From Akkermansiaceae bacterium (GTDB lineage Bacteria > Verrucomicrobiota > Verrucomicrobiia > Verrucomicrobiales > Akkermansiaceae): DNA of 45,998 nt. The notes beneath the pieces were generated by a model that did not search any database, had not been told where the DNA came from, and saw nothing but the letters and a program-made list of their open reading frames with translations. The stretch spans positions 1 to 45,998 of the forward strand of contig CAIXKE010000072.1 in NCBI GenBank assembly GCA_903919975.1. The letters are read 5' to 3'. Positions 1-45,998 of this stretch are shown one piece after another. The first letter of the stretch is position 1; the number at the start of each line of letters is the position of its first letter. The translations under genes and the position numbers were made by a program.

Positions 1-171
1 GCCGCCTCGTCGCTCCGCTCCTCGTCGGCTCCACCGGCCCTTCCCAGCGCGGGAGTGCATTCGGAGCTTGCAGGTGAGATCGGATTCTCCTATCGAATGT
101 CCATCAGCCAGCCCGCTGAGATTTTAACAATTTAACGGAAAGAAAAATTTCCCCGAGCGCGTGTGAAAAAA
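1..171. other. Left edge, no gene seen
   Basis: No credible reading frame, RNA gene or terminator with a T-run was recognised here. The stretch lies downstream of the aldose epimerase gene, which is read leftwards and stops at 172. The first 70 bases are GC-rich and the bases around 120-150 are AT-rich. Confidence 0.5.
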
Positions 172-1338
172 TCACTCGGCGTAGAATTTATGGATCATCG
201 TGTGCTGATAAGTCTCACCAGGACGAAGCACCGGGGTTGGGAACGATGGCTGGTTAGGTGAGTCAGGGAATCCTTCAGTCTCAAGGCAAAGGGCGGTGCG
301 GTGGGCATAGGCTACGCCGCTTTTACCGGAAACGGTTCCATCGAGAAAATTCCCGCCATAGAATTGGATTGCCGGCTGATTGGTGAAAATTTCCATGGTC
401 CGTCCGCTCTCCGGATCCTTTAGGCGGGCAGCAAAGTGGATCCCGTTACCCTTCTTCAAAACCCACGCGTGATCGTAGCCACCGGCATATTCCAGCGCCT
501 GGAACCCGGAGTTCAGCCGCTCGCCGATTACTGTAGGATTTGTAAAATCCATCGGTGTGCCAGCAACTGGAGCAAGCTCCCCGGTAGGAATGAGACCGAT
601 ATTGGTGGGCAAGTAGTGATCCGCATTGAGCGTCAGGATGTGGTTGTTAATTTGCTGCGCGGGATTGCCTGAAAGGTTCCAATAGGAATGATGGACGAGG
701 TTGAGAACAGTAGGTGCGTCGGTGGTCGCGGTCGCCTCCCACTTCAATTCGTTGTCCTCGTTGAGCGAGTAGGTAACCTTTACCGATAGGTTTCCCGGAT
801 AGCCTTCCTCGCCGTCTTTAGAGAGATAGGAAAACTCCACGCTGTTTTCACCGACAAGCTTGCCTGACCAGAGCACTTTGTCGAAACCTTTCAATCCGCC
901 ATGGAGGGCGCAGGGAATACCGCCGGGAGCATTATTGGTGGCAAGCGTGATCTCCTTGCCGTCGAGCGTAAACTTGCCGTCTTTGATTCGATTTCCAAAG
1001 CGCCCGACAGTCCCTCCGAAATAAGATGAATTGTTCAACCATTCTTCGAGGGCATCGTATCCATGTGTTAGATCCGCAACCTTACCGCTTTTGTCTGGCG
1101 CTTCCATAGAGACGAGAATCGCTCCGTATTCGGTCACTCTAGCCTTCAGTCCACCCGTGTTGGTGAGCGTGAAAATTTTCACTTTGCTACCATCCGGCAT
1201 CTGGCCAAAGATCTCCTCCTTGACTGTGTTTTTGGTCATGACGCGCTGTCCCTTCGAAGACATGATTGCAACGACCAGCGCAAAGCCCCCGATTATCGCG
1301 GCTCCAATCATCTTCTTTATAATGTTTTTCTTATTCAT
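172..1338 (-). CDS. Aldose 1-epimerase (galactose mutarotase), exported
   Basis: Interconverts alpha and beta anomers of aldoses such as galactose or glucose. The 388-residue length fits the family plus an export signal. The N-terminus (MNKKNIIKK then about 18 hydrophobic residues) is a signal peptide or membrane anchor, so the enzyme probably acts in the periplasm. Family blocks visible in order: GNRIKDGKF, a LHGG histidine block, VLNLVHHSYWNLSG (the catalytic-histidine region), YDHAWVL, and near the C-terminus LETEGFPDSPNQ, which carries the expected catalytic glutamate. The ATG at 1338 is followed directly by the lysine-rich signal n-region. It is the last gene of the leftward block, 85 bp behind the DUF1501 gene, and would prepare sugars released by the upstream glycosidases for uptake or isomerisation. 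No Shine-Dalgarno site is evident. Confidence 0.93.
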   Translation of the reverse strand: MNKKNIIKKMIGAAIIGGFALVVAIMSSKGQRVMTKNTVKEEIFGQMPDGSKVKIFTLTNTGGLKARVTEYGAILVSMEAPDKSGKVADLTHGYDALEEWLNNSSYFGGTVGRFGNRIKDGKFTLDGKEITLATNNAPGGIPCALHGGLKGFDKVLWSGKLVGENSVEFSYLSKDGEEGYPGNLSVKVTYSLNEDNELKWEATATTDAPTVLNLVHHSYWNLSGNPAQQINNHILTLNADHYLPTNIGLIPTGELAPVAGTPMDFTNPTVIGERLNSGFQALEYAGGYDHAWVLKKGNGIHFAARLKDPESGRTMEIFTNQPAIQFYGGNFLDGTVSGKSGVAYAHRTALCLETEGFPDSPNQPSFPTPVLRPGETYQHTMIHKFYAE

Positions 1339-1423
1339 TTAATGGTTTTGGTTCAGATTTTGGGCTTGTGCAGATTGATGAAACCTAGCAACGAATGTCC
1401 CGGTGATTTGTCACGAGAGTGTT

Positions 1424-2971
1424 CTAAGCCAACAGTTCCTTGACCACCCGCGCATGTTCCACACCGGTTAGCTTTTGATCGAGTCCTTGGAATTTAAAAG
1501 TAAACTTTGCGTGATCGACACCAAGCAGATGCAGAATCGTCGCGTTGAGGTCGCGAATGTGCACCGGGTCCTTGACAACATTGTAAGAAAAGTCATCGGT
1601 CTCGCCATGCGTGATGCCGGGTTTCACGCCGCCGCCAGCCATCCACATCGAGAAACAACGAGGATGATGGTCACGTCCGTAATTATCTTTCGTCAGGCCG
1701 CCTTGTGAATACACCGTGCGGCCGAACTCCCCGCCCCAGACGACCAGCGTGTCGTCCAGCAACCCGCGCTGCTTGAGGTCCGCAATTAAGGCCGCCGTCG
1801 GACGGTCTACATCCTCGCAGAGGACCTTCATACGGCCCGGCAGATTGAGGTGGGTGTCCCAGCCGCGGTGAAAAATTTGCGTGAAACGGACGCCACGCTC
1901 CGCCATCCGACGGGCCATGAGGCAATTATACGCATAGGTGCCGGGTTCCCGCGCCTTCTCGCCATACATTTGCCAGACGGATTCCGGCTCATCGGATAGA
2001 TCGGTGAGTTCCGGCACCGATGTTTGCATCCGGAAGGCCATTTCATACTGCGCAATGCGGGCGTTCGTTTCCGGATCGCCGATGCGGTCGTGCAACTGAC
2101 GGTTCATGTCGGCCACGCCGTCGATCATCGCCCGCCGCAATGCTGCGGGGACGCCCTTCGGATTGGATAGATGTATCACCGGATCGCCGCCCGATCGGAG
2201 CGCCACACCGGCGTGTTCCGGCGACAGGAAACCCGCCGACCAAAGTCGGGATGAAAGCGCTTGGATGTTAGCAAAAATCGGCAACTTCGAGGTCAGTACT
2301 ACGAAGGTCGGCAAGTCTTCGTTCATGGATCCGAGGCCGTAGGAGATCCAGGATCCGATCGACGGCTTACCTGGAATCATGTTTCCGGAATTGATCAACA
2401 GGATGGCCGGTTCGTGGTTGATCGCGTCAGTGTGCATGGAACGGATAACCGCGAATTCGTCGGCTACTTTAGCGGTGTGGGGGAACAGGTCACTCACCCA
2501 ATGCCCAGCCTTACCGTGTTGTTGGAACGGAAAAATCGACGGTGCGACAGGAAACCGCGTTTGCGAGGCGGTCATTCCAGTCAGCGTCTGCCCACCCCTA
2601 ACGGACTCCGGCAGATCTTGGTCAAAGCGCGCGGCTAGCTGTGGCTTGTAGTCCCACGTGTCGATCTGCGAGGGAGCGCCAGCCATAAAGAGATAGATCG
2701 CCCGCTTCGCCTTGGGCGCGAAGTGGGGCAGCATCGCGGCCTGCATTTCCGCCGCTTGCGCCGAGTTTCCGCCGCGGGCGAAAAGGCCGGCGATACTGGC
2801 CCACGCCAACGATTTCCCGGCGCGGGAAAGGAACTGTCGGCGTGAGGCAAGGGCGAGCCATTCCGCCTTCAGTTCAGACGGGATCGGCAGGTCCAAAACG
2901 GAAGGGCCTTCGCCGCCGAGGTCGGAACAGAGTTGTGGGACTTTCATGGAGCTATTTGGTGAGGGTTTCAT
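1424..2971 (-). CDS. DUF1501 family protein with Tat signal
   Basis: A 515-residue DUF1501 protein, a sulfatase/alkaline-phosphatase-fold family abundant in Planctomycetota and Verrucomicrobiota whose biochemical role is not established. The N-terminal [10 protein letters not shown] followed by a hydrophobic stretch and AQA is a twin-arginine signal, so the folded protein should be exported. Family blocks include [55 protein letters not shown], and the C-terminal GGEFGRT and GRDHHPR. Two starts are possible: ATG at 2971 overlaps the preceding gene by 20 bp, and ATG at 2947 lies 4 bp beyond its stop. Neither has a good ribosome site. The gene follows the PSCyt/PSD1 lipoprotein directly; this pairing is typical of the two families and argues for a joint function. 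Confidence 0.9.
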
Positions 2972-5900
2972 CGAGGTTGAGGAACTGGTTGGCTAACATT
3001 GTCCACGCTGCAATTTCCGAGGGTTGCAGTTCGGAATTGACTGCCGCCGCACCAGTGGTGAGGAGGTCAACTGCATCCTGCGGGTGGGCCTGATAGTAGG
3101 ATTGATAGACAATTAGTTGCGCTTCGAGCGTCGTTTTTTCGCGGTTGTTGAGAGGCCGCGAGAGCAGCTGACTGGATATGAAATCCATTCGCTTCTGAAC
3201 GCTGCTGCCGGTGAGGATCGCCCGCTCTGCCAGCTTGCGCGCAGCTTCGAAAAACTGCGGGTCATTCATGCTCACGAGGGCTTGCAACGGCGTGTTGGTG
3301 CGGGCGCGTGTGATACAGACGACTTCACGCGCCCGGGCGTCGAATGTCTCTAGCGACGGCGGTGGAGCAAATCGTTTCCAGAACGAGTATAACGACCGGC
3401 GGTAGAGCGCATCGCCTTCATCCTGTTTGTATTTGAGCGTATCCGACTCTGGCATCGAAACCGTTTCCCAAATCCCTTTCGGTTGGTAGGGTTTCACTGG
3501 CGCGCCACCGATTTTAAAGGAAAGCAAGCCGGATGCTTGCAGTGCGGTATCACGCAGCACCTCTGCATCCATCCGGAATCGCGGACCACGCGAGAGAAAA
3601 ATATTCGATGGATCCCCCGCCAGTGCAGCTGGGGTGACTTGGTTGCTCTGCCGGTAGGTGGTGGACGTCAACAGCAATTGATAGATGTGTTTCATATCCC
3701 AACCGGACTCACGGAATTCAACGGCCAGCCAGTCTAGCAACTTCTGGTTACTCGGGCGCGCGCCCATAATGCCGAAATCATCTGCGGTGGAAACCAGGCC
3801 GACCCCGAAGATTTCCTGCCAGATCCGGTTCACCGTGACCCGCGCGAACAGGGGGTTTTCCGGCTTGAACAACCACTCCGCCAGTTCCAAGCGATTGGAC
3901 GCGCCATGGTCGCCGGGAAGAAAACCGGGCGACGCGGGCGAAACGAGCAACTTACGCGCAGAATAGACACCCCGATCCAGCACCCAGGCAGTGGCCGGCA
4001 CCGAGCGCTCGCGTGCGATCATGGTGGCGGTCCCGCCCTTGCCGAGGCGGTTGACCTCATCATCCGCAACCTTTACTTGCCGATCAAGTTGAGGCGCATC
4101 CTTATCGATGGACGCAAGGAAAAAGCGGTCCAGCGCGATGAATTTCTCGTGTGCCGTCCAGTTTGCTGGATCCGGAGAGGCGGCCAAAATCTCGGCCCCG
4201 AGGTCTTCGTAGGGCAAACGGGAGAACTCTGCTGCATCAAGCACGCGGCGATAGACACGAACATCCTGGAATGCGGCTTCCCGCAATGGATCGCTTCCTT
4301 GGCGGCGGCCAAGATGGAGCGACAAACTGTTGCGGATTGTCTGTCCTGATTTCAGGGAATTATGGATGATAGTTGCTGGACGAAGCTTGCCGTTCACAAA
4401 AAGCTTCACCCCCTCCGCCTTGCCCGAGCCGTCGTAGGTAGCTCCGAGATGAACCCATTCACCGCGAGGGACCGAGCCGGCTTCCACCCGCAGCGCTGCG
4501 TCCGGCCACTGGTGGACGATATTTACGACCAATTTGTTATTCTCAACAAACAAATCCCAGCCGCGGTGGGCGTCTTTGCTGACGTCCCCCATGCGGGAAA
4601 TAAGGGAACCATTGCCCGTGGTAGCGCCCCTAGTCTTCATGCGCAGCATCGTCCACATGGAAACTGAAAATGATGAATCTTGCTCGAAATCACCTTGGTC
4701 CGGCATTGCTAAATTCGTGCTCAGATCCATTCGCATGGCAGGCCATAACCACACCTGCTCGCCCCAGATCGGCGGGTTGGTGTCGGTCTTGTAGCTCGCG
4801 GTTTTCGTGAAGGGAGCGGAATTTTTCACCAGATCACCACTGCCTTCATCGAGGCGCAATCGGAGCTCGAGGCCCTCGGAGGAAACGGAAGTCGGCTTGT
4901 TGCCTGCCGCCAGCCAGTCGCTGAATAGCTTGGGCGCGGCGCTCCTTTTCGCTTCAAAAGCTGAAGCCGCTGCAGTTCGGCGCGCAACCGCCAAATCAAA
5001 TTCCGCGCGCTTCTCGTCCGACGGCAAGCGCAGGACCGGCTGGCTCTCAGCGCTATTATCGTCCCACGACTTCTCGGTGGTGTTATTGAAAAACGCCGAT
5101 AGCGCATAGAAATCCTTCTGCGATGTGGGGTCGAATTTATGATCGTGGCAGGCTGCGCATCCGACTGTCAGCCCGAGAAATGTCGCACCAAAGGCCTCGG
5201 TCCGGTCGCGCGTTTTGTCGGCTTGAATTTCCTCTGGAATCGTCCCTGTCTCGTTGGTGGATAAGTTGCAACGGATGTAGCCGGTGGCGATCCACGCGTC
5301 TGCGGTGGTCGCTGGGATCAAGTCGCCGGCCACCTGCTCGCGGACGAACTCGTCATAAGGCTTGTGAGCCGCGAACGAGCGAATCACATAATCACGATAG
5401 GGCCAGATCGAGCGACGGTTGTCGAGATGTAGGCCATGGGTATCTGCGTAGCGGGAGTAGTCCAACCAATAGCGCGCCCGATGTTCCGCATAGGCCGGGG
5501 TGGCGAAAAGCTTCTCCAAATAGGCCGTGTAAGCCGCTTCGCTCGGATCCGCCGCGAATTTATCCACCTCAGCCGCCTCAGGCAAAAGCCCGGTTAAATC
5601 GAGGGCCGCCCGCCGCGCCAGCACCCGAGGGTCCTCCGGCGGTGCCGGTTTAAGACCTTTTTCCGCGAGTTTTTCCTGCACGAAGGCATCCACCGGATTG
5701 GTCACCGATTTCGGCTGCAACACCGCTGGGGTCTGCGCTCGGCGCGGCGGAACAAAAGCCCAGTGCTCCTCATATTCGGCACCCTGCGCGACCCACTTTT
5801 CGATCTTTTCAATTTGGTCCGGCGTCAGTCCCTTGTGGGAATTCGGGGGTGGCATTACCAAGTCTGGGTCCTTCGACCTGACCAGCTGCACCAGCAACGA

Positions 5901-6194
5901 GGCGGCTGGATCGCCCTTCACAATCACGGGTTTCCCGTCCTCGCGCGCTTCGAACGCGAACTGCTTGCGGTCAAGGCGTAGGGGAGCGCTTGCTGGTTCG
6001 CGCGTTCCGGAATCCGGCCCATGGCAGTGGTAGCAGTTCTCCGAAAGGATTGGCTGGATATGGGTATTGAAGGAGATCTTCTCATCACCTATTACGCCAG
6101 CCGACGATGGCGCACTTTTTTCCTGACGGCCGCAGCCGATCATCAAGCAGCAAAAGAAGAGAATGGTGAAGATATGGAACATAGAATGATTCAT
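2952..6194 (-). CDS. PSCyt1/PSCyt2/PSD1 (DUF1549/DUF1553) lipoprotein with LamG-like domain
   Basis: A large exported protein of a PVC-group family of unknown reaction. The start at 6194 ([16 protein letters not shown]) gives a lipoprotein signal with lipobox LMIGC; the frame stays open further upstream, but that extension has no signal. Domains in order: a cytochrome-c-like PSCyt1 domain with CYHCH (a CxxCH haem motif); the PSCyt2/DUF1549 domain with [14 protein letters not shown] and a second Cxx[13 protein letters not shown]; a LamG-type lectin domain in the middle (around [17 protein letters not shown] and [10 protein letters not shown]); and C-terminal PSD1/DUF1553 with [27 protein letters not shown] and [12 protein letters not shown]. 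Two haem-type motifs suggest an envelope redox role, but the partner is unknown. The gene starts 7 bp after the kinase gene stops and runs directly into the DUF1501 gene, implying one transcript. Confidence 0.9.
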
Positions 6195-6201
6195 TTTAGA
6201 A

Positions 6202-7374
6202 TTATAGTGTGGTTGATGCCAATCGCTCCCCGAGAGTTCCTCCGGCCCAGGCATCGAGCAGTTTCGCCATATCGGCAAACGATGCGGACCGGCCGGAGCG
6301 CACAAAGTGGCCGCTGGCGCAATTGCCGGCCAGCACGATGCCAGCATCGTCAAGTCCCTGCAGTGCCGCCGCCAGACACCCAGCGCCGAAATTATCGCCC
6401 GCCCCGGTCGAGATCAGCGGCTCGCGGCAATGCGGCCCGGCCACATACACCGTGCCGCGGGCGCTGGCACACGCCGCGCCATCGTTGGGATGCACGATGA
6501 CTCGATCCACCGCGATGCGCTCTCTCAAAAACGCGGCCAACTCCGCCACAGACTCCGCATCCTTGCGCCCATGGAAAGTTCCGTCAAACACCTCGGCCAT
6601 CTGCCACGCCTCCTTCAAATTGAAACTCAGGAGCGTCTGGCAGTGCTGGGTGATCGCCGGCAGGCGGGCCAGCAATTCCTCCCGCTCGGCCCGCGGACGG
6701 ATTTCAAACTCGGCTAGGTCCATGAAATAAATGACCTTTCGGGCGGGCACGCCGAGTTCCGCCAGTCGCGTGGCCAGGTTGCTCCAGATCTCTCCCGCGT
6801 GCGGCAGCTTGCCCCAGTTGACGGCGCTAATGTAGGCAGCCGCCTTCAGTTCGCTGTCCAACGCCGCCTGGCCGACGCTCGCGAGCAACCTCATCCAGGT
6901 GACCTCGTTGCAGGCGGCCATGTCATTGAGCATGATCTTGCCATCGGTGAACTCCAAGCAGGTGGTTTGCGCGGCGGCGGCCAGGGTGTAGAGCCGTTTG
7001 GTTTTGCCACCCAGTGCCGCTTGGAAAATCGGCAGCACTTCGCCTTCGCCCATCGCCCCGATATAGGTGATGCCAATCCCCCCGGAGTAGATGTCATGAA
7101 GCGCGGCAGCAAAAAGCGGGCCGTTGCCGCCGAACTTGTCGCCTAGATGACGCACGGGATAGGAAGCAGCCACTCCTGCCGCTGCCGTCACCTTCGGTCC
7201 AAACTCTGCCATCGAGGGCGGCGTCTGCAGCCGGACAAACGTGTCAATGAAGCCGTCAAAGCCGCACACGCCGGAGAGCTCGGCGGAAGTGGCGGCGGTC
7301 TTCGACTTCAACTCCTCAATGACCGGTGCGAGCGATTGAACGTCGCGATAGATTGTATGCTTATTGTTACTCAT
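6202..7374 (-). CDS. PfkB-family carbohydrate kinase
   Basis: A 390-residue ribokinase/PfkB-superfamily sugar or nucleoside kinase. The C-terminal signature STGAGDNFGAG is the PfkB anion-hole and catalytic-base motif (family form D-T-x-G-A-G-D). The N-terminal CGFDGFID and GDKFGGNGPLFAAAL match the substrate-binding lid and glycine-rich region. The ATG at 7374 is chosen because the protein aligned from MSNNKHTIYRDVQ looks complete; the in-frame extension to 7563 is low-complexity and overlaps a separate small frame. The substrate cannot be named. The locus contains an L-fucose/L-arabinose-isomerase-fold protein but no FGGY kinase such as rhamnulokinase or fuculokinase, so a role in phosphorylating the ketose made from released deoxysugars is possible but only inferred. 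It is followed after 7 bp by the PSCyt/PSD1 gene. Confidence 0.85.
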   Translation of the reverse strand: MSNNKHTIYRDVQSLAPVIEELKSKTAATSAELSGVCGFDGFIDTFVRLQTPPSMAEFGPKVTAAAGVAASYPVRHLGDKFGGNGPLFAAALHDIYSGGIGITYIGAMGEGEVLPIFQAALGGKTKRLYTLAAAAQTTCLEFTDGKIMLNDMAACNEVTWMRLLASVGQAALDSELKAAAYISAVNWGKLPHAGEIWSNLATRLAELGVPARKVIYFMDLAEFEIRPRAEREELLARLPAITQHCQTLLSFNLKEAWQMAEVFDGTFHGRKDAESVAELAAFLRERIAVDRVIVHPNDGAACASARGTVYVAGPHCREPLISTGAGDNFGAGCLAAALQGLDDAGIVLAGNCASGHFVRSGRSASFADMAKLLDAWAGGTLGERLASTTL

Positions 7375-7505
7375 GTGAGGACTGTTGGGAAATGGGGGTT
7401 GTTTGAGGCACCCTGGGGAGTGCCGGTCTCTGCTGCTGCCGAAATAGCCATCACCAGAATCATCAACCATGTGCCGGGTTCTTCCTTGGTCATCTGATCT
7501 CTCAT
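7371..7505 (-). CDS. Candidate 44-residue membrane peptide, overlaps kinase start
   Basis: A short frame beginning ATG at 7505 (MRDQMTKEEPGTW) with a hydrophobic run LMILVMAISAAA and a polar tail ending PTVLT. Its TGA stop shares the ATGA tetranucleotide with the kinase start at 7374, the arrangement expected for translationally coupled genes. No Shine-Dalgarno site is visible and no family was recognised. It could be a small membrane protein, the remnant of a transporter or signal peptide, or chance. The rest of 7375-7591 shows nothing else. Confidence 0.3.
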   Translation of the reverse strand: MRDQMTKEEPGTWLMILVMAISAAAETGTPQGASNNPHFPTVLT

Positions 7506-7591
7506 TGCGAGTCTGTTTCTTGCTTATACATCTCGAAGCGCCCAGGGGGGGGACGGCATTCAACGGGTTGCCAAAATAGTTGATTGAAATG

Positions 7592-9400
7592 CTAATCGGA
7601 TTGTCGGCGGATGATCACTGAGTAAGCCCCCCACTTCTGCAATGGCGTTTCACCATAAAAAAGAGCTCGCAATTCGGTCGCTCCCGGTTGCAAATCACAA
7701 CGAAAAGTAATGGATTTATCATCAGCGGTCACCTTTCGCTCGAATTTTTGACCTCCGATATTGAGTTCGGCCTTAGTGATCGGCAAAGCGATACCAGCGG
7801 CGGTCTCTTTGCCGTGACAAAGTGTGTCGGTCAGCGCAATCGGCGGCGCTGCGGCCACAATAGGCAGATCAACTTCTTCGGGCCAACGCCGCAGGCTTAT
7901 TTCGTAACTCCCACTCTGCGCCACCTTCAATTTATAGCTGCCAACAGCATTTTCACCCCGACGGATCTTATCATTATCGACAAAGTAAGGCCGCTGCAAG
8001 GACCCTGGCGACAAGGTAAGCGGGTTCTCCGCGGCATCGCCGATCACGATTGGCGTCTGAATTGTCAGTTCGGGCTGGATCGAATCCCACCAAAGATCAT
8101 ATTCCGCGCGCAGCTTTGCGGCAATTTCAGGATGCTGCTCAATAATATTTTGGGTTTGTTTTGGATCTGCATCAAGATTGTAGAGTTCCGTATTTGAAAT
8201 AAGGCGCCACTGCTTCCACATGACACAAGCATTGCCTTTTTTGGGTGTGTTATATTGCACGACCAGAGTCCGGTCCGGGATCGCCTCCTTGTCCCGAATC
8301 GCCGGGACCAAACTGATTCCATCGAACTTGTTATTGGCGGGCCTTGGAATAGCGCTAAGTTCCAAAAGCGTAGGAACAAGATCCTGAATCTGAGTCAGGC
8401 CGTCGATCGAGCGTCCGCCGTCAATTTCCCCCTGCGGCCAGCGGATGAATAGAGGCGAACGATGCCCGCCTTCCCAGAGTTGGGTCTTCCAGCCGCGTAG
8501 GTTCGCATCAAAGATCTGGACCCCATGGGACCCTCCATTATCATGCAAATAGACAACAATTGTATTATCCGCCAGTTTGGTTTCCTGAAGAAAGGACTCC
8601 AGCCTGCCGATGTTTTCGTCAACGTTATCGACCATCGCAGCATAGGTCAGGAGTTCGTTCTGCTGCTTCTTGAACGCCGCCGCATATTTCTGACGATGAC
8701 GCTCAGGAGCATAATACGGACTATGGGCCAAATTATTCGGAATGAAGGCAAAGAACGGTTCATTCGCCGCGGCCTTCTCACGCATCCATTTCATCGCTTC
8801 CGTGAACCAGATATCGCCACAATAGCCGGAGTATTGTTTGGTAGATCCATTGTGTAGGTAGCGGTCATCAAAGTAGTCATTCCCCCAATAATCACCGACT
8901 TTATCAGCCGCGGCCTGACGAAACCAGAGCGCCTCGTCAAATCCGCGATCCTGCGGGCGCAGTGGAAAGTTGTCACCAATATGCCATTTACCAAAGATGC
9001 CGGTTTGGTAGTTTGCTTGCTTCAATATCTCGGCGAGCGTCGGCAAATCGGTGCGCAAGTGAGTGGCATCTGTGCCGACGTTACGGGCACCGTTGCGCAT
9101 GCAATGAACTCCGGTGAGCAAGGCTCCACGCGTGGGCGTGCACATTGGAGCAACGTGAAACTGCGAGAAACTGACACTCTGCTCCCGGAGCCGGTCAATG
9201 TTTGGAGTTTTGATAATCGGGTTCCCGACCGCTGAAAAATCGCCCATCCCCATATCATCTTGCAACAAGATGATCAGATTAGGGCGCGATGGTGCTTGAG
9301 GCGCAGCCATGGTGAGAGGCGCGAGCATGGCGGCCGCGACAAAGACCAGAGCAACCAGAGTTAAGCGGGGTGGCAACTTGATTTTTTTATTTGTGATCAA
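7592..9400 (-). CDS. Family S1 sulfatase, secreted
   Basis: Hydrolyses sulfate esters, probably on a sulfated polysaccharide or its fragments. The 602 residues begin with a signal peptide (basic n-region, VALVFVAAAMLAPL, then AAPQA). RPNLIILLQDDMGMGD is the metal-binding start of the sulfatase fold. C87-T-P-T-R91 is the formylglycine motif (C-x-P-x-R) that needs an anaerobic or FGE-type maturase, none of which lies in this window. FGKWHIGD and YLHDNGGSHG are further active-site blocks. The C-terminal 100 residues form a beta-rich module (EISLRRWPEEVDLP) seen on some bacterial sulfatases. The start codon is TTG at 9400: no ATG precedes the signal peptide and TTG gives an intact basic n-region. 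It lies 84 bp after the GH106 gene, consistent with co-transcription. The regiospecificity cannot be read from sequence. Confidence 0.93.
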   Translation of the reverse strand: MITNKKIKLPPRLTLVALVFVAAAMLAPLTMAAPQAPSRPNLIILLQDDMGMGDFSAVGNPIIKTPNIDRLREQSVSFSQFHVAPMCTPTRGALLTGVHCMRNGARNVGTDATHLRTDLPTLAEILKQANYQTGIFGKWHIGDNFPLRPQDRGFDEALWFRQAAADKVGDYWGNDYFDDRYLHNGSTKQYSGYCGDIWFTEAMKWMREKAAANEPFFAFIPNNLAHSPYYAPERHRQKYAAAFKKQQNELLTYAAMVDNVDENIGRLESFLQETKLADNTIVVYLHDNGGSHGVQIFDANLRGWKTQLWEGGHRSPLFIRWPQGEIDGGRSIDGLTQIQDLVPTLLELSAIPRPANNKFDGISLVPAIRDKEAIPDRTLVVQYNTPKKGNACVMWKQWRLISNTELYNLDADPKQTQNIIEQHPEIAAKLRAEYDLWWDSIQPELTIQTPIVIGDAAENPLTLSPGSLQRPYFVDNDKIRRGENAVGSYKLKVAQSGSYEISLRRWPEEVDLPIVAAAPPIALTDTLCHGKETAAGIALPITKAELNIGGQKFERKVTADDKSITFRCDLQPGATELRALFYGETPLQKWGAYSVIIRRQSD

Positions 9401-9484
9401 AGGTATAATTTTGATTGCGAAACTATGGTAAGACTCCTGAACAAGCTAACTTCCGGATCGAAGGAGCGGAGAAAGGGTTTGTTG

Positions 9485-12400
9485 TCATTCAAGCACCCGC
9501 AGCGTCTCAATCCGCACCGGGCCGATCAGACCCGAAGGCACCAGCGGAGTGTCTTTTGTGAAGGGCCGGAACGTGCTGAAGGACATCCGCCGCGGCTCAG
9601 GGCGCTTCGAAGGATCCGTGAGCCACTCGGGCCATTTCGCGATTGTGCGCGGGCATTCGTAATCCAGTGGGAACTGCTCGTCGCCGACCATGCGGTTCAC
9701 CCAAAGATTCGCCACCTGCACCTCCAGCGTGTTGCGACCCGGCTTAAGCAAGCGGGTTACATCCAATCGGTAAGGGTCTGTCCAGAGGACACCCAAGTCT
9801 TGGCCGTTGAGTTTGACCTCGGCGATCACCTCGACACGCCCCAAATCTAGGAAGTGGCGGCATTGCTTTTGAAGGCGATCGGCGGAAACTTCGAAGGTCA
9901 TATCATATGCCGCAGTGCCCGAGTAGTATTTGATCCCAGGATCACTGTGATCCGCCCAGGAGATGAGCCGCTCAAACGTGGCCTGCTCCGGCGCACCGCG
10001 CCCGGAAAGGAACCTCACCTTGCACGGCCCGTTCAGAGAGACGGGCGCGGGAGGCTGTGCGACCCGGATGGCGGCACGGCTATTACCAATCTGATATTCT
10101 CCTCCACTCCGGGCAAGCAGAACCGAGGCCCCGTTCTCTGCGCCCAGTTCGATCGCAGACTGAGCACTCGCCGCTTCACTGCTGGAACCGCCTGGCTGAG
10201 GGTGAACCTGTTGGCCAATGGAAGCGTGCTGTGTAGACGCCAACGTCATGGGGCTGGAACCGCCTGGCTGGGGGTAAACCTGTTGGCCATCCAGACGCAC
10301 CGTCTGCAATCCTGGTCCAGCAGTCTTGGCCGGTTCGCGGAAAACCACGAAAACAGAGCCACTGGCTGGCAACCGGAGGTTGACGCGAGTTTTGCCGTCC
10401 ACCACATCCCAAGAGCCGGCCGTCTCAATGGCTCCAGATACCGGATTCCAAATTTCCGGGACCTTACCAGTCACTCGGAATGTGCAGGTCAAATCCCGGC
10501 CATCTGTCCCGCCCCATGCCACAAAATAGGCATCCGTGTCGCCAATGCGCCGATGCAAGTGATGCAGCAGCGGAAGGGCAGCCACGTCATCGCTGGAGAA
10601 GTCCGGCGACAGCCCATCGGCTTTGGTGATTTGCTCCAAGGTCTTGCCCCAGATCAGCCTGCCCGAACCCACACGGCGTTCGCCTTCGGGACCGGGATTG
10701 GCACCCCAAAGTTCGGTCACCATCGCCTGGATCCTCTGATCGCATGCGGGAAGGTTTTGCCGGCTTGGGGACATCCCGGGCGCGGTCCCAATGACCGTGG
10801 CTCCGCTCTTGATCAACTCGGCCACTTTGGCCATCAACTCCGGAGTCATGCGCCCACCGGATTGCAAGACAAGATAGCCGTAGGACATCCCGTCAGGCAG
10901 CACAATGCGCCCGTCACGCACCTGCATCCGGGTGAGAACCGCTTCCGAGGATGATATATCGAAATCCATCCCCTGCGGAGCTTTCAAGAGGGGCTGGCTC
11001 CCCCGGTGCGGTTCCTCATCCGTCAAATAGACGATGTCCGCGACAAACAGGCCGGATTGAAGCAGGTGTTGGCATCGCGAGAGGTATTGCATCCATGCCC
11101 GGCTCTTATCCCACCAAGTGTTAGTCCGATCGAAGTTCATCCCGACACCCCCGAGCGCCATGCCCGGCTGCAGGCGGTCGTCCACCCAAGGCTGATGGGC
11201 GAAACGGTGGAAGACGAACCGGTTAATCCCGCAGGTCATCATGAAGTCTCCAAGCGACTTGAGAGAGGCGGGGGTGTTTTCCCACGGATGACCCCCGGTG
11301 AACGCTTCGGCTCCAATGACTTTGCGCCCATAGAGGTGGCCCGCGGAGACGGGAGAGTAGTTCCGCTTGGTCTCGACTACTTTGCCGTGGGTCCAGAACT
11401 CAGCCATCGGATACGGCATGCGCCCACCAGCTTGGACAAAATCGAATGGACCGCCGCCGGTTTCGGCCGATCCCTCCAGTCCGAATTCAGCGGCACGCTC
11501 TGAAAAGCGTCCGTAAAAGTTGTCGGCAAACAAGTCCGAGATGGTCCGGCGTAGATCCCAAAGAAAGCGCTCGCTTTCCTCCAAAGAACCGACCACCCGG
11601 CCCGTCATGACTGGCAACCAAACCCGCAAGTCGTAGCCACGGCGCTTGGTAAACTCCTTGGGCATCCCGGGGGTCCAGTTCTGGCAACCACCCTCGTAAC
11701 TATCCACAAAGTAATGGGTCCATGTTTTATCAAACAGTTCAGGTCCGATATGGGCAGCCCATTTGCCCATGGTGGCATTGACATGAAGATCGGCAGCCTC
11801 GCGGCTCATCTTGTCGATCTCAAGCCCGCGAGCCTCCTCAGCCGCCGGAGCATTGAGCACCCCGGTGGTCGTTGAGCCGATGCGCATGATCGTCCAGTTG
11901 CCGGCTGGAACTTCCCACCGGAGCTTTCCCTCTGGGGAAAGCTTTCCTGTCAGATCCACAATCTTGCTGGGGTCAATCGCCACACCGGCAGGCGTTTCGT
12001 AGCGCGTATTGGGGAGCTCAAACTTGGTGCCCCCGCCGTTGCCAAAACCGGCTTTGGCCGTCCATTTAGTAATACGGTATCCCCCCAATTCCAACTCTCC
12101 AATGCGCACAGAGGGACCGCCCCGGCGCAACTTGCTGACCAGTTTGAACCGCTTGGCAGTGACCGGGGCGAAACTCACGCTGTTTAAAGCGCCAGCAAAA
12201 GGAGTGGTGTATCCGAGGTCCAATTTGGCAGCGAGGACGAACTTACCCGGGGTCGTTTCAGCATGAAGTTCCGCCAGCCCCCACTGGTGTTTCGGATTGG
12301 CCGTCATCAACGACTGCGCTGTAAAGGGCTCGGGAAACTCGATCATCAGGTCGCCTTGGAAGGCCACTTGCGTGTCGTGGTCGCCATCGGTGAGATTTGC

Positions 12401-12982
12401 GGCCCTGGGAAGAGGTTTGTCGTCCACGCTGAAACGGACTCCCGCATCCACCGCGTTGCTCTCATCCCCGGCCGTAGTCGGAAACGCCACAACGGCTACG
12501 TCCTTATAATACCCCATACGGGCAAAGGGCTTGTTGAGCGCAATCTCCGACTTCCCAGGCCCCCGGACTATCGTCTGGCTCCAACTCAATTGCTGCATCG
12601 AGAGTTCCGGTGTCACCCACGGCCCACCGGCGGTCGACCAACCGGCGCAGTTTTCAGCGCTCAGTTTAAGTCCGAGCCGGTCTGCCTCCTGGGTCGCGTG
12701 CTTCAATAGGTCAAACCACTCGGGTCCGAATATTTTGACCGGGCCGGGGGTGGTCTGCTGGACATTGAAAATTACGGCACCAGCGAGCCCGTTCTGCTTC
12801 ATGGCCTCCAAATCCTTGGTGATTCCCTCGCGGGAGATATAACTGTCGGTCCAGTGCCACCACGTCCAGGGCTTGGTTTCCTGAGGCGGGTTTTCAAAAT
12901 TGGCCGCGAGCTCATCACCCCTGAGGATGTTGCCGCCCATCAATGCCAACTGGAGGCAGAGCATTATGTATGTTGGTTTCAT
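9485..12982 (-). CDS. GH106-type protein 1 (putative alpha-L-rhamnosidase)
   Basis: A 1165-residue secreted protein of the Glyco_hydro_106 type; characterised members remove alpha-L-rhamnose. After a signal peptide (MKPTYIMLCLQLALMGG) come hallmark blocks: PWTWWHWTDSYISREGI, ENCAGWSTAGGPWVTPE, SMQQLSWS, WTIMRIGSTTTGVLNAP, AAEEARGLE, HYFVDSYEGG, KRRGYDLRVWLPVMTGR, GLEGSAETGGGPFDF, GHLYGRKVIGAEAFTGG and FHRFAHQPW. The C-terminal 230 residues are beta-sandwich modules ending GLIGPVRIETLRVLE. Around residues 898-934 sits a linker made by two in-frame 37-bp direct repeats (QQVYPQPGGSS and QQVHPQPGGSS), at the place where the third paralogue carries a LamG-like domain. It starts 21 bp after the stop of GH106-type protein 2, so the two are likely co-transcribed. 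Confidence 0.88.
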   Translation of the reverse strand: MKPTYIMLCLQLALMGGNILRGDELAANFENPPQETKPWTWWHWTDSYISREGITKDLEAMKQNGLAGAVIFNVQQTTPGPVKIFGPEWFDLLKHATQEADRLGLKLSAENCAGWSTAGGPWVTPELSMQQLSWSQTIVRGPGKSEIALNKPFARMGYYKDVAVVAFPTTAGDESNAVDAGVRFSVDDKPLPRAANLTDGDHDTQVAFQGDLMIEFPEPFTAQSLMTANPKHQWGLAELHAETTPGKFVLAAKLDLGYTTPFAGALNSVSFAPVTAKRFKLVSKLRRGGPSVRIGELELGGYRITKWTAKAGFGNGGGTKFELPNTRYETPAGVAIDPSKIVDLTGKLSPEGKLRWEVPAGNWTIMRIGSTTTGVLNAPAAEEARGLEIDKMSREAADLHVNATMGKWAAHIGPELFDKTWTHYFVDSYEGGCQNWTPGMPKEFTKRRGYDLRVWLPVMTGRVVGSLEESERFLWDLRRTISDLFADNFYGRFSERAAEFGLEGSAETGGGPFDFVQAGGRMPYPMAEFWTHGKVVETKRNYSPVSAGHLYGRKVIGAEAFTGGHPWENTPASLKSLGDFMMTCGINRFVFHRFAHQPWVDDRLQPGMALGGVGMNFDRTNTWWDKSRAWMQYLSRCQHLLQSGLFVADIVYLTDEEPHRGSQPLLKAPQGMDFDISSSEAVLTRMQVRDGRIVLPDGMSYGYLVLQSGGRMTPELMAKVAELIKSGATVIGTAPGMSPSRQNLPACDQRIQAMVTELWGANPGPEGERRVGSGRLIWGKTLEQITKADGLSPDFSSDDVAALPLLHHLHRRIGDTDAYFVAWGGTDGRDLTCTFRVTGKVPEIWNPVSGAIETAGSWDVVDGKTRVNLRLPASGSVFVVFREPAKTAGPGLQTVRLDGQQVYPQPGGSSPMTLASTQHASIGQQVHPQPGGSSSEAASAQSAIELGAENGASVLLARSGGEYQIGNSRAAIRVAQPPAPVSLNGPCKVRFLSGRGAPEQATFERLISWADHSDPGIKYYSGTAAYDMTFEVSADRLQKQCRHFLDLGRVEVIAEVKLNGQDLGVLWTDPYRLDVTRLLKPGRNTLEVQVANLWVNRMVGDEQFPLDYECPRTIAKWPEWLTDPSKRPEPRRMSFSTFRPFTKDTPLVPSGLIGPVRIETLRVLE
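10181..10289. repeat. 37-bp direct repeat pair inside GH106-type gene 1
   Basis: Copies at 10181-10217 and 10253-10289 differ at two positions and begin GCTGGAACCGCCTGGCTG. The offset of 72 bp is a multiple of three, so the frame is kept and each copy encodes a Q-P-G-G-S-S-rich linker. The sequence between and after the copies does not repeat. Confidence 0.85.
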
Positions 12983-13003
12983 ATGATTTTAATTGTTTGG
13001 AAA

Positions 13004-16000
13004 TTATTGTTCAGACTGGAGAGTGACCGGTCCCAGCAGGCCGGATGGGAACAGCGGCTTGGTGGCAGGCAGCTTGAGATTGGTCTTGGTCCGACGGTCG
13101 GTTTCGGGAAGGCCTGCGTCGCCAATCAACCGGTTGCCCCAATGATTTGCCACCTCGATTTCCAACTGGTTCTCACCCGCCTTGAGCGCTGAGGTGATCT
13201 CCACTCGCCATGGCGGACACCATACGACCCCCAGATCTTTCCCGTTGACCCGGACCCGGGCCATGAGCTGCACCTCGCCCAATGCCAGATAAGCTGGTGA
13301 GGAAGTCGCCGGAGAGGAGAAGGTAGTGGAATAGGTGGCAATGCCGGAATAATGTTGAATACCCGCCTCGGGCCGCTTCGTCCAATCCACGAGCTTTGAA
13401 AACACGAAGGTATTTTTTGCGCCATCGGCGGTTGCATCAGGCAGCGGATACAACCAAGCCGGATCAAAAGCCACACTCCATGGACCGGCGATTTCCACCA
13501 GCGATTTCAAAATCGGAAAGTTCTTTGCGGCTTTTGGCGCCGGAGCCTTGCCGTCACGAAAAACAACGAAAAACGCCTGATTCGCGGCGAAACGCATTGG
13601 CATGGTCGTGCGCCCGCCTTTTTCGATGAACTCCGGGAGCGGCAAGGCTCTGCCAGTAATAGGATCGAAGAGTTCCGGTTTGCGACCGGTCACCCGCAGC
13701 GAGACCTCGACCTCCAACTCCTTGGATGTCGGGTTCGCGAGGAAATAAATATCAGAACCCTCGGTACGCCGATGAATCCATTCCATATCAAAAGGCAGAC
13801 CGCCGCTCGTTGCTCCCACATCAGCTACCAGCTTGTCAGCCGCCAGGATATCAGCCAACGGCCTGCCCCAGATCACGCGCCCCTTGCCGAATTTGGATTC
13901 TCCTTTAGCACCGGGTGATGCTCCCCAGAGATCCGCCACCAATGCTTTGAGCTTTTTATCTGAGGCCTGACGATCGCCCAAGCCAGGGGCTTCCTGCGGG
14001 GGTAACCCGACCACTGTCACACCGGCTGAAACCAATTCCTTGATCTTGGCGAGCACCGCAGTTGACATGGTTCGGCACTGTGGCTCGCAGAGGACCAGAT
14101 AGCGATAGCTCAAACCATCGGGAAGCGTCAGTCGTCCCTCCTTTACCGAAGCCCGGGTTAGGAGCACTTCGGCATTGATGCCGTCAAAGTCGAACCCCAG
14201 AGGCAGCGCAGGCTGGAGGAACTGCTTGCCAGGCACGTAACGCGAGGCGCCTTCGCCAACAAAATAGGCGGCATCGGCCACAAAAAGGCCCTGCTGCAAC
14301 AGGTATTGGCAGCGACTCAGATAGCCGATGTAGCCTTCCACCATGGGCCACCAAGGATAGTGACGGTTGAGGTTACTGCTGAAGTGCAAACCGGGTTTAT
14401 CTTCAAAGGGCTGATGGTCGGTGTTTGCAAGAACCGCATGGTTGAGCCCGGTGGCGAAGGCGGTGTGCAAGGCGACACGAAAATCGCTTGGCTTGCTCGT
14501 CGCCCCGGAGCCGGAGAGAGCTTCCGCCTGCACGATCTGGCGGCCGTAAATATGAGCCCCGGAAGCGGCGGTGCGCGTCGGATCGCAAAAATGATCCGAA
14601 CAACGCATGACCTCGGCTAGATGCCAGACTTCGGTCTGGGGCAAGTCGGCGCGGCCAAGATTCTTCAAGCCCTCCATCTGGGGATAAGGATAAGTGCCAT
14701 GCCCGGATTGCACATTCACCAGGCAGTTTCGATCGTTGGCTCGCTTCTGCATACGACCGTAGAAGTCGGCGATCAAATCGGAGATAGTATCTCGATAATC
14801 CCGCAAAAAACGGTGCGTTGTCTGGCGGTCGTCGACGATGTATCGTGCCATGGCGGGAAGATAGGTCAACAAATCGTAGCCCCGGCGCTTTTGGAACTGC
14901 TCACGAAAATCATTGGTCCAAGTCGGCTGCTGACCGTCCCGGTTGGCACCGATTTCCCAACTTTCAGCATGAAACCCCGTGAGTACTCCGGGCGCTGCCT
15001 TTTCGGCCACCTCCAGCATGCGCTTCTGAGGCACATCGGCCATCAGATCCGCGCCCTTTACGCTAAGGGTGTCCACTTCATTGCCGCCCGGTGTCCCGGC
15101 GGAGCGGGCGTGTTGACCCAAGGAGGTCCACCCGAACCGTAGAACCTGCCATCGCCCTGGGGGGACTTTCCATTCCAAGCGCCCATCCGCGGTGAGGTGT
15201 TTGCTCAAATCGATGACCTGCTCACGCTTCAAGTCCTTGGCTCCATCTTCAGCGTATTCCTCTTCCAGGGCTTCATAGGGCTTCTCCGGCCACCACCACC
15301 AACCCTGGTTGCCAGACTTTAGTTCCCACCATTTGATGCCGGACCTGGAGACGGGTTCATCCCCGGTGCGCAGAATCGCAAATTCGGAGACGCGCACATC
15401 GGGAATATGAGCGGAGGTAATGTTGAGGCGGAAATAGCGCGCGCGGGTTTCCGGGAAGGTAAGGCGCTTTATCTCCCCAGCCTTCATCGAAAACCTGGTA
15501 ACCGAATTAAAGCTCTTGCCGTCCTCTGATCCAAGCAGCTCGCAATCCCGAGGACCGCCCTTGGGCGCCCCCGCTATCAGAGCGCCCGTGGCGGCAATGG
15601 GTTGATGATAGGAGAGCTGCACCCATGCCGGTTGGTCCGCCGATATAGGGACTGGCGGCTCTTTGCTTTTGAGCTTCCACCCACGGGTTCCATGGAGAGT
15701 CGGTTCACCAAAGTAGCAGGAGCGCCAATAAGTATCTGGATCCCCGTCTGCAGCATGAAGAGCCGGCCAGTTCTCCTCCCCACAATATCCTTTGGCGACA
15801 CTGCTGGAGGTGACATCTGCCGGCGGTAGCGCCCTGTTCTCCGGGACAGGAAAGGCGATTACGGCTATCTCGTGATAAACATCCTTCAGAGTCGGTGGCT
15901 TGGGAAAGGGCTGCACCAATAATTGCGGCCCATCCACTTGCACTTGGGAATAAACCAACTGCTTGCATCCATCCTCCGGCCCAACCCACCAACCGCCGTA

Positions 16001-16393
16001 TCCCCAGCCATCGACTGCAGCGGCGTGCATGGCCATTCCAGCCTCGCCCGTGAGACGCACAGATTCACCGAACCACTCAGCCCACTCGTCGCTGAGCATC
16101 TTCGGCTGCGAGGGGAGCATCTCGGCGGGGACTTGTTGTCTATGGGTTTGGGTATGCTGAATTCCGCCGATGCCTTTCTCGCGCAAAGCGGCAATGTCCT
16201 TGGCCATTCCTTCCTTGTTCCCGTAGCCGCCGATAAACCACCAGAATACCCAAGGTTTCGCAGACATCGGCGGATTGGCGAAGCCTTCTTCCAATCCAAC
16301 CTTGGGGTTGGCCGGCGCTCGATCAGTGGCTGAAGCGGTGGTAGCCAAGGCTACGATCCCGATCAGCAGAGTGGATAGGGATTTCGTTTTCAT
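13004..16393 (-). CDS. GH106-type protein 2 (divergent putative alpha-L-rhamnosidase)
   Basis: About 1129 residues, secreted. The start at 16393 (MKTKSLSTLLIGIVALATTASA) is a clean signal peptide; the frame continues to 16555 but that part belongs to a repeated non-coding leader. It shares the family plan with the other two copies (KPWVFWWFIGGYG, GIGGIQHTQTH, GYGGWWVGPEDGCKQLVYSQ, GRWQVLRFGWTSLG, TGFHAESWEIG, KRRGYDLLTYLPAMARY, HIYGRQIVQAEALSG, and a C-terminal GNRLIGDAGLPETD and GLLGPVTL). Several blocks diverge: the usual CAGW..GGPW region reads VDGWGYGGWWVGPED, and the ExxGGPFDF block is replaced by NCLVNVQSGHGTYPYP. The substrate or linkage may therefore differ from the other two. It lies directly downstream of the two-component system, 247 bp away, and 21 bp upstream of GH106-type gene 1. 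Confidence 0.85.
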   Translation of the reverse strand: MKTKSLSTLLIGIVALATTASATDRAPANPKVGLEEGFANPPMSAKPWVFWWFIGGYGNKEGMAKDIAALREKGIGGIQHTQTHRQQVPAEMLPSQPKMLSDEWAEWFGESVRLTGEAGMAMHAAAVDGWGYGGWWVGPEDGCKQLVYSQVQVDGPQLLVQPFPKPPTLKDVYHEIAVIAFPVPENRALPPADVTSSSVAKGYCGEENWPALHAADGDPDTYWRSCYFGEPTLHGTRGWKLKSKEPPVPISADQPAWVQLSYHQPIAATGALIAGAPKGGPRDCELLGSEDGKSFNSVTRFSMKAGEIKRLTFPETRARYFRLNITSAHIPDVRVSEFAILRTGDEPVSRSGIKWWELKSGNQGWWWWPEKPYEALEEEYAEDGAKDLKREQVIDLSKHLTADGRLEWKVPPGRWQVLRFGWTSLGQHARSAGTPGGNEVDTLSVKGADLMADVPQKRMLEVAEKAAPGVLTGFHAESWEIGANRDGQQPTWTNDFREQFQKRRGYDLLTYLPAMARYIVDDRQTTHRFLRDYRDTISDLIADFYGRMQKRANDRNCLVNVQSGHGTYPYPQMEGLKNLGRADLPQTEVWHLAEVMRCSDHFCDPTRTAASGAHIYGRQIVQAEALSGSGATSKPSDFRVALHTAFATGLNHAVLANTDHQPFEDKPGLHFSSNLNRHYPWWPMVEGYIGYLSRCQYLLQQGLFVADAAYFVGEGASRYVPGKQFLQPALPLGFDFDGINAEVLLTRASVKEGRLTLPDGLSYRYLVLCEPQCRTMSTAVLAKIKELVSAGVTVVGLPPQEAPGLGDRQASDKKLKALVADLWGASPGAKGESKFGKGRVIWGRPLADILAADKLVADVGATSGGLPFDMEWIHRRTEGSDIYFLANPTSKELEVEVSLRVTGRKPELFDPITGRALPLPEFIEKGGRTTMPMRFAANQAFFVVFRDGKAPAPKAAKNFPILKSLVEIAGPWSVAFDPAWLYPLPDATADGAKNTFVFSKLVDWTKRPEAGIQHYSGIATYSTTFSSPATSSPAYLALGEVQLMARVRVNGKDLGVVWCPPWRVEITSALKAGENQLEIEVANHWGNRLIGDAGLPETDRRTKTNLKLPATKPLFPSGLLGPVTLQSEQ

Positions 16394-16406
16394 TGATTGC
16401 CTGGAA

Positions 16407-16673
16407 ATTGCTTTGGTGCGAAGGCCGTTGAGGGAACTACGCGTTGCTGTGCCCGCCCAAGAGGAGCCGTTGCCCGGGGCCGGGGGCTCGCCCCCCCCCG
16501 GAGAGTGGCTGAAGGATCGGCGGCATGAGTGTGCGGTTTTTGATGATTCATTCACTTAAAGAACTCGCTTACGGGTGCACGATGAATCAAGCCCGCTGAG
16601 CCGTCATGTCGGCAAAAGGGATGACAGCCCATTCCAGGCTTCAACGGCCTAGGTATTTGGCCACCGCCTCGCC
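16407..16673. repeat. Leader repeat, copy A (overlaps the 3' end of the regulator gene)
   Basis: This stretch between the GH106-type gene 2 start and the response-regulator 3' end is repeated at 32455-32700 (copy B), in part at 39767-39868 (copy D) and, for about 45 bp, at 19524-19570 (copy C). Shared landmarks are GAGAGTGGCTGAAGGATCGG, TGATGATT.ATTCACTTAAAG, GAATCAAGCCCGCTGAGC and AGGCTTCAAC. The last 33 bp of copy A are coding sequence of the regulator (EAVAKYLGR and stop). By eye A and B match at roughly 85 percent. Confidence 0.85.
16480..16501. promoter_or_regulatory. GC stem-loop inside leader repeat A
   Basis: CCGGGGG and CCCCCGG arms flank a short loop about 90 bp upstream of the GH106-type gene 2 start. 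An equivalent G-run/C-run stem with a different loop sits at the same place in leader repeat B (32504-32530). It could be an mRNA leader structure or a transcription-termination hairpin; no T-run follows on the minus strand. Confidence 0.4.
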
Positions 16674-17270
16674 GCGCGAGTGCGCGTGCAGTTTCTCGTA
16701 AATGCGCCGGATATAGGTCTTGATGGTCGCGATGCTGATCTGCAAGAGATCGGCAATTTCCTTCGTCACATAACCTTGGACTATCAGATCGAGCACCTGC
16801 TGCTCCCGTGGCGCGAGTTGTATGCTGTCTGACGGTGGAACGGCGGGAGCTTGCTGAAAGGTCTGCACCAGCTTGCGGGCGATGCTGCTAGTCATGGGCG
16901 AGCCGCCGTTGCGCACTTCGATGATCGCTTCCAGAAGCTCCTCGCGCTTGGCCCGCTTGAGCAAATAGCCGGAAGCTCCAGCCGCGAGCGCGTCAACGAT
17001 GCGCTTGGCGTCCTCGTAGACCGTCACCATCATAAACTGCGTCTCGGGCATCATCGGCTTCAGCCGGCGAACACACTCGACGCCGTCCATCCCGGGCAGG
17101 TTGATGTCAACTAGCACTACGTCGGGCGCTTGTTGCGGCAAGGATTCCAGCGCCGTCTCCGCGTCTCCGAACTCGCCGACCAGGCGCAAGCCGTCAGCCT
17201 TGCCCAGCCAGCCGGCAAAGAGGCTTCGCAGCCGCTCGTCATCCTCGATAATCGAAACTCTGGTCTTCAT
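16641..17270 (-). CDS. NarL/LuxR-type response regulator
   Basis: A 209-residue DNA-binding response regulator, the cytoplasmic partner of the kinase encoded just upstream. Receiver domain at residues 1-120: acidic pair D10/D11, phosphoacceptor D55 in VVLVDINLPGMDG, T83 in VTVYED and K105 in YLLKRAKREEL, so all switch residues are present. The LuxR-type helix-turn-helix covers residues 152-209: LAPREQQVLDLIVQGY, TKEIADLLQIS and TIKTYIRRIYEKL. The ATG at 17270 (MKTRVSIIEDDERL) is chosen because the receiver begins there; the upstream extension to 17357 overlaps the kinase gene. It follows the kinase by 79 bp. Likely targets are the adjacent GH106 genes. Its last 33 bp belong to leader repeat A, vestiges of which reappear upstream of other enzyme genes. 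Confidence 0.92.
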   Translation of the reverse strand: MKTRVSIIEDDERLRSLFAGWLGKADGLRLVGEFGDAETALESLPQQAPDVVLVDINLPGMDGVECVRRLKPMMPETQFMMVTVYEDAKRIVDALAAGASGYLLKRAKREELLEAIIEVRNGGSPMTSSIARKLVQTFQQAPAVPPSDSIQLAPREQQVLDLIVQGYVTKEIADLLQISIATIKTYIRRIYEKLHAHSRGEAVAKYLGR

Positions 17271-17349
17271 GTTTGGCAATGGTAGCAGATTTTTGGGGGC
17301 TTTGAGCGTCATCCTTTTGGTTGACACGATGCGGGCGAGGCGTGACGGA

Positions 17350-19029
17350 TCAAGCACTGAAATCCAGCGGCACCACGAACCGGACGCGGGTACCTTTCCC
17401 TGGATTGCTTTCGATCAATGCTTGGCCGCCCAGTTTCTCCAATCGACTGCGCATGTTGGCGAGGCCGTGCCCCACCCTGGTCGGTTGCGCGTAACCGCGC
17501 CCATCGTCTTCCACCGACAATACAAAGTGCGATCCTTCCATGACCATGGTGATCCGCACCTCTCTGGGTTGGCTGTGCTTGAGCGCGTTGTTCAGGGCTT
17601 CCTTGAAGGCGAGGAATACGTTGTGTCGCACTTCGGCGGACAAACTGCAGCGTGGGAAGCAGGTTGGCATCTCCAAACGACAGCGCACGCCCACCCCGGT
17701 CAGCAGCTCTTGGGCGAAGCCGCTGACGTAGTTGGCGAGTTCGTCCAACAAATCGTTTTCCGGATCGGCTGCCCAGACAATCTCATCCATCGCCTGCGTA
17801 GATTCACGCACCGCCGTGCAAATGCGGTCCAAGTCGTTGACGGTCGCAGGTGGATTGGATGGATTGCTGCGGGCCGATTCACTGAGCATGGAAATCTGCG
17901 TCAGGCTCGTGCCGAGGTCGTCGTGGATGTCGCGGGCGATCCGGGTGCGCTCGCGTTCGACCATCTGCCGCCGCTCGGCGAGGTCCAGGACGAGGGCCAG
18001 TCGACGTTTCATGACCCACCGGCTGCCCAAAAAGCCACCCAGGCTGCCCACCCCCCCGATCACCAACCAGAACCATAACCTCGCCCAGACCGGCGTGAGC
18101 ACGACAAAGGGCAGGGACATTTCGGTCCCGACCGGAGAGCCATCCATTCCCACCGCCCCCACACGCAACCAGTAATTTCCGGCGGCCAACCGATGATAAG
18201 CGACGTTAGAGCTTCCACCCGCTCCGACCGCGTGGCACTCCTCCCATTCCACGGAGACCCGCTGGCCAGGCCGTACCGGAATGCATTTTTCAGTAGGCAC
18301 GAGCCACGCCGCGAAGGATTGGGGGCCGCCATCATTCAAGACGAGGACATGATGCGGTTGAGGTTGTTCGAGGCGCAGCACTTGGGCCATCTGCGGAGAA
18401 TTACCATCGCGACGCCAATCCGCGGGCGAACCCAGGATTTGATCGAGATCCTCGCCGATTTCGGTTGAATACCTGACCTCCTGAAATGTTTCCTCCTCCG
18501 GCCCGCCCACGCGCACGGCTACATTCCGGAACGCCATCATCCCCGTGGTGTATTCCGGCCCTCCAGAACCAAACCAGAGTTGTACTTTAGCGGCACGGAG
18601 CGGCGCAATCGCCTCACCATGGCCCGGGGTAAATTCCGATTTTTCCACGCTACCACGCCACCCCGGACTCTCGTGATCCACCTTGAAATCATTGGAATAA
18701 ATAAGTGTGTTCCCTGCATCCAGAAAGCGGATCAGCATCCGCATGTGGGAATAGGCCATGTTCCAACCGGGATCAACACCTTCGAGCTTGTAACGCAGCC
18801 GGTAGGGCTGATTCCATTTGAGCTCGCTCGCGTCCAAGGTGAACTCCACATCCTTCGCACCGGGGGGAATGCTGAGAGTTGGACGGCCGTTGACGGCGGG
18901 CACTGAAACGGGGGGAAGGGCAACCGCCACCCCGTCCACGCGAACCGCAGTGACCGCCACTTGCGCCGCCAGTTGCGTTGTTAGAACGCAGCAGCTCAAA
19001 CCAAGAAAAATTGTCACCGCACACTTCAT
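17350..19029 (-). CDS. Sensor histidine kinase (HisKA_3/NarX type)
   Basis: A 559-residue membrane sensor kinase paired with the downstream response regulator. It has a signal peptide at residues 1-22, then a periplasmic beta-rich region (FTLDASELKWNQPYRLRYKL; a second module around GNYWLRVGAVGMDGSPVGTE), a transmembrane helix at about 318-335 (LWFWLVIGGVGSLGGFLG), a dimerisation/phosphoacceptor domain with RIARDIHDDLG (H369), and a C-terminal ATPase domain with EALNNALKHS (N box), DDGRGY and GLANMRSRLEKLGG. The seven-bladed ligand-sensing propeller of many polysaccharide-locus hybrid sensors is absent, so the ligand is probably bound by the short beta-sandwich region. The ATG at 19029 gives a good signal peptide. 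The kinase probably senses an oligosaccharide released by the locus enzymes; this is inference. Confidence 0.9.
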   Translation of the reverse strand: MKCAVTIFLGLSCCVLTTQLAAQVAVTAVRVDGVAVALPPVSVPAVNGRPTLSIPPGAKDVEFTLDASELKWNQPYRLRYKLEGVDPGWNMAYSHMRMLIRFLDAGNTLIYSNDFKVDHESPGWRGSVEKSEFTPGHGEAIAPLRAAKVQLWFGSGGPEYTTGMMAFRNVAVRVGGPEEETFQEVRYSTEIGEDLDQILGSPADWRRDGNSPQMAQVLRLEQPQPHHVLVLNDGGPQSFAAWLVPTEKCIPVRPGQRVSVEWEECHAVGAGGSSNVAYHRLAAGNYWLRVGAVGMDGSPVGTEMSLPFVVLTPVWARLWFWLVIGGVGSLGGFLGSRWVMKRRLALVLDLAERRQMVERERTRIARDIHDDLGTSLTQISMLSESARSNPSNPPATVNDLDRICTAVRESTQAMDEIVWAADPENDLLDELANYVSGFAQELLTGVGVRCRLEMPTCFPRCSLSAEVRHNVFLAFKEALNNALKHSQPREVRITMVMEGSHFVLSVEDDGRGYAQPTRVGHGLANMRSRLEKLGGQALIESNPGKGTRVRFVVPLDFSA

Positions 19030-19141
19030 CTACCAGCGATACCACCCAAAACTGGCCCACACACGTATAAAAATCCTAAAACCGCAATTGGCTTTGGTGG
19101 TTTGTTCTGGACCAGTAGCCTCTCAAGGCTTGGTTCCACTT

Positions 19142-19511
19142 TTACCAAGAAACTTGGGTGTCGTTTTTTTGCCGAACCGGTTCATTGCGACCCTCCAGCA
19201 GAGGCAGCAGGCTCACGCTATCCTCACTGACGTTTCCGGGCAGGCGCGTGCCGAGTATATCGGCGAATGTGGACATCAGGTCTAACTGATGCACGTACGG
19301 GCCGCACACGGAACCGGGCGTCACGACCTTCGGCCAGCGGACGATGAATGGAACTCGATCCCCCCCCCACAACGCCCGTTGCTTATCGGGGCCGAGGGCC
19401 GCGAACTTCAGAGCCCCGGCCTTGTTTCCGTGCTGGAAGCTTAGCCTGTGAAGCTCCTTTCGTTTCAGTTGCAAACAAGCTGATCGTTGCGAGAAGGGAT
19501 ATGGCTTTCAT
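19142..19511 (-). pseudogene. Sulfatase relic with large internal and C-terminal deletions
   Basis: The ATG at 19511 begins a normal-looking signal peptide (MKAISLLATISLFATETKGA). After a frame change the sequence continues with a middle piece of a family S1 sulfatase: ALWGGDRVPFIVRWPKVV, then VHQLDLMSTFADILGTRLP and EDSVSLLPLLEGRN, stopping at 19142. The catalytic CxPxR region and about 300 residues that should lie between the two parts are missing, as is the C-terminus. It cannot be active. Its upstream flank (19524-19570) shares the leader repeat with the GH106-type gene 2 and the oxidoreductase gene. Confidence 0.75.
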
Positions 19512-19523
19512 GAATTTGTTTCT

Positions 19524-19570
19524 TTGCTTTTGGACTGAAGGCCGTTGAAAGAGCCGGTGGCCGGACCGGA
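19524..19570. repeat. Leader repeat, short copy C
   Basis: About 45 bp matching copy B at 32461-32505 with a few differences: TGAAGGCCGTTGAAAGAGCC, followed by GGTGGCCGGACCGG. It lies just upstream of the relic sulfatase start codon, the same position relative to the start as in copies A and B. Confidence 0.7.
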
Positions 19571-19662
19571 GGCGGGAAAAAGAAGTTGAAACAGTCATTG
19601 GGGAAGTCACCGCGGCACTCCGCCTGCCCAAGCCGAACCGGAGGGCGGGGAAATGGGGGATA

Positions 19663-20055
19663 TCAGTCGCCTTTTGCCGGTCGTTGGAAGTCGTCTTCAT
19701 ACCGGACGATGTCGGCCTGTTGCCAGTTGCCAAAGGCGACCTCCAGCACGCGCACGGGTTTGGCTCCGGTGCAACTGAGGCGATGCTTTTCGTTGGCGGG
19801 AATCCAGATCTCGTCGCCGGCCATATACTCGCGTTTGGATTCGCCGACTTGCACGGTCGCGCCGTCATCGATGACGATCCAGAGTTCGGCGCGGCCTGTG
19901 TGGGACTGCAGGCTCAAACGTTGGCCGGGCAGCACGGTCATTAGGCTCACGGTGCCGTCGCTGTTGCAGGCGAATTGCTTGAACGACCCCCACGGGCGTT
20001 CGACAAATCCAATGACGGGTTTTCCGGCGGGAATTGGTTTGGTGACGTAGTTCAT
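19663..20055 (-). CDS. Cupin-type mannose-6-phosphate isomerase
   Basis: A 130-residue single-cupin protein of the type II phosphomannose isomerase family; members interconvert mannose 6-phosphate and fructose 6-phosphate. Family blocks: RPWGSFKQF near residue 20, LPGQRLSLQSH, RAELWIVIDDGA, GDEIWIPANEKHRL and the C-terminal VLEVAFGNWQQADIVRYEDDF. The histidines and glutamate of these blocks form the cupin metal site. Many members are fused to a nucleotidyltransferase; this one is stand-alone. It is the last gene of the hexose operon, 34 bp after the glucose-6-phosphate isomerase gene, and would duplicate the activity of the larger class I enzyme two genes upstream. It could instead serve a related sugar phosphate. 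Confidence 0.88.
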   Translation of the reverse strand: MNYVTKPIPAGKPVIGFVERPWGSFKQFACNSDGTVSLMTVLPGQRLSLQSHTGRAELWIVIDDGATVQVGESKREYMAGDEIWIPANEKHRLSCTGAKPVRVLEVAFGNWQQADIVRYEDDFQRPAKGD

Positions 20056-20089
20056 TTTGAAATGCAGGGTGTTGTCTCTTTGTGATGGT

Positions 20090-20659
20090 TCAATCTGGGC
20101 GCTCCACCATCGCGGGCTTGCCGTCGCGTTCGACGACGATGCAACAGAAGTTTTTTTCCGCTATGGTTGTGTAATCGTGACCGGCCTTGGCGGGATAGAC
20201 GCCGATGTAGGTCAGTGGGGTGTTGCCCACATTCATGGTGCGATGCGCGGTGTGGCCGGGCACATACACCACGTCATTCGGACGCAGCGGAACGATACGG
20301 CTTTCACCAGTCGCTTCGTCTTCCAGCAGCATCACGCCATCGCCTGTTAGGCCGAAGTAAAACTCCGCCGCCGGCCGCCAGGCATGCAGGTGGCCCTTGG
20401 TCATGTAGTACTCGTCGCCGATCTTGCCGGGCAACAGCAGGCCGACGCCGTAATGCAGGTCACCATCGCCGCCAGCCGGTTCCACCGCGCCCACGGAGTA
20501 GAGCAGCGGATTGCCCGTAATCATCGTCGCGTCGTATGCCGCCGTGTCGGCGAAGCAACCGCGCAGGTCGCTCAAGTGGCGTTTCACCATGGACGCGCCG
20601 GGCATCTCACCGGTTACGGGATTGTATTGTGACAGTAGTTCTTCAGGATTCAGAAACAT
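20090..20659 (-). CDS. Cupin-type glucose-6-phosphate isomerase
   Basis: A 189-residue metal-dependent phosphoglucose isomerase of the cupin family, first known from archaea, unrelated to the common bacterial Pgi. It interconverts glucose 6-phosphate and fructose 6-phosphate. The metal-site residues are visible: H90 and H92 in TKGHLHAW, E99 in AAEFYFGLTGDG, and H139 in VPGHTAHRTMN. The length fits the family. It lies 12 bp after the class I mannose-6-phosphate isomerase gene and 34 bp before the small cupin isomerase, so the three isomerases are co-transcribed. Together with the ROK kinase they form a complete route from free mannose or glucose to fructose 6-phosphate. Confidence 0.92.
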   Translation of the reverse strand: MFLNPEELLSQYNPVTGEMPGASMVKRHLSDLRGCFADTAAYDATMITGNPLLYSVGAVEPAGGDGDLHYGVGLLLPGKIGDEYYMTKGHLHAWRPAAEFYFGLTGDGVMLLEDEATGESRIVPLRPNDVVYVPGHTAHRTMNVGNTPLTYIGVYPAKAGHDYTTIAEKNFCCIVVERDGKPAMVERPD

Positions 20660-20671
20660 GGCAATTCCGAT

Positions 20672-22414
20672 CTAAGATCTAACAAAAGCTTTCAAGGTCG
20701 CACACTCCATGCCGAGAGACGGGCCGTGCGGGCGAATGGTGTATGCACCGACGGCGGCGGGAACGATGAAGGTTTCCGCGTAGTGGACGATGTAGGGATC
20801 GAAGGCTCCGGTGGGACTTTCGACAATGGCTTCCTCGCCCTCGACGAGGTTGAGCACATTCACACCGCCGCCGGTGTGGTGGGTGGCGGTGCCGGTGAAC
20901 CAATGACGGCGGGTTTCGATGAACTCGCGTTCGTGCAGGCCGGTGCGCTCTTCACGCCAGCCATCGCCGAAGCCAAGTGGTTCGACGGTATTGACGAGAT
21001 GTTTCATCGTCCAGTCGGTGGTGCGGTCCCACTGGACGTTGGCAAGGCCGTGGTCGAGGTGGATCGGGCGCGGCTTGCCATCCAGTCCGAGGCGGCCCCA
21101 GTCCCACATCTTGAAGGTGAAGATGTAGGGAGTGGCGCTGATTTCGAGGACCATCGATCCGGCTCCGGAACAATGCACGGTGCCGGCCGGAATGAGGAAA
21201 TGGTCGTGTTTCTTCGCCGGGATGCGGTTCGAGTAATCGTTGGCTGGAAATGATTTCTCGCCACGCTGGGCGGCTTCGAGTTCGCTGCGGAAAACTGCGG
21301 GATCGACTCCGTCCTTCAGCCCGAGATAGATGCAGGCATCCGGCACGGTATCGAGCATGTAATAACTCTCGTCTTGCGTGTAGTGCATGCCGAAATGTTG
21401 CTGGATGTATTCGGTGAGCGGATGCACCTGGAACGAGAGGTGGCCGCCGCCGATGGTGTCGAGTAAATCGAAACGGATCGGAAACTCGTCGCCAAATCGC
21501 CTGTATACGGAATCGCCTAACAACGCGCGCGGTTGGTCGAAGACGAGATTGATGGAAGGCATCTCGACGGTGATTCCGCCGATTTCCAGCAGCAGGCTGT
21601 TTTCCTCCGGGACGCAATCGAAACACCAGCCGTAGTTAGGTGCGGAGCGGTCAAGGGCGCAGGCTTCCTTCATCCACTGGCCGCCCCACGGCGCGGGGTC
21701 GAAGAAGGGCACGACTCGAAATGGGCGAGAAACCGCTTCGCGCAGTCCACTGCGGACGGATTCACCTGCAGCCAGCTTCGGTTCGGCGGGATTGTTGGTA
21801 TCCAGCAGAAACTCCCACTTCGCGATGAGCAGGCGTTTCCAGCGGTCTGCCACGCGCCAGTCGATGAAGAAGGCGCGCTTGTATTGGAGGCTGGCCTTGA
21901 GGTCGTGATTGTCCACGCCGAGGTTAGTGGCTTCGTTGCGGCGGAAACGGAGTTGTGCCTCCCAGCGCGCGAGGTCGGCGTAAACGAGCATTCCGTCCTC
22001 CGCGATCAGTGTGGCACCGCAGCCTACCACCATCACGAGGCCGCTTGCGGATGCGATGCATTGTTTCATAGCCTCGACCCGTGCAGGGTCGAAAAAAGCG
22101 GGCATCTGCAAGCCAGTTAGAAAGCCGAACACTGGATCGTCTCCGCCGAGGAAAGGGGCGACGAGCGCATCGATCTCCGCCGCCGGCAGCATGGCCTCGC
22201 GGGTGTGCAGGACCAAGGCCGGATCAAGGCGTGAGGTGAGTTCGCGCAACAAGGCGGACTCATCGACGCCGGGATAACATTCGACGGCAAGCAGAGGCTT
22301 GCCTGTTAGTTTACGGGAAAGGCGTGCTGCGATGTCGTCCCATCCGCTGACGCATTGATCGGCGGTGTTAGAGACGGTGACGGCGGGGTATTTTTCGTAG
22401 TTCGGTGTTCTCAA
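20672..22414 (-). CDS. Class I mannose-6-phosphate isomerase with N-terminal degenerate kinase-like domain
   Basis: About 580 residues, much longer than the roughly 390-residue classical ManA. The C-terminal half is a class I phosphomannose isomerase: SFQVHPLTEY (zinc-binding Gln and His), TQDESYYMLD (zinc Glu) and IPAGTVHCSGAGS (zinc His). The N-terminal 230 residues resemble a uridine-kinase-like P-loop fold whose nucleotide loop is degenerate (ECYPGVDESALLREL, without the Walker lysine), so this part is probably structural or regulatory. Start: the TTG at 22414 overlaps the ROK stop as TTGA and yields RTPNYEKYPAVTV, the usual beginning of this family; an ATG at 22450 would overlap the ROK gene by 40 bp. 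Known activity: mannose 6-phosphate to fructose 6-phosphate. The cPGI gene follows after 12 bp. Confidence 0.88.
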   Translation of the reverse strand: MRTPNYEKYPAVTVSNTADQCVSGWDDIAARLSRKLTGKPLLAVECYPGVDESALLRELTSRLDPALVLHTREAMLPAAEIDALVAPFLGGDDPVFGFLTGLQMPAFFDPARVEAMKQCIASASGLVMVVGCGATLIAEDGMLVYADLARWEAQLRFRRNEATNLGVDNHDLKASLQYKRAFFIDWRVADRWKRLLIAKWEFLLDTNNPAEPKLAAGESVRSGLREAVSRPFRVVPFFDPAPWGGQWMKEACALDRSAPNYGWCFDCVPEENSLLLEIGGITVEMPSINLVFDQPRALLGDSVYRRFGDEFPIRFDLLDTIGGGHLSFQVHPLTEYIQQHFGMHYTQDESYYMLDTVPDACIYLGLKDGVDPAVFRSELEAAQRGEKSFPANDYSNRIPAKKHDHFLIPAGTVHCSGAGSMVLEISATPYIFTFKMWDWGRLGLDGKPRPIHLDHGLANVQWDRTTDWTMKHLVNTVEPLGFGDGWREERTGLHEREFIETRRHWFTGTATHHTGGGVNVLNLVEGEEAIVESPTGAFDPYIVHYAETFIVPAAVGAYTIRPHGPSLGMECATLKAFVRS

Positions 22415-23388
22415 GTGGATTGGGGATGGAATTGTTCCTGGAGGAGCCATTCGGCGGCGACAAGCGCAGCTTGATCACCGAGTTCGGAGGCGCTGACGGT
22501 GACGCGCCCCCACGGCGTGTTGGCGTGGCTGGCAATGTGATTCTCAATGAAGGGCACGATCACGTCGGCGCTGCCCATGATGCCGCCGCCGAGAACGAGG
22601 ATTTCCGGGTCATAGGCGTGGATGAGATTTACGGCGAGCGTGGCCCAGATGCGGAGGCTGTGATCGCGGAGGGCAAGCGCGCATGCATCACCGCTGGCGG
22701 CGTGTTTGAAGACCGACGCGAAGTCGAGCAAGGACTCGGCGGCGAGCGCGCTTTTCTGATAGTCAGGACGCGAGTGAGCCATCGCGTTCAGAAATGCGGT
22801 GGATGCCTCGGCTTCGGCACAGCCGGTATTGCCGCATCCGCAGGCACGGCCGTTGAAGCGGAGCGATGAATGCCCGCCGAGTATTGCTGCCTGGCCGTGC
22901 TTACCGCGAATCACCTGGCCCTGCATGATGGCGGCGGTGCCGATGCCGGTGCCGAGCGTGATCATCACCACATCGTCCGCTCCCTGACCCGCGCCGTATT
23001 TCCACTCGCCAATGAGCGCCATGCGCGCGTCGTTTTCAATGGCGAGCGGAAGACCGAACTCGCACCTGGCCCAGTCACGGAGATCAAGATCCATGGCATC
23101 GGAATATTTTCCATACTCAGCAAGCACGCGGCCCGTAGCGACATCGATCAGGCTGGGAAAGGCGATGGAAACTCCAGTGCAGTCGGCTGATTCCAGTTGG
23201 AGGGATTCCAGCAGGTTCCTCCATGCAGCGGCGAGCCGTGGCAAAGCATTTGCGATGCCATTCTCCGAGTGTGCGGGGATGGTAGTCTGCGCGAGGAGAT
23301 GGCCAGCGCACACCACGCCAATCTTGATGCGTGTACCGCCGAGGTCGCACGCGAGAGACGGGGGAGGCACGCGAAGATCGACGCTCAC
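22411..23388 (-). CDS. ROK-family sugar kinase
   Basis: Phosphorylates a free hexose; in this operon glucose or mannose are the likely substrates. About 325 residues. The N-terminal CDLGGTRIKIGVV is the ATP-binding phosphate loop, TLGTGIGTAAI is the second, and ACGCGNTGCAEAEAS is the ROK zinc-binding cysteine cluster. A DNA-binding domain is absent, so it is an enzyme rather than a repressor. The start is taken as GTG at 23388, which overlaps the transporter stop as GTGA, a usual sign of translational coupling; the open frame continues to 23589 only as a shadow inside the transporter gene. The 3' end overlaps the mannose-6-phosphate isomerase start. Glucokinase versus mannokinase cannot be decided from sequence. 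Confidence 0.9.
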   Translation of the reverse strand: MSVDLRVPPPSLACDLGGTRIKIGVVCAGHLLAQTTIPAHSENGIANALPRLAAAWRNLLESLQLESADCTGVSIAFPSLIDVATGRVLAEYGKYSDAMDLDLRDWARCEFGLPLAIENDARMALIGEWKYGAGQGADDVVMITLGTGIGTAAIMQGQVIRGKHGQAAILGGHSSLRFNGRACGCGNTGCAEAEASTAFLNAMAHSRPDYQKSALAAESLLDFASVFKHAASGDACALALRDHSLRIWATLAVNLIHAYDPEILVLGGGIMGSADVIVPFIENHIASHANTPWGRVTVSASELGDQAALVAAEWLLQEQFHPQST

Positions 23389-24764
23389 GACTTGGTAGGT
23401 GAGTTGTTTTTCCAATCCGCCTCGATTTCCTCGAGCGTGCGGCCTTTGGTTTCCGGCAGCATCGCTATCACGAACACGAAGGCAAACAGGCTTACCGCCG
23501 CGTAGATCCAGAATGTCAGTGCCGGGCCGATAGACGGGCTTTCGTTCATCATCGGGAACGTCTGAGCGACCACATAACAGCAAATCCACACAGTGAGCGA
23601 GGCCACCGACATCGCCCGCCCGCGAAGCTTGTTAGGAAAAATCTCGGAGCAGAACAGCCAGGCGACGGGACCCAGCGCCATGGCAAACGCGGCGATGAAA
23701 AGCACCACGCAAACCAATAGTCCCACTCCACTCTGGCCGGTATGGAACATCCAACCGATCAACCCGAGCGCGATCACCTGGACGGCTGTGCCAATCAGCA
23801 GCAGCGGCCGCCGTCCGGCTTTGTCCACCAGCGCGATGGCGACGAAGGTGAAAAGCAGATTGATCACTCCCACCCAAACCGTCGAGGTGAAGGCGGCGTC
23901 CTTTCCTCCGCCGGCGGACTCGAAGATCTCCGTCGAGTAATACATGATCGCGTTGATTCCGCAGAATTGTGAGCAGGCCATCAAAATAATGGCGATGAGC
24001 ATCGGTTTGCGGAATGGTCCGGAGAAAAGTTCCGAGAGGCGGCCCTCGTCGTCGCCGGAAACCCTGCGGATCGCCCGCATTTCCTCATCCGCATGGACGG
24101 GGCCGTCGATTTTCTCGAAAATCTCCCGAGCCTTGGTTTCCTCACCATTCTGGGCGAGCCACCGGGGGCTCTCAGGCACCGCAAAAAGCAGGCCTAGAAA
24201 TAGCAGCGCGGGAGCGCCTCCCAAGCCAAGCATCCAGCGCCAGCCGTAGGCGGTATTCCATGCCTCGTCGCCTATTCCCTGGATGAGCATGTTGATGAAA
24301 AGCGTAAGGAGAATCCCGGTGACGATGCCGAGTTGGAATAATGCACCGAGCCGCCCGCGCAACCGCTCGGGTGACATCTCCGCGATATAGACCGGACAGA
24401 TCATCGATGCAGCCCCGATCCCAATGCCGCCGATGAAGCGTGCCATGAGAAACTCTTCGAATGTCCGTGGCAGCGCGGATAGCAAGGAGGAAAGGCCAAA
24501 TAGAATCGCGCTGATAAACAGGAGCTTCTTGCGTCCGAATCGATCGCTCAGAAACCCTGCGAGCATCGCGCCCGGAATGCAGCCAAGGATGGCGCTGGCA
24601 CCCGCGAAGCCCTGTTGCGCGGGTGTCAGGCCGAGGTGCGCCTTCAGGTAGGAATTGGCTCCGTTGATCACAGCGGAGTCATAGCCAAACAGGAAGCCTC
24701 CGATGGCGGTGACGCCGGTGGCAAAGAGCACGAAAGCGATGGAGTTGGTTTGTGGGTAAGTCAT
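23385..24764 (-). CDS. MFS sugar transporter (sugar porter family)
   Basis: A 459-residue inner-membrane sugar symporter of the XylE/GLUT type with twelve predicted helices. Signatures in order: GFLFGYDSAVINGA in helix 1, DRFGRKKLL in the loop after helix 2, RFIGGIGIGAASMICPVYIAE, PESPRWLAQNG after helix 6, DKAGRRPLL in the second half, and the C-terminal PETKGRTLEEIE. All conserved sugar-porter motifs are present, so it should be functional. It probably brings in a hexose for the ROK kinase encoded immediately downstream with a 4-nt overlap. It follows the GntR gene by 31 bp, implying one operon. Confidence 0.94.
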   Translation of the reverse strand: MTYPQTNSIAFVLFATGVTAIGGFLFGYDSAVINGANSYLKAHLGLTPAQQGFAGASAILGCIPGAMLAGFLSDRFGRKKLLFISAILFGLSSLLSALPRTFEEFLMARFIGGIGIGAASMICPVYIAEMSPERLRGRLGALFQLGIVTGILLTLFINMLIQGIGDEAWNTAYGWRWMLGLGGAPALLFLGLLFAVPESPRWLAQNGEETKAREIFEKIDGPVHADEEMRAIRRVSGDDEGRLSELFSGPFRKPMLIAIILMACSQFCGINAIMYYSTEIFESAGGGKDAAFTSTVWVGVINLLFTFVAIALVDKAGRRPLLLIGTAVQVIALGLIGWMFHTGQSGVGLLVCVVLFIAAFAMALGPVAWLFCSEIFPNKLRGRAMSVASLTVWICCYVVAQTFPMMNESPSIGPALTFWIYAAVSLFAFVFVIAMLPETKGRTLEEIEADWKNNSPTKS

Positions 24765-24795
24765 GAATAGTTAACTTGGGGAGTTGATATCGGGA

Positions 24796-25581
24796 TCACT
24801 TGTGACGGAGGCTGAGGGTGAGTTGGAAGCGCTCGCAAAGGTAGTGCACGAGAGCGAACTCCATCGGATGCCGTCCGGCATCCAGCACGGTCCGGGCGCG
24901 GCGCAACAACGGTGTGCGCAGCTTGATATCCAGCACCTTTGCCAGCCACTGGGGGGCGGCGATCGCCGCGATTTCCTCATGCGACTCATCGGCGATTGTG
25001 CCGGTCTCCGCATGGATCAATTCATACAAGGGCCGGGTAAAATCGGATTTTTCGGTCAGCCCCAGGCGGGAGTGTAGATAGGACCGGAAATGCACTTCCG
25101 GCCGTTGGTCCCAGCCCCGCACACGGTCGATGCAAAGCACCGGTGCGCCTACTTCGAGCCTTAGGGCTTTGGCGACTTCCGCCGTGGCCGGAGCCGTGTT
25201 CACGCGGGTGCTGTAGGTTTCCACCTGGATGCCCTTGGCGGCCATTTCCCGGGTGAAACTATGCCAAGCACCGATGCCGGATTCGACCCGAGGCTCCACC
25301 ACTCGCGTGCCGATGCCGGCTTTGCGCTCGATGCGGCCCTCCGCCACCAGTTTCGCAGTGGCGTGACGCAGGGTGTTGCGGCTAATGCCCATCGATTTGG
25401 ACAAGGACACCTCATCTGGCAGCAGCCCGGCATCGCGATACTCGGGCCGCGCGATCAGCTCACGCAAGAAGAGTTCCGCTTGGGCGTGCAGGGGCAGAGA
25501 GCTGCGATGATCCAGCCGCGGAGCGGAACGGGACGATGTGGAGGATCGGGAAACAGCGAGCACGTGCAAATGTTTGAACAT
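24796..25581 (-). CDS. GntR-family transcriptional regulator (UTRA effector domain)
   Basis: A 261-residue HutC-type GntR regulator. The winged helix-turn-helix is at about residues 30-95 (LLPDEVSLSKSMGISRNTL, HATAKLVAEGRIERKAGIG), followed by a UTRA ligand domain (SFTREMAAKGIQVETYSTRV, VLCIDRVRGWDQRPEVHF, ESHEEIAAIAAPQWLAKVL, FALVHYLCERFQLTL). UTRA domains usually bind sugar phosphates or related metabolites. It is the first gene of the hexose operon, 31 bp upstream of the transporter, and probably represses it until substrate is present. A perfect 16-bp palindrome covers its annotated start codon, suggesting autoregulation. The N-terminal 28 residues are poorly conserved-looking, so the true start could lie further inside. 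Confidence 0.9.
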   Translation of the reverse strand: MFKHLHVLAVSRSSTSSRSAPRLDHRSSLPLHAQAELFLRELIARPEYRDAGLLPDEVSLSKSMGISRNTLRHATAKLVAEGRIERKAGIGTRVVEPRVESGIGAWHSFTREMAAKGIQVETYSTRVNTAPATAEVAKALRLEVGAPVLCIDRVRGWDQRPEVHFRSYLHSRLGLTEKSDFTRPLYELIHAETGTIADESHEEIAAIAAPQWLAKVLDIKLRTPLLRRARTVLDAGRHPMEFALVHYLCERFQLTLSLRHK

Positions 25582-25583
25582 TT
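25568..25583. promoter_or_regulatory. Candidate GntR operator palindrome
   Basis: AAATGTTTGAACATTT is a perfect inverted repeat with 7-bp arms and a 2-bp centre, overlapping the annotated GntR start codon. HutC-type regulators bind short palindromes of this size, and the position at the head of the operon fits autoregulation. Function is inferred. Confidence 0.55.
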
Positions 25584-25664
25584 AAGAGAATCAGTCAATC
25601 ATGATCGTATCGGGAGTTCACCGAGCCGGCGCTGTCCGGGTTGACTTGCCCGCACACTTATCGA

Positions 25665-26218
25665 ATATGAGGCGTCGATAAAGATCTTCGCCCGGAACAC
25701 CGAGCCGTCGTCCATCTCGATTTGGGCGATCTTCCCTCCCTCCATGGTTGTCCGGGCAAGGCGTTGCTCTAAATAGACCGATACCCCCGCTTCCCGGACG
25801 AGATCATCAAACACCTCTTCCGCGACATGCGGTTCGAACGTCCATTGAATGGATTTTCTTCCGTACTTAGCCCCGATGCGCTTGTAGAATTCACGGGAGA
25901 TCCCTTGGATGTATTCGGTTCCAACCGTACCAATATCCGTTTCGCCGAGCCCTGATGAGCTGAGTCCGCCAAGATGATCGTTAAAAACCAACAGCGCGAC
26001 CCGCTTACCCTGGCGAGCAGCCTGGACGGCCGCAATTACTCCTCCTGAAGCGCCGCCGTAGACGCAAACTTCGGTTTCATTTTTTGCTTCTCTGGAAGAA
26101 CCGGCAGCTGCCGGGAGCTGGGCTTTTCCGGCAGAGCTTTCTGCGCTTGGAGCGAACCGTTGATTAAAAGCGCCAGTGCGGCGACGATGCTGCCCGGGAT
26201 CGGGAAGAACTGTCTCAT
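25665..26218 (-). pseudogene. FAD-dependent oxidoreductase relic (frameshifted and truncated)
   Basis: The ATG at 26218 starts a signal peptide (MRQFFPIPGSIVAALALLIN, ending SLQAQ). After PEKQK the frame breaks at a run of six A/T bases (26081-26086); one added base would restore reading into NETEVCVYGGASGGVIAAVQ, an FAD-binding dinucleotide fold, followed by ALLVFNDHLGGLSSSGLGE, SREFYKRIGAKYG and FEPHVAEEVFDDLVREAGV. Homology stops at about 25665 (FIDASY, which usually continues EGDLM), so the catalytic remainder is lost. This is the FAD_oxidored family often found in PVC sugar loci. It lies between the GH2 gene and the hexose operon. Confidence 0.75.
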
Positions 26219-26330
26219 GGTATGAATGGTGTTTTTAAGTGATCGCTGCCCATATTGTGGCTGGGCAGCAAGGGATACAAATGATTGAGCAAGGCACTCT
26301 CTCGCGGTGCGCCAGACCCCGGCTGCCATT
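26219..26330. other. Intergenic stretch with an inverted repeat
   Basis: Contains GCTGCCCA and TGGGCAGC (26245-26269, 9-base loop), a perfect 8-bp stem about 60 bp beyond the stop of the C-terminal module gene. No T-run follows, so an intrinsic terminator is doubtful; an operator is equally possible. Confidence 0.35.
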
Positions 26331-27086
26331 TTACATGGGGTGGAGTTCCAGACCGTCGTAAACAATCCAACCGCCGGCGTGACTGGTGATCTTCAGCGTG
26401 TTTTCCCCGGCTTTTAAAGTACCGCTCGGGAACACGATGATTTGCCTGAACGACGTGTCGGGTTTCGGATGGTGGAGGCTCTCTTGGGAGACGCCTGCCC
26501 GCACCTGCAGCTCCTGCCGGCAGCCGTTCAGCTCGACATGCAGCATCGGCGGACGATTGGGGTGAGCGTCCATCAGCTTCAAAACCAAATAGGCGCCCGA
26601 CCCGGCCAGAGGGTCATTCACGCGGAAAGTTACCACGTTGGTGCGAGTCTGTTTTCCCGCCCACTTATCGAGCGGCCCCGGTTGCACAGCAGGCCAATCC
26701 TTAGCCGGATCGGACACCCCCACAGTGAATTGCGCCCCGGGCCGGATTTTATGATCCGCCCCTGCTTTGAAGACGAGATCGCCGGGATCGCGATCGCGCT
26801 GGCCGATCATCCATAACCGAGTCGGAACCTCCACGGTGACGCCAGCCCCCGTGATCTCTCCCACATGGAACGTGTGCTTTCCGGGAGCCAATGGCATGAA
26901 ACAACTATCCGCGGCGGCTTTTTCCCCGCCCCGCAAGCCGACATGGACGTACCGGGCCAGCTTGCCATCCATCCACACGGGCACCAACCAAGTGTGATAG
27001 CGCGCCCCTTTTGCCGAGACCTGTTCGGCGGAGAAGCTCAAGACATGCCCCGGCTTCATGCTGGCTCCCGAGACCGCAACAGACAT
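26331..27086 (-). CDS. Detached C-terminal beta-sandwich module (PL4 domain III-like), probably part of the GH2 protein
   Basis: A 251-residue frame without signal peptide. Visible pieces: RYHTWLVPVWMDGKLARYVH, APGKHTFHVGEI, RLWMIGQRDRDPGDL, FTVGVSDPAKDWPAVQPG and LKAGENTLKITSHAGG. The DPAKDWP region and the following beta-rich tail recall the C-terminal carbohydrate-binding-like domain of PL4 rhamnogalacturonan lyases, a moderate resemblance only. It overlaps the GH2 gene by 31 bp in another frame. At 27098-27104 there is a run of seven C (G on the coding strand); one extra base would join GH2 ...AVEGGDPTPMSVAVSG into one open frame. The likely explanation is a frameshifted GH2 fusion; a separately translated module starting at ATG 27086 is the alternative. 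Confidence 0.6.
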   Translation of the reverse strand: MSVAVSGASMKPGHVLSFSAEQVSAKGARYHTWLVPVWMDGKLARYVHVGLRGGEKAAADSCFMPLAPGKHTFHVGEITGAGVTVEVPTRLWMIGQRDRDPGDLVFKAGADHKIRPGAQFTVGVSDPAKDWPAVQPGPLDKWAGKQTRTNVVTFRVNDPLAGSGAYLVLKLMDAHPNRPPMLHVELNGCRQELQVRAGVSQESLHHPKPDTSFRQIIVFPSGTLKAGENTLKITSHAGGWIVYDGLELHPM

Positions 27087-29857
27087 CGGCGTGGGATCCC
27101 CCCCTCCACGGCGGCTTCACGCGGCGTGACGTTCCAGCCCCCAAGGGAGAGGTAGGGCTTGGCGGCTCCCAGCAGTGGCGCGCGAAAATTCACCGTCACC
27201 TCGCGCTTTTCCCCGGGCAACATTGTCATCGCGTTTTCATTCCAGTAGCAGGGCAGGACCTCATCGCCCTGCGATCCCCGCAGCACTTCGAGCCAGACTT
27301 GGACAGCCGGAATTTTGGAGGTGTTTTCCACCCGGATCCGGTAGACCATCTCGCCATCGTGCTCGGAGCGATCAATCACCTCAGCCTTGACAACTGCGGG
27401 GGGCAATTTCAGGAGATCCTGCCAGCGCTGGTCTTTCTGTATCCAGACCACGGTCCGGTCCAGTTCCGCCCCCTGGGCATCGAGCAGATCCATTGCCACG
27501 TAGTGCATTTGGCCATCGGTGACGAGGCTCGGCAGCGGGCCGAGGTTGAGAGTGGCATCGGCAGGGACGTCCGCCGCGCGAGTCTCTTGGGCTTCAATCG
27601 CCCCTTCCTGCCCGACAACCGTGATCCGCACTTGCAGGCCGGGGCGTGGGATCGCCAGCGTGCTGGCGACCTGCACATTAAAGTCATCCATGCTTGCCTG
27701 CACATGCAGCGGTTTGCAGGCCGAGCGCAAGCTATAGTAACCGGCATTGGGCCGCAGATACCAGTCATATATCTGCCACTGAAAGCTGGGCCAGGCGGCA
27801 TTCACTTTCCAGAGATGGGTGCCGGCGTTCAGCGGCCGCGCGGCATTAGCCGCTTCGAAGATCGCCCGGTAACAGGCACCGCTGAACAGGTCGGCCATCG
27901 CCAGATATTCCGCTAGGGGCGCTGTCTCGCCAATCTCAGCCCGGAGCGGGCCGTCCAAGTTCCGATAATGAGCTCCCGCGGCATCATGATAGCCCATGGT
28001 GCGATTGAGGGGGCCGGTCGCAGAGTCGGGCTCATGGAGATCCGGGACGAACCGGGCCACCGAATTCAAAGTTGGTGGCGAGGCCACGCCAATCTCGTTT
28101 TTGCAGGCGAAGCCCCCGCCCCCCCGATAAAACCCGAAATAACGCGCGAGCGGTATAGTGCCATAGGGCCCAAACGACCAGGTTGCGATTTTTTCCTTGG
28201 CCCACTTTACATCGCTGCCAGTACTGACGATCCAGGGGCGCTTGCCATCGAGGCGCGGCAACAACTCATCCTGCAGAGCCCGGCCGATATTCTCGCTGGG
28301 GAGCACCTCGTTGCACCCGCTATAGACCAGCATGCTTGCATGCCCCCGCATCCGCCTAATGCAGTCTTCCATATTGGCGAGGTAGATTGGCGCCATCTCC
28401 TCCGGAGTGTCGCGAGGTGGGGAAGTGCGCGCCATGTCGTTCCAGACCAGCACCCCCTGCCGGTCGCACTCGGCAAAAAAGGCCTCGGGCATCATGATCC
28501 CGCAGCCGTTGACCCGTATCACGGTGTTGTTGGCGTGCGCCAGCATCCGGACTTCCGTGCGGTAGCGAGTCGCGCTCCAACTCAAAAGGAAATCGGGCAC
28601 GACATGCCCGCCGGTCATGCGGATAGTCCGTCCATTGACAATCCAGGCGCGTCCTCCGCTGGGCAGGATCGTGGTGCCGACGGTGCGCATACCGACCTGC
28701 GAACTCATGGTGCTGCTCAACTTGCCATCGGTCCAAGCCTCCACCGTCAGGCGATAGAGGGGCTGCTCGCCGTAAGTCACCGGCCACCAAAGCCGAGGCT
28801 GTTTGAGGATTAGAGCCGGAAACTCCTCCGGCGAGAGCGTCACTTCGTTGTCGCCACCCGCCTTGACTACCACATGCTTACGCGCCTCCACGGTAGCGCC
28901 GGGGAATCCGTCAGGAGCCAGGCGCGCCACTACCTCGACCTGCCTTTCTGTGTCCCCCGCCGACTCCAGAAAAGTGCGCACCGTCACCGACGCCTCCTCG
29001 GCGCCGGGCAACTTTACTTCGGGAAACGCCGCCGGATCACGCACAGCGACAGGGCCGCTCGCCTCCAACCACACATGCTGCCAAAGGCCCATGTTGCGAT
29101 CCCGGGCTGGACGCACCCAATCCCATCCAATCGTGCAAGCCTGGGCCACATTGTCCAATATCGACCGGTCGCCGCCATTAAGGCCGATGCCGCCCTTCAG
29201 GCCATCCAGCGGCTCGGAAGTAGGATCGCCCGGATAATCCAGCCCCTGAATCCGCACCGCCAGCGCATTGGTCGCGCCTGGCTTGACCGCCTTGGTCACA
29301 TCGAGATGAAAACGGCGAAACATCCCCACCATCTCATTACTCGAAGCCAGCTTGAGACCGTTCACCCACACCTCGGCGCGGTAATTGATCCCGTCTAGGT
29401 GCAACCAGACCGTGCGCCCGGCATAATCGGCGGGCACCTTGAACTCCGTGCGGAACCACCAGGGCTTGAGCCAAGGGTTTTCCTGGCCGGGCAAATGGCT
29501 GTATTGGCCCAGATTGAGGCGTTTGTTGTGTTTCTCGGAGGCGTCGGGAATGAGCAGGTTATTGGTCCCGATGTATGGGTCGGGGTAAACCCCGTGGCGC
29601 ACAAGCGTTCCCAGCACAGTGGTCGGCACCGTGGTCTCAAACCAACTTTTGGCCGCGGCGTAGCCGACTTGCGAGATCGCCCCGCCCGTCGCATCAGGCG
29701 CAGCGTCTTTCAACTGCCAGCCCGCGTGGAGCACCAGCGCGTCCTTCGGCACCGCGCCAAGCGGTTCTGCGTCGATCGCGGGATTGGCGGCTTGTATTGA
29801 ATTCGCAACGGCGAAGCAGCCCATTGCTGCGAGAAGGAAATGGCTTTTCAACATCAT
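27056..29857 (-). CDS. Glycoside hydrolase family 2 protein (exo-glucosaminidase/mannosidase-like)
   Basis: A secreted retaining beta-glycosidase of GH2. The start at 29857 (MMLKSHFLLAAMGCFAVANS) is a signal peptide and has a weak AAGAAG upstream; the frame opens at 29899. Domains in order: sugar-binding jelly roll (PWWFRTEFKVP, DGINYRAEVWVNG), immunoglobulin-like domain, TIM barrel with GVLVWNDMA, the acid/base glutamate in MLVYSGCNEVLP (about residue 517) and the likely nucleophile in FACKNEIGVASPP (about 588), and a C-terminal Ig-type domain (VLPCYWNENAMTMLPGEKRE, YLSLGGWNVTP) resembling exo-beta-glucosaminidase and mannosidase relatives. The substrate is undecided among beta-galactoside, mannoside and glucosaminide. 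After GGWNVTP the frame runs through a G7 tract into a short unrelated tail; the expected continuation lies in the adjacent frame. Confidence 0.85.
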   Translation of the reverse strand: MMLKSHFLLAAMGCFAVANSIQAANPAIDAEPLGAVPKDALVLHAGWQLKDAAPDATGGAISQVGYAAAKSWFETTVPTTVLGTLVRHGVYPDPYIGTNNLLIPDASEKHNKRLNLGQYSHLPGQENPWLKPWWFRTEFKVPADYAGRTVWLHLDGINYRAEVWVNGLKLASSNEMVGMFRRFHLDVTKAVKPGATNALAVRIQGLDYPGDPTSEPLDGLKGGIGLNGGDRSILDNVAQACTIGWDWVRPARDRNMGLWQHVWLEASGPVAVRDPAAFPEVKLPGAEEASVTVRTFLESAGDTERQVEVVARLAPDGFPGATVEARKHVVVKAGGDNEVTLSPEEFPALILKQPRLWWPVTYGEQPLYRLTVEAWTDGKLSSTMSSQVGMRTVGTTILPSGGRAWIVNGRTIRMTGGHVVPDFLLSWSATRYRTEVRMLAHANNTVIRVNGCGIMMPEAFFAECDRQGVLVWNDMARTSPPRDTPEEMAPIYLANMEDCIRRMRGHASMLVYSGCNEVLPSENIGRALQDELLPRLDGKRPWIVSTGSDVKWAKEKIATWSFGPYGTIPLARYFGFYRGGGGFACKNEIGVASPPTLNSVARFVPDLHEPDSATGPLNRTMGYHDAAGAHYRNLDGPLRAEIGETAPLAEYLAMADLFSGACYRAIFEAANAARPLNAGTHLWKVNAAWPSFQWQIYDWYLRPNAGYYSLRSACKPLHVQASMDDFNVQVASTLAIPRPGLQVRITVVGQEGAIEAQETRAADVPADATLNLGPLPSLVTDGQMHYVAMDLLDAQGAELDRTVVWIQKDQRWQDLLKLPPAVVKAEVIDRSEHDGEMVYRIRVENTSKIPAVQVWLEVLRGSQGDEVLPCYWNENAMTMLPGEKREVTVNFRAPLLGAAKPYLSLGGWNVTPREAAVEGGIPRRCLLRSREPA

Positions 29858-29918
29858 GTTCTTGTTTCTTCTTTCTGATAAATCATTAATTGTTTGCAAT
29901 GCTGCAAAAAACTGTTAG

Positions 29919-29934
29919 CCATGAAAAATCATGG
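29919..29934. repeat. Small inverted repeat upstream of the GH2 gene
   Basis: CCATGAAAAATCATGG is a perfect hairpin (6-bp arms, 4-base loop) between the scar behind thuA and the GH2 start. It could be an operator or leader hairpin. Confidence 0.35.
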
Positions 29935-29950
29935 AGGAATGGGTTGTTTG

Positions 29951-30005
29951 GTCATTCAAGCACCCGCAGCGTCTCAATCCGCACCGGGCCGATCAGGCCC
30001 GGTGG
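29951..30005 (-). pseudogene. Scar: last codons of a lost GH106-type gene behind thuA
   Basis: Bases 29951-29996 are identical over 46 bp to 9484-9529, the 3' end of GH106-type gene 1. Read in that frame the scar encodes QLPPGLIGPVRIETLRVLE and a stop. The ThuA-like frame runs into it out of phase and stops at 29974, which gives that protein an odd tail (TGPDRPGAD). This indicates a deletion that fused the ThuA gene to the end of a vanished GH106 gene. Confidence 0.8.
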
Positions 30006-30999
30006 CAACTGCCCCGTCAGCCGCCTTCAAATCGCCAATGGCATACTGGATCCCGGCGAGATAGAATTTCACCATCGCGGGATCAAACGTCACTTCCGCG
30101 CTATGACCGAGCGCGCAGTAAAAGACGCGCCCTTTTTCCCACGGGCGGATCCACGCGAGCGCGTAGTCCTTGTCTGCGCGTACGGCAGCGAGGAATTCCC
30201 TGTCTCTGTCTTTTGCCTCGGGCGCGGCGGCGCGTTTTCTCAGAGTTTCCTCGGATTTTGCAACCTCCGGTGAATTTGGATAATCAATGCTCAACAGAAC
30301 ACGCAATTTCTCGCGGCTGTAGGGATCCGTGAAAGCGTAGATTTCATCCCGATGTGGAAATGACTTTCCGCCGAATACCGCAGTGAGCGGACTCTCCGGG
30401 TCGTCCACCTTGATCTGGATGGCCCCAAACGGATGGCACACGAACTTGCAACCGAGCATCTCCTTGCCCTCGGGCCAATCGTGCCAGCTGTCACCAGCAC
30501 CGTGATTTCCCACCCAGCCCTTACCGCTTTTAACGAAGTCCTGAACTGCTGCCTTCACCGGCTCGGGGGTCTTCATGCGACAGGTGTTATTGAAAAACAG
30601 GGCATCGTATTCCTTCAACTTATCGGGCAAGAGGTCATCGTAGTTCTGGGTCAGCGTGACGGTATATGCGCCAGTCTTCTGGCCGAGCAGCTCGATGCAC
30701 TTGTTCCAGTGGGGAATCGAGGCGTGGGGGAACCCATCCGTGCGGTAGAACACGAGCAGCTTGCGCGGCTTGGCCGGAGTGGCTTGCGCCTTGTCCGGTA
30801 GCGCTGCGCGGATTTTCTCCACCTCCGCCTCCGGTAGCTCCTGCCACGGCCGCTCGCCGTTTTTCAATTTGCCGGGAATCGGCTTCTCAACTACGGCCTT
30901 CGGCAGTGGCGCGGGAGTTTGTGCTGCCAGTGGCGAGATTGCTGCAAATACTAGAAGGGCGCGGACGGGAGATCGCGAGAGAAAGACAGGTATTTTCAT
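29974..30999 (-). CDS. ThuA-like domain protein, exported
   Basis: About 341 residues. The start at 30999 (MKIPVFLSRSPVRALLVFAA) is a signal peptide ending AAQTP. The ThuA-like class I amidotransferase-type fold is shown by KLLVFYRTDGFPHASIPHWN, YDALFFNNTC, KGWVGNHGAGDSWHDWPEGK, MLGCKFVCHPFG, IYAFTDPYSREKLRVLLSID, YALAWIRPWEKGRVFYCALGH and KFYLAGIQYAIGDLKA. ThuA proteins act with GFO/IDH/MocA oxidoreductases in trehalose-utilisation-type pathways, proposed to process 3-keto-glycosides. The C-terminus is abnormal because the last codons come from a GH106 scar, but the domain itself seems whole. It lies 25 bp downstream of the oxidoreductase gene, so the two form an operon. Confidence 0.88.
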   Translation of the reverse strand: MKIPVFLSRSPVRALLVFAAISPLAAQTPAPLPKAVVEKPIPGKLKNGERPWQELPEAEVEKIRAALPDKAQATPAKPRKLLVFYRTDGFPHASIPHWNKCIELLGQKTGAYTVTLTQNYDDLLPDKLKEYDALFFNNTCRMKTPEPVKAAVQDFVKSGKGWVGNHGAGDSWHDWPEGKEMLGCKFVCHPFGAIQIKVDDPESPLTAVFGGKSFPHRDEIYAFTDPYSREKLRVLLSIDYPNSPEVAKSEETLRKRAAAPEAKDRDREFLAAVRADKDYALAWIRPWEKGRVFYCALGHSAEVTFDPAMVKFYLAGIQYAIGDLKAADGAVATGPDRPGAD

Positions 31000-31024
31000 A
31001 AGAAAAAAGTTGGGGATCAAGGCT

Positions 31025-32434
31025 TCAAAGCCAATTTGTGCGATAGACTGGCTTGATAAATTGATCGGCTTCCGGAGCGTTCGGCACACACATGTTGGGG
31101 CCATCCCAATCGATGGCGCGTTGTATGCGCAACGAGACGATGCCAGGTAGGATCACCTCCATCGAGTGAGCCGCGACCTCGAAGGGCTGATAGGTTTTTC
31201 CGTTGCCAAGGCACGCGTCGATCCACTCCTGCATGTGGTCCTGCTTGACATTCAACGGTTCAGTTTGGGCCAAGGCTAGTGCTGCTGGATGCTTCAGAAC
31301 GCTGGACATCTTGTTGTCCCCTTTGAGCTTCATGAAATTACCGCCGCCCCAGCCGCCGGAGTAGAGCCAGCCGTTTTCGCCCACCATCACGGCACCCAAT
31401 TTCACCGGACCTTTATAATAGGCCTCGATTTCCTTGAGCAATTCATTTGGCGGCGGCATGTGAATCGCGTCATAGAACCACGCGGTCAACGGTTCCAGTT
31501 CGCCACGCTTGGCGAACTGGTAACGGATCTTCGCGCTTGAGACAAAGGTCTCCTTCACCGGCTCAGGCAGCGAATGCTCAACCTGTGTGGGATAATCCAG
31601 CTTCAGCGCGCGGATTGGCAGTTGCCATGTGTGTGTGCCGAAGTCGCCGAGCAATCCAGTCCCGTAATCAAGCCAGTTCATCGCCAGGCGGCAGCCATGT
31701 TGATAGGTTTTTGCCTTGAACGGCCTCATGGGCTTGGGTCCCACCCAGAGATCCCAGTTGAAGCCCTCGGGGACCTTGTCCTCGCCCTCGGGGCGCGCGT
31801 GGCTCGGCTCAAAAGGTCTGCCACGTGTGGACTCCCAGACATGCAGCTCTCTGACCTGACCTAGCAATCCCGCATGCACGATCTCAATGGAGCGCCGGAA
31901 GTCGCGGCCAGCCACCCCCTGGGTGCCCATCTGTGTGACAACCTTCGATGCCTTTGCCAATTCACCGAGGGCGCGCGCTTCACCCACCATATGGGCCAGC
32001 GGTTTCTCGCAGTAAACATGCTTGCCCGCCTTCATGAACGCCGTGCTCAGCGCGACATGCCACCACGGACCCACCGCGATGATCACCGCATCGAGTGACG
32101 GCTCATTCGCGATCAATTCGCGATAGTCCTGATACGACTTCGCCTTCGCGAGCATATCCGCACCCTCTGGATAGGCTTTCGCAATGGTCGCCCGGATGCT
32201 CTGGGTGCGCGCCAAGTCGGCATCGCACAGCGCGATCAAGTTCACATTGCGCTGCATTGCCGATTGCAAATCAAGACCGCCACGCGCTCCGCAGCCGACG
32301 AGTGCGACGTTGAGTTTCCGGCTTGGAGCGTTTTGTCCCCACGAGCGTGAGGCGATGATGTTCGGCAACGCGATCGCACCGACAGCTGCGGCAGTGGATT
32401 GAAGAAACGAGCGACGGTGTATTTGGTGTTTCAT
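31025..32434 (-). CDS. GFO/IDH/MocA family oxidoreductase, Tat-exported
   Basis: About 469 residues. The start at 32434 (MKHQIHRRSFLQSTAAAVGA) has a twin-arginine motif, so the enzyme is exported folded with its NAD(P) cofactor. The Rossmann fold is at NVALVGCGARGG; the family catalytic motif EKPLAHM and the substrate domain with VVTQMGTQGVAGRDFRRSIE follow. The C-terminal half (DYGTGLLGDFGTHTWQLPIR, GENGWLYSGGWGGGNFMKLK, CLGNGKTYQPFEVAAHSMEV) is typical of the large secreted group common in Verrucomicrobiota and Planctomycetota, which oxidise or epimerise sugars or act as NAD-dependent glycosidases. The substrate is unknown. With the ThuA-like gene 25 bp downstream it forms a pair resembling ThuB/ThuA. 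Upstream lies leader repeat B. Confidence 0.92.
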   Translation of the reverse strand: MKHQIHRRSFLQSTAAAVGAIALPNIIASRSWGQNAPSRKLNVALVGCGARGGLDLQSAMQRNVNLIALCDADLARTQSIRATIAKAYPEGADMLAKAKSYQDYRELIANEPSLDAVIIAVGPWWHVALSTAFMKAGKHVYCEKPLAHMVGEARALGELAKASKVVTQMGTQGVAGRDFRRSIEIVHAGLLGQVRELHVWESTRGRPFEPSHARPEGEDKVPEGFNWDLWVGPKPMRPFKAKTYQHGCRLAMNWLDYGTGLLGDFGTHTWQLPIRALKLDYPTQVEHSLPEPVKETFVSSAKIRYQFAKRGELEPLTAWFYDAIHMPPPNELLKEIEAYYKGPVKLGAVMVGENGWLYSGGWGGGNFMKLKGDNKMSSVLKHPAALALAQTEPLNVKQDHMQEWIDACLGNGKTYQPFEVAAHSMEVILPGIVSLRIQRAIDWDGPNMCVPNAPEADQFIKPVYRTNWL

Positions 32435-32454
32435 GGTTATTGGTGTGTTGCTAA

Positions 32455-32700
32455 GAAATTGCTTTTGAGGTGAAGGCTGTTGAAAGAGCCGGAGGCCGGA
32501 CCGGGGGGGGCTGGCCGTGACCGCCCCCCCAGAGAGTGGCTGAAGGATCGGCAACATGAGGCTGCTGTTTTTGATGATTTATTCACTTAAAGAACACGCT
32601 TGCGGTAGCACGATGAATGAAGCCCGCTGAGCGGTCATGTCGGTAAAAGGGATGACAACCCATTCCAGGCTTCAAAGGCTCGGGTAACTTCGCACCCAAG
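32455..32700. repeat. Leader repeat, copy B with regulator-gene vestige
   Basis: Matches copy A (16407-16673) over most of its length: GAGAGTGGCTGAAGGATCGG, ATTCACTTAAAGAAC, GAAGCCCGCTGAGC and GATGACAACCCATTCCAGGC. In copy A the right end is the 3' end of the response-regulator gene; here the corresponding bases (about 32668-32695) are degenerate and no regulator gene follows. It lies directly upstream of the oxidoreductase gene. Confidence 0.85.
32504..32530. promoter_or_regulatory. GC stem-loop inside leader repeat B
   Basis: Seven G (32504-32510) pair with seven C (32524-32530) across a 13-base loop, matching in position the stem of copy A although the loops differ. Preservation of pairing with a changed loop hints at a structural role in the leader. 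Confidence 0.4.
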
Positions 32701-32835
32701 CCGTCGCCATTGAAACAAGGCAACAGCCACACAGGGGTTAACAAATGCCTGGTTTTTTCCATCCCATGAAAGGCTCGATCGATCATTGTTGTGGAATTAA
32801 TTTCCGACTGGGGCACTGGTGCTTTCGCTATAAAT

Positions 32836-34404
32836 TTTTGACTGTTTCTATTTGGTGGGAATGGATCTCTTACAAAACCTTCTCTAGGGTTTCATTTCAC
32901 CTGCGGGGCGGCCTGTGATTGCGCTTCTGGCTTAGCAGGCACCACATCGGGCACAGGCTCCTCAATCAGCTGAACCTGAAGCCGCCCCACGGCTCGGAAT
33001 CCCTTAAAATAATTGGTCGCGGTTGAGCCCGTGAAAAACACGGTGTAGGTGCCATCCCCCTCATCGATCAGCTGGTGCGGCGTGCGCACCGCCCATGCCC
33101 CTTTCCACCACCCCACCTCGCCGGGCGCCAAGCCTTCATCGATATTCACGATCTGGCCCTGGGTCATCGGCCAGTTCAAGCCATCCACGGACCAGGAAAA
33201 CCCAATCGTGTTGTAGGGAATGTCCCGCAGGAAATCGAAGGTCGAAACCCAGTAATCCCGCCCCGTGAGCGGCCCTTTTAACTTGATTACCGTGGGATTC
33301 TCAATGAAGCCGGTCGGATCGATCATGGTCGCCGGCGAATGCTCCGCATCGAAGGTGTACGGCCCCTGCGCCGTTGGAGCGGTCGCGATCAGTACCCACC
33401 AGGAACCGAACTTTTCATGATACGGCTTGCCATTTCCGCCCATCATTACCGCCCAGCGGCCATCCTTGACCTGAAAAGGCGACGTAATGGATTGAGCAAC
33501 GGACTCCTTCGGGTAGCTTGTTCCAGGAAACATGAACTGCTTGCCAGGGAAGTCCCATGGCCCCCGGATACCCGAGATCCCCTCGACCTTCGACTGCGCA
33601 CACCAGAGGGTGGACCCCGCCTGCCAATTGACGCCCTCGCATTCGAACTGGTTGTAGTAGAGGCTCCACCGCTTGGTGGTTTCATCGTAGAACGGCTGCG
33701 CCGGCCCGCTCTGAATGTACTTCTTCATCTTGTCGTTGAACACCATCTCGGTCAACGCCCCCACCCGTGTCCAGGCAAAGCCATCTTTTGAAACCAGCTG
33801 ATCGGTCCCCAGATGTCCCCACCCTAGCCCCGGCATACGCCACGCGAAGAAGTGATATTCGGGTTTCCCGTCGATCATTACTTTCACGGTGTTGCCGCAT
33901 TCGTAGCCGCCTTTAATCCCCTCGACGCCCGGGGTCCTTTCGTCGATCACCGTCTGGGGGTATGTCTTGAGCACTTTCAGGCGTAATCGCATCGGCTTCG
34001 CTATTTCGGGAGATTTCAACTCATCCGCTCCCACCCCCATCCCGCTGAGGAGTGAAGCCAAGCCTACAATCAGCAGACCCGTTTTTTTATGTTTTGTTCT
34101 GGCGTTAAAGGATGATGTTTGGAGGGGGCTCATATTTGAGATGTGTGTCATATTGGGTGCCTTGTAGTTATTTTTCGAATACGGGAGTCCAATAACGTGT
34201 GCAACGGATCGCAAAGTAGCGGTCCAGAAGATTCCTACAACTGCTAGGGAGCAGAAATTGACCGGACATGTTTTGACTGTGTCTATTTGGTGGGAATGGA
34301 TCTCTTACAAAACCTTCTCCAGGGTTTCATTTCACCTGCGGGGCGGCCTGTGATTGCGCTTCTGGCTTAGCAGGCACCACATCGGGCACAGGCTCCTCAA
34401 TCAG
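32836..34404. repeat. 134-bp near-identical repeat at the 3' ends of both propeller genes
   Basis: Bases 32836-32969 and 34271-34404 differ at only two positions (offset 1435 bp). They cover the downstream flank (TTTGGTGGGAATGGATCTCT), the stop codon and the last 26 codons (EEPVPDVVPAKPEAQ region). The remaining coding sequence of the two genes is clearly more divergent. Coordinates span the pair. Confidence 0.9.
32892..34151 (-). CDS. Secreted beta-propeller-like protein 1, family not identified
   Basis: About 419 residues with a signal peptide (KKTGLLIVGLASLLSGMGVG). Repeating beta-rich blocks suggest a five-bladed propeller of the GH43/GH32/GH117 kind: YECGNTVKVMIDGKPEYHFF, GTDQLVSKDGFAWTRVG, GPAQPFYDETTKRWSLYYNQ, GSWWVLIATAPTAQGPYTF, ATMIDPTGFIENPTVIKLKG, FSWSVDGLNWPM and DEGDGTYTVFFTG. 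The acidic residues in YDETTKR and FIENPT are candidates for catalysis, but no family was recognised with confidence. The start at 34151 (MTHISNM) is chosen because the tandem paralogue begins the same way. The C-terminal EEPVPDVVPAKPEAQ tail is a proline/alanine-rich extension shared exactly with the paralogue. Confidence 0.8.
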   Translation of the reverse strand: MTHISNMSPLQTSSFNARTKHKKTGLLIVGLASLLSGMGVGADELKSPEIAKPMRLRLKVLKTYPQTVIDERTPGVEGIKGGYECGNTVKVMIDGKPEYHFFAWRMPGLGWGHLGTDQLVSKDGFAWTRVGALTEMVFNDKMKKYIQSGPAQPFYDETTKRWSLYYNQFECEGVNWQAGSTLWCAQSKVEGISGIRGPWDFPGKQFMFPGTSYPKESVAQSITSPFQVKDGRWAVMMGGNGKPYHEKFGSWWVLIATAPTAQGPYTFDAEHSPATMIDPTGFIENPTVIKLKGPLTGRDYWVSTFDFLRDIPYNTIGFSWSVDGLNWPMTQGQIVNIDEGLAPGEVGWWKGAWAVRTPHQLIDEGDGTYTVFFTGSTATNYFKGFRAVGRLQVQLIEEPVPDVVPAKPEAQSQAAPQVK

Positions 34405-35595
34405 TTGGACCTGAAGCCGCCCAGCATTGCGAAATCCCGTAAAGTAGTTTAACTGGGTTGATCCGGTGAAAAATACGGTATAGGTGCCGTCCCCTTCGTC
34501 GATGAGCTGATGGGGCGTGCGTATCGACCAGGTTCCAATCGTACCCTTCCACCAGCCCGTTTCGCCCGGAGCAAGCCCCTCGTCAATGACAACGATCTGC
34601 CCATTGGCCATGGGCCAATTCAATCCATCCTCGGACCAAGAAAAACCGATTGCGTTGTTCGGCTGGGGGTGCAGATGATCAAAGGTCGAGACCCAGTACT
34701 CCCGGCCAGTCAGGGGCCCCCGCACTTTGGTGACCGTTGGATTCTCGATGCCGCCGGTCGGATCAATCATCGTTGCCGGAGAATGCTTCTCATCAAAGGT
34801 GTAAGGACCCTGCGGCGTAGGTGCCGTCGAGACCATCACCCACCAGGAGCCGTATTTCGGTTGATAAGGTGGTCCGTTCCCTCCCACTAACACCGCCCAC
34901 TTCCCATCCTTGGTCTGAAAAGGACTCGAGATCGATTGTACAATCGATTCCTTGGGGTAACTCGTGCCGGGAAAGAGAATCTGCTTGCCCGGGAATTCCC
35001 AGGGCCCGCGGATACCCTTGATCCCCTCCACCTTGGAGCTTGCGCACCACAGCGTCGATCCCGACTGCCAGTTCACTGTCGTGCATTCGAACTGGTTATA
35101 GTAAAGTTGCCACCTCTTGGTCTGCTCATCATAAAACGGCTGCGCCGGCCCGCTCTGGATGTATTTCTTTTTCTCCTCGTTAAAGGTCATCTCGGTCAGC
35201 GCACCGACCCGCCGCCAGGAAAAGCCGTCTTCGGAAGCGAGTTGATCCGTCCCCAAATATCCCCACCCGAGCTCCGGCATACGCCAGGCAAAAAAGTGAT
35301 ACTCCGGCTGGCCGTCGATCATCACTTTCACGGTATTGCCACATTCATAGCCGCCCTTGACCCCCTCGACGCCCGGCGTTTTCTCAGTGATTACCGGCTG
35401 GGAATACGTCTTGAGCACTTTCATGCGTAATCGCATCGGCTTCGCTGTGTCGGAGGATTTCACCCCTTCCGCTCCAGCCTCGATCGTGCTCAGCAGTAGG
35501 GCAACGCCTGCAATCAGCAGATACGTTTTTTTAAGTTTTGTTTTGACGATAGAGGGTGAGATTTGATGGGTGTTCATATTTGAGATGTGGGTCAT
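34327..35595 (-). CDS. Secreted beta-propeller-like protein 2, tandem paralogue
   Basis: 422 residues, the upstream member of a tandem pair. Same layout as its neighbour: MTHISNM start, signal peptide (KKTYLLIAGVALLLSTIEAG), YECGNTVKVMIDGQPEYHFF, GTDQLASEDGFSWRRVG, GPAQPFYDEQTKRWQLYYNQ, ATMIDPTGGIENPTVTKVRG, FSWSEDGLNWPM and the identical C-terminal tail. A small insertion, TIG before TWSIRTPHQL, distinguishes it. Upstream sequence around the start (TTGGGTGACTTGTG and on) also resembles that of propeller 1, so the duplication unit included the leader. Function is unknown; the context suggests a glycoside hydrolase or sugar-binding protein acting with the neighbouring GH106-type protein. Confidence 0.8.
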   Translation of the reverse strand: MTHISNMNTHQISPSIVKTKLKKTYLLIAGVALLLSTIEAGAEGVKSSDTAKPMRLRMKVLKTYSQPVITEKTPGVEGVKGGYECGNTVKVMIDGQPEYHFFAWRMPELGWGYLGTDQLASEDGFSWRRVGALTEMTFNEEKKKYIQSGPAQPFYDEQTKRWQLYYNQFECTTVNWQSGSTLWCASSKVEGIKGIRGPWEFPGKQILFPGTSYPKESIVQSISSPFQTKDGKWAVLVGGNGPPYQPKYGSWWVMVSTAPTPQGPYTFDEKHSPATMIDPTGGIENPTVTKVRGPLTGREYWVSTFDHLHPQPNNAIGFSWSEDGLNWPMANGQIVVIDEGLAPGETGWWKGTIGTWSIRTPHQLIDEGDGTYTVFFTGSTQLNYFTGFRNAGRLQVQLIEEPVPDVVPAKPEAQSQAAPQVK

Positions 35596-35715
35596 ATTGG
35601 GTGACTTGTGATTACTTTTCGAAACGGGAGTCGCATAATGTCTTCGGCACTTTTGAGTTTAATCGCATAATCTGTTTTTTATTTGGGTTCTTGGACCAGT
35701 AATCGCTCCGACGCC

Positions 35716-38700
35716 TCAGGGAAGCTTCTGATAACGCACGGTTTTGAGCATCACCGGCCCAATCAGTCCCGAGTCAAACAGCGGGGAATCCTTGCCGTAG
35801 GGCTTGATCGGGGCAAAAGTGACGCGCCGGGGCTCCGGCCGTTTACTAGGATCGTTCAACCATTCCGGCCATTTCACCAGACTCGCCCCGTTATATTGCG
35901 CATCGGCAGGATACTGTTCATCGCCGATCAGGCGGTTAACCCACAAATTGGTGACGCGAACTTCCAAGTCATTGGCTCCAGGTTTGAGAAAGCTGCTGAC
36001 CTCGACTCGGAACGGGGTCTTCCACAACACTCCCAGATCCTTGCCGTTGACAAGCACTTGGGCCATCACCTCCACCGTGCCGAGATCAAGCTGGAGACGG
36101 GTCTGAGGATCGGCCAGCTGTTCCGGCGTGATTTTGAAGCGGGTCTTGTAACTCGCCGTGCCGGAAAAATATTTGATGCCGGCCTCGGCATGCTCCGTCC
36201 ATGAAATCAGCCGGTCGAAAGTTGCCGTCGCCGGAGCTCCCCAACCCGAGGGAAAGCTGAGTTGCCAAGGACCGGTCACCGTTATGGCCTCGGCCATCGG
36301 CTTGACCGTGAGGGGGCTTTCGTTCTGCCCCTGACGGATCTGGTAATCGCCGGCAACGGCGAAAACTCCGGATGTTACCCCTTTGCTATCAGTGATCAAC
36401 TCGACCGGCGGCAGCTTTTCCAGGGGCGATTGAAAAGGGATTGCTGCAAGTTGGGCGACCTCCTCGGGTGCCAACCCACGATCAACCTGAGTAATGGCGC
36501 TCATCTTACCGGTGAACCCTGGCTGGCCAGGTTTATTGAGCGTTCCGGCATTGGCATGCAAGGTCATGGTGCTGGCCAAGCCGGTTGCAACGTGTTTGCC
36601 GTCGATATAGAGCATTGGACGGTTGCCAACGACCACCACTGCAAGGTGGCTCCAGGGGCGGATTGTCCCCGCATAAACGAGCAGAGCCGGAACATGACTG
36701 GCTGCATGCTCAAATACCGCGACGCCGTTTTGGCCCACGGAAATTCCCAGCCCAGCATGCCCGCGGCCCCACACCTCATGGCCGGGGGCCGGATAGACTG
36801 CAAAATCCTGACCTCCCCAAGAAACCCCTTCTTGGCTTTGCGCCGGAAGCGCGATTTTCCCCAAAGGCCTGACGCGGAAACCAACGGCGAAATCTTTCTG
36901 CGCCTGGGCAAGAGAACCCGGCACTAGTCGCACGACTTCATGTTCAACCGGCCAGGGATATACCTGGCGACCCGCGCTGGTAATGACGGGAATTGCCTCC
37001 ACCGGCTTGTTTGTGGGTTTACGGAAAACCACAAAGACAGAAGCTCCGGGCGTCAGGCGCAGCGGCAGGGATGTGACGCCGTCACGCTCCTCCCAGACCG
37101 GCGCATCGCCAATGAGGGCGGTGTCGGGATGCCATAGCTCGGGGATTTTGCCGGCGGTACGAAAGCGGCAGGTGATATCCCGGGTTTCATTGCCGGCCCA
37201 GGCGACAAAATAGATGTCAGCTTCCGCACTGCGGCGATGAATGGCATGTAAGAGCGGCAGAGCCTTGGCATCATCACAAGTAAAATCCGGCGCGAGGCGA
37301 TCCGCGCTGAGAATCTCCTCAAAGCGTTTTCCCCAGATCAGACGGCCCTGGCCGATATGCCGTTCGCCGACTGCGGGGCAATCCGCCCCCCAAAGGCCGG
37401 CGCTCAAAGTTGAGAGTGCGGCATCGCAGCCCGGAAACCCCGAGAGGCTCGGCGACAACTTCGGCTGTGATCCGATCACCGTGGCCCCGGCCTTAATCAG
37501 TTCCTCGCTCTTTTTCAACAGTTCCGGGGTCATCCGGGCGTTATTGGGCAGTACCAGGTAACGATAGCTCATGCCGTCGGGAAGAACGATGCGGCCATTC
37601 TCGACTCGCATCCGATTCAGCACCACCTCGGCGGAGGCGACGTCGAAATCGTAACCGGCGGGAAGCTTGGGGGATCCGCCACTGGAAAAGCGCTCACCTT
37701 CTGGCATGAGGTAGACCGCGTCGGCCGCATATAAGCCGTGCTGTAAAAGAGACTGGCAACGGGTCAAATATTCAATCCAGGCGTGAGCGGGATCCCACCA
37801 GGTATTGGTGCGGTCAAAATGCAGGCCGTTGCCGCCAAGGGTCATCCCGGGCTTGATCCGTTCATCGGTCCAGGGCTGGTGGGCAAAACGGTGGAAGATG
37901 AATCGGTTGACGCCGCTGGCATAGATGTAATCGCCCAAGGCTTTCAGTGAACCGGGATATTGCTGCCAGAGCTGGCTGCCACTGGTGAATGCTTCGGCAC
38001 CGATGATTTTACGGCCATAGAGATGTCCAGCAGACGCTGGAGCAAAGACCCGCTTTTCACTTTCGACACTTTGCTCGCACCAGAACTCGGTCGTCGGCAA
38101 CGAGCCGCGTCCACTGCATCGGACGAAATCAAAGGGGCCGCCATAAGCTTCCGAGGAGCCCTCAATACCGAACTCGCGGGCACGCTCATCAAATCGGCCG
38201 TAGAAATTATCCGCATAGCAATCGCCGATGGTCTGGCGCAGATCGTGAAGAAAACGCAGGCTTTCTTCAGTCGAATTGAGGATCCGCCCGGTCATGGCGG
38301 GCAACCAGGAGCGCAAGTCGTAGCCGCGGCGTTTGAGAAATTCCTGAGGCAAAACCGGCGACCAGTTCTGATACCCCGCCTCGTAGCTATCAATGAAGTA
38401 ATGGGTAAAGACGCGCTTGAACAATTCCGAGCCGACATTTTCGACGAAGCGCCCCAAGGTGTTGTCGACATGCAAGTCAGCGGCGGCGCGGCTGCATTTG
38501 TCCAGCTCAAGGCCGCGGGCTTCTTCGGCGGCGGGGGCATTCTTGACTCCGGTGGTGGTGGAACCGATTCGCATGATGGTCCAGCGGCCAGGCGGCGCCT
38601 CCCAGTTCAGGCGTCCATCGCCATCGAGTTGCGAGCTGAGGTCAAGGATGCTGTCGCGGGCGATTACCGCGCCGGCCGAGGCTGGTTCCGTCGTGTTCGA

Positions 38701-39663
38701 CATTGGATGTGCCCCTTCGGTGAAACCGGCTTTCGCCGGCCACTGATTGAGGCGATTTCCGCCAAGCAGCTCCACTTCCCCAATCGGCCCGGATTTGCCG
38801 CCACGGACGCTAATCCTGAAAGATTTTGCCGTTACCGAAGCGAAACTGACACTACCGAGGCATCCGGCAAACGGCGTATGCGGCACCATTTTGAGCGTTG
38901 CCACTGGCTTGAAAATACCGTCGGCAGCAGCGGCCGAGAGTTCCACCTCATTGAGTCCCAGACGCGGGATGGCCAAATTCAGAGAGCGGGCGGCAAACGG
39001 TTGAGGAAATTCAATCAACAAGTCGCCGTCGAGTTGGATGGCGCTGTCATGATCACCATCGGTCAGCTTGGCGATTCCCGGCACGTCCTTGCCTCCCATG
39101 GTGATGCGCGGTTGAGCATCACGCATCCGGACGCCCTCGTCGTCAGGGGTCGGAAAGGCCAGAACGGCAATATCCTGGTAATAACCGCCGCGGGCGAACG
39201 GCTTGGGCAGGAGGAGGTTGACTTTGGCCGAACCGCTCGCCTCGGTTTCGCTCCAGCTGAGTTGCTGCATCGACTTTTCAGGTGTGATCCAAGGGCCGCC
39301 GGCAGTCTGCCAGCCGGCGCAGTTCTGGATACTTAGCTTGATACCGATGCGGTCCGCTTCCTGGGCCGCATACTTAAGCAAGGCCTGCCACTCCGGGCTG
39401 AAGATCTTGATGGGACCGGCCGTGACCGTGTTGACGTTGAAAATCACCGCGCCGCCCAGGCCTTGTTTTTTCATCGCCTCAAGATCGCGGCTAATACCGG
39501 CCCGGGTAATGTTGCCGCTCATCCAATGCCACCAAGTCCACGGTTTGGCCGGCTCTGGCGGGGTCTTGAACTGCGCCACGAGGTCGTCAGCCTTACAGGT
39601 GCCCTGGCCGAGATTCCCCCAAATAAGGCAAATCATTGTCCAACAGATTGTTTTGTTCTTCAA
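35716..39663 (-). CDS. GH106-type protein 3 with LamG-like insertion (putative alpha-L-rhamnosidase)
   Basis: 1315 residues, secreted. It is closely related to GH106-type protein 1: PWTWWHWMSGNITRAG, QNCAGWQTAGGPWITPEKSM, WTIMRIGSTTTGVKNAP, HYFIDSYEAG, KRRGYDLRSWLPAMTGR, GIEGSSEAYGGPFDFV, GHLYGRKIIGAEAFTSG, FHRFAHQPW, then the C-terminal VEVMAQVLVNGKDLGVLW and GLIGPVMLKTVRY. Residues of about 907-1080 form an additional concanavalin/LamG-like lectin domain (FAVGFRVRPLGKIALPAQ, WSHLAVVVVGNRPMLYIDGK) absent from proteins 1 and 2. No ATG precedes the conserved start: TTG at 39663 (MKNKTICWTMICLIWGN) gives a good signal peptide; ATG at 39636 would shorten it. The lectin insert probably anchors the enzyme to polymer. 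Leader repeat D lies upstream. Confidence 0.88.
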   Translation of the reverse strand: MKNKTICWTMICLIWGNLGQGTCKADDLVAQFKTPPEPAKPWTWWHWMSGNITRAGISRDLEAMKKQGLGGAVIFNVNTVTAGPIKIFSPEWQALLKYAAQEADRIGIKLSIQNCAGWQTAGGPWITPEKSMQQLSWSETEASGSAKVNLLLPKPFARGGYYQDIAVLAFPTPDDEGVRMRDAQPRITMGGKDVPGIAKLTDGDHDSAIQLDGDLLIEFPQPFAARSLNLAIPRLGLNEVELSAAAADGIFKPVATLKMVPHTPFAGCLGSVSFASVTAKSFRISVRGGKSGPIGEVELLGGNRLNQWPAKAGFTEGAHPMSNTTEPASAGAVIARDSILDLSSQLDGDGRLNWEAPPGRWTIMRIGSTTTGVKNAPAAEEARGLELDKCSRAAADLHVDNTLGRFVENVGSELFKRVFTHYFIDSYEAGYQNWSPVLPQEFLKRRGYDLRSWLPAMTGRILNSTEESLRFLHDLRQTIGDCYADNFYGRFDERAREFGIEGSSEAYGGPFDFVRCSGRGSLPTTEFWCEQSVESEKRVFAPASAGHLYGRKIIGAEAFTSGSQLWQQYPGSLKALGDYIYASGVNRFIFHRFAHQPWTDERIKPGMTLGGNGLHFDRTNTWWDPAHAWIEYLTRCQSLLQHGLYAADAVYLMPEGERFSSGGSPKLPAGYDFDVASAEVVLNRMRVENGRIVLPDGMSYRYLVLPNNARMTPELLKKSEELIKAGATVIGSQPKLSPSLSGFPGCDAALSTLSAGLWGADCPAVGERHIGQGRLIWGKRFEEILSADRLAPDFTCDDAKALPLLHAIHRRSAEADIYFVAWAGNETRDITCRFRTAGKIPELWHPDTALIGDAPVWEERDGVTSLPLRLTPGASVFVVFRKPTNKPVEAIPVITSAGRQVYPWPVEHEVVRLVPGSLAQAQKDFAVGFRVRPLGKIALPAQSQEGVSWGGQDFAVYPAPGHEVWGRGHAGLGISVGQNGVAVFEHAASHVPALLVYAGTIRPWSHLAVVVVGNRPMLYIDGKHVATGLASTMTLHANAGTLNKPGQPGFTGKMSAITQVDRGLAPEEVAQLAAIPFQSPLEKLPPVELITDSKGVTSGVFAVAGDYQIRQGQNESPLTVKPMAEAITVTGPWQLSFPSGWGAPATATFDRLISWTEHAEAGIKYFSGTASYKTRFKITPEQLADPQTRLQLDLGTVEVMAQVLVNGKDLGVLWKTPFRVEVSSFLKPGANDLEVRVTNLWVNRLIGDEQYPADAQYNGASLVKWPEWLNDPSKRPEPRRVTFAPIKPYGKDSPLFDSGLIGPVMLKTVRYQKLP

Positions 39664-40020
39664 AATATGGATAAGTTGTTAGAAAATGGTTCCTTTTGCC
39701 AGAGCGCGGGCACCGGTCCGTCCGGCAGACGCAACGGAATCTCTGTATCATTACGATTACCAATGGTGCACGGTGAATCAAGCCCACTGAGCGGTCATGT
39801 CGGCCAAAGAGATGACAACCCCTTGCAGGCTTCAACAGCCCGGGTATTTGGACACCGCCTGTCACTCGGGGAACTCGGACGGTGTCTTGCTGGATTCATG
39901 TCAAGAAAGATTGGTTAGGGATACCGCCCATCCGCATGCATTGGTGCACCTCCTTTTTCCCCTTCCCAGACCGGCTCTTCAGCGTATTCTCCATCCTAGA
40001 TGAAAAAGCAAATTCCCAGC
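39664..40020. other. 357-bp intergenic region holding leader repeat D
   Basis: Between GH106-type gene 3 and the DUF1080 relic. Its centre is leader repeat D; no credible gene was found. The minus-strand frame at 39593-39865 reads through the repeat and is rejected. Confidence 0.6.
39767..39868. repeat. Leader repeat, copy D with regulator-gene vestige
   Basis: Matches 16576-16673 of copy A: GAATCAAGCCCACTGAGCGG, TCATGTCGG, GATGACAACCCC and CTTCAACAGCCCGGGTATTTGG. Read on the minus strand the right end encodes AVSKYPGC and stop, compared with AVAKYLGR and stop at the end of the response regulator, so it is the decayed tail of a homologous regulator gene. Confidence 0.8.
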
Positions 40021-40212
40021 ATTAGTGAGTGCCCCATCTTCAACCGTCCACCATCCCGGCGAGCCATCCCAACCGGTAAGATCCTTGCCGTTGAACAATG
40101 AAACCGGCGGGTCTTCATCCCCGGCCATGCAGGCAGTCGCGGAAATCATCACTAGGGTCGCGAAGCGCAATGCGACGGATCGACATGTGGAGAGATTCAA
40201 TAACGACTTCAT
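40021..40212 (-). pseudogene. DUF1080 (3-keto-disaccharide hydrolase type) relic
   Basis: The ATG at 40212 opens a signal peptide (MKSLLNLSTCRSVALRFATL, ending ACMA) followed by VSLFNGKDLTGWDGSPGWW and TVEDGALTN, the characteristic start of DUF1080/PF06439 domains. Homology then ends and the frame stops at 39979 after a few unrelated residues, so about 170 residues of the domain are missing. The break coincides with a 21-bp sequence (40005-40025) found again at 40413-40433. Confidence 0.75.
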
Positions 40213-40676
40213 GGTAGGATAGCTTACGTCTTTGCGGATGGGATATATCAACAAATGGATGCATACCGGCAATTTGCCGTTTCGGCATGGCCATGATCGT
40301 GCACCGCCAATGAGGTGGGAAAGTGAGGCGCTTGGCGCTCGTTCCTTTCACGTTTCATTGGCTTGGTGGACAGGAGTGTCCACCCTCCTTATTTAACGAC
40401 CTGCTAGTGAGTAAAAGCAAATTCCTAGCATTATGAGGACCAAGTCAGGCCATTCCTGCCAGGCCCTGCCAAAGCCAATGTGATTTGGGATGGCCGTCAC
40501 CTCTGCCGGGGCGGATCGGACAATGTTCAGCAGAAATTCACTCCAGTAATAACCGTTTTGAATCGTGGTTGGCATCTTTTATGGCTACCGGGTGAGGCCG
40601 TGGCGGCAAAAGACGCCAAAAGACGGCAAATTTGTTAGATAAAAAGTGCTGCATGGATATCTATCGGAGGGATTAC
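40213..40676. other. 464-bp intergenic region with a perfect hairpin
   Basis: Between the DUF1080 relic and the 3' end of the large unknown secreted protein. It holds the perfect inverted repeat at 40365-40384 and the right copy of the 21-bp repeat. The 60-residue minus-strand frame at 40393-40575 was not recognised and has no supporting features. Near 40605-40635 there is a short AAAAGAC-type direct repeat. Confidence 0.5.
40365..40384. repeat. Perfect 8-bp inverted repeat (possible terminator or dispersed repeat)
   Basis: GGTGGACAGGAGTGTCCACC forms an 8-bp stem with a GGAG loop. On the minus strand it lies about 290 bp beyond the stop of the 659-residue protein and ahead of the DUF1080 relic. 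CTCCTTATTT follows on the plus strand, too weak a T-run for a confident intrinsic terminator. Confidence 0.5.
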
Positions 40677-42656
40677 TCACGGCCCGGTGTGTTGAGATGG
40701 CGTTTCACGTGCAAGGGGCAAGGCAACTGCGGCGGCCTGGTTCCGCAGCAAATGCAGAAGGCCGATCTGGACAAAAGAGGTGGATTCGGGATAAGCATCC
40801 CAATTGAGAATATCCTCGATGCCATCGCTGTCGGCATCAATGATGCGATTGTTCACCGCACCCAGTTCGTTCAGCAAGCGGGCGCGCAACGAATTATCGC
40901 CGCAGTAATAACCGAGAATCGCGTTGGCGCGGTCGAGATAGCGCTTCTCGCCGCTGACCTTGTGCAGCACGGCCAGCGCGTGCAGCCAGTGCCCGCCAAT
41001 GTAGAGCGGGACGTGCGGCTTTTCTCCCTTGCCAAGAATAAAGGTCATGCGATCTCCTTCTTTCATATGGCCGAACATTGGTGTCGGAGCAGGACGCTCA
41101 GGAAGAGGTTTCAGCACAAGCCAGGCGTCCGCAGCTTTCATCGCTGCGGCTTTCCATGCGGAGGCGTTATCACTATCCGCCAACACGCGCGCACCTTCGG
41201 CGAGGGCGGCGATGTTCATCGCCGTCGCATTGGCGTAGCGCGTCCACTGGCCATCGGGACCTACGGATTCGGTGAGCGCGTTGAGCGCATCGATAGTGAT
41301 TTGACGAAGCGGACGTGGAGACTGGTCATTCGTCAGTTGGACCGGAAAATCGGGTCTCACTTCGCAGGCGGAGAGCATTCCCAGCAGGAGATAGGCATGC
41401 TCGCCTGCGGTGCGGTTCCAAATGGGCAGGCCGGATTTGGTGCGGTATGTGTAGCCGCGTTGCAAGCCATCGCTCAGACAGAAGCGCAATGCTAGCTTGA
41501 GCGAATCTCCTAACTGAACAGCCAGCGGCCCTTGCGGATTAGCTTTCAACGACTCGCCCAGCGCCCAGACTCCCCGCCCATTAAAGACACCACCCCAGGC
41601 AAAATCCCGGAAATCCGGGTTGATAAACCAGCCTTTGCCTTCCGTGAGCCACTCGCCCGTCTCGAACATGCCGTAGTGAAAAGCACCCGCCGTGTAGAGC
41701 TCCTGTTTCCCGGAAGCTTCTTGCCGGGCAAAGTTGTCGCTGCCGCGGTGCTGCATCGCCAGCAGGTTCGTCATCACTTCGTCTGCCAGTGCTCGGCGGT
41801 TGTCCGCCACCGCCGGTTTCACCTGCTGAAGCATCCGGTATAAGATCAAGATGTCCGCAGGGTCATTGGTGAAGGTATAAGGCCGGTAGTTTTCGGGCTT
41901 TTTGTTCGTGCCGTCTCCATCCCACGGGTGATTGTTCGAAGCATTGAACCAAGTGTTCCAAACCGCCTGCCAGAATCCCCGCGCGGGGCGATTTCCAAGT
42001 GGCGTGGACCAGTCGCGGTCACGGTGGTCGAAATCATAGAGCGTGGCATGGTCCTTGAACCACGCGAAATCCCCGGAATGGCCGAGATCGAACCCCGGCT
42101 TGTGGATGCGCATGAGCTTCGCTCCCCGGCTGTGCATGAAAAGATTCACCAGCGTCCTTTGCCTCGACCATTGCATCGCCTGCTGGTCCTTGCGGCCATC
42201 CACATCCAGGAAGTCATCTGTAAAGACCAACGGCAGATCCGGCAGACCTTCCTTGCCACCGCTCACGATCAGCGTGATTTCGGCCTGGTGCCCGAAGTGG
42301 TCGGCACTTCCGAAGGCTAAAAGGTCCGTGGCATCCACATAAAGCACGCTAGGCCTCAGCGGAGGTGCTCCGTTAAAAGCCTGCGGATAGCGACACTCGA
42401 AACGCCCCCCTTCTACCTTTACCTCAGTCATGTGAGTCTCCCCGAATGATGTCGTCACTCGCACACGCACCGACGTCGAACTGTCAGACACCGCCGAACC
42501 GACGATCTTTACGCCATCTTCGGAGAGCCGCTTAATGGGCGACGGGCTTAAACTCGCAACCAGATCGACTGCGGGCGTGGCTGGAACCGCCGCACTGAGC
42601 TCACTCCCAATAGAAGCAAGCAGAATGACGCTGAGAAGGGTGAAAGGATTAATCAT
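40677..42656 (-). CDS. Large secreted protein of unrecognised family
   Basis: 659 residues with a signal peptide (MINPFTLLSVILLASIGSEL, ending SAAVPA). Residues up to about 135 look like an immunoglobulin-like or bacterial surface domain (VKIVGSAVSDSSTSVRVRVT). The remainder is helix-rich with paired motifs (FWQAVWNTWFNAS, GGVFNGRGVWALGESLKAN, WNRTAGEHAYLLLGMLSACE, WTRYANATAMNIAALAEGAR, LYIGGHWLHALAVLHKVSGE, LDRANAILGYYCGD) of the kind seen in alpha/alpha-toroid enzymes such as six-hairpin glycosidases, lyases or epimerases. No catalytic signature was identified and no family is claimed. It follows the isomerase-fold gene by 320 bp and precedes the GH106/propeller group, so a role in the same saccharide pathway is likely. 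Confidence 0.8.
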   Translation of the reverse strand: MINPFTLLSVILLASIGSELSAAVPATPAVDLVASLSPSPIKRLSEDGVKIVGSAVSDSSTSVRVRVTTSFGETHMTEVKVEGGRFECRYPQAFNGAPPLRPSVLYVDATDLLAFGSADHFGHQAEITLIVSGGKEGLPDLPLVFTDDFLDVDGRKDQQAMQWSRQRTLVNLFMHSRGAKLMRIHKPGFDLGHSGDFAWFKDHATLYDFDHRDRDWSTPLGNRPARGFWQAVWNTWFNASNNHPWDGDGTNKKPENYRPYTFTNDPADILILYRMLQQVKPAVADNRRALADEVMTNLLAMQHRGSDNFARQEASGKQELYTAGAFHYGMFETGEWLTEGKGWFINPDFRDFAWGGVFNGRGVWALGESLKANPQGPLAVQLGDSLKLALRFCLSDGLQRGYTYRTKSGLPIWNRTAGEHAYLLLGMLSACEVRPDFPVQLTNDQSPRPLRQITIDALNALTESVGPDGQWTRYANATAMNIAALAEGARVLADSDNASAWKAAAMKAADAWLVLKPLPERPAPTPMFGHMKEGDRMTFILGKGEKPHVPLYIGGHWLHALAVLHKVSGEKRYLDRANAILGYYCGDNSLRARLLNELGAVNNRIIDADSDGIEDILNWDAYPESTSFVQIGLLHLLRNQAAAVALPLARETPSQHTGP

Positions 42657-42680
42657 CGCTGTACTAAAATTAATAGCCGA

Positions 42681-42842
42681 TCAAGCAGGAACGCCCTCCA
42701 CCCGAACCGATTCTTCAATTCCTCCAATTTGAATAGAAATTTCTCGGATAGCGCTTTGGGTTTCGTTCGCTTGCAATGGAAAACCCACAAGCAGAGCTGC
42801 ACATACATGGAACGACATCAAGAAAAGGGAGGGCATTGTCAT
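42681..42842 (-). CDS. Candidate 53-residue secreted peptide or gene-start relic
   Basis: ATG at 42842 (or 42836) opens MTMPSLFLMSFHVCAALLVG followed by FPLQANETQ, a plausible signal peptide with cleavage after LQA, and a short mature part (AIREISIQIGGIEESVRVEG) before TGA. It could be a genuine small exported peptide or, like other relics in this window, the surviving 5' end of a lost secreted-enzyme gene. It lies just upstream of the 659-residue protein. No family was recognised. Confidence 0.3.
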   Translation of the reverse strand: MTMPSLFLMSFHVCAALLVGFPLQANETQSAIREISIQIGGIEESVRVEGVPA

Positions 42843-42881
42843 GAAACGGCGAATATGATGACAGGTTTACACCCTATTGCA

Positions 42882-42901
42882 TGTCGGTAAAACTACCGAC
42901 A
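42882..42901. promoter_or_regulatory. Perfect inverted repeat, possible operator or leader hairpin
   Basis: TGTCGGTA and TACCGACA flank a 4-base centre, just downstream of the isomerase-fold gene and upstream of the small peptide frame. No T-run follows on either strand, so an operator or mRNA hairpin is more likely than a terminator. Confidence 0.4.
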
Positions 42902-42976
42902 CAGATATGTCCCAATTTTGAGAATAACCAGCGCCACCACCTGCAAGTGCCCGATTTGTCATGAGTAAAGGTTGCC

Positions 42977-44401
42977 TCAGCAAACTCGCAAGCATTCGAT
43001 GCCTAGAAGCTGGCCGAGTTTGCTGATTTTCCCGGCAACATGACCGATGCCGACGGCACAGTGGTGCGCTGGGCCTTGCACATTCCAGTCATTCACGAAT
43101 CTCCGAGCTCCTATCGAGAAACGATAACGGGAATTGGTATTTCCAATCTCCAGAATCGGACCAGCCACCGACTCGCCCTCGGCCATGAGAAACTTGAGTT
43201 TTCCATCCACCGTCTGAACCACACTGAGCAGCGTGACCGGCCCGTGCTTGACCGACATTTCAACGGACAATCCCCGGCCCACCTTGCCATGATACACTTC
43301 GAGAGGACGGACTTTAGTCTTACCCTCGGCAATCGCGATGTGCCCCGGTCCATCGTGGCCCATGATCACGATGTCGTCGTTCCAATCCAATGCATAATAC
43401 TCAGTGAACGAGCCGCCAACTCCCAAAGAATCGAGAATTTTCATCGCCTGCACGTTCTTGATCTCCATCTCTCCGGCGACTGGAATACCTCTTGCTGTTA
43501 AAAGCGAGTTGCCGAGAATAATTGATGAGATGGCATCCTCGTTCTCCACATTACCGATGCCCATGTAATAATATGCGAGCGACCCGAGATCGTGAATTGC
43601 CACGAGCCGGTCCAAGGCCACGGATGTCCTGGCAGCGCTTTCCAGCTCAATGCGGGAGCAATCATTCTGAACATCGAAGGTCGTTTGGAAATCCATGACC
43701 CGTGCGGCGATCTCCTCATCGGTGACCTCACGTCGCAGTGCGGATAACTCATCGACCTCAATGATCTCCATATGCCCGCCAAAGTACGCGCATTGCTGAG
43801 TCAGATCCGAATAGATATCCAGCATGCCACTGTAATAGTGCCCCATCACGCCAAGACGGTTGTGAAACATGACACCCGCGACACGAGCGGCGTCGATCCA
43901 ATCATCCACCTCGTTCCAGCAGACCGGATCATCGTTGAGCTGACCGGTAATCTGATGAAAATCAATCCGAGATCGGTTGAACACATTGGCGATCTCAGGC
44001 ACCGGACAAGCGCCGCAATTCGCCAGCCACTCGCCGGTCATTTTCGTCCGATCCCCCATCTTGTTGAAGCGGCCGTAGTCGATGGCAGCATCGGGTGAAA
44101 GATTGAGGATGATCACGGGTACCTTGGCGCGCTGGACCACGGGCAGGACGGTAGATGAGAGCGCATAGGTGGTGACATATAGGAAAATCAGGTCTACATC
44201 CGCGCGGCGGAACGCATGTCCGGCATCGAAGGCCTTGGGAACCGTATCCACTAATCCGAGATTAACGATTTCCACGCCGTCACGAGAGAGCTTGGAATGA
44301 ACTGTCGCCAGATAGCCTTCAAGACGCTCTTTCAGTAATGGAAACTGGGGCCAATAGGTATCTAGGCCGATGCCGAATAATCCGATGCGTGTATGTGACA
44401 T
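42977..44401 (-). CDS. L-fucose/L-arabinose isomerase-fold protein
   Basis: 474 residues, cytoplasmic (no signal peptide). The N-terminal RIGLFGIGLDTYWPQFPLL, the DVDLIFLYVTTYALSSTVLP and VPVIILNLSP segments and the C-terminal GPGHIAIAEGKTKVRPLEVY and VQGPAHHCAVGIGHV match the AraA/FucI-related ketol isomerases, which convert aldoses such as L-arabinose, L-fucose or related deoxysugars to ketoses with a divalent metal. GGHMEIIEVDEL and GEMEIKNVQAMKIL carry the expected acidic residues. In a locus rich in putative alpha-L-rhamnosidases an L-rhamnose or L-fucose substrate is attractive, but this is inference; the group also includes members of unknown activity. It is transcribed divergently from the AraC-type gene, with 182 bp between the starts, and is the first gene of the long leftward series. 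Confidence 0.85.
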   Translation of the reverse strand: MSHTRIGLFGIGLDTYWPQFPLLKERLEGYLATVHSKLSRDGVEIVNLGLVDTVPKAFDAGHAFRRADVDLIFLYVTTYALSSTVLPVVQRAKVPVIILNLSPDAAIDYGRFNKMGDRTKMTGEWLANCGACPVPEIANVFNRSRIDFHQITGQLNDDPVCWNEVDDWIDAARVAGVMFHNRLGVMGHYYSGMLDIYSDLTQQCAYFGGHMEIIEVDELSALRREVTDEEIAARVMDFQTTFDVQNDCSRIELESAARTSVALDRLVAIHDLGSLAYYYMGIGNVENEDAISSIILGNSLLTARGIPVAGEMEIKNVQAMKILDSLGVGGSFTEYYALDWNDDIVIMGHDGPGHIAIAEGKTKVRPLEVYHGKVGRGLSVEMSVKHGPVTLLSVVQTVDGKLKFLMAEGESVAGPILEIGNTNSRYRFSIGARRFVNDWNVQGPAHHCAVGIGHVAGKISKLGQLLGIECLRVC

Positions 44402-44475
44402 ATAAATGAAGTCAGGGTTAGCACGGGCTCGCCCGCTCAGGTTTAAAATGCGCCGCGGAGTCAGTTGGCACCATA

Positions 44476-44505
44476 CACGATTTGATCCATTCCTTTCACG
44501 ATTTG
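44476..44505. promoter_or_regulatory. Candidate AraC-type operator (direct repeats 21 bp apart)
   Basis: CACGATTTG occurs at 44476-44484 and again at 44497-44505, exactly 21 bp apart (two helical turns), followed by A-T-C-C and C-C-T-T. AraC-family activators commonly bind direct half-sites at this spacing. The pair lies in the divergent region between the isomerase-fold gene and the AraC-type gene. Function is inferred. Confidence 0.6.
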
Positions 44506-44546
44506 CCTTGTCGCGTCGTTTGTAAGATGGCTGGAGTTTGCCAACG

Positions 44547-44570
44547 GTGTTGATCGTAGAGATTCAACAC
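44547..44570. promoter_or_regulatory. Inverted repeat in the AraC-type gene leader
   Basis: GTGTTGA and TCAACAC (10-base loop) end 13 bp before the ATG of the AraC-type gene. It may be a second operator or a 5' hairpin hiding the start region. Confidence 0.35.
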
Positions 44571-44583
44571 CTCCCTAAACCTC

Positions 44584-45477
44584 ATGATTTCAAGTCCAAG
44601 ATTCTTTAGATATCTGCCCCGTAACCCCAACAGTGACGACTGGGGAGCTACGGCTCTGGATGCAGGCCATGGCACCGTGCCCCCCGGGTCGGATTACCCT
44701 CTTCCCGGTCATCCCGAGGATCACTCGTTCACTTGGGAAAAAGGCCGCTGCCTCAACGCTTACACAGTTGTTTACATCACGGCCGGTCGCGGAATCTTCG
44801 ATTCGAAACTTACAGGGGAAGTCGCTGTGGAAGCGGGATCGGTTTTTCTCGTTTTCCCTCACGTCTGGCATCGCTATCGACCGGCGCGGGAAACCGGCTG
44901 GGACGAATACTGGGTGGAAGCCGAAGGCGGACTTCTCGAAGCCGCTGTCCGCCGTTCGGGATTTCAGCCCGCCTCGCCGGTGATGCGTGTCGGCCATGAC
45001 GACGGACTGTTGCGTTGTTTCCTAGATATTGCGGACACCATCAAACAGGAGAATCCGGGCTTCGAACCGATCATCGCCATGCGCTCGCTTGAAATCGTGG
45101 CGCGCATTCGCAGCTTGCTGGAAATTTCCAGTGCCGTCGGAGTCACCACTTCTGAAAAACTCGTAAGGCAGGCACAACTCAAAATGTTGGAAGCGATGGG
45201 TGAGACTGTCGATTTCCAGCTACTCGCCAAGCAAATCGGCATGAGCTATTCCAACTTTCGCAGAGTCTTCAAAAAAGAAACTGGGCACGCCCCGGGCGAA
45301 TATTTCATCGAAATGAAAATAAATCGTGCCAAGCAGTTACTGCTCTCTGACAAGTCCATCCAAGAAGTCGCCGACCTTCTCGGCTTCGATTCCACCTATT
45401 ACTTTTCCAGGCTTTTCAAGTCCCGCACTGGCAGTTCCCCCAGCACATTCCGACCGGACGGCAAACGCGGAACATAA
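44584..45477 (+). CDS. AraC-family transcriptional regulator
   Basis: A 297-residue sugar-responsive activator, the only credible plus-strand gene. The N-terminal cupin-type sensor domain covers about residues 20-165 (GSDYPLPGHPEDHSFTWEKG, YIITAGRG-like VVYITAGRGIFDSK, AGSVFLVFPHVWHRYRP). The C-terminal pair of helix-turn-helix motifs spans about 195-295: VDFQLLAKQIGMSYSNFRRV and KSIQEVADLLGFDSTYYFSR, ending FKSRTGSSPSTFRP, the AraC signature. It is divergent from the isomerase-fold gene, whose region contains direct repeats with AraC-type spacing, so control of that promoter is likely. The inducer is unknown. Confidence 0.93.
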   Translation: MISSPRFFRYLPRNPNSDDWGATALDAGHGTVPPGSDYPLPGHPEDHSFTWEKGRCLNAYTVVYITAGRGIFDSKLTGEVAVEAGSVFLVFPHVWHRYRPARETGWDEYWVEAEGGLLEAAVRRSGFQPASPVMRVGHDDGLLRCFLDIADTIKQENPGFEPIIAMRSLEIVARIRSLLEISSAVGVTTSEKLVRQAQLKMLEAMGETVDFQLLAKQIGMSYSNFRRVFKKETGHAPGEYFIEMKINRAKQLLLSDKSIQEVADLLGFDSTYYFSRLFKSRTGSSPSTFRPDGKRGT

Positions 45478-45838
45478 CAAGAAAAATGAGTGTGTTGGTT
45501 GACAGCCTCTGAGCGTCCAGCATTGATCCACGCTTCATCGCTCCCTGATGATGCGAATGCAATGTATCTCATTGCTGATGCGCGTGACAGATTGCGCGAT
45601 GATATCGCTTTTATCGTGCAGCTCCGCAAATCCCCAGAATCAGGATTTTCATTCATCCTGAAATCTGCAGTTGGAGGATGCGCTTGAGTTTTCACATACT
45701 GACTGGGTGACACCCGACTCAAAACACAACAAGAGAATGAGGCAAATCTTTCGGCGGCGACAAAAGGCGACATTCGGGCACGAATAATTTTTCTGTTAGC
45801 CTCAAATCGCCAAAAACTCTTATGGGAGCAGGCGCGTC
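45478..45838. other. Stretch right of the AraC-type gene, no gene seen
   Basis: No credible reading frame. A weak hairpin (CAGGAT...ATCCTG, about 45641-45660) lies 160 bp beyond the AraC-type stop. Short frames on either strand here lack family features. Confidence 0.45.
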
Positions 45839-45998
45839 CGACTGGATTGCCTACATTGGCTTTCCCAATCTGCACCCTCCGGGTGATTTCTAAAGGCGCG
45901 AAGCGCGCCCGACTGGATTGCCTCCGCCGGCTTTCCCAATCTGCACCCTCCGGGTGATTTCTAAAGGCGCGAAGCGCGCCCGACTGGATTGCCTCCGC
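45839..45998. repeat. 71-bp tandem repeat running off the window
   Basis: Units begin CGACTGGATTGCCT at 45839, 45910 and 45981 (exact 71-bp period); the third is cut by the window end. The first unit differs slightly (CTACATTGG for CTCCGCCGG). Each unit contains two inverted repeats: CACCCTCCGGGTG and GGCGCGAAGCGCGCC. There are no unique spacers, so it is not a CRISPR array. Confidence 0.9.

Follow-up and report, generated by a model that had tools for sequence, protein, structure and literature searches.

The locus and its tandem propeller genes

The window, by which we mean the whole 45,998-nucleotide stretch of DNA analyzed here, carries two tandem minus-strand genes, A and B, next to a gene for a GH106 alpha-L-rhamnosidase. 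The three are transcribed in the order GH106 (39663-35716), B (35595-34327), and A (34151-32892). Both tandem genes are real, and the coordinates and difference count given for them in the original prediction are correct. The two proteins are 78% identical, and each starts with what looks, as judged by eye, like a signal leader. An upstream TTG at 34214 is an alternative start for gene A and would extend its product to 440 aa. The coordinates of these genes and of the other features discussed are collected in Table 1.

The surroundings have the character of a glycan locus. The window contains three GH106 genes in all and genes for a GH2-like protein, a sulfatase, an aldose epimerase, a sugar kinase, and a transporter. 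It also encodes a Gfo/Idh protein, a ThuA-type protein, an isomerase-like protein, and two-component, GntR, and AraC regulators.

Two copies of a 79-nt direct repeat border the GH106-B-A cassette. A third copy (16569-16648) overlaps the end of a response-regulator gene and precedes a GH106 gene, and contig C3 has a fourth, which lies before a different GH106 gene. Upstream of this fourth copy, the sequence C3:141-270 still resembles the end of that response regulator (score 109, reached by 0 of 300 shuffles); the two cassette copies give no such signal (32 and 140 of 300 shuffles as good). A GH106 gene follows three of the four copies, and the strong GH106 genes found at C47 and at 12982 in the window are not preceded by one. 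The repeat may be an upstream region that has spread, and it would provide homology by which the cassette could have been moved.

Table 1 Positions in the window of the genes, candidate residues, and repeated or recombined segments
Feature	Coordinates	Strand	Remarks
Gene A	32892-34151	minus	419 aa; predicted five-bladed propeller protein, signal-like leader; ATG aligned to start of B
Gene B	34327-35595	minus	422 aa; paralogue of A; modeled five-bladed propeller
5' leader and start context of A	34002-34190	minus	Silent sites nearer B than in body; dS 0.30, dN 0.29 (codons 1-50)
E84 codon of B, blade I	35344-35346 (A: 33900-33902)	minus	Candidate general base; 19/19 members; model strand 82-93
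E284 codon of B, ENP, blade IV	34744-34746 (A: 33300-33302)	minus	Candidate general acid; 19/19 members; model strand 282-292
Putatively homogenized 3' patch, A copy	32836-32969	minus	25 codons, stop, 56 nt of 3' flank; 2/134 differences from B copy
Putatively homogenized 3' patch, B copy	34271-34404	minus	Counterpart of 32836-32969
B segment nearer L045/L067 than A	34408-34905	minus	Residues 231-396; dS 0.81 (B-relative) vs 1.80 (A-B)
GH106 alpha-L-rhamnosidase gene	35716-39663	minus	Directly upstream of B, same direction; PF17132 E = 1.4e-199
79-nt direct repeat, downstream side of GH106-B-A cassette	32608-32686	minus	Upstream of Gfo/Idh gene; 86% to 39768-39846
79-nt direct repeat, upstream of GH106	39768-39846	minus	Borders cassette; 86% to 32608-32686

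Fold, family, and candidate active site

Neither A nor B has a match in Pfam or NCBIfam, which agrees with the earlier description of their family as unidentified. When 19 members of the family were scanned singly, GH43 was matched by 6 (best 3e-7), the GH130 beta-1,2-mannobiose phosphorylase model by 7 (best 2e-9), and GH32N, BNR_2, and two other glycosidase models by 1 member each; the GH43 and GH130 matches are weak, with scores not set against curated cut-offs. Against the Pfam GH43 model, one member (L071) scored 24.4 bits, below the curated cut-off of 32.2, and A and B have no match to it. A profile built from 20 members found PDB chains of GH43_24, GH130, GH117, and GH32, with alignments that span one or two blades (best E = 2.1e-6), and B alone gave four matches to PDB sequences, at chance level only.

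AlphaFold modeling gave a pLDDT of 84.4 and a pTM of 0.81 for B with a 19-sequence alignment; a second model, with an 8-sequence alignment, had 81.8 and 0.80. Both models have the strand order of a five-bladed propeller (first strands of the blades in the 19-sequence model, 82-93, 144-156, 218-222, 282-292, and 355-359), and VIA-align returned Z scores of 22.1-25.3 among the 50 matches listed. Near ties among these are BT_0996 (Z 25.3, rmsd 3.2 Å, 297 aligned), GH62 (24.5, 3.2, 285), GH159 (24.2, 3.3, 275), and the GH130 chain 5b0p (23.5, 3.1, 277). Foldseek placed GH117 first (E = 2.7e-10, TM 0.45 and 0.50) with a loose superposition (rmsd 12.1), and its superpositions were loose throughout the 50 matches listed (rmsd 5-15 Å). 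Both models and the structure matches agree on the five-bladed propeller that the original prediction had expected, and the models are propellers of the GH43/GH32/GH130/GH117/GH137 kind.

Several known systems approach this family from different sides. The GH43_24 exo-beta-1,3-galactanases (Pc1,3Gal43A, BT0265, and BT3683) share the five-bladed propeller, the blade I motif x(H or E)GG, and a Glu that opens blade IV. The profile match at 2.1e-6 is to BT0265 (6euf) and runs from blade I into the first part of blade II; a whole-length match to GH43_24 is absent, and the A/B family has Glu at the position of the GH43_24 blade I His. When a GH43_24-like neighbour was compared by profile, the alignment was confined to blade I and the beginning of blade II, at 24% probability, and the ENP/EAP correspondence falls outside it. 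GH117, first in Foldseek, is also matched by the profile through Zg3597 (4u6b; E = 7.3e-6). However, blades IV and V of the A/B family align to a more N-terminal part of GH117 (a shift of blades, in a register that is unsure), and the GH117 Asp after TP is replaced by L (12) or H (7) in the 19 members. BT_0996 has the highest structural Z score, with others within 1, but its identity is 12-13%, it is absent from the 24 PDB sequences matched by the profile at E up to 1, and the comparison is by fold only. The chains concerned, 5mt2 and 5mui, are presumably the GH137 domain of BT_0996. GH137 beta-L-arabinofuranosidase activity is attributed to BT0996 (PMC9843283).

By published description, the nearest precedent is Lac161_ORF10 (AGW45555), reported as a 63.7-kDa beta-galactosidase from a Verrucomicrobia cosmid that is assigned to Pfam DUF377 and carries a KDP motif (PMC5342196). 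Like A and B, it would be a verrucomicrobial five-bladed propeller hydrolase, one recognized only by function; the likeness drawn here is one of description.

Only two acids are invariant across the 19 members, E84 in blade I and E284 in blade IV. The second is the Glu of the ENPT block, whose conservation had been correctly anticipated. The YDE block, also put forward for its conserved acids, varies (position 156 is split between D in 10 members and N in 9, and position 157 keeps E in 10 of the 19), and the central acidic triad proposed with it is replaced by a pair. In GH43 enzymes, the base usually lies in blade I. E84 either coincides with the position where blade I usually has its Asp or precedes it by one residue; profile alignments pair it with the H of AHGG and with the E of EDPR, in a register uncertain by one residue. 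In Pc1,3Gal43A, the acid Glu208 opens blade IV, Asp158 in blade III is the pKa modulator, and the usual base Asp is absent, with Gln263 of blade V serving instead (PMC7939473). E284 occupies the same blade position as this Glu208, a correspondence made by blade and not by residue superposition. In contrast to blade III of Pc1,3Gal43A, with its Asp158, that of the A/B family (221-226) has no conserved acid in the 19 members. We infer a two-glutamate mechanism, since E284 fits the acid by its blade position, E84 lies near the place of the blade I Asp, and blade III offers no acid. E284, at the start of blade IV, would donate a proton, E84 would activate water or attack, and the terminal sugar would then be released by A or B. 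As only these two residues are invariant, the family offers a direct test of the limits of active-site drift in the propeller fold.

A different assignment, in which A and B are GH130-like glycoside phosphorylases or noncatalytic sugar-binding propellers and not hydrolases, draws on the seven matches to the beta-1,2-mannobiose phosphorylase model, on the shared propeller, and on the GH130 chains among the structure matches, such as 5b0p. We consider it unlikely. The catalytic Asp of GH130 lies in the EDP motif, and the residue that faces it in the A/B family, at position 85, is mostly G (15 of the 19 members) and otherwise C (3) or A (1), in a register that could shift by one. The signal-like leaders of A and B also speak against it, as such a leader is unusual for phosphorylases. 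Our best reading is that A and B represent an uncatalogued family of secreted glycosidases, whose activity and substrate are predicted.

Similar ends and a mosaic body

The A and B genes align over 1353 ungapped DNA columns, of which the 3' patch is the last 134. The patch contains 2 differences and the remaining 1219 columns contain 289 (23.7%; Fisher P = 1.8e-12), and the longest identical run, 84 nt, exceeds the maximum of 77 seen in 20000 column shuffles. The divergence along the pair is thus not uniform, as the original prediction had maintained in pointing to a near-identical patch beside a diverged body. All 25 codons of the patch are identical, both differences fall in the 3' flank, and the sequences beyond the limits of the two patches differ.

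Silent sites follow the same pattern. Between A and B, dS is 0.05 for the tail and 0.30 for the leader and rises to 1.16 in the first and 1.80 in the second half of the body, where it is close to saturation, so that the relative values count and the absolute values do not. In codons 51-396, about 147 of 231 synonymous sites are changed, compared with about 9 of 37 in codons 1-50 (P = 9e-6) and 1 of 19 in codons 397-422 (P = 5e-7), this last change sitting one codon before the patch. The start region is also alike, with 53 of 59 positions identical in one 60-column step of the sliding comparison. Replacement changes in the leader are about as frequent as silent ones (Table 1), which argues against recent copying there; with dN equal to dS, as under little constraint, the leader would have been homogenized or duplicated long before the tail. 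An earlier homogenization of the 5' leader is possible.

Three candidate identities for the patch were rejected. It is not a dispersed mobile element, with exactly two copies in its own genome, a draft of 112 contigs, and none in the 98 other genomes searched; it matches no RNA family in Rfam at the gathering score; and it does not form a stable RNA fold, as the two copies fold no better than shuffles (z 0.33 and -0.09). The one terminator-like site in 32500-36000, at 32595-32612, lies outside the patch, and shuffles gave more.

Clustered identity at silent and noncoding sites, between paralogues whose bodies have diverged, is what we expect of gene conversion. Selection on a common peptide or RNA element would also explain an unusually conserved patch, yet we regard it as highly improbable. 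The silent sites (about 1 of 19 changed) and the 56-nt flank (2 changes) are conserved to the same degree, and neither the Rfam search of the window nor the comparison with shuffled folds supports an RNA element. Moreover, the aligned relatives are without the tail, and the DNA of the patch was found in none of the 98 genomes, whereas a tail under selection is predicted to occur in diverged homologues. A misassembly, in which misjoined short reads gave both genes one tail, is suggested by the fact that the conversion rests on one draft assembly, with no second genome carrying this pair found. We think this quite unlikely, as the patches differ at two sites and have different outer flanks, exactly two copies are present in the genome, and the mosaic structure of the body, described below, indicates recombination regardless.

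The body was compared with that of a single-copy relative from another species. A pattern scan of a species genome collection gave six loci, of which L045 (the same record as L067) is closest; it has one match in its own genome, with 81% identity in the best segment. Its propeller gene lies directly before a GH106 gene, in the order propeller, GH106, the reverse of that in the window, and this GH106 gene is 84% identical to that of the window over the first 591 nt compared. The relative's protein ends in EEPVAHE and lacks the tail extension of A and B. In codons 51-230, there is no clear pairing among the three sequences (site patterns AB 60, BC 48, and AC 47, with C the relative; dS 1.57 for B and the relative and 1.16 for A and B). 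In codons 231-396, B pairs with the relative (AB 25, BC 79, AC 27; chi-square P = 2.8e-6), also by synonymous divergence (Table 1). A breakpoint scan placed the change near B residue 240, with 0 of 5000 permutations as strong. The signal is confined to residues 236-355, and at 356-396 all three are equally distant (dS 1.2-1.3). A protein tree joined B to the relative with moderate support (81/77).

Given this pairing, the split between A and B probably predates the split from the relative, and the near-identical tail would reflect later copying. The opposite chronology, in which the tandem duplication is recent and the body then diverged fast by adaptation, with no conversion, could call on leaders and tails that are alike, as in young duplicates. 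It is very unlikely in our view: change in the body is mainly synonymous (dS 0.94 to saturation; dN 0.08-0.20), which adaptation does not explain, and part of B is nearer the gene of another species than A.

Taken at the level of sequence comparison, the A/B pair is a recombination mosaic, with an older duplication and a 3' end copied later. The clustered identity, the synonymous pattern, and the comparison with the relative support the order of events proposed in the original prediction, an older duplication and then local homogenization; a single conversion is too simple, however, as part of B groups with the gene of another species. An older tandem duplication would have given rise to A and B; recombination would have left part of the C-terminal half of B sharing ancestry with an L045-like homologue; and gene conversion between A and B would later have copied the 3' end and its flank. 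No outgroup carrying the tail was found among the aligned relatives and the 98 other genomes, so the direction of copying is not fixed. The pair is a clear, small case of partial homogenization in a glycan locus, in which the relative allows the pieces to be separated.

We consider it fairly likely, overall, that A and B are glycoside hydrolases exported from the cell, that their uncatalogued family belongs to the five-bladed-propeller superfamily (GH43/62, GH32/68, GH117, GH130, and GH137), and that they have this history of duplication and conversion. A bolder proposal, which we rate as quite unlikely, is that they form a glycoside hydrolase family that is new and has two glutamates, in blades I and IV, as its active site, and that the paralogues evolve by cassette exchange, their ends kept alike by repeated conversion and their specificity-bearing middle swapped with diverged homologues. 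Repeated conversion of the ends would, on that proposal, keep the tandem copies able to recombine, and the idea of a swapped middle derives from the part of B's C-terminal half that is nearer the relative.

Distribution and genomic neighborhoods

Members of this family are rare. Among near relatives, a threshold of E up to 1e-3 gave matches in 8 of 99 genomes, counting the own genome and partial matches, and across the class, 9 of 384 had a match at E up to 1e-20 (own genome included). In the phylum, 36 of 288 genomes were matched at E up to 1e-3, four of them strongly, again with the own genome included. Outside the phylum, there was one match, in Rufibacter, among 72,556 plasmid records. The members include one split copy and one copy missing a large inner part. 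We recognized no paper describing the family in the literature searched.

We suggest that A and B would act with the adjacent GH106 enzyme and other enzymes of the locus on a rhamnose-containing, perhaps sulfated glycan. Verrucomicrobiota are described as consumers of sulfated fucose- and rhamnose-containing polysaccharides (PMC8857213). Propeller glycosidases without library entries escape annotation, and here they adjoin enzymes for rhamnose glycans.

Nineteen loci were inspected (the window, L046, L047, L048, L058 to L067, and L069 to L073, with L068 left out), and some of the neighbors in each were scanned. In 11 of the 19, a glycoside hydrolase gene adjoins the member or lies within three genes of it. 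At this distance, GH106 is found in the window and in L067, GH59 in L047 and L066, a GH78-type rhamnosidase in L048 (L047 has one too, but at a greater distance), GH32 in L063, GH2 and GH43 in L065, GH2 in L062, GH39 in L070, and GH127 in L069; in L058, genes annotated as GH28 and fucosidase are near the member. L067 has, in addition, two GH59 genes and a sulfatase farther off. In the other 8 loci (L046, L059, L060, L061, L064, L071, L072, and L073), no glycoside hydrolase was seen in this partial scan, which left out the adjoining genes in L059, L060, L061, and L071 and the nearest gene in L064. The link to GH106-type proteins that had been suggested from the window thus holds there and in L045/L067, but other members lie beside GH59, GH78, GH2, GH127, GH39, GH32, or other genes. 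The member in L071 is fused to a GDSL-type esterase.

Copies of the 79-nt repeat

Within its own genome, the 79-nt repeat has four well-conserved copies, three in the window and one on another contig (C3), and each lies closely upstream of one of the genes in these loci (GH106 in three of the four cases). One of them overlaps the final part of an intact response-regulator gene; another is preceded by the decayed end of such a gene.

Repeat copies and reading frames
Feature	Position	Strand	Remarks
79-nt repeat	32608-32686	minus	window
79-nt repeat	39768-39846	minus	window
79-nt repeat	16569-16648	minus	window
79-nt repeat	C3:257-338		own genome, other contig
Short frame, 77 codons	39979-40212	minus	signal-like start; contains LFNGKDLTGW
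Long frame, 659 aa	40677-42656	minus	no Pfam match
Long frame, 592 aa	20672-22450	minus	no Pfam match

Probable remnants and unassigned frames

Pfam returned nothing for either long frame. A 130-aa frame (25599-25991, minus strand) is probably a gene remnant, as its FAD_oxidored match is limited to family positions 31 to 146 of 416. The short frame resembles the initial part of a DUF1080 gene and may be a cut-off copy.

Propeller genes at other loci

The propeller-family gene is also undergoing loss, since some copies (L077/L078, G535:C40:40514-41384; and L049) are split over two frames or are without a large inner part. Gene order is swapped between the window, where the propeller gene follows GH106, and the closest relative locus (L045, the same record as L067), where it precedes GH106. 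A distant family member (L058) lies on a plasmid of Rufibacter tibetensis, typed as mobilizable, where it is flanked by alpha-L-fucosidase and GH28 genes, with genes for L-rhamnose mutarotase, GH88, L-fucose isomerase, and GH127 in the vicinity.
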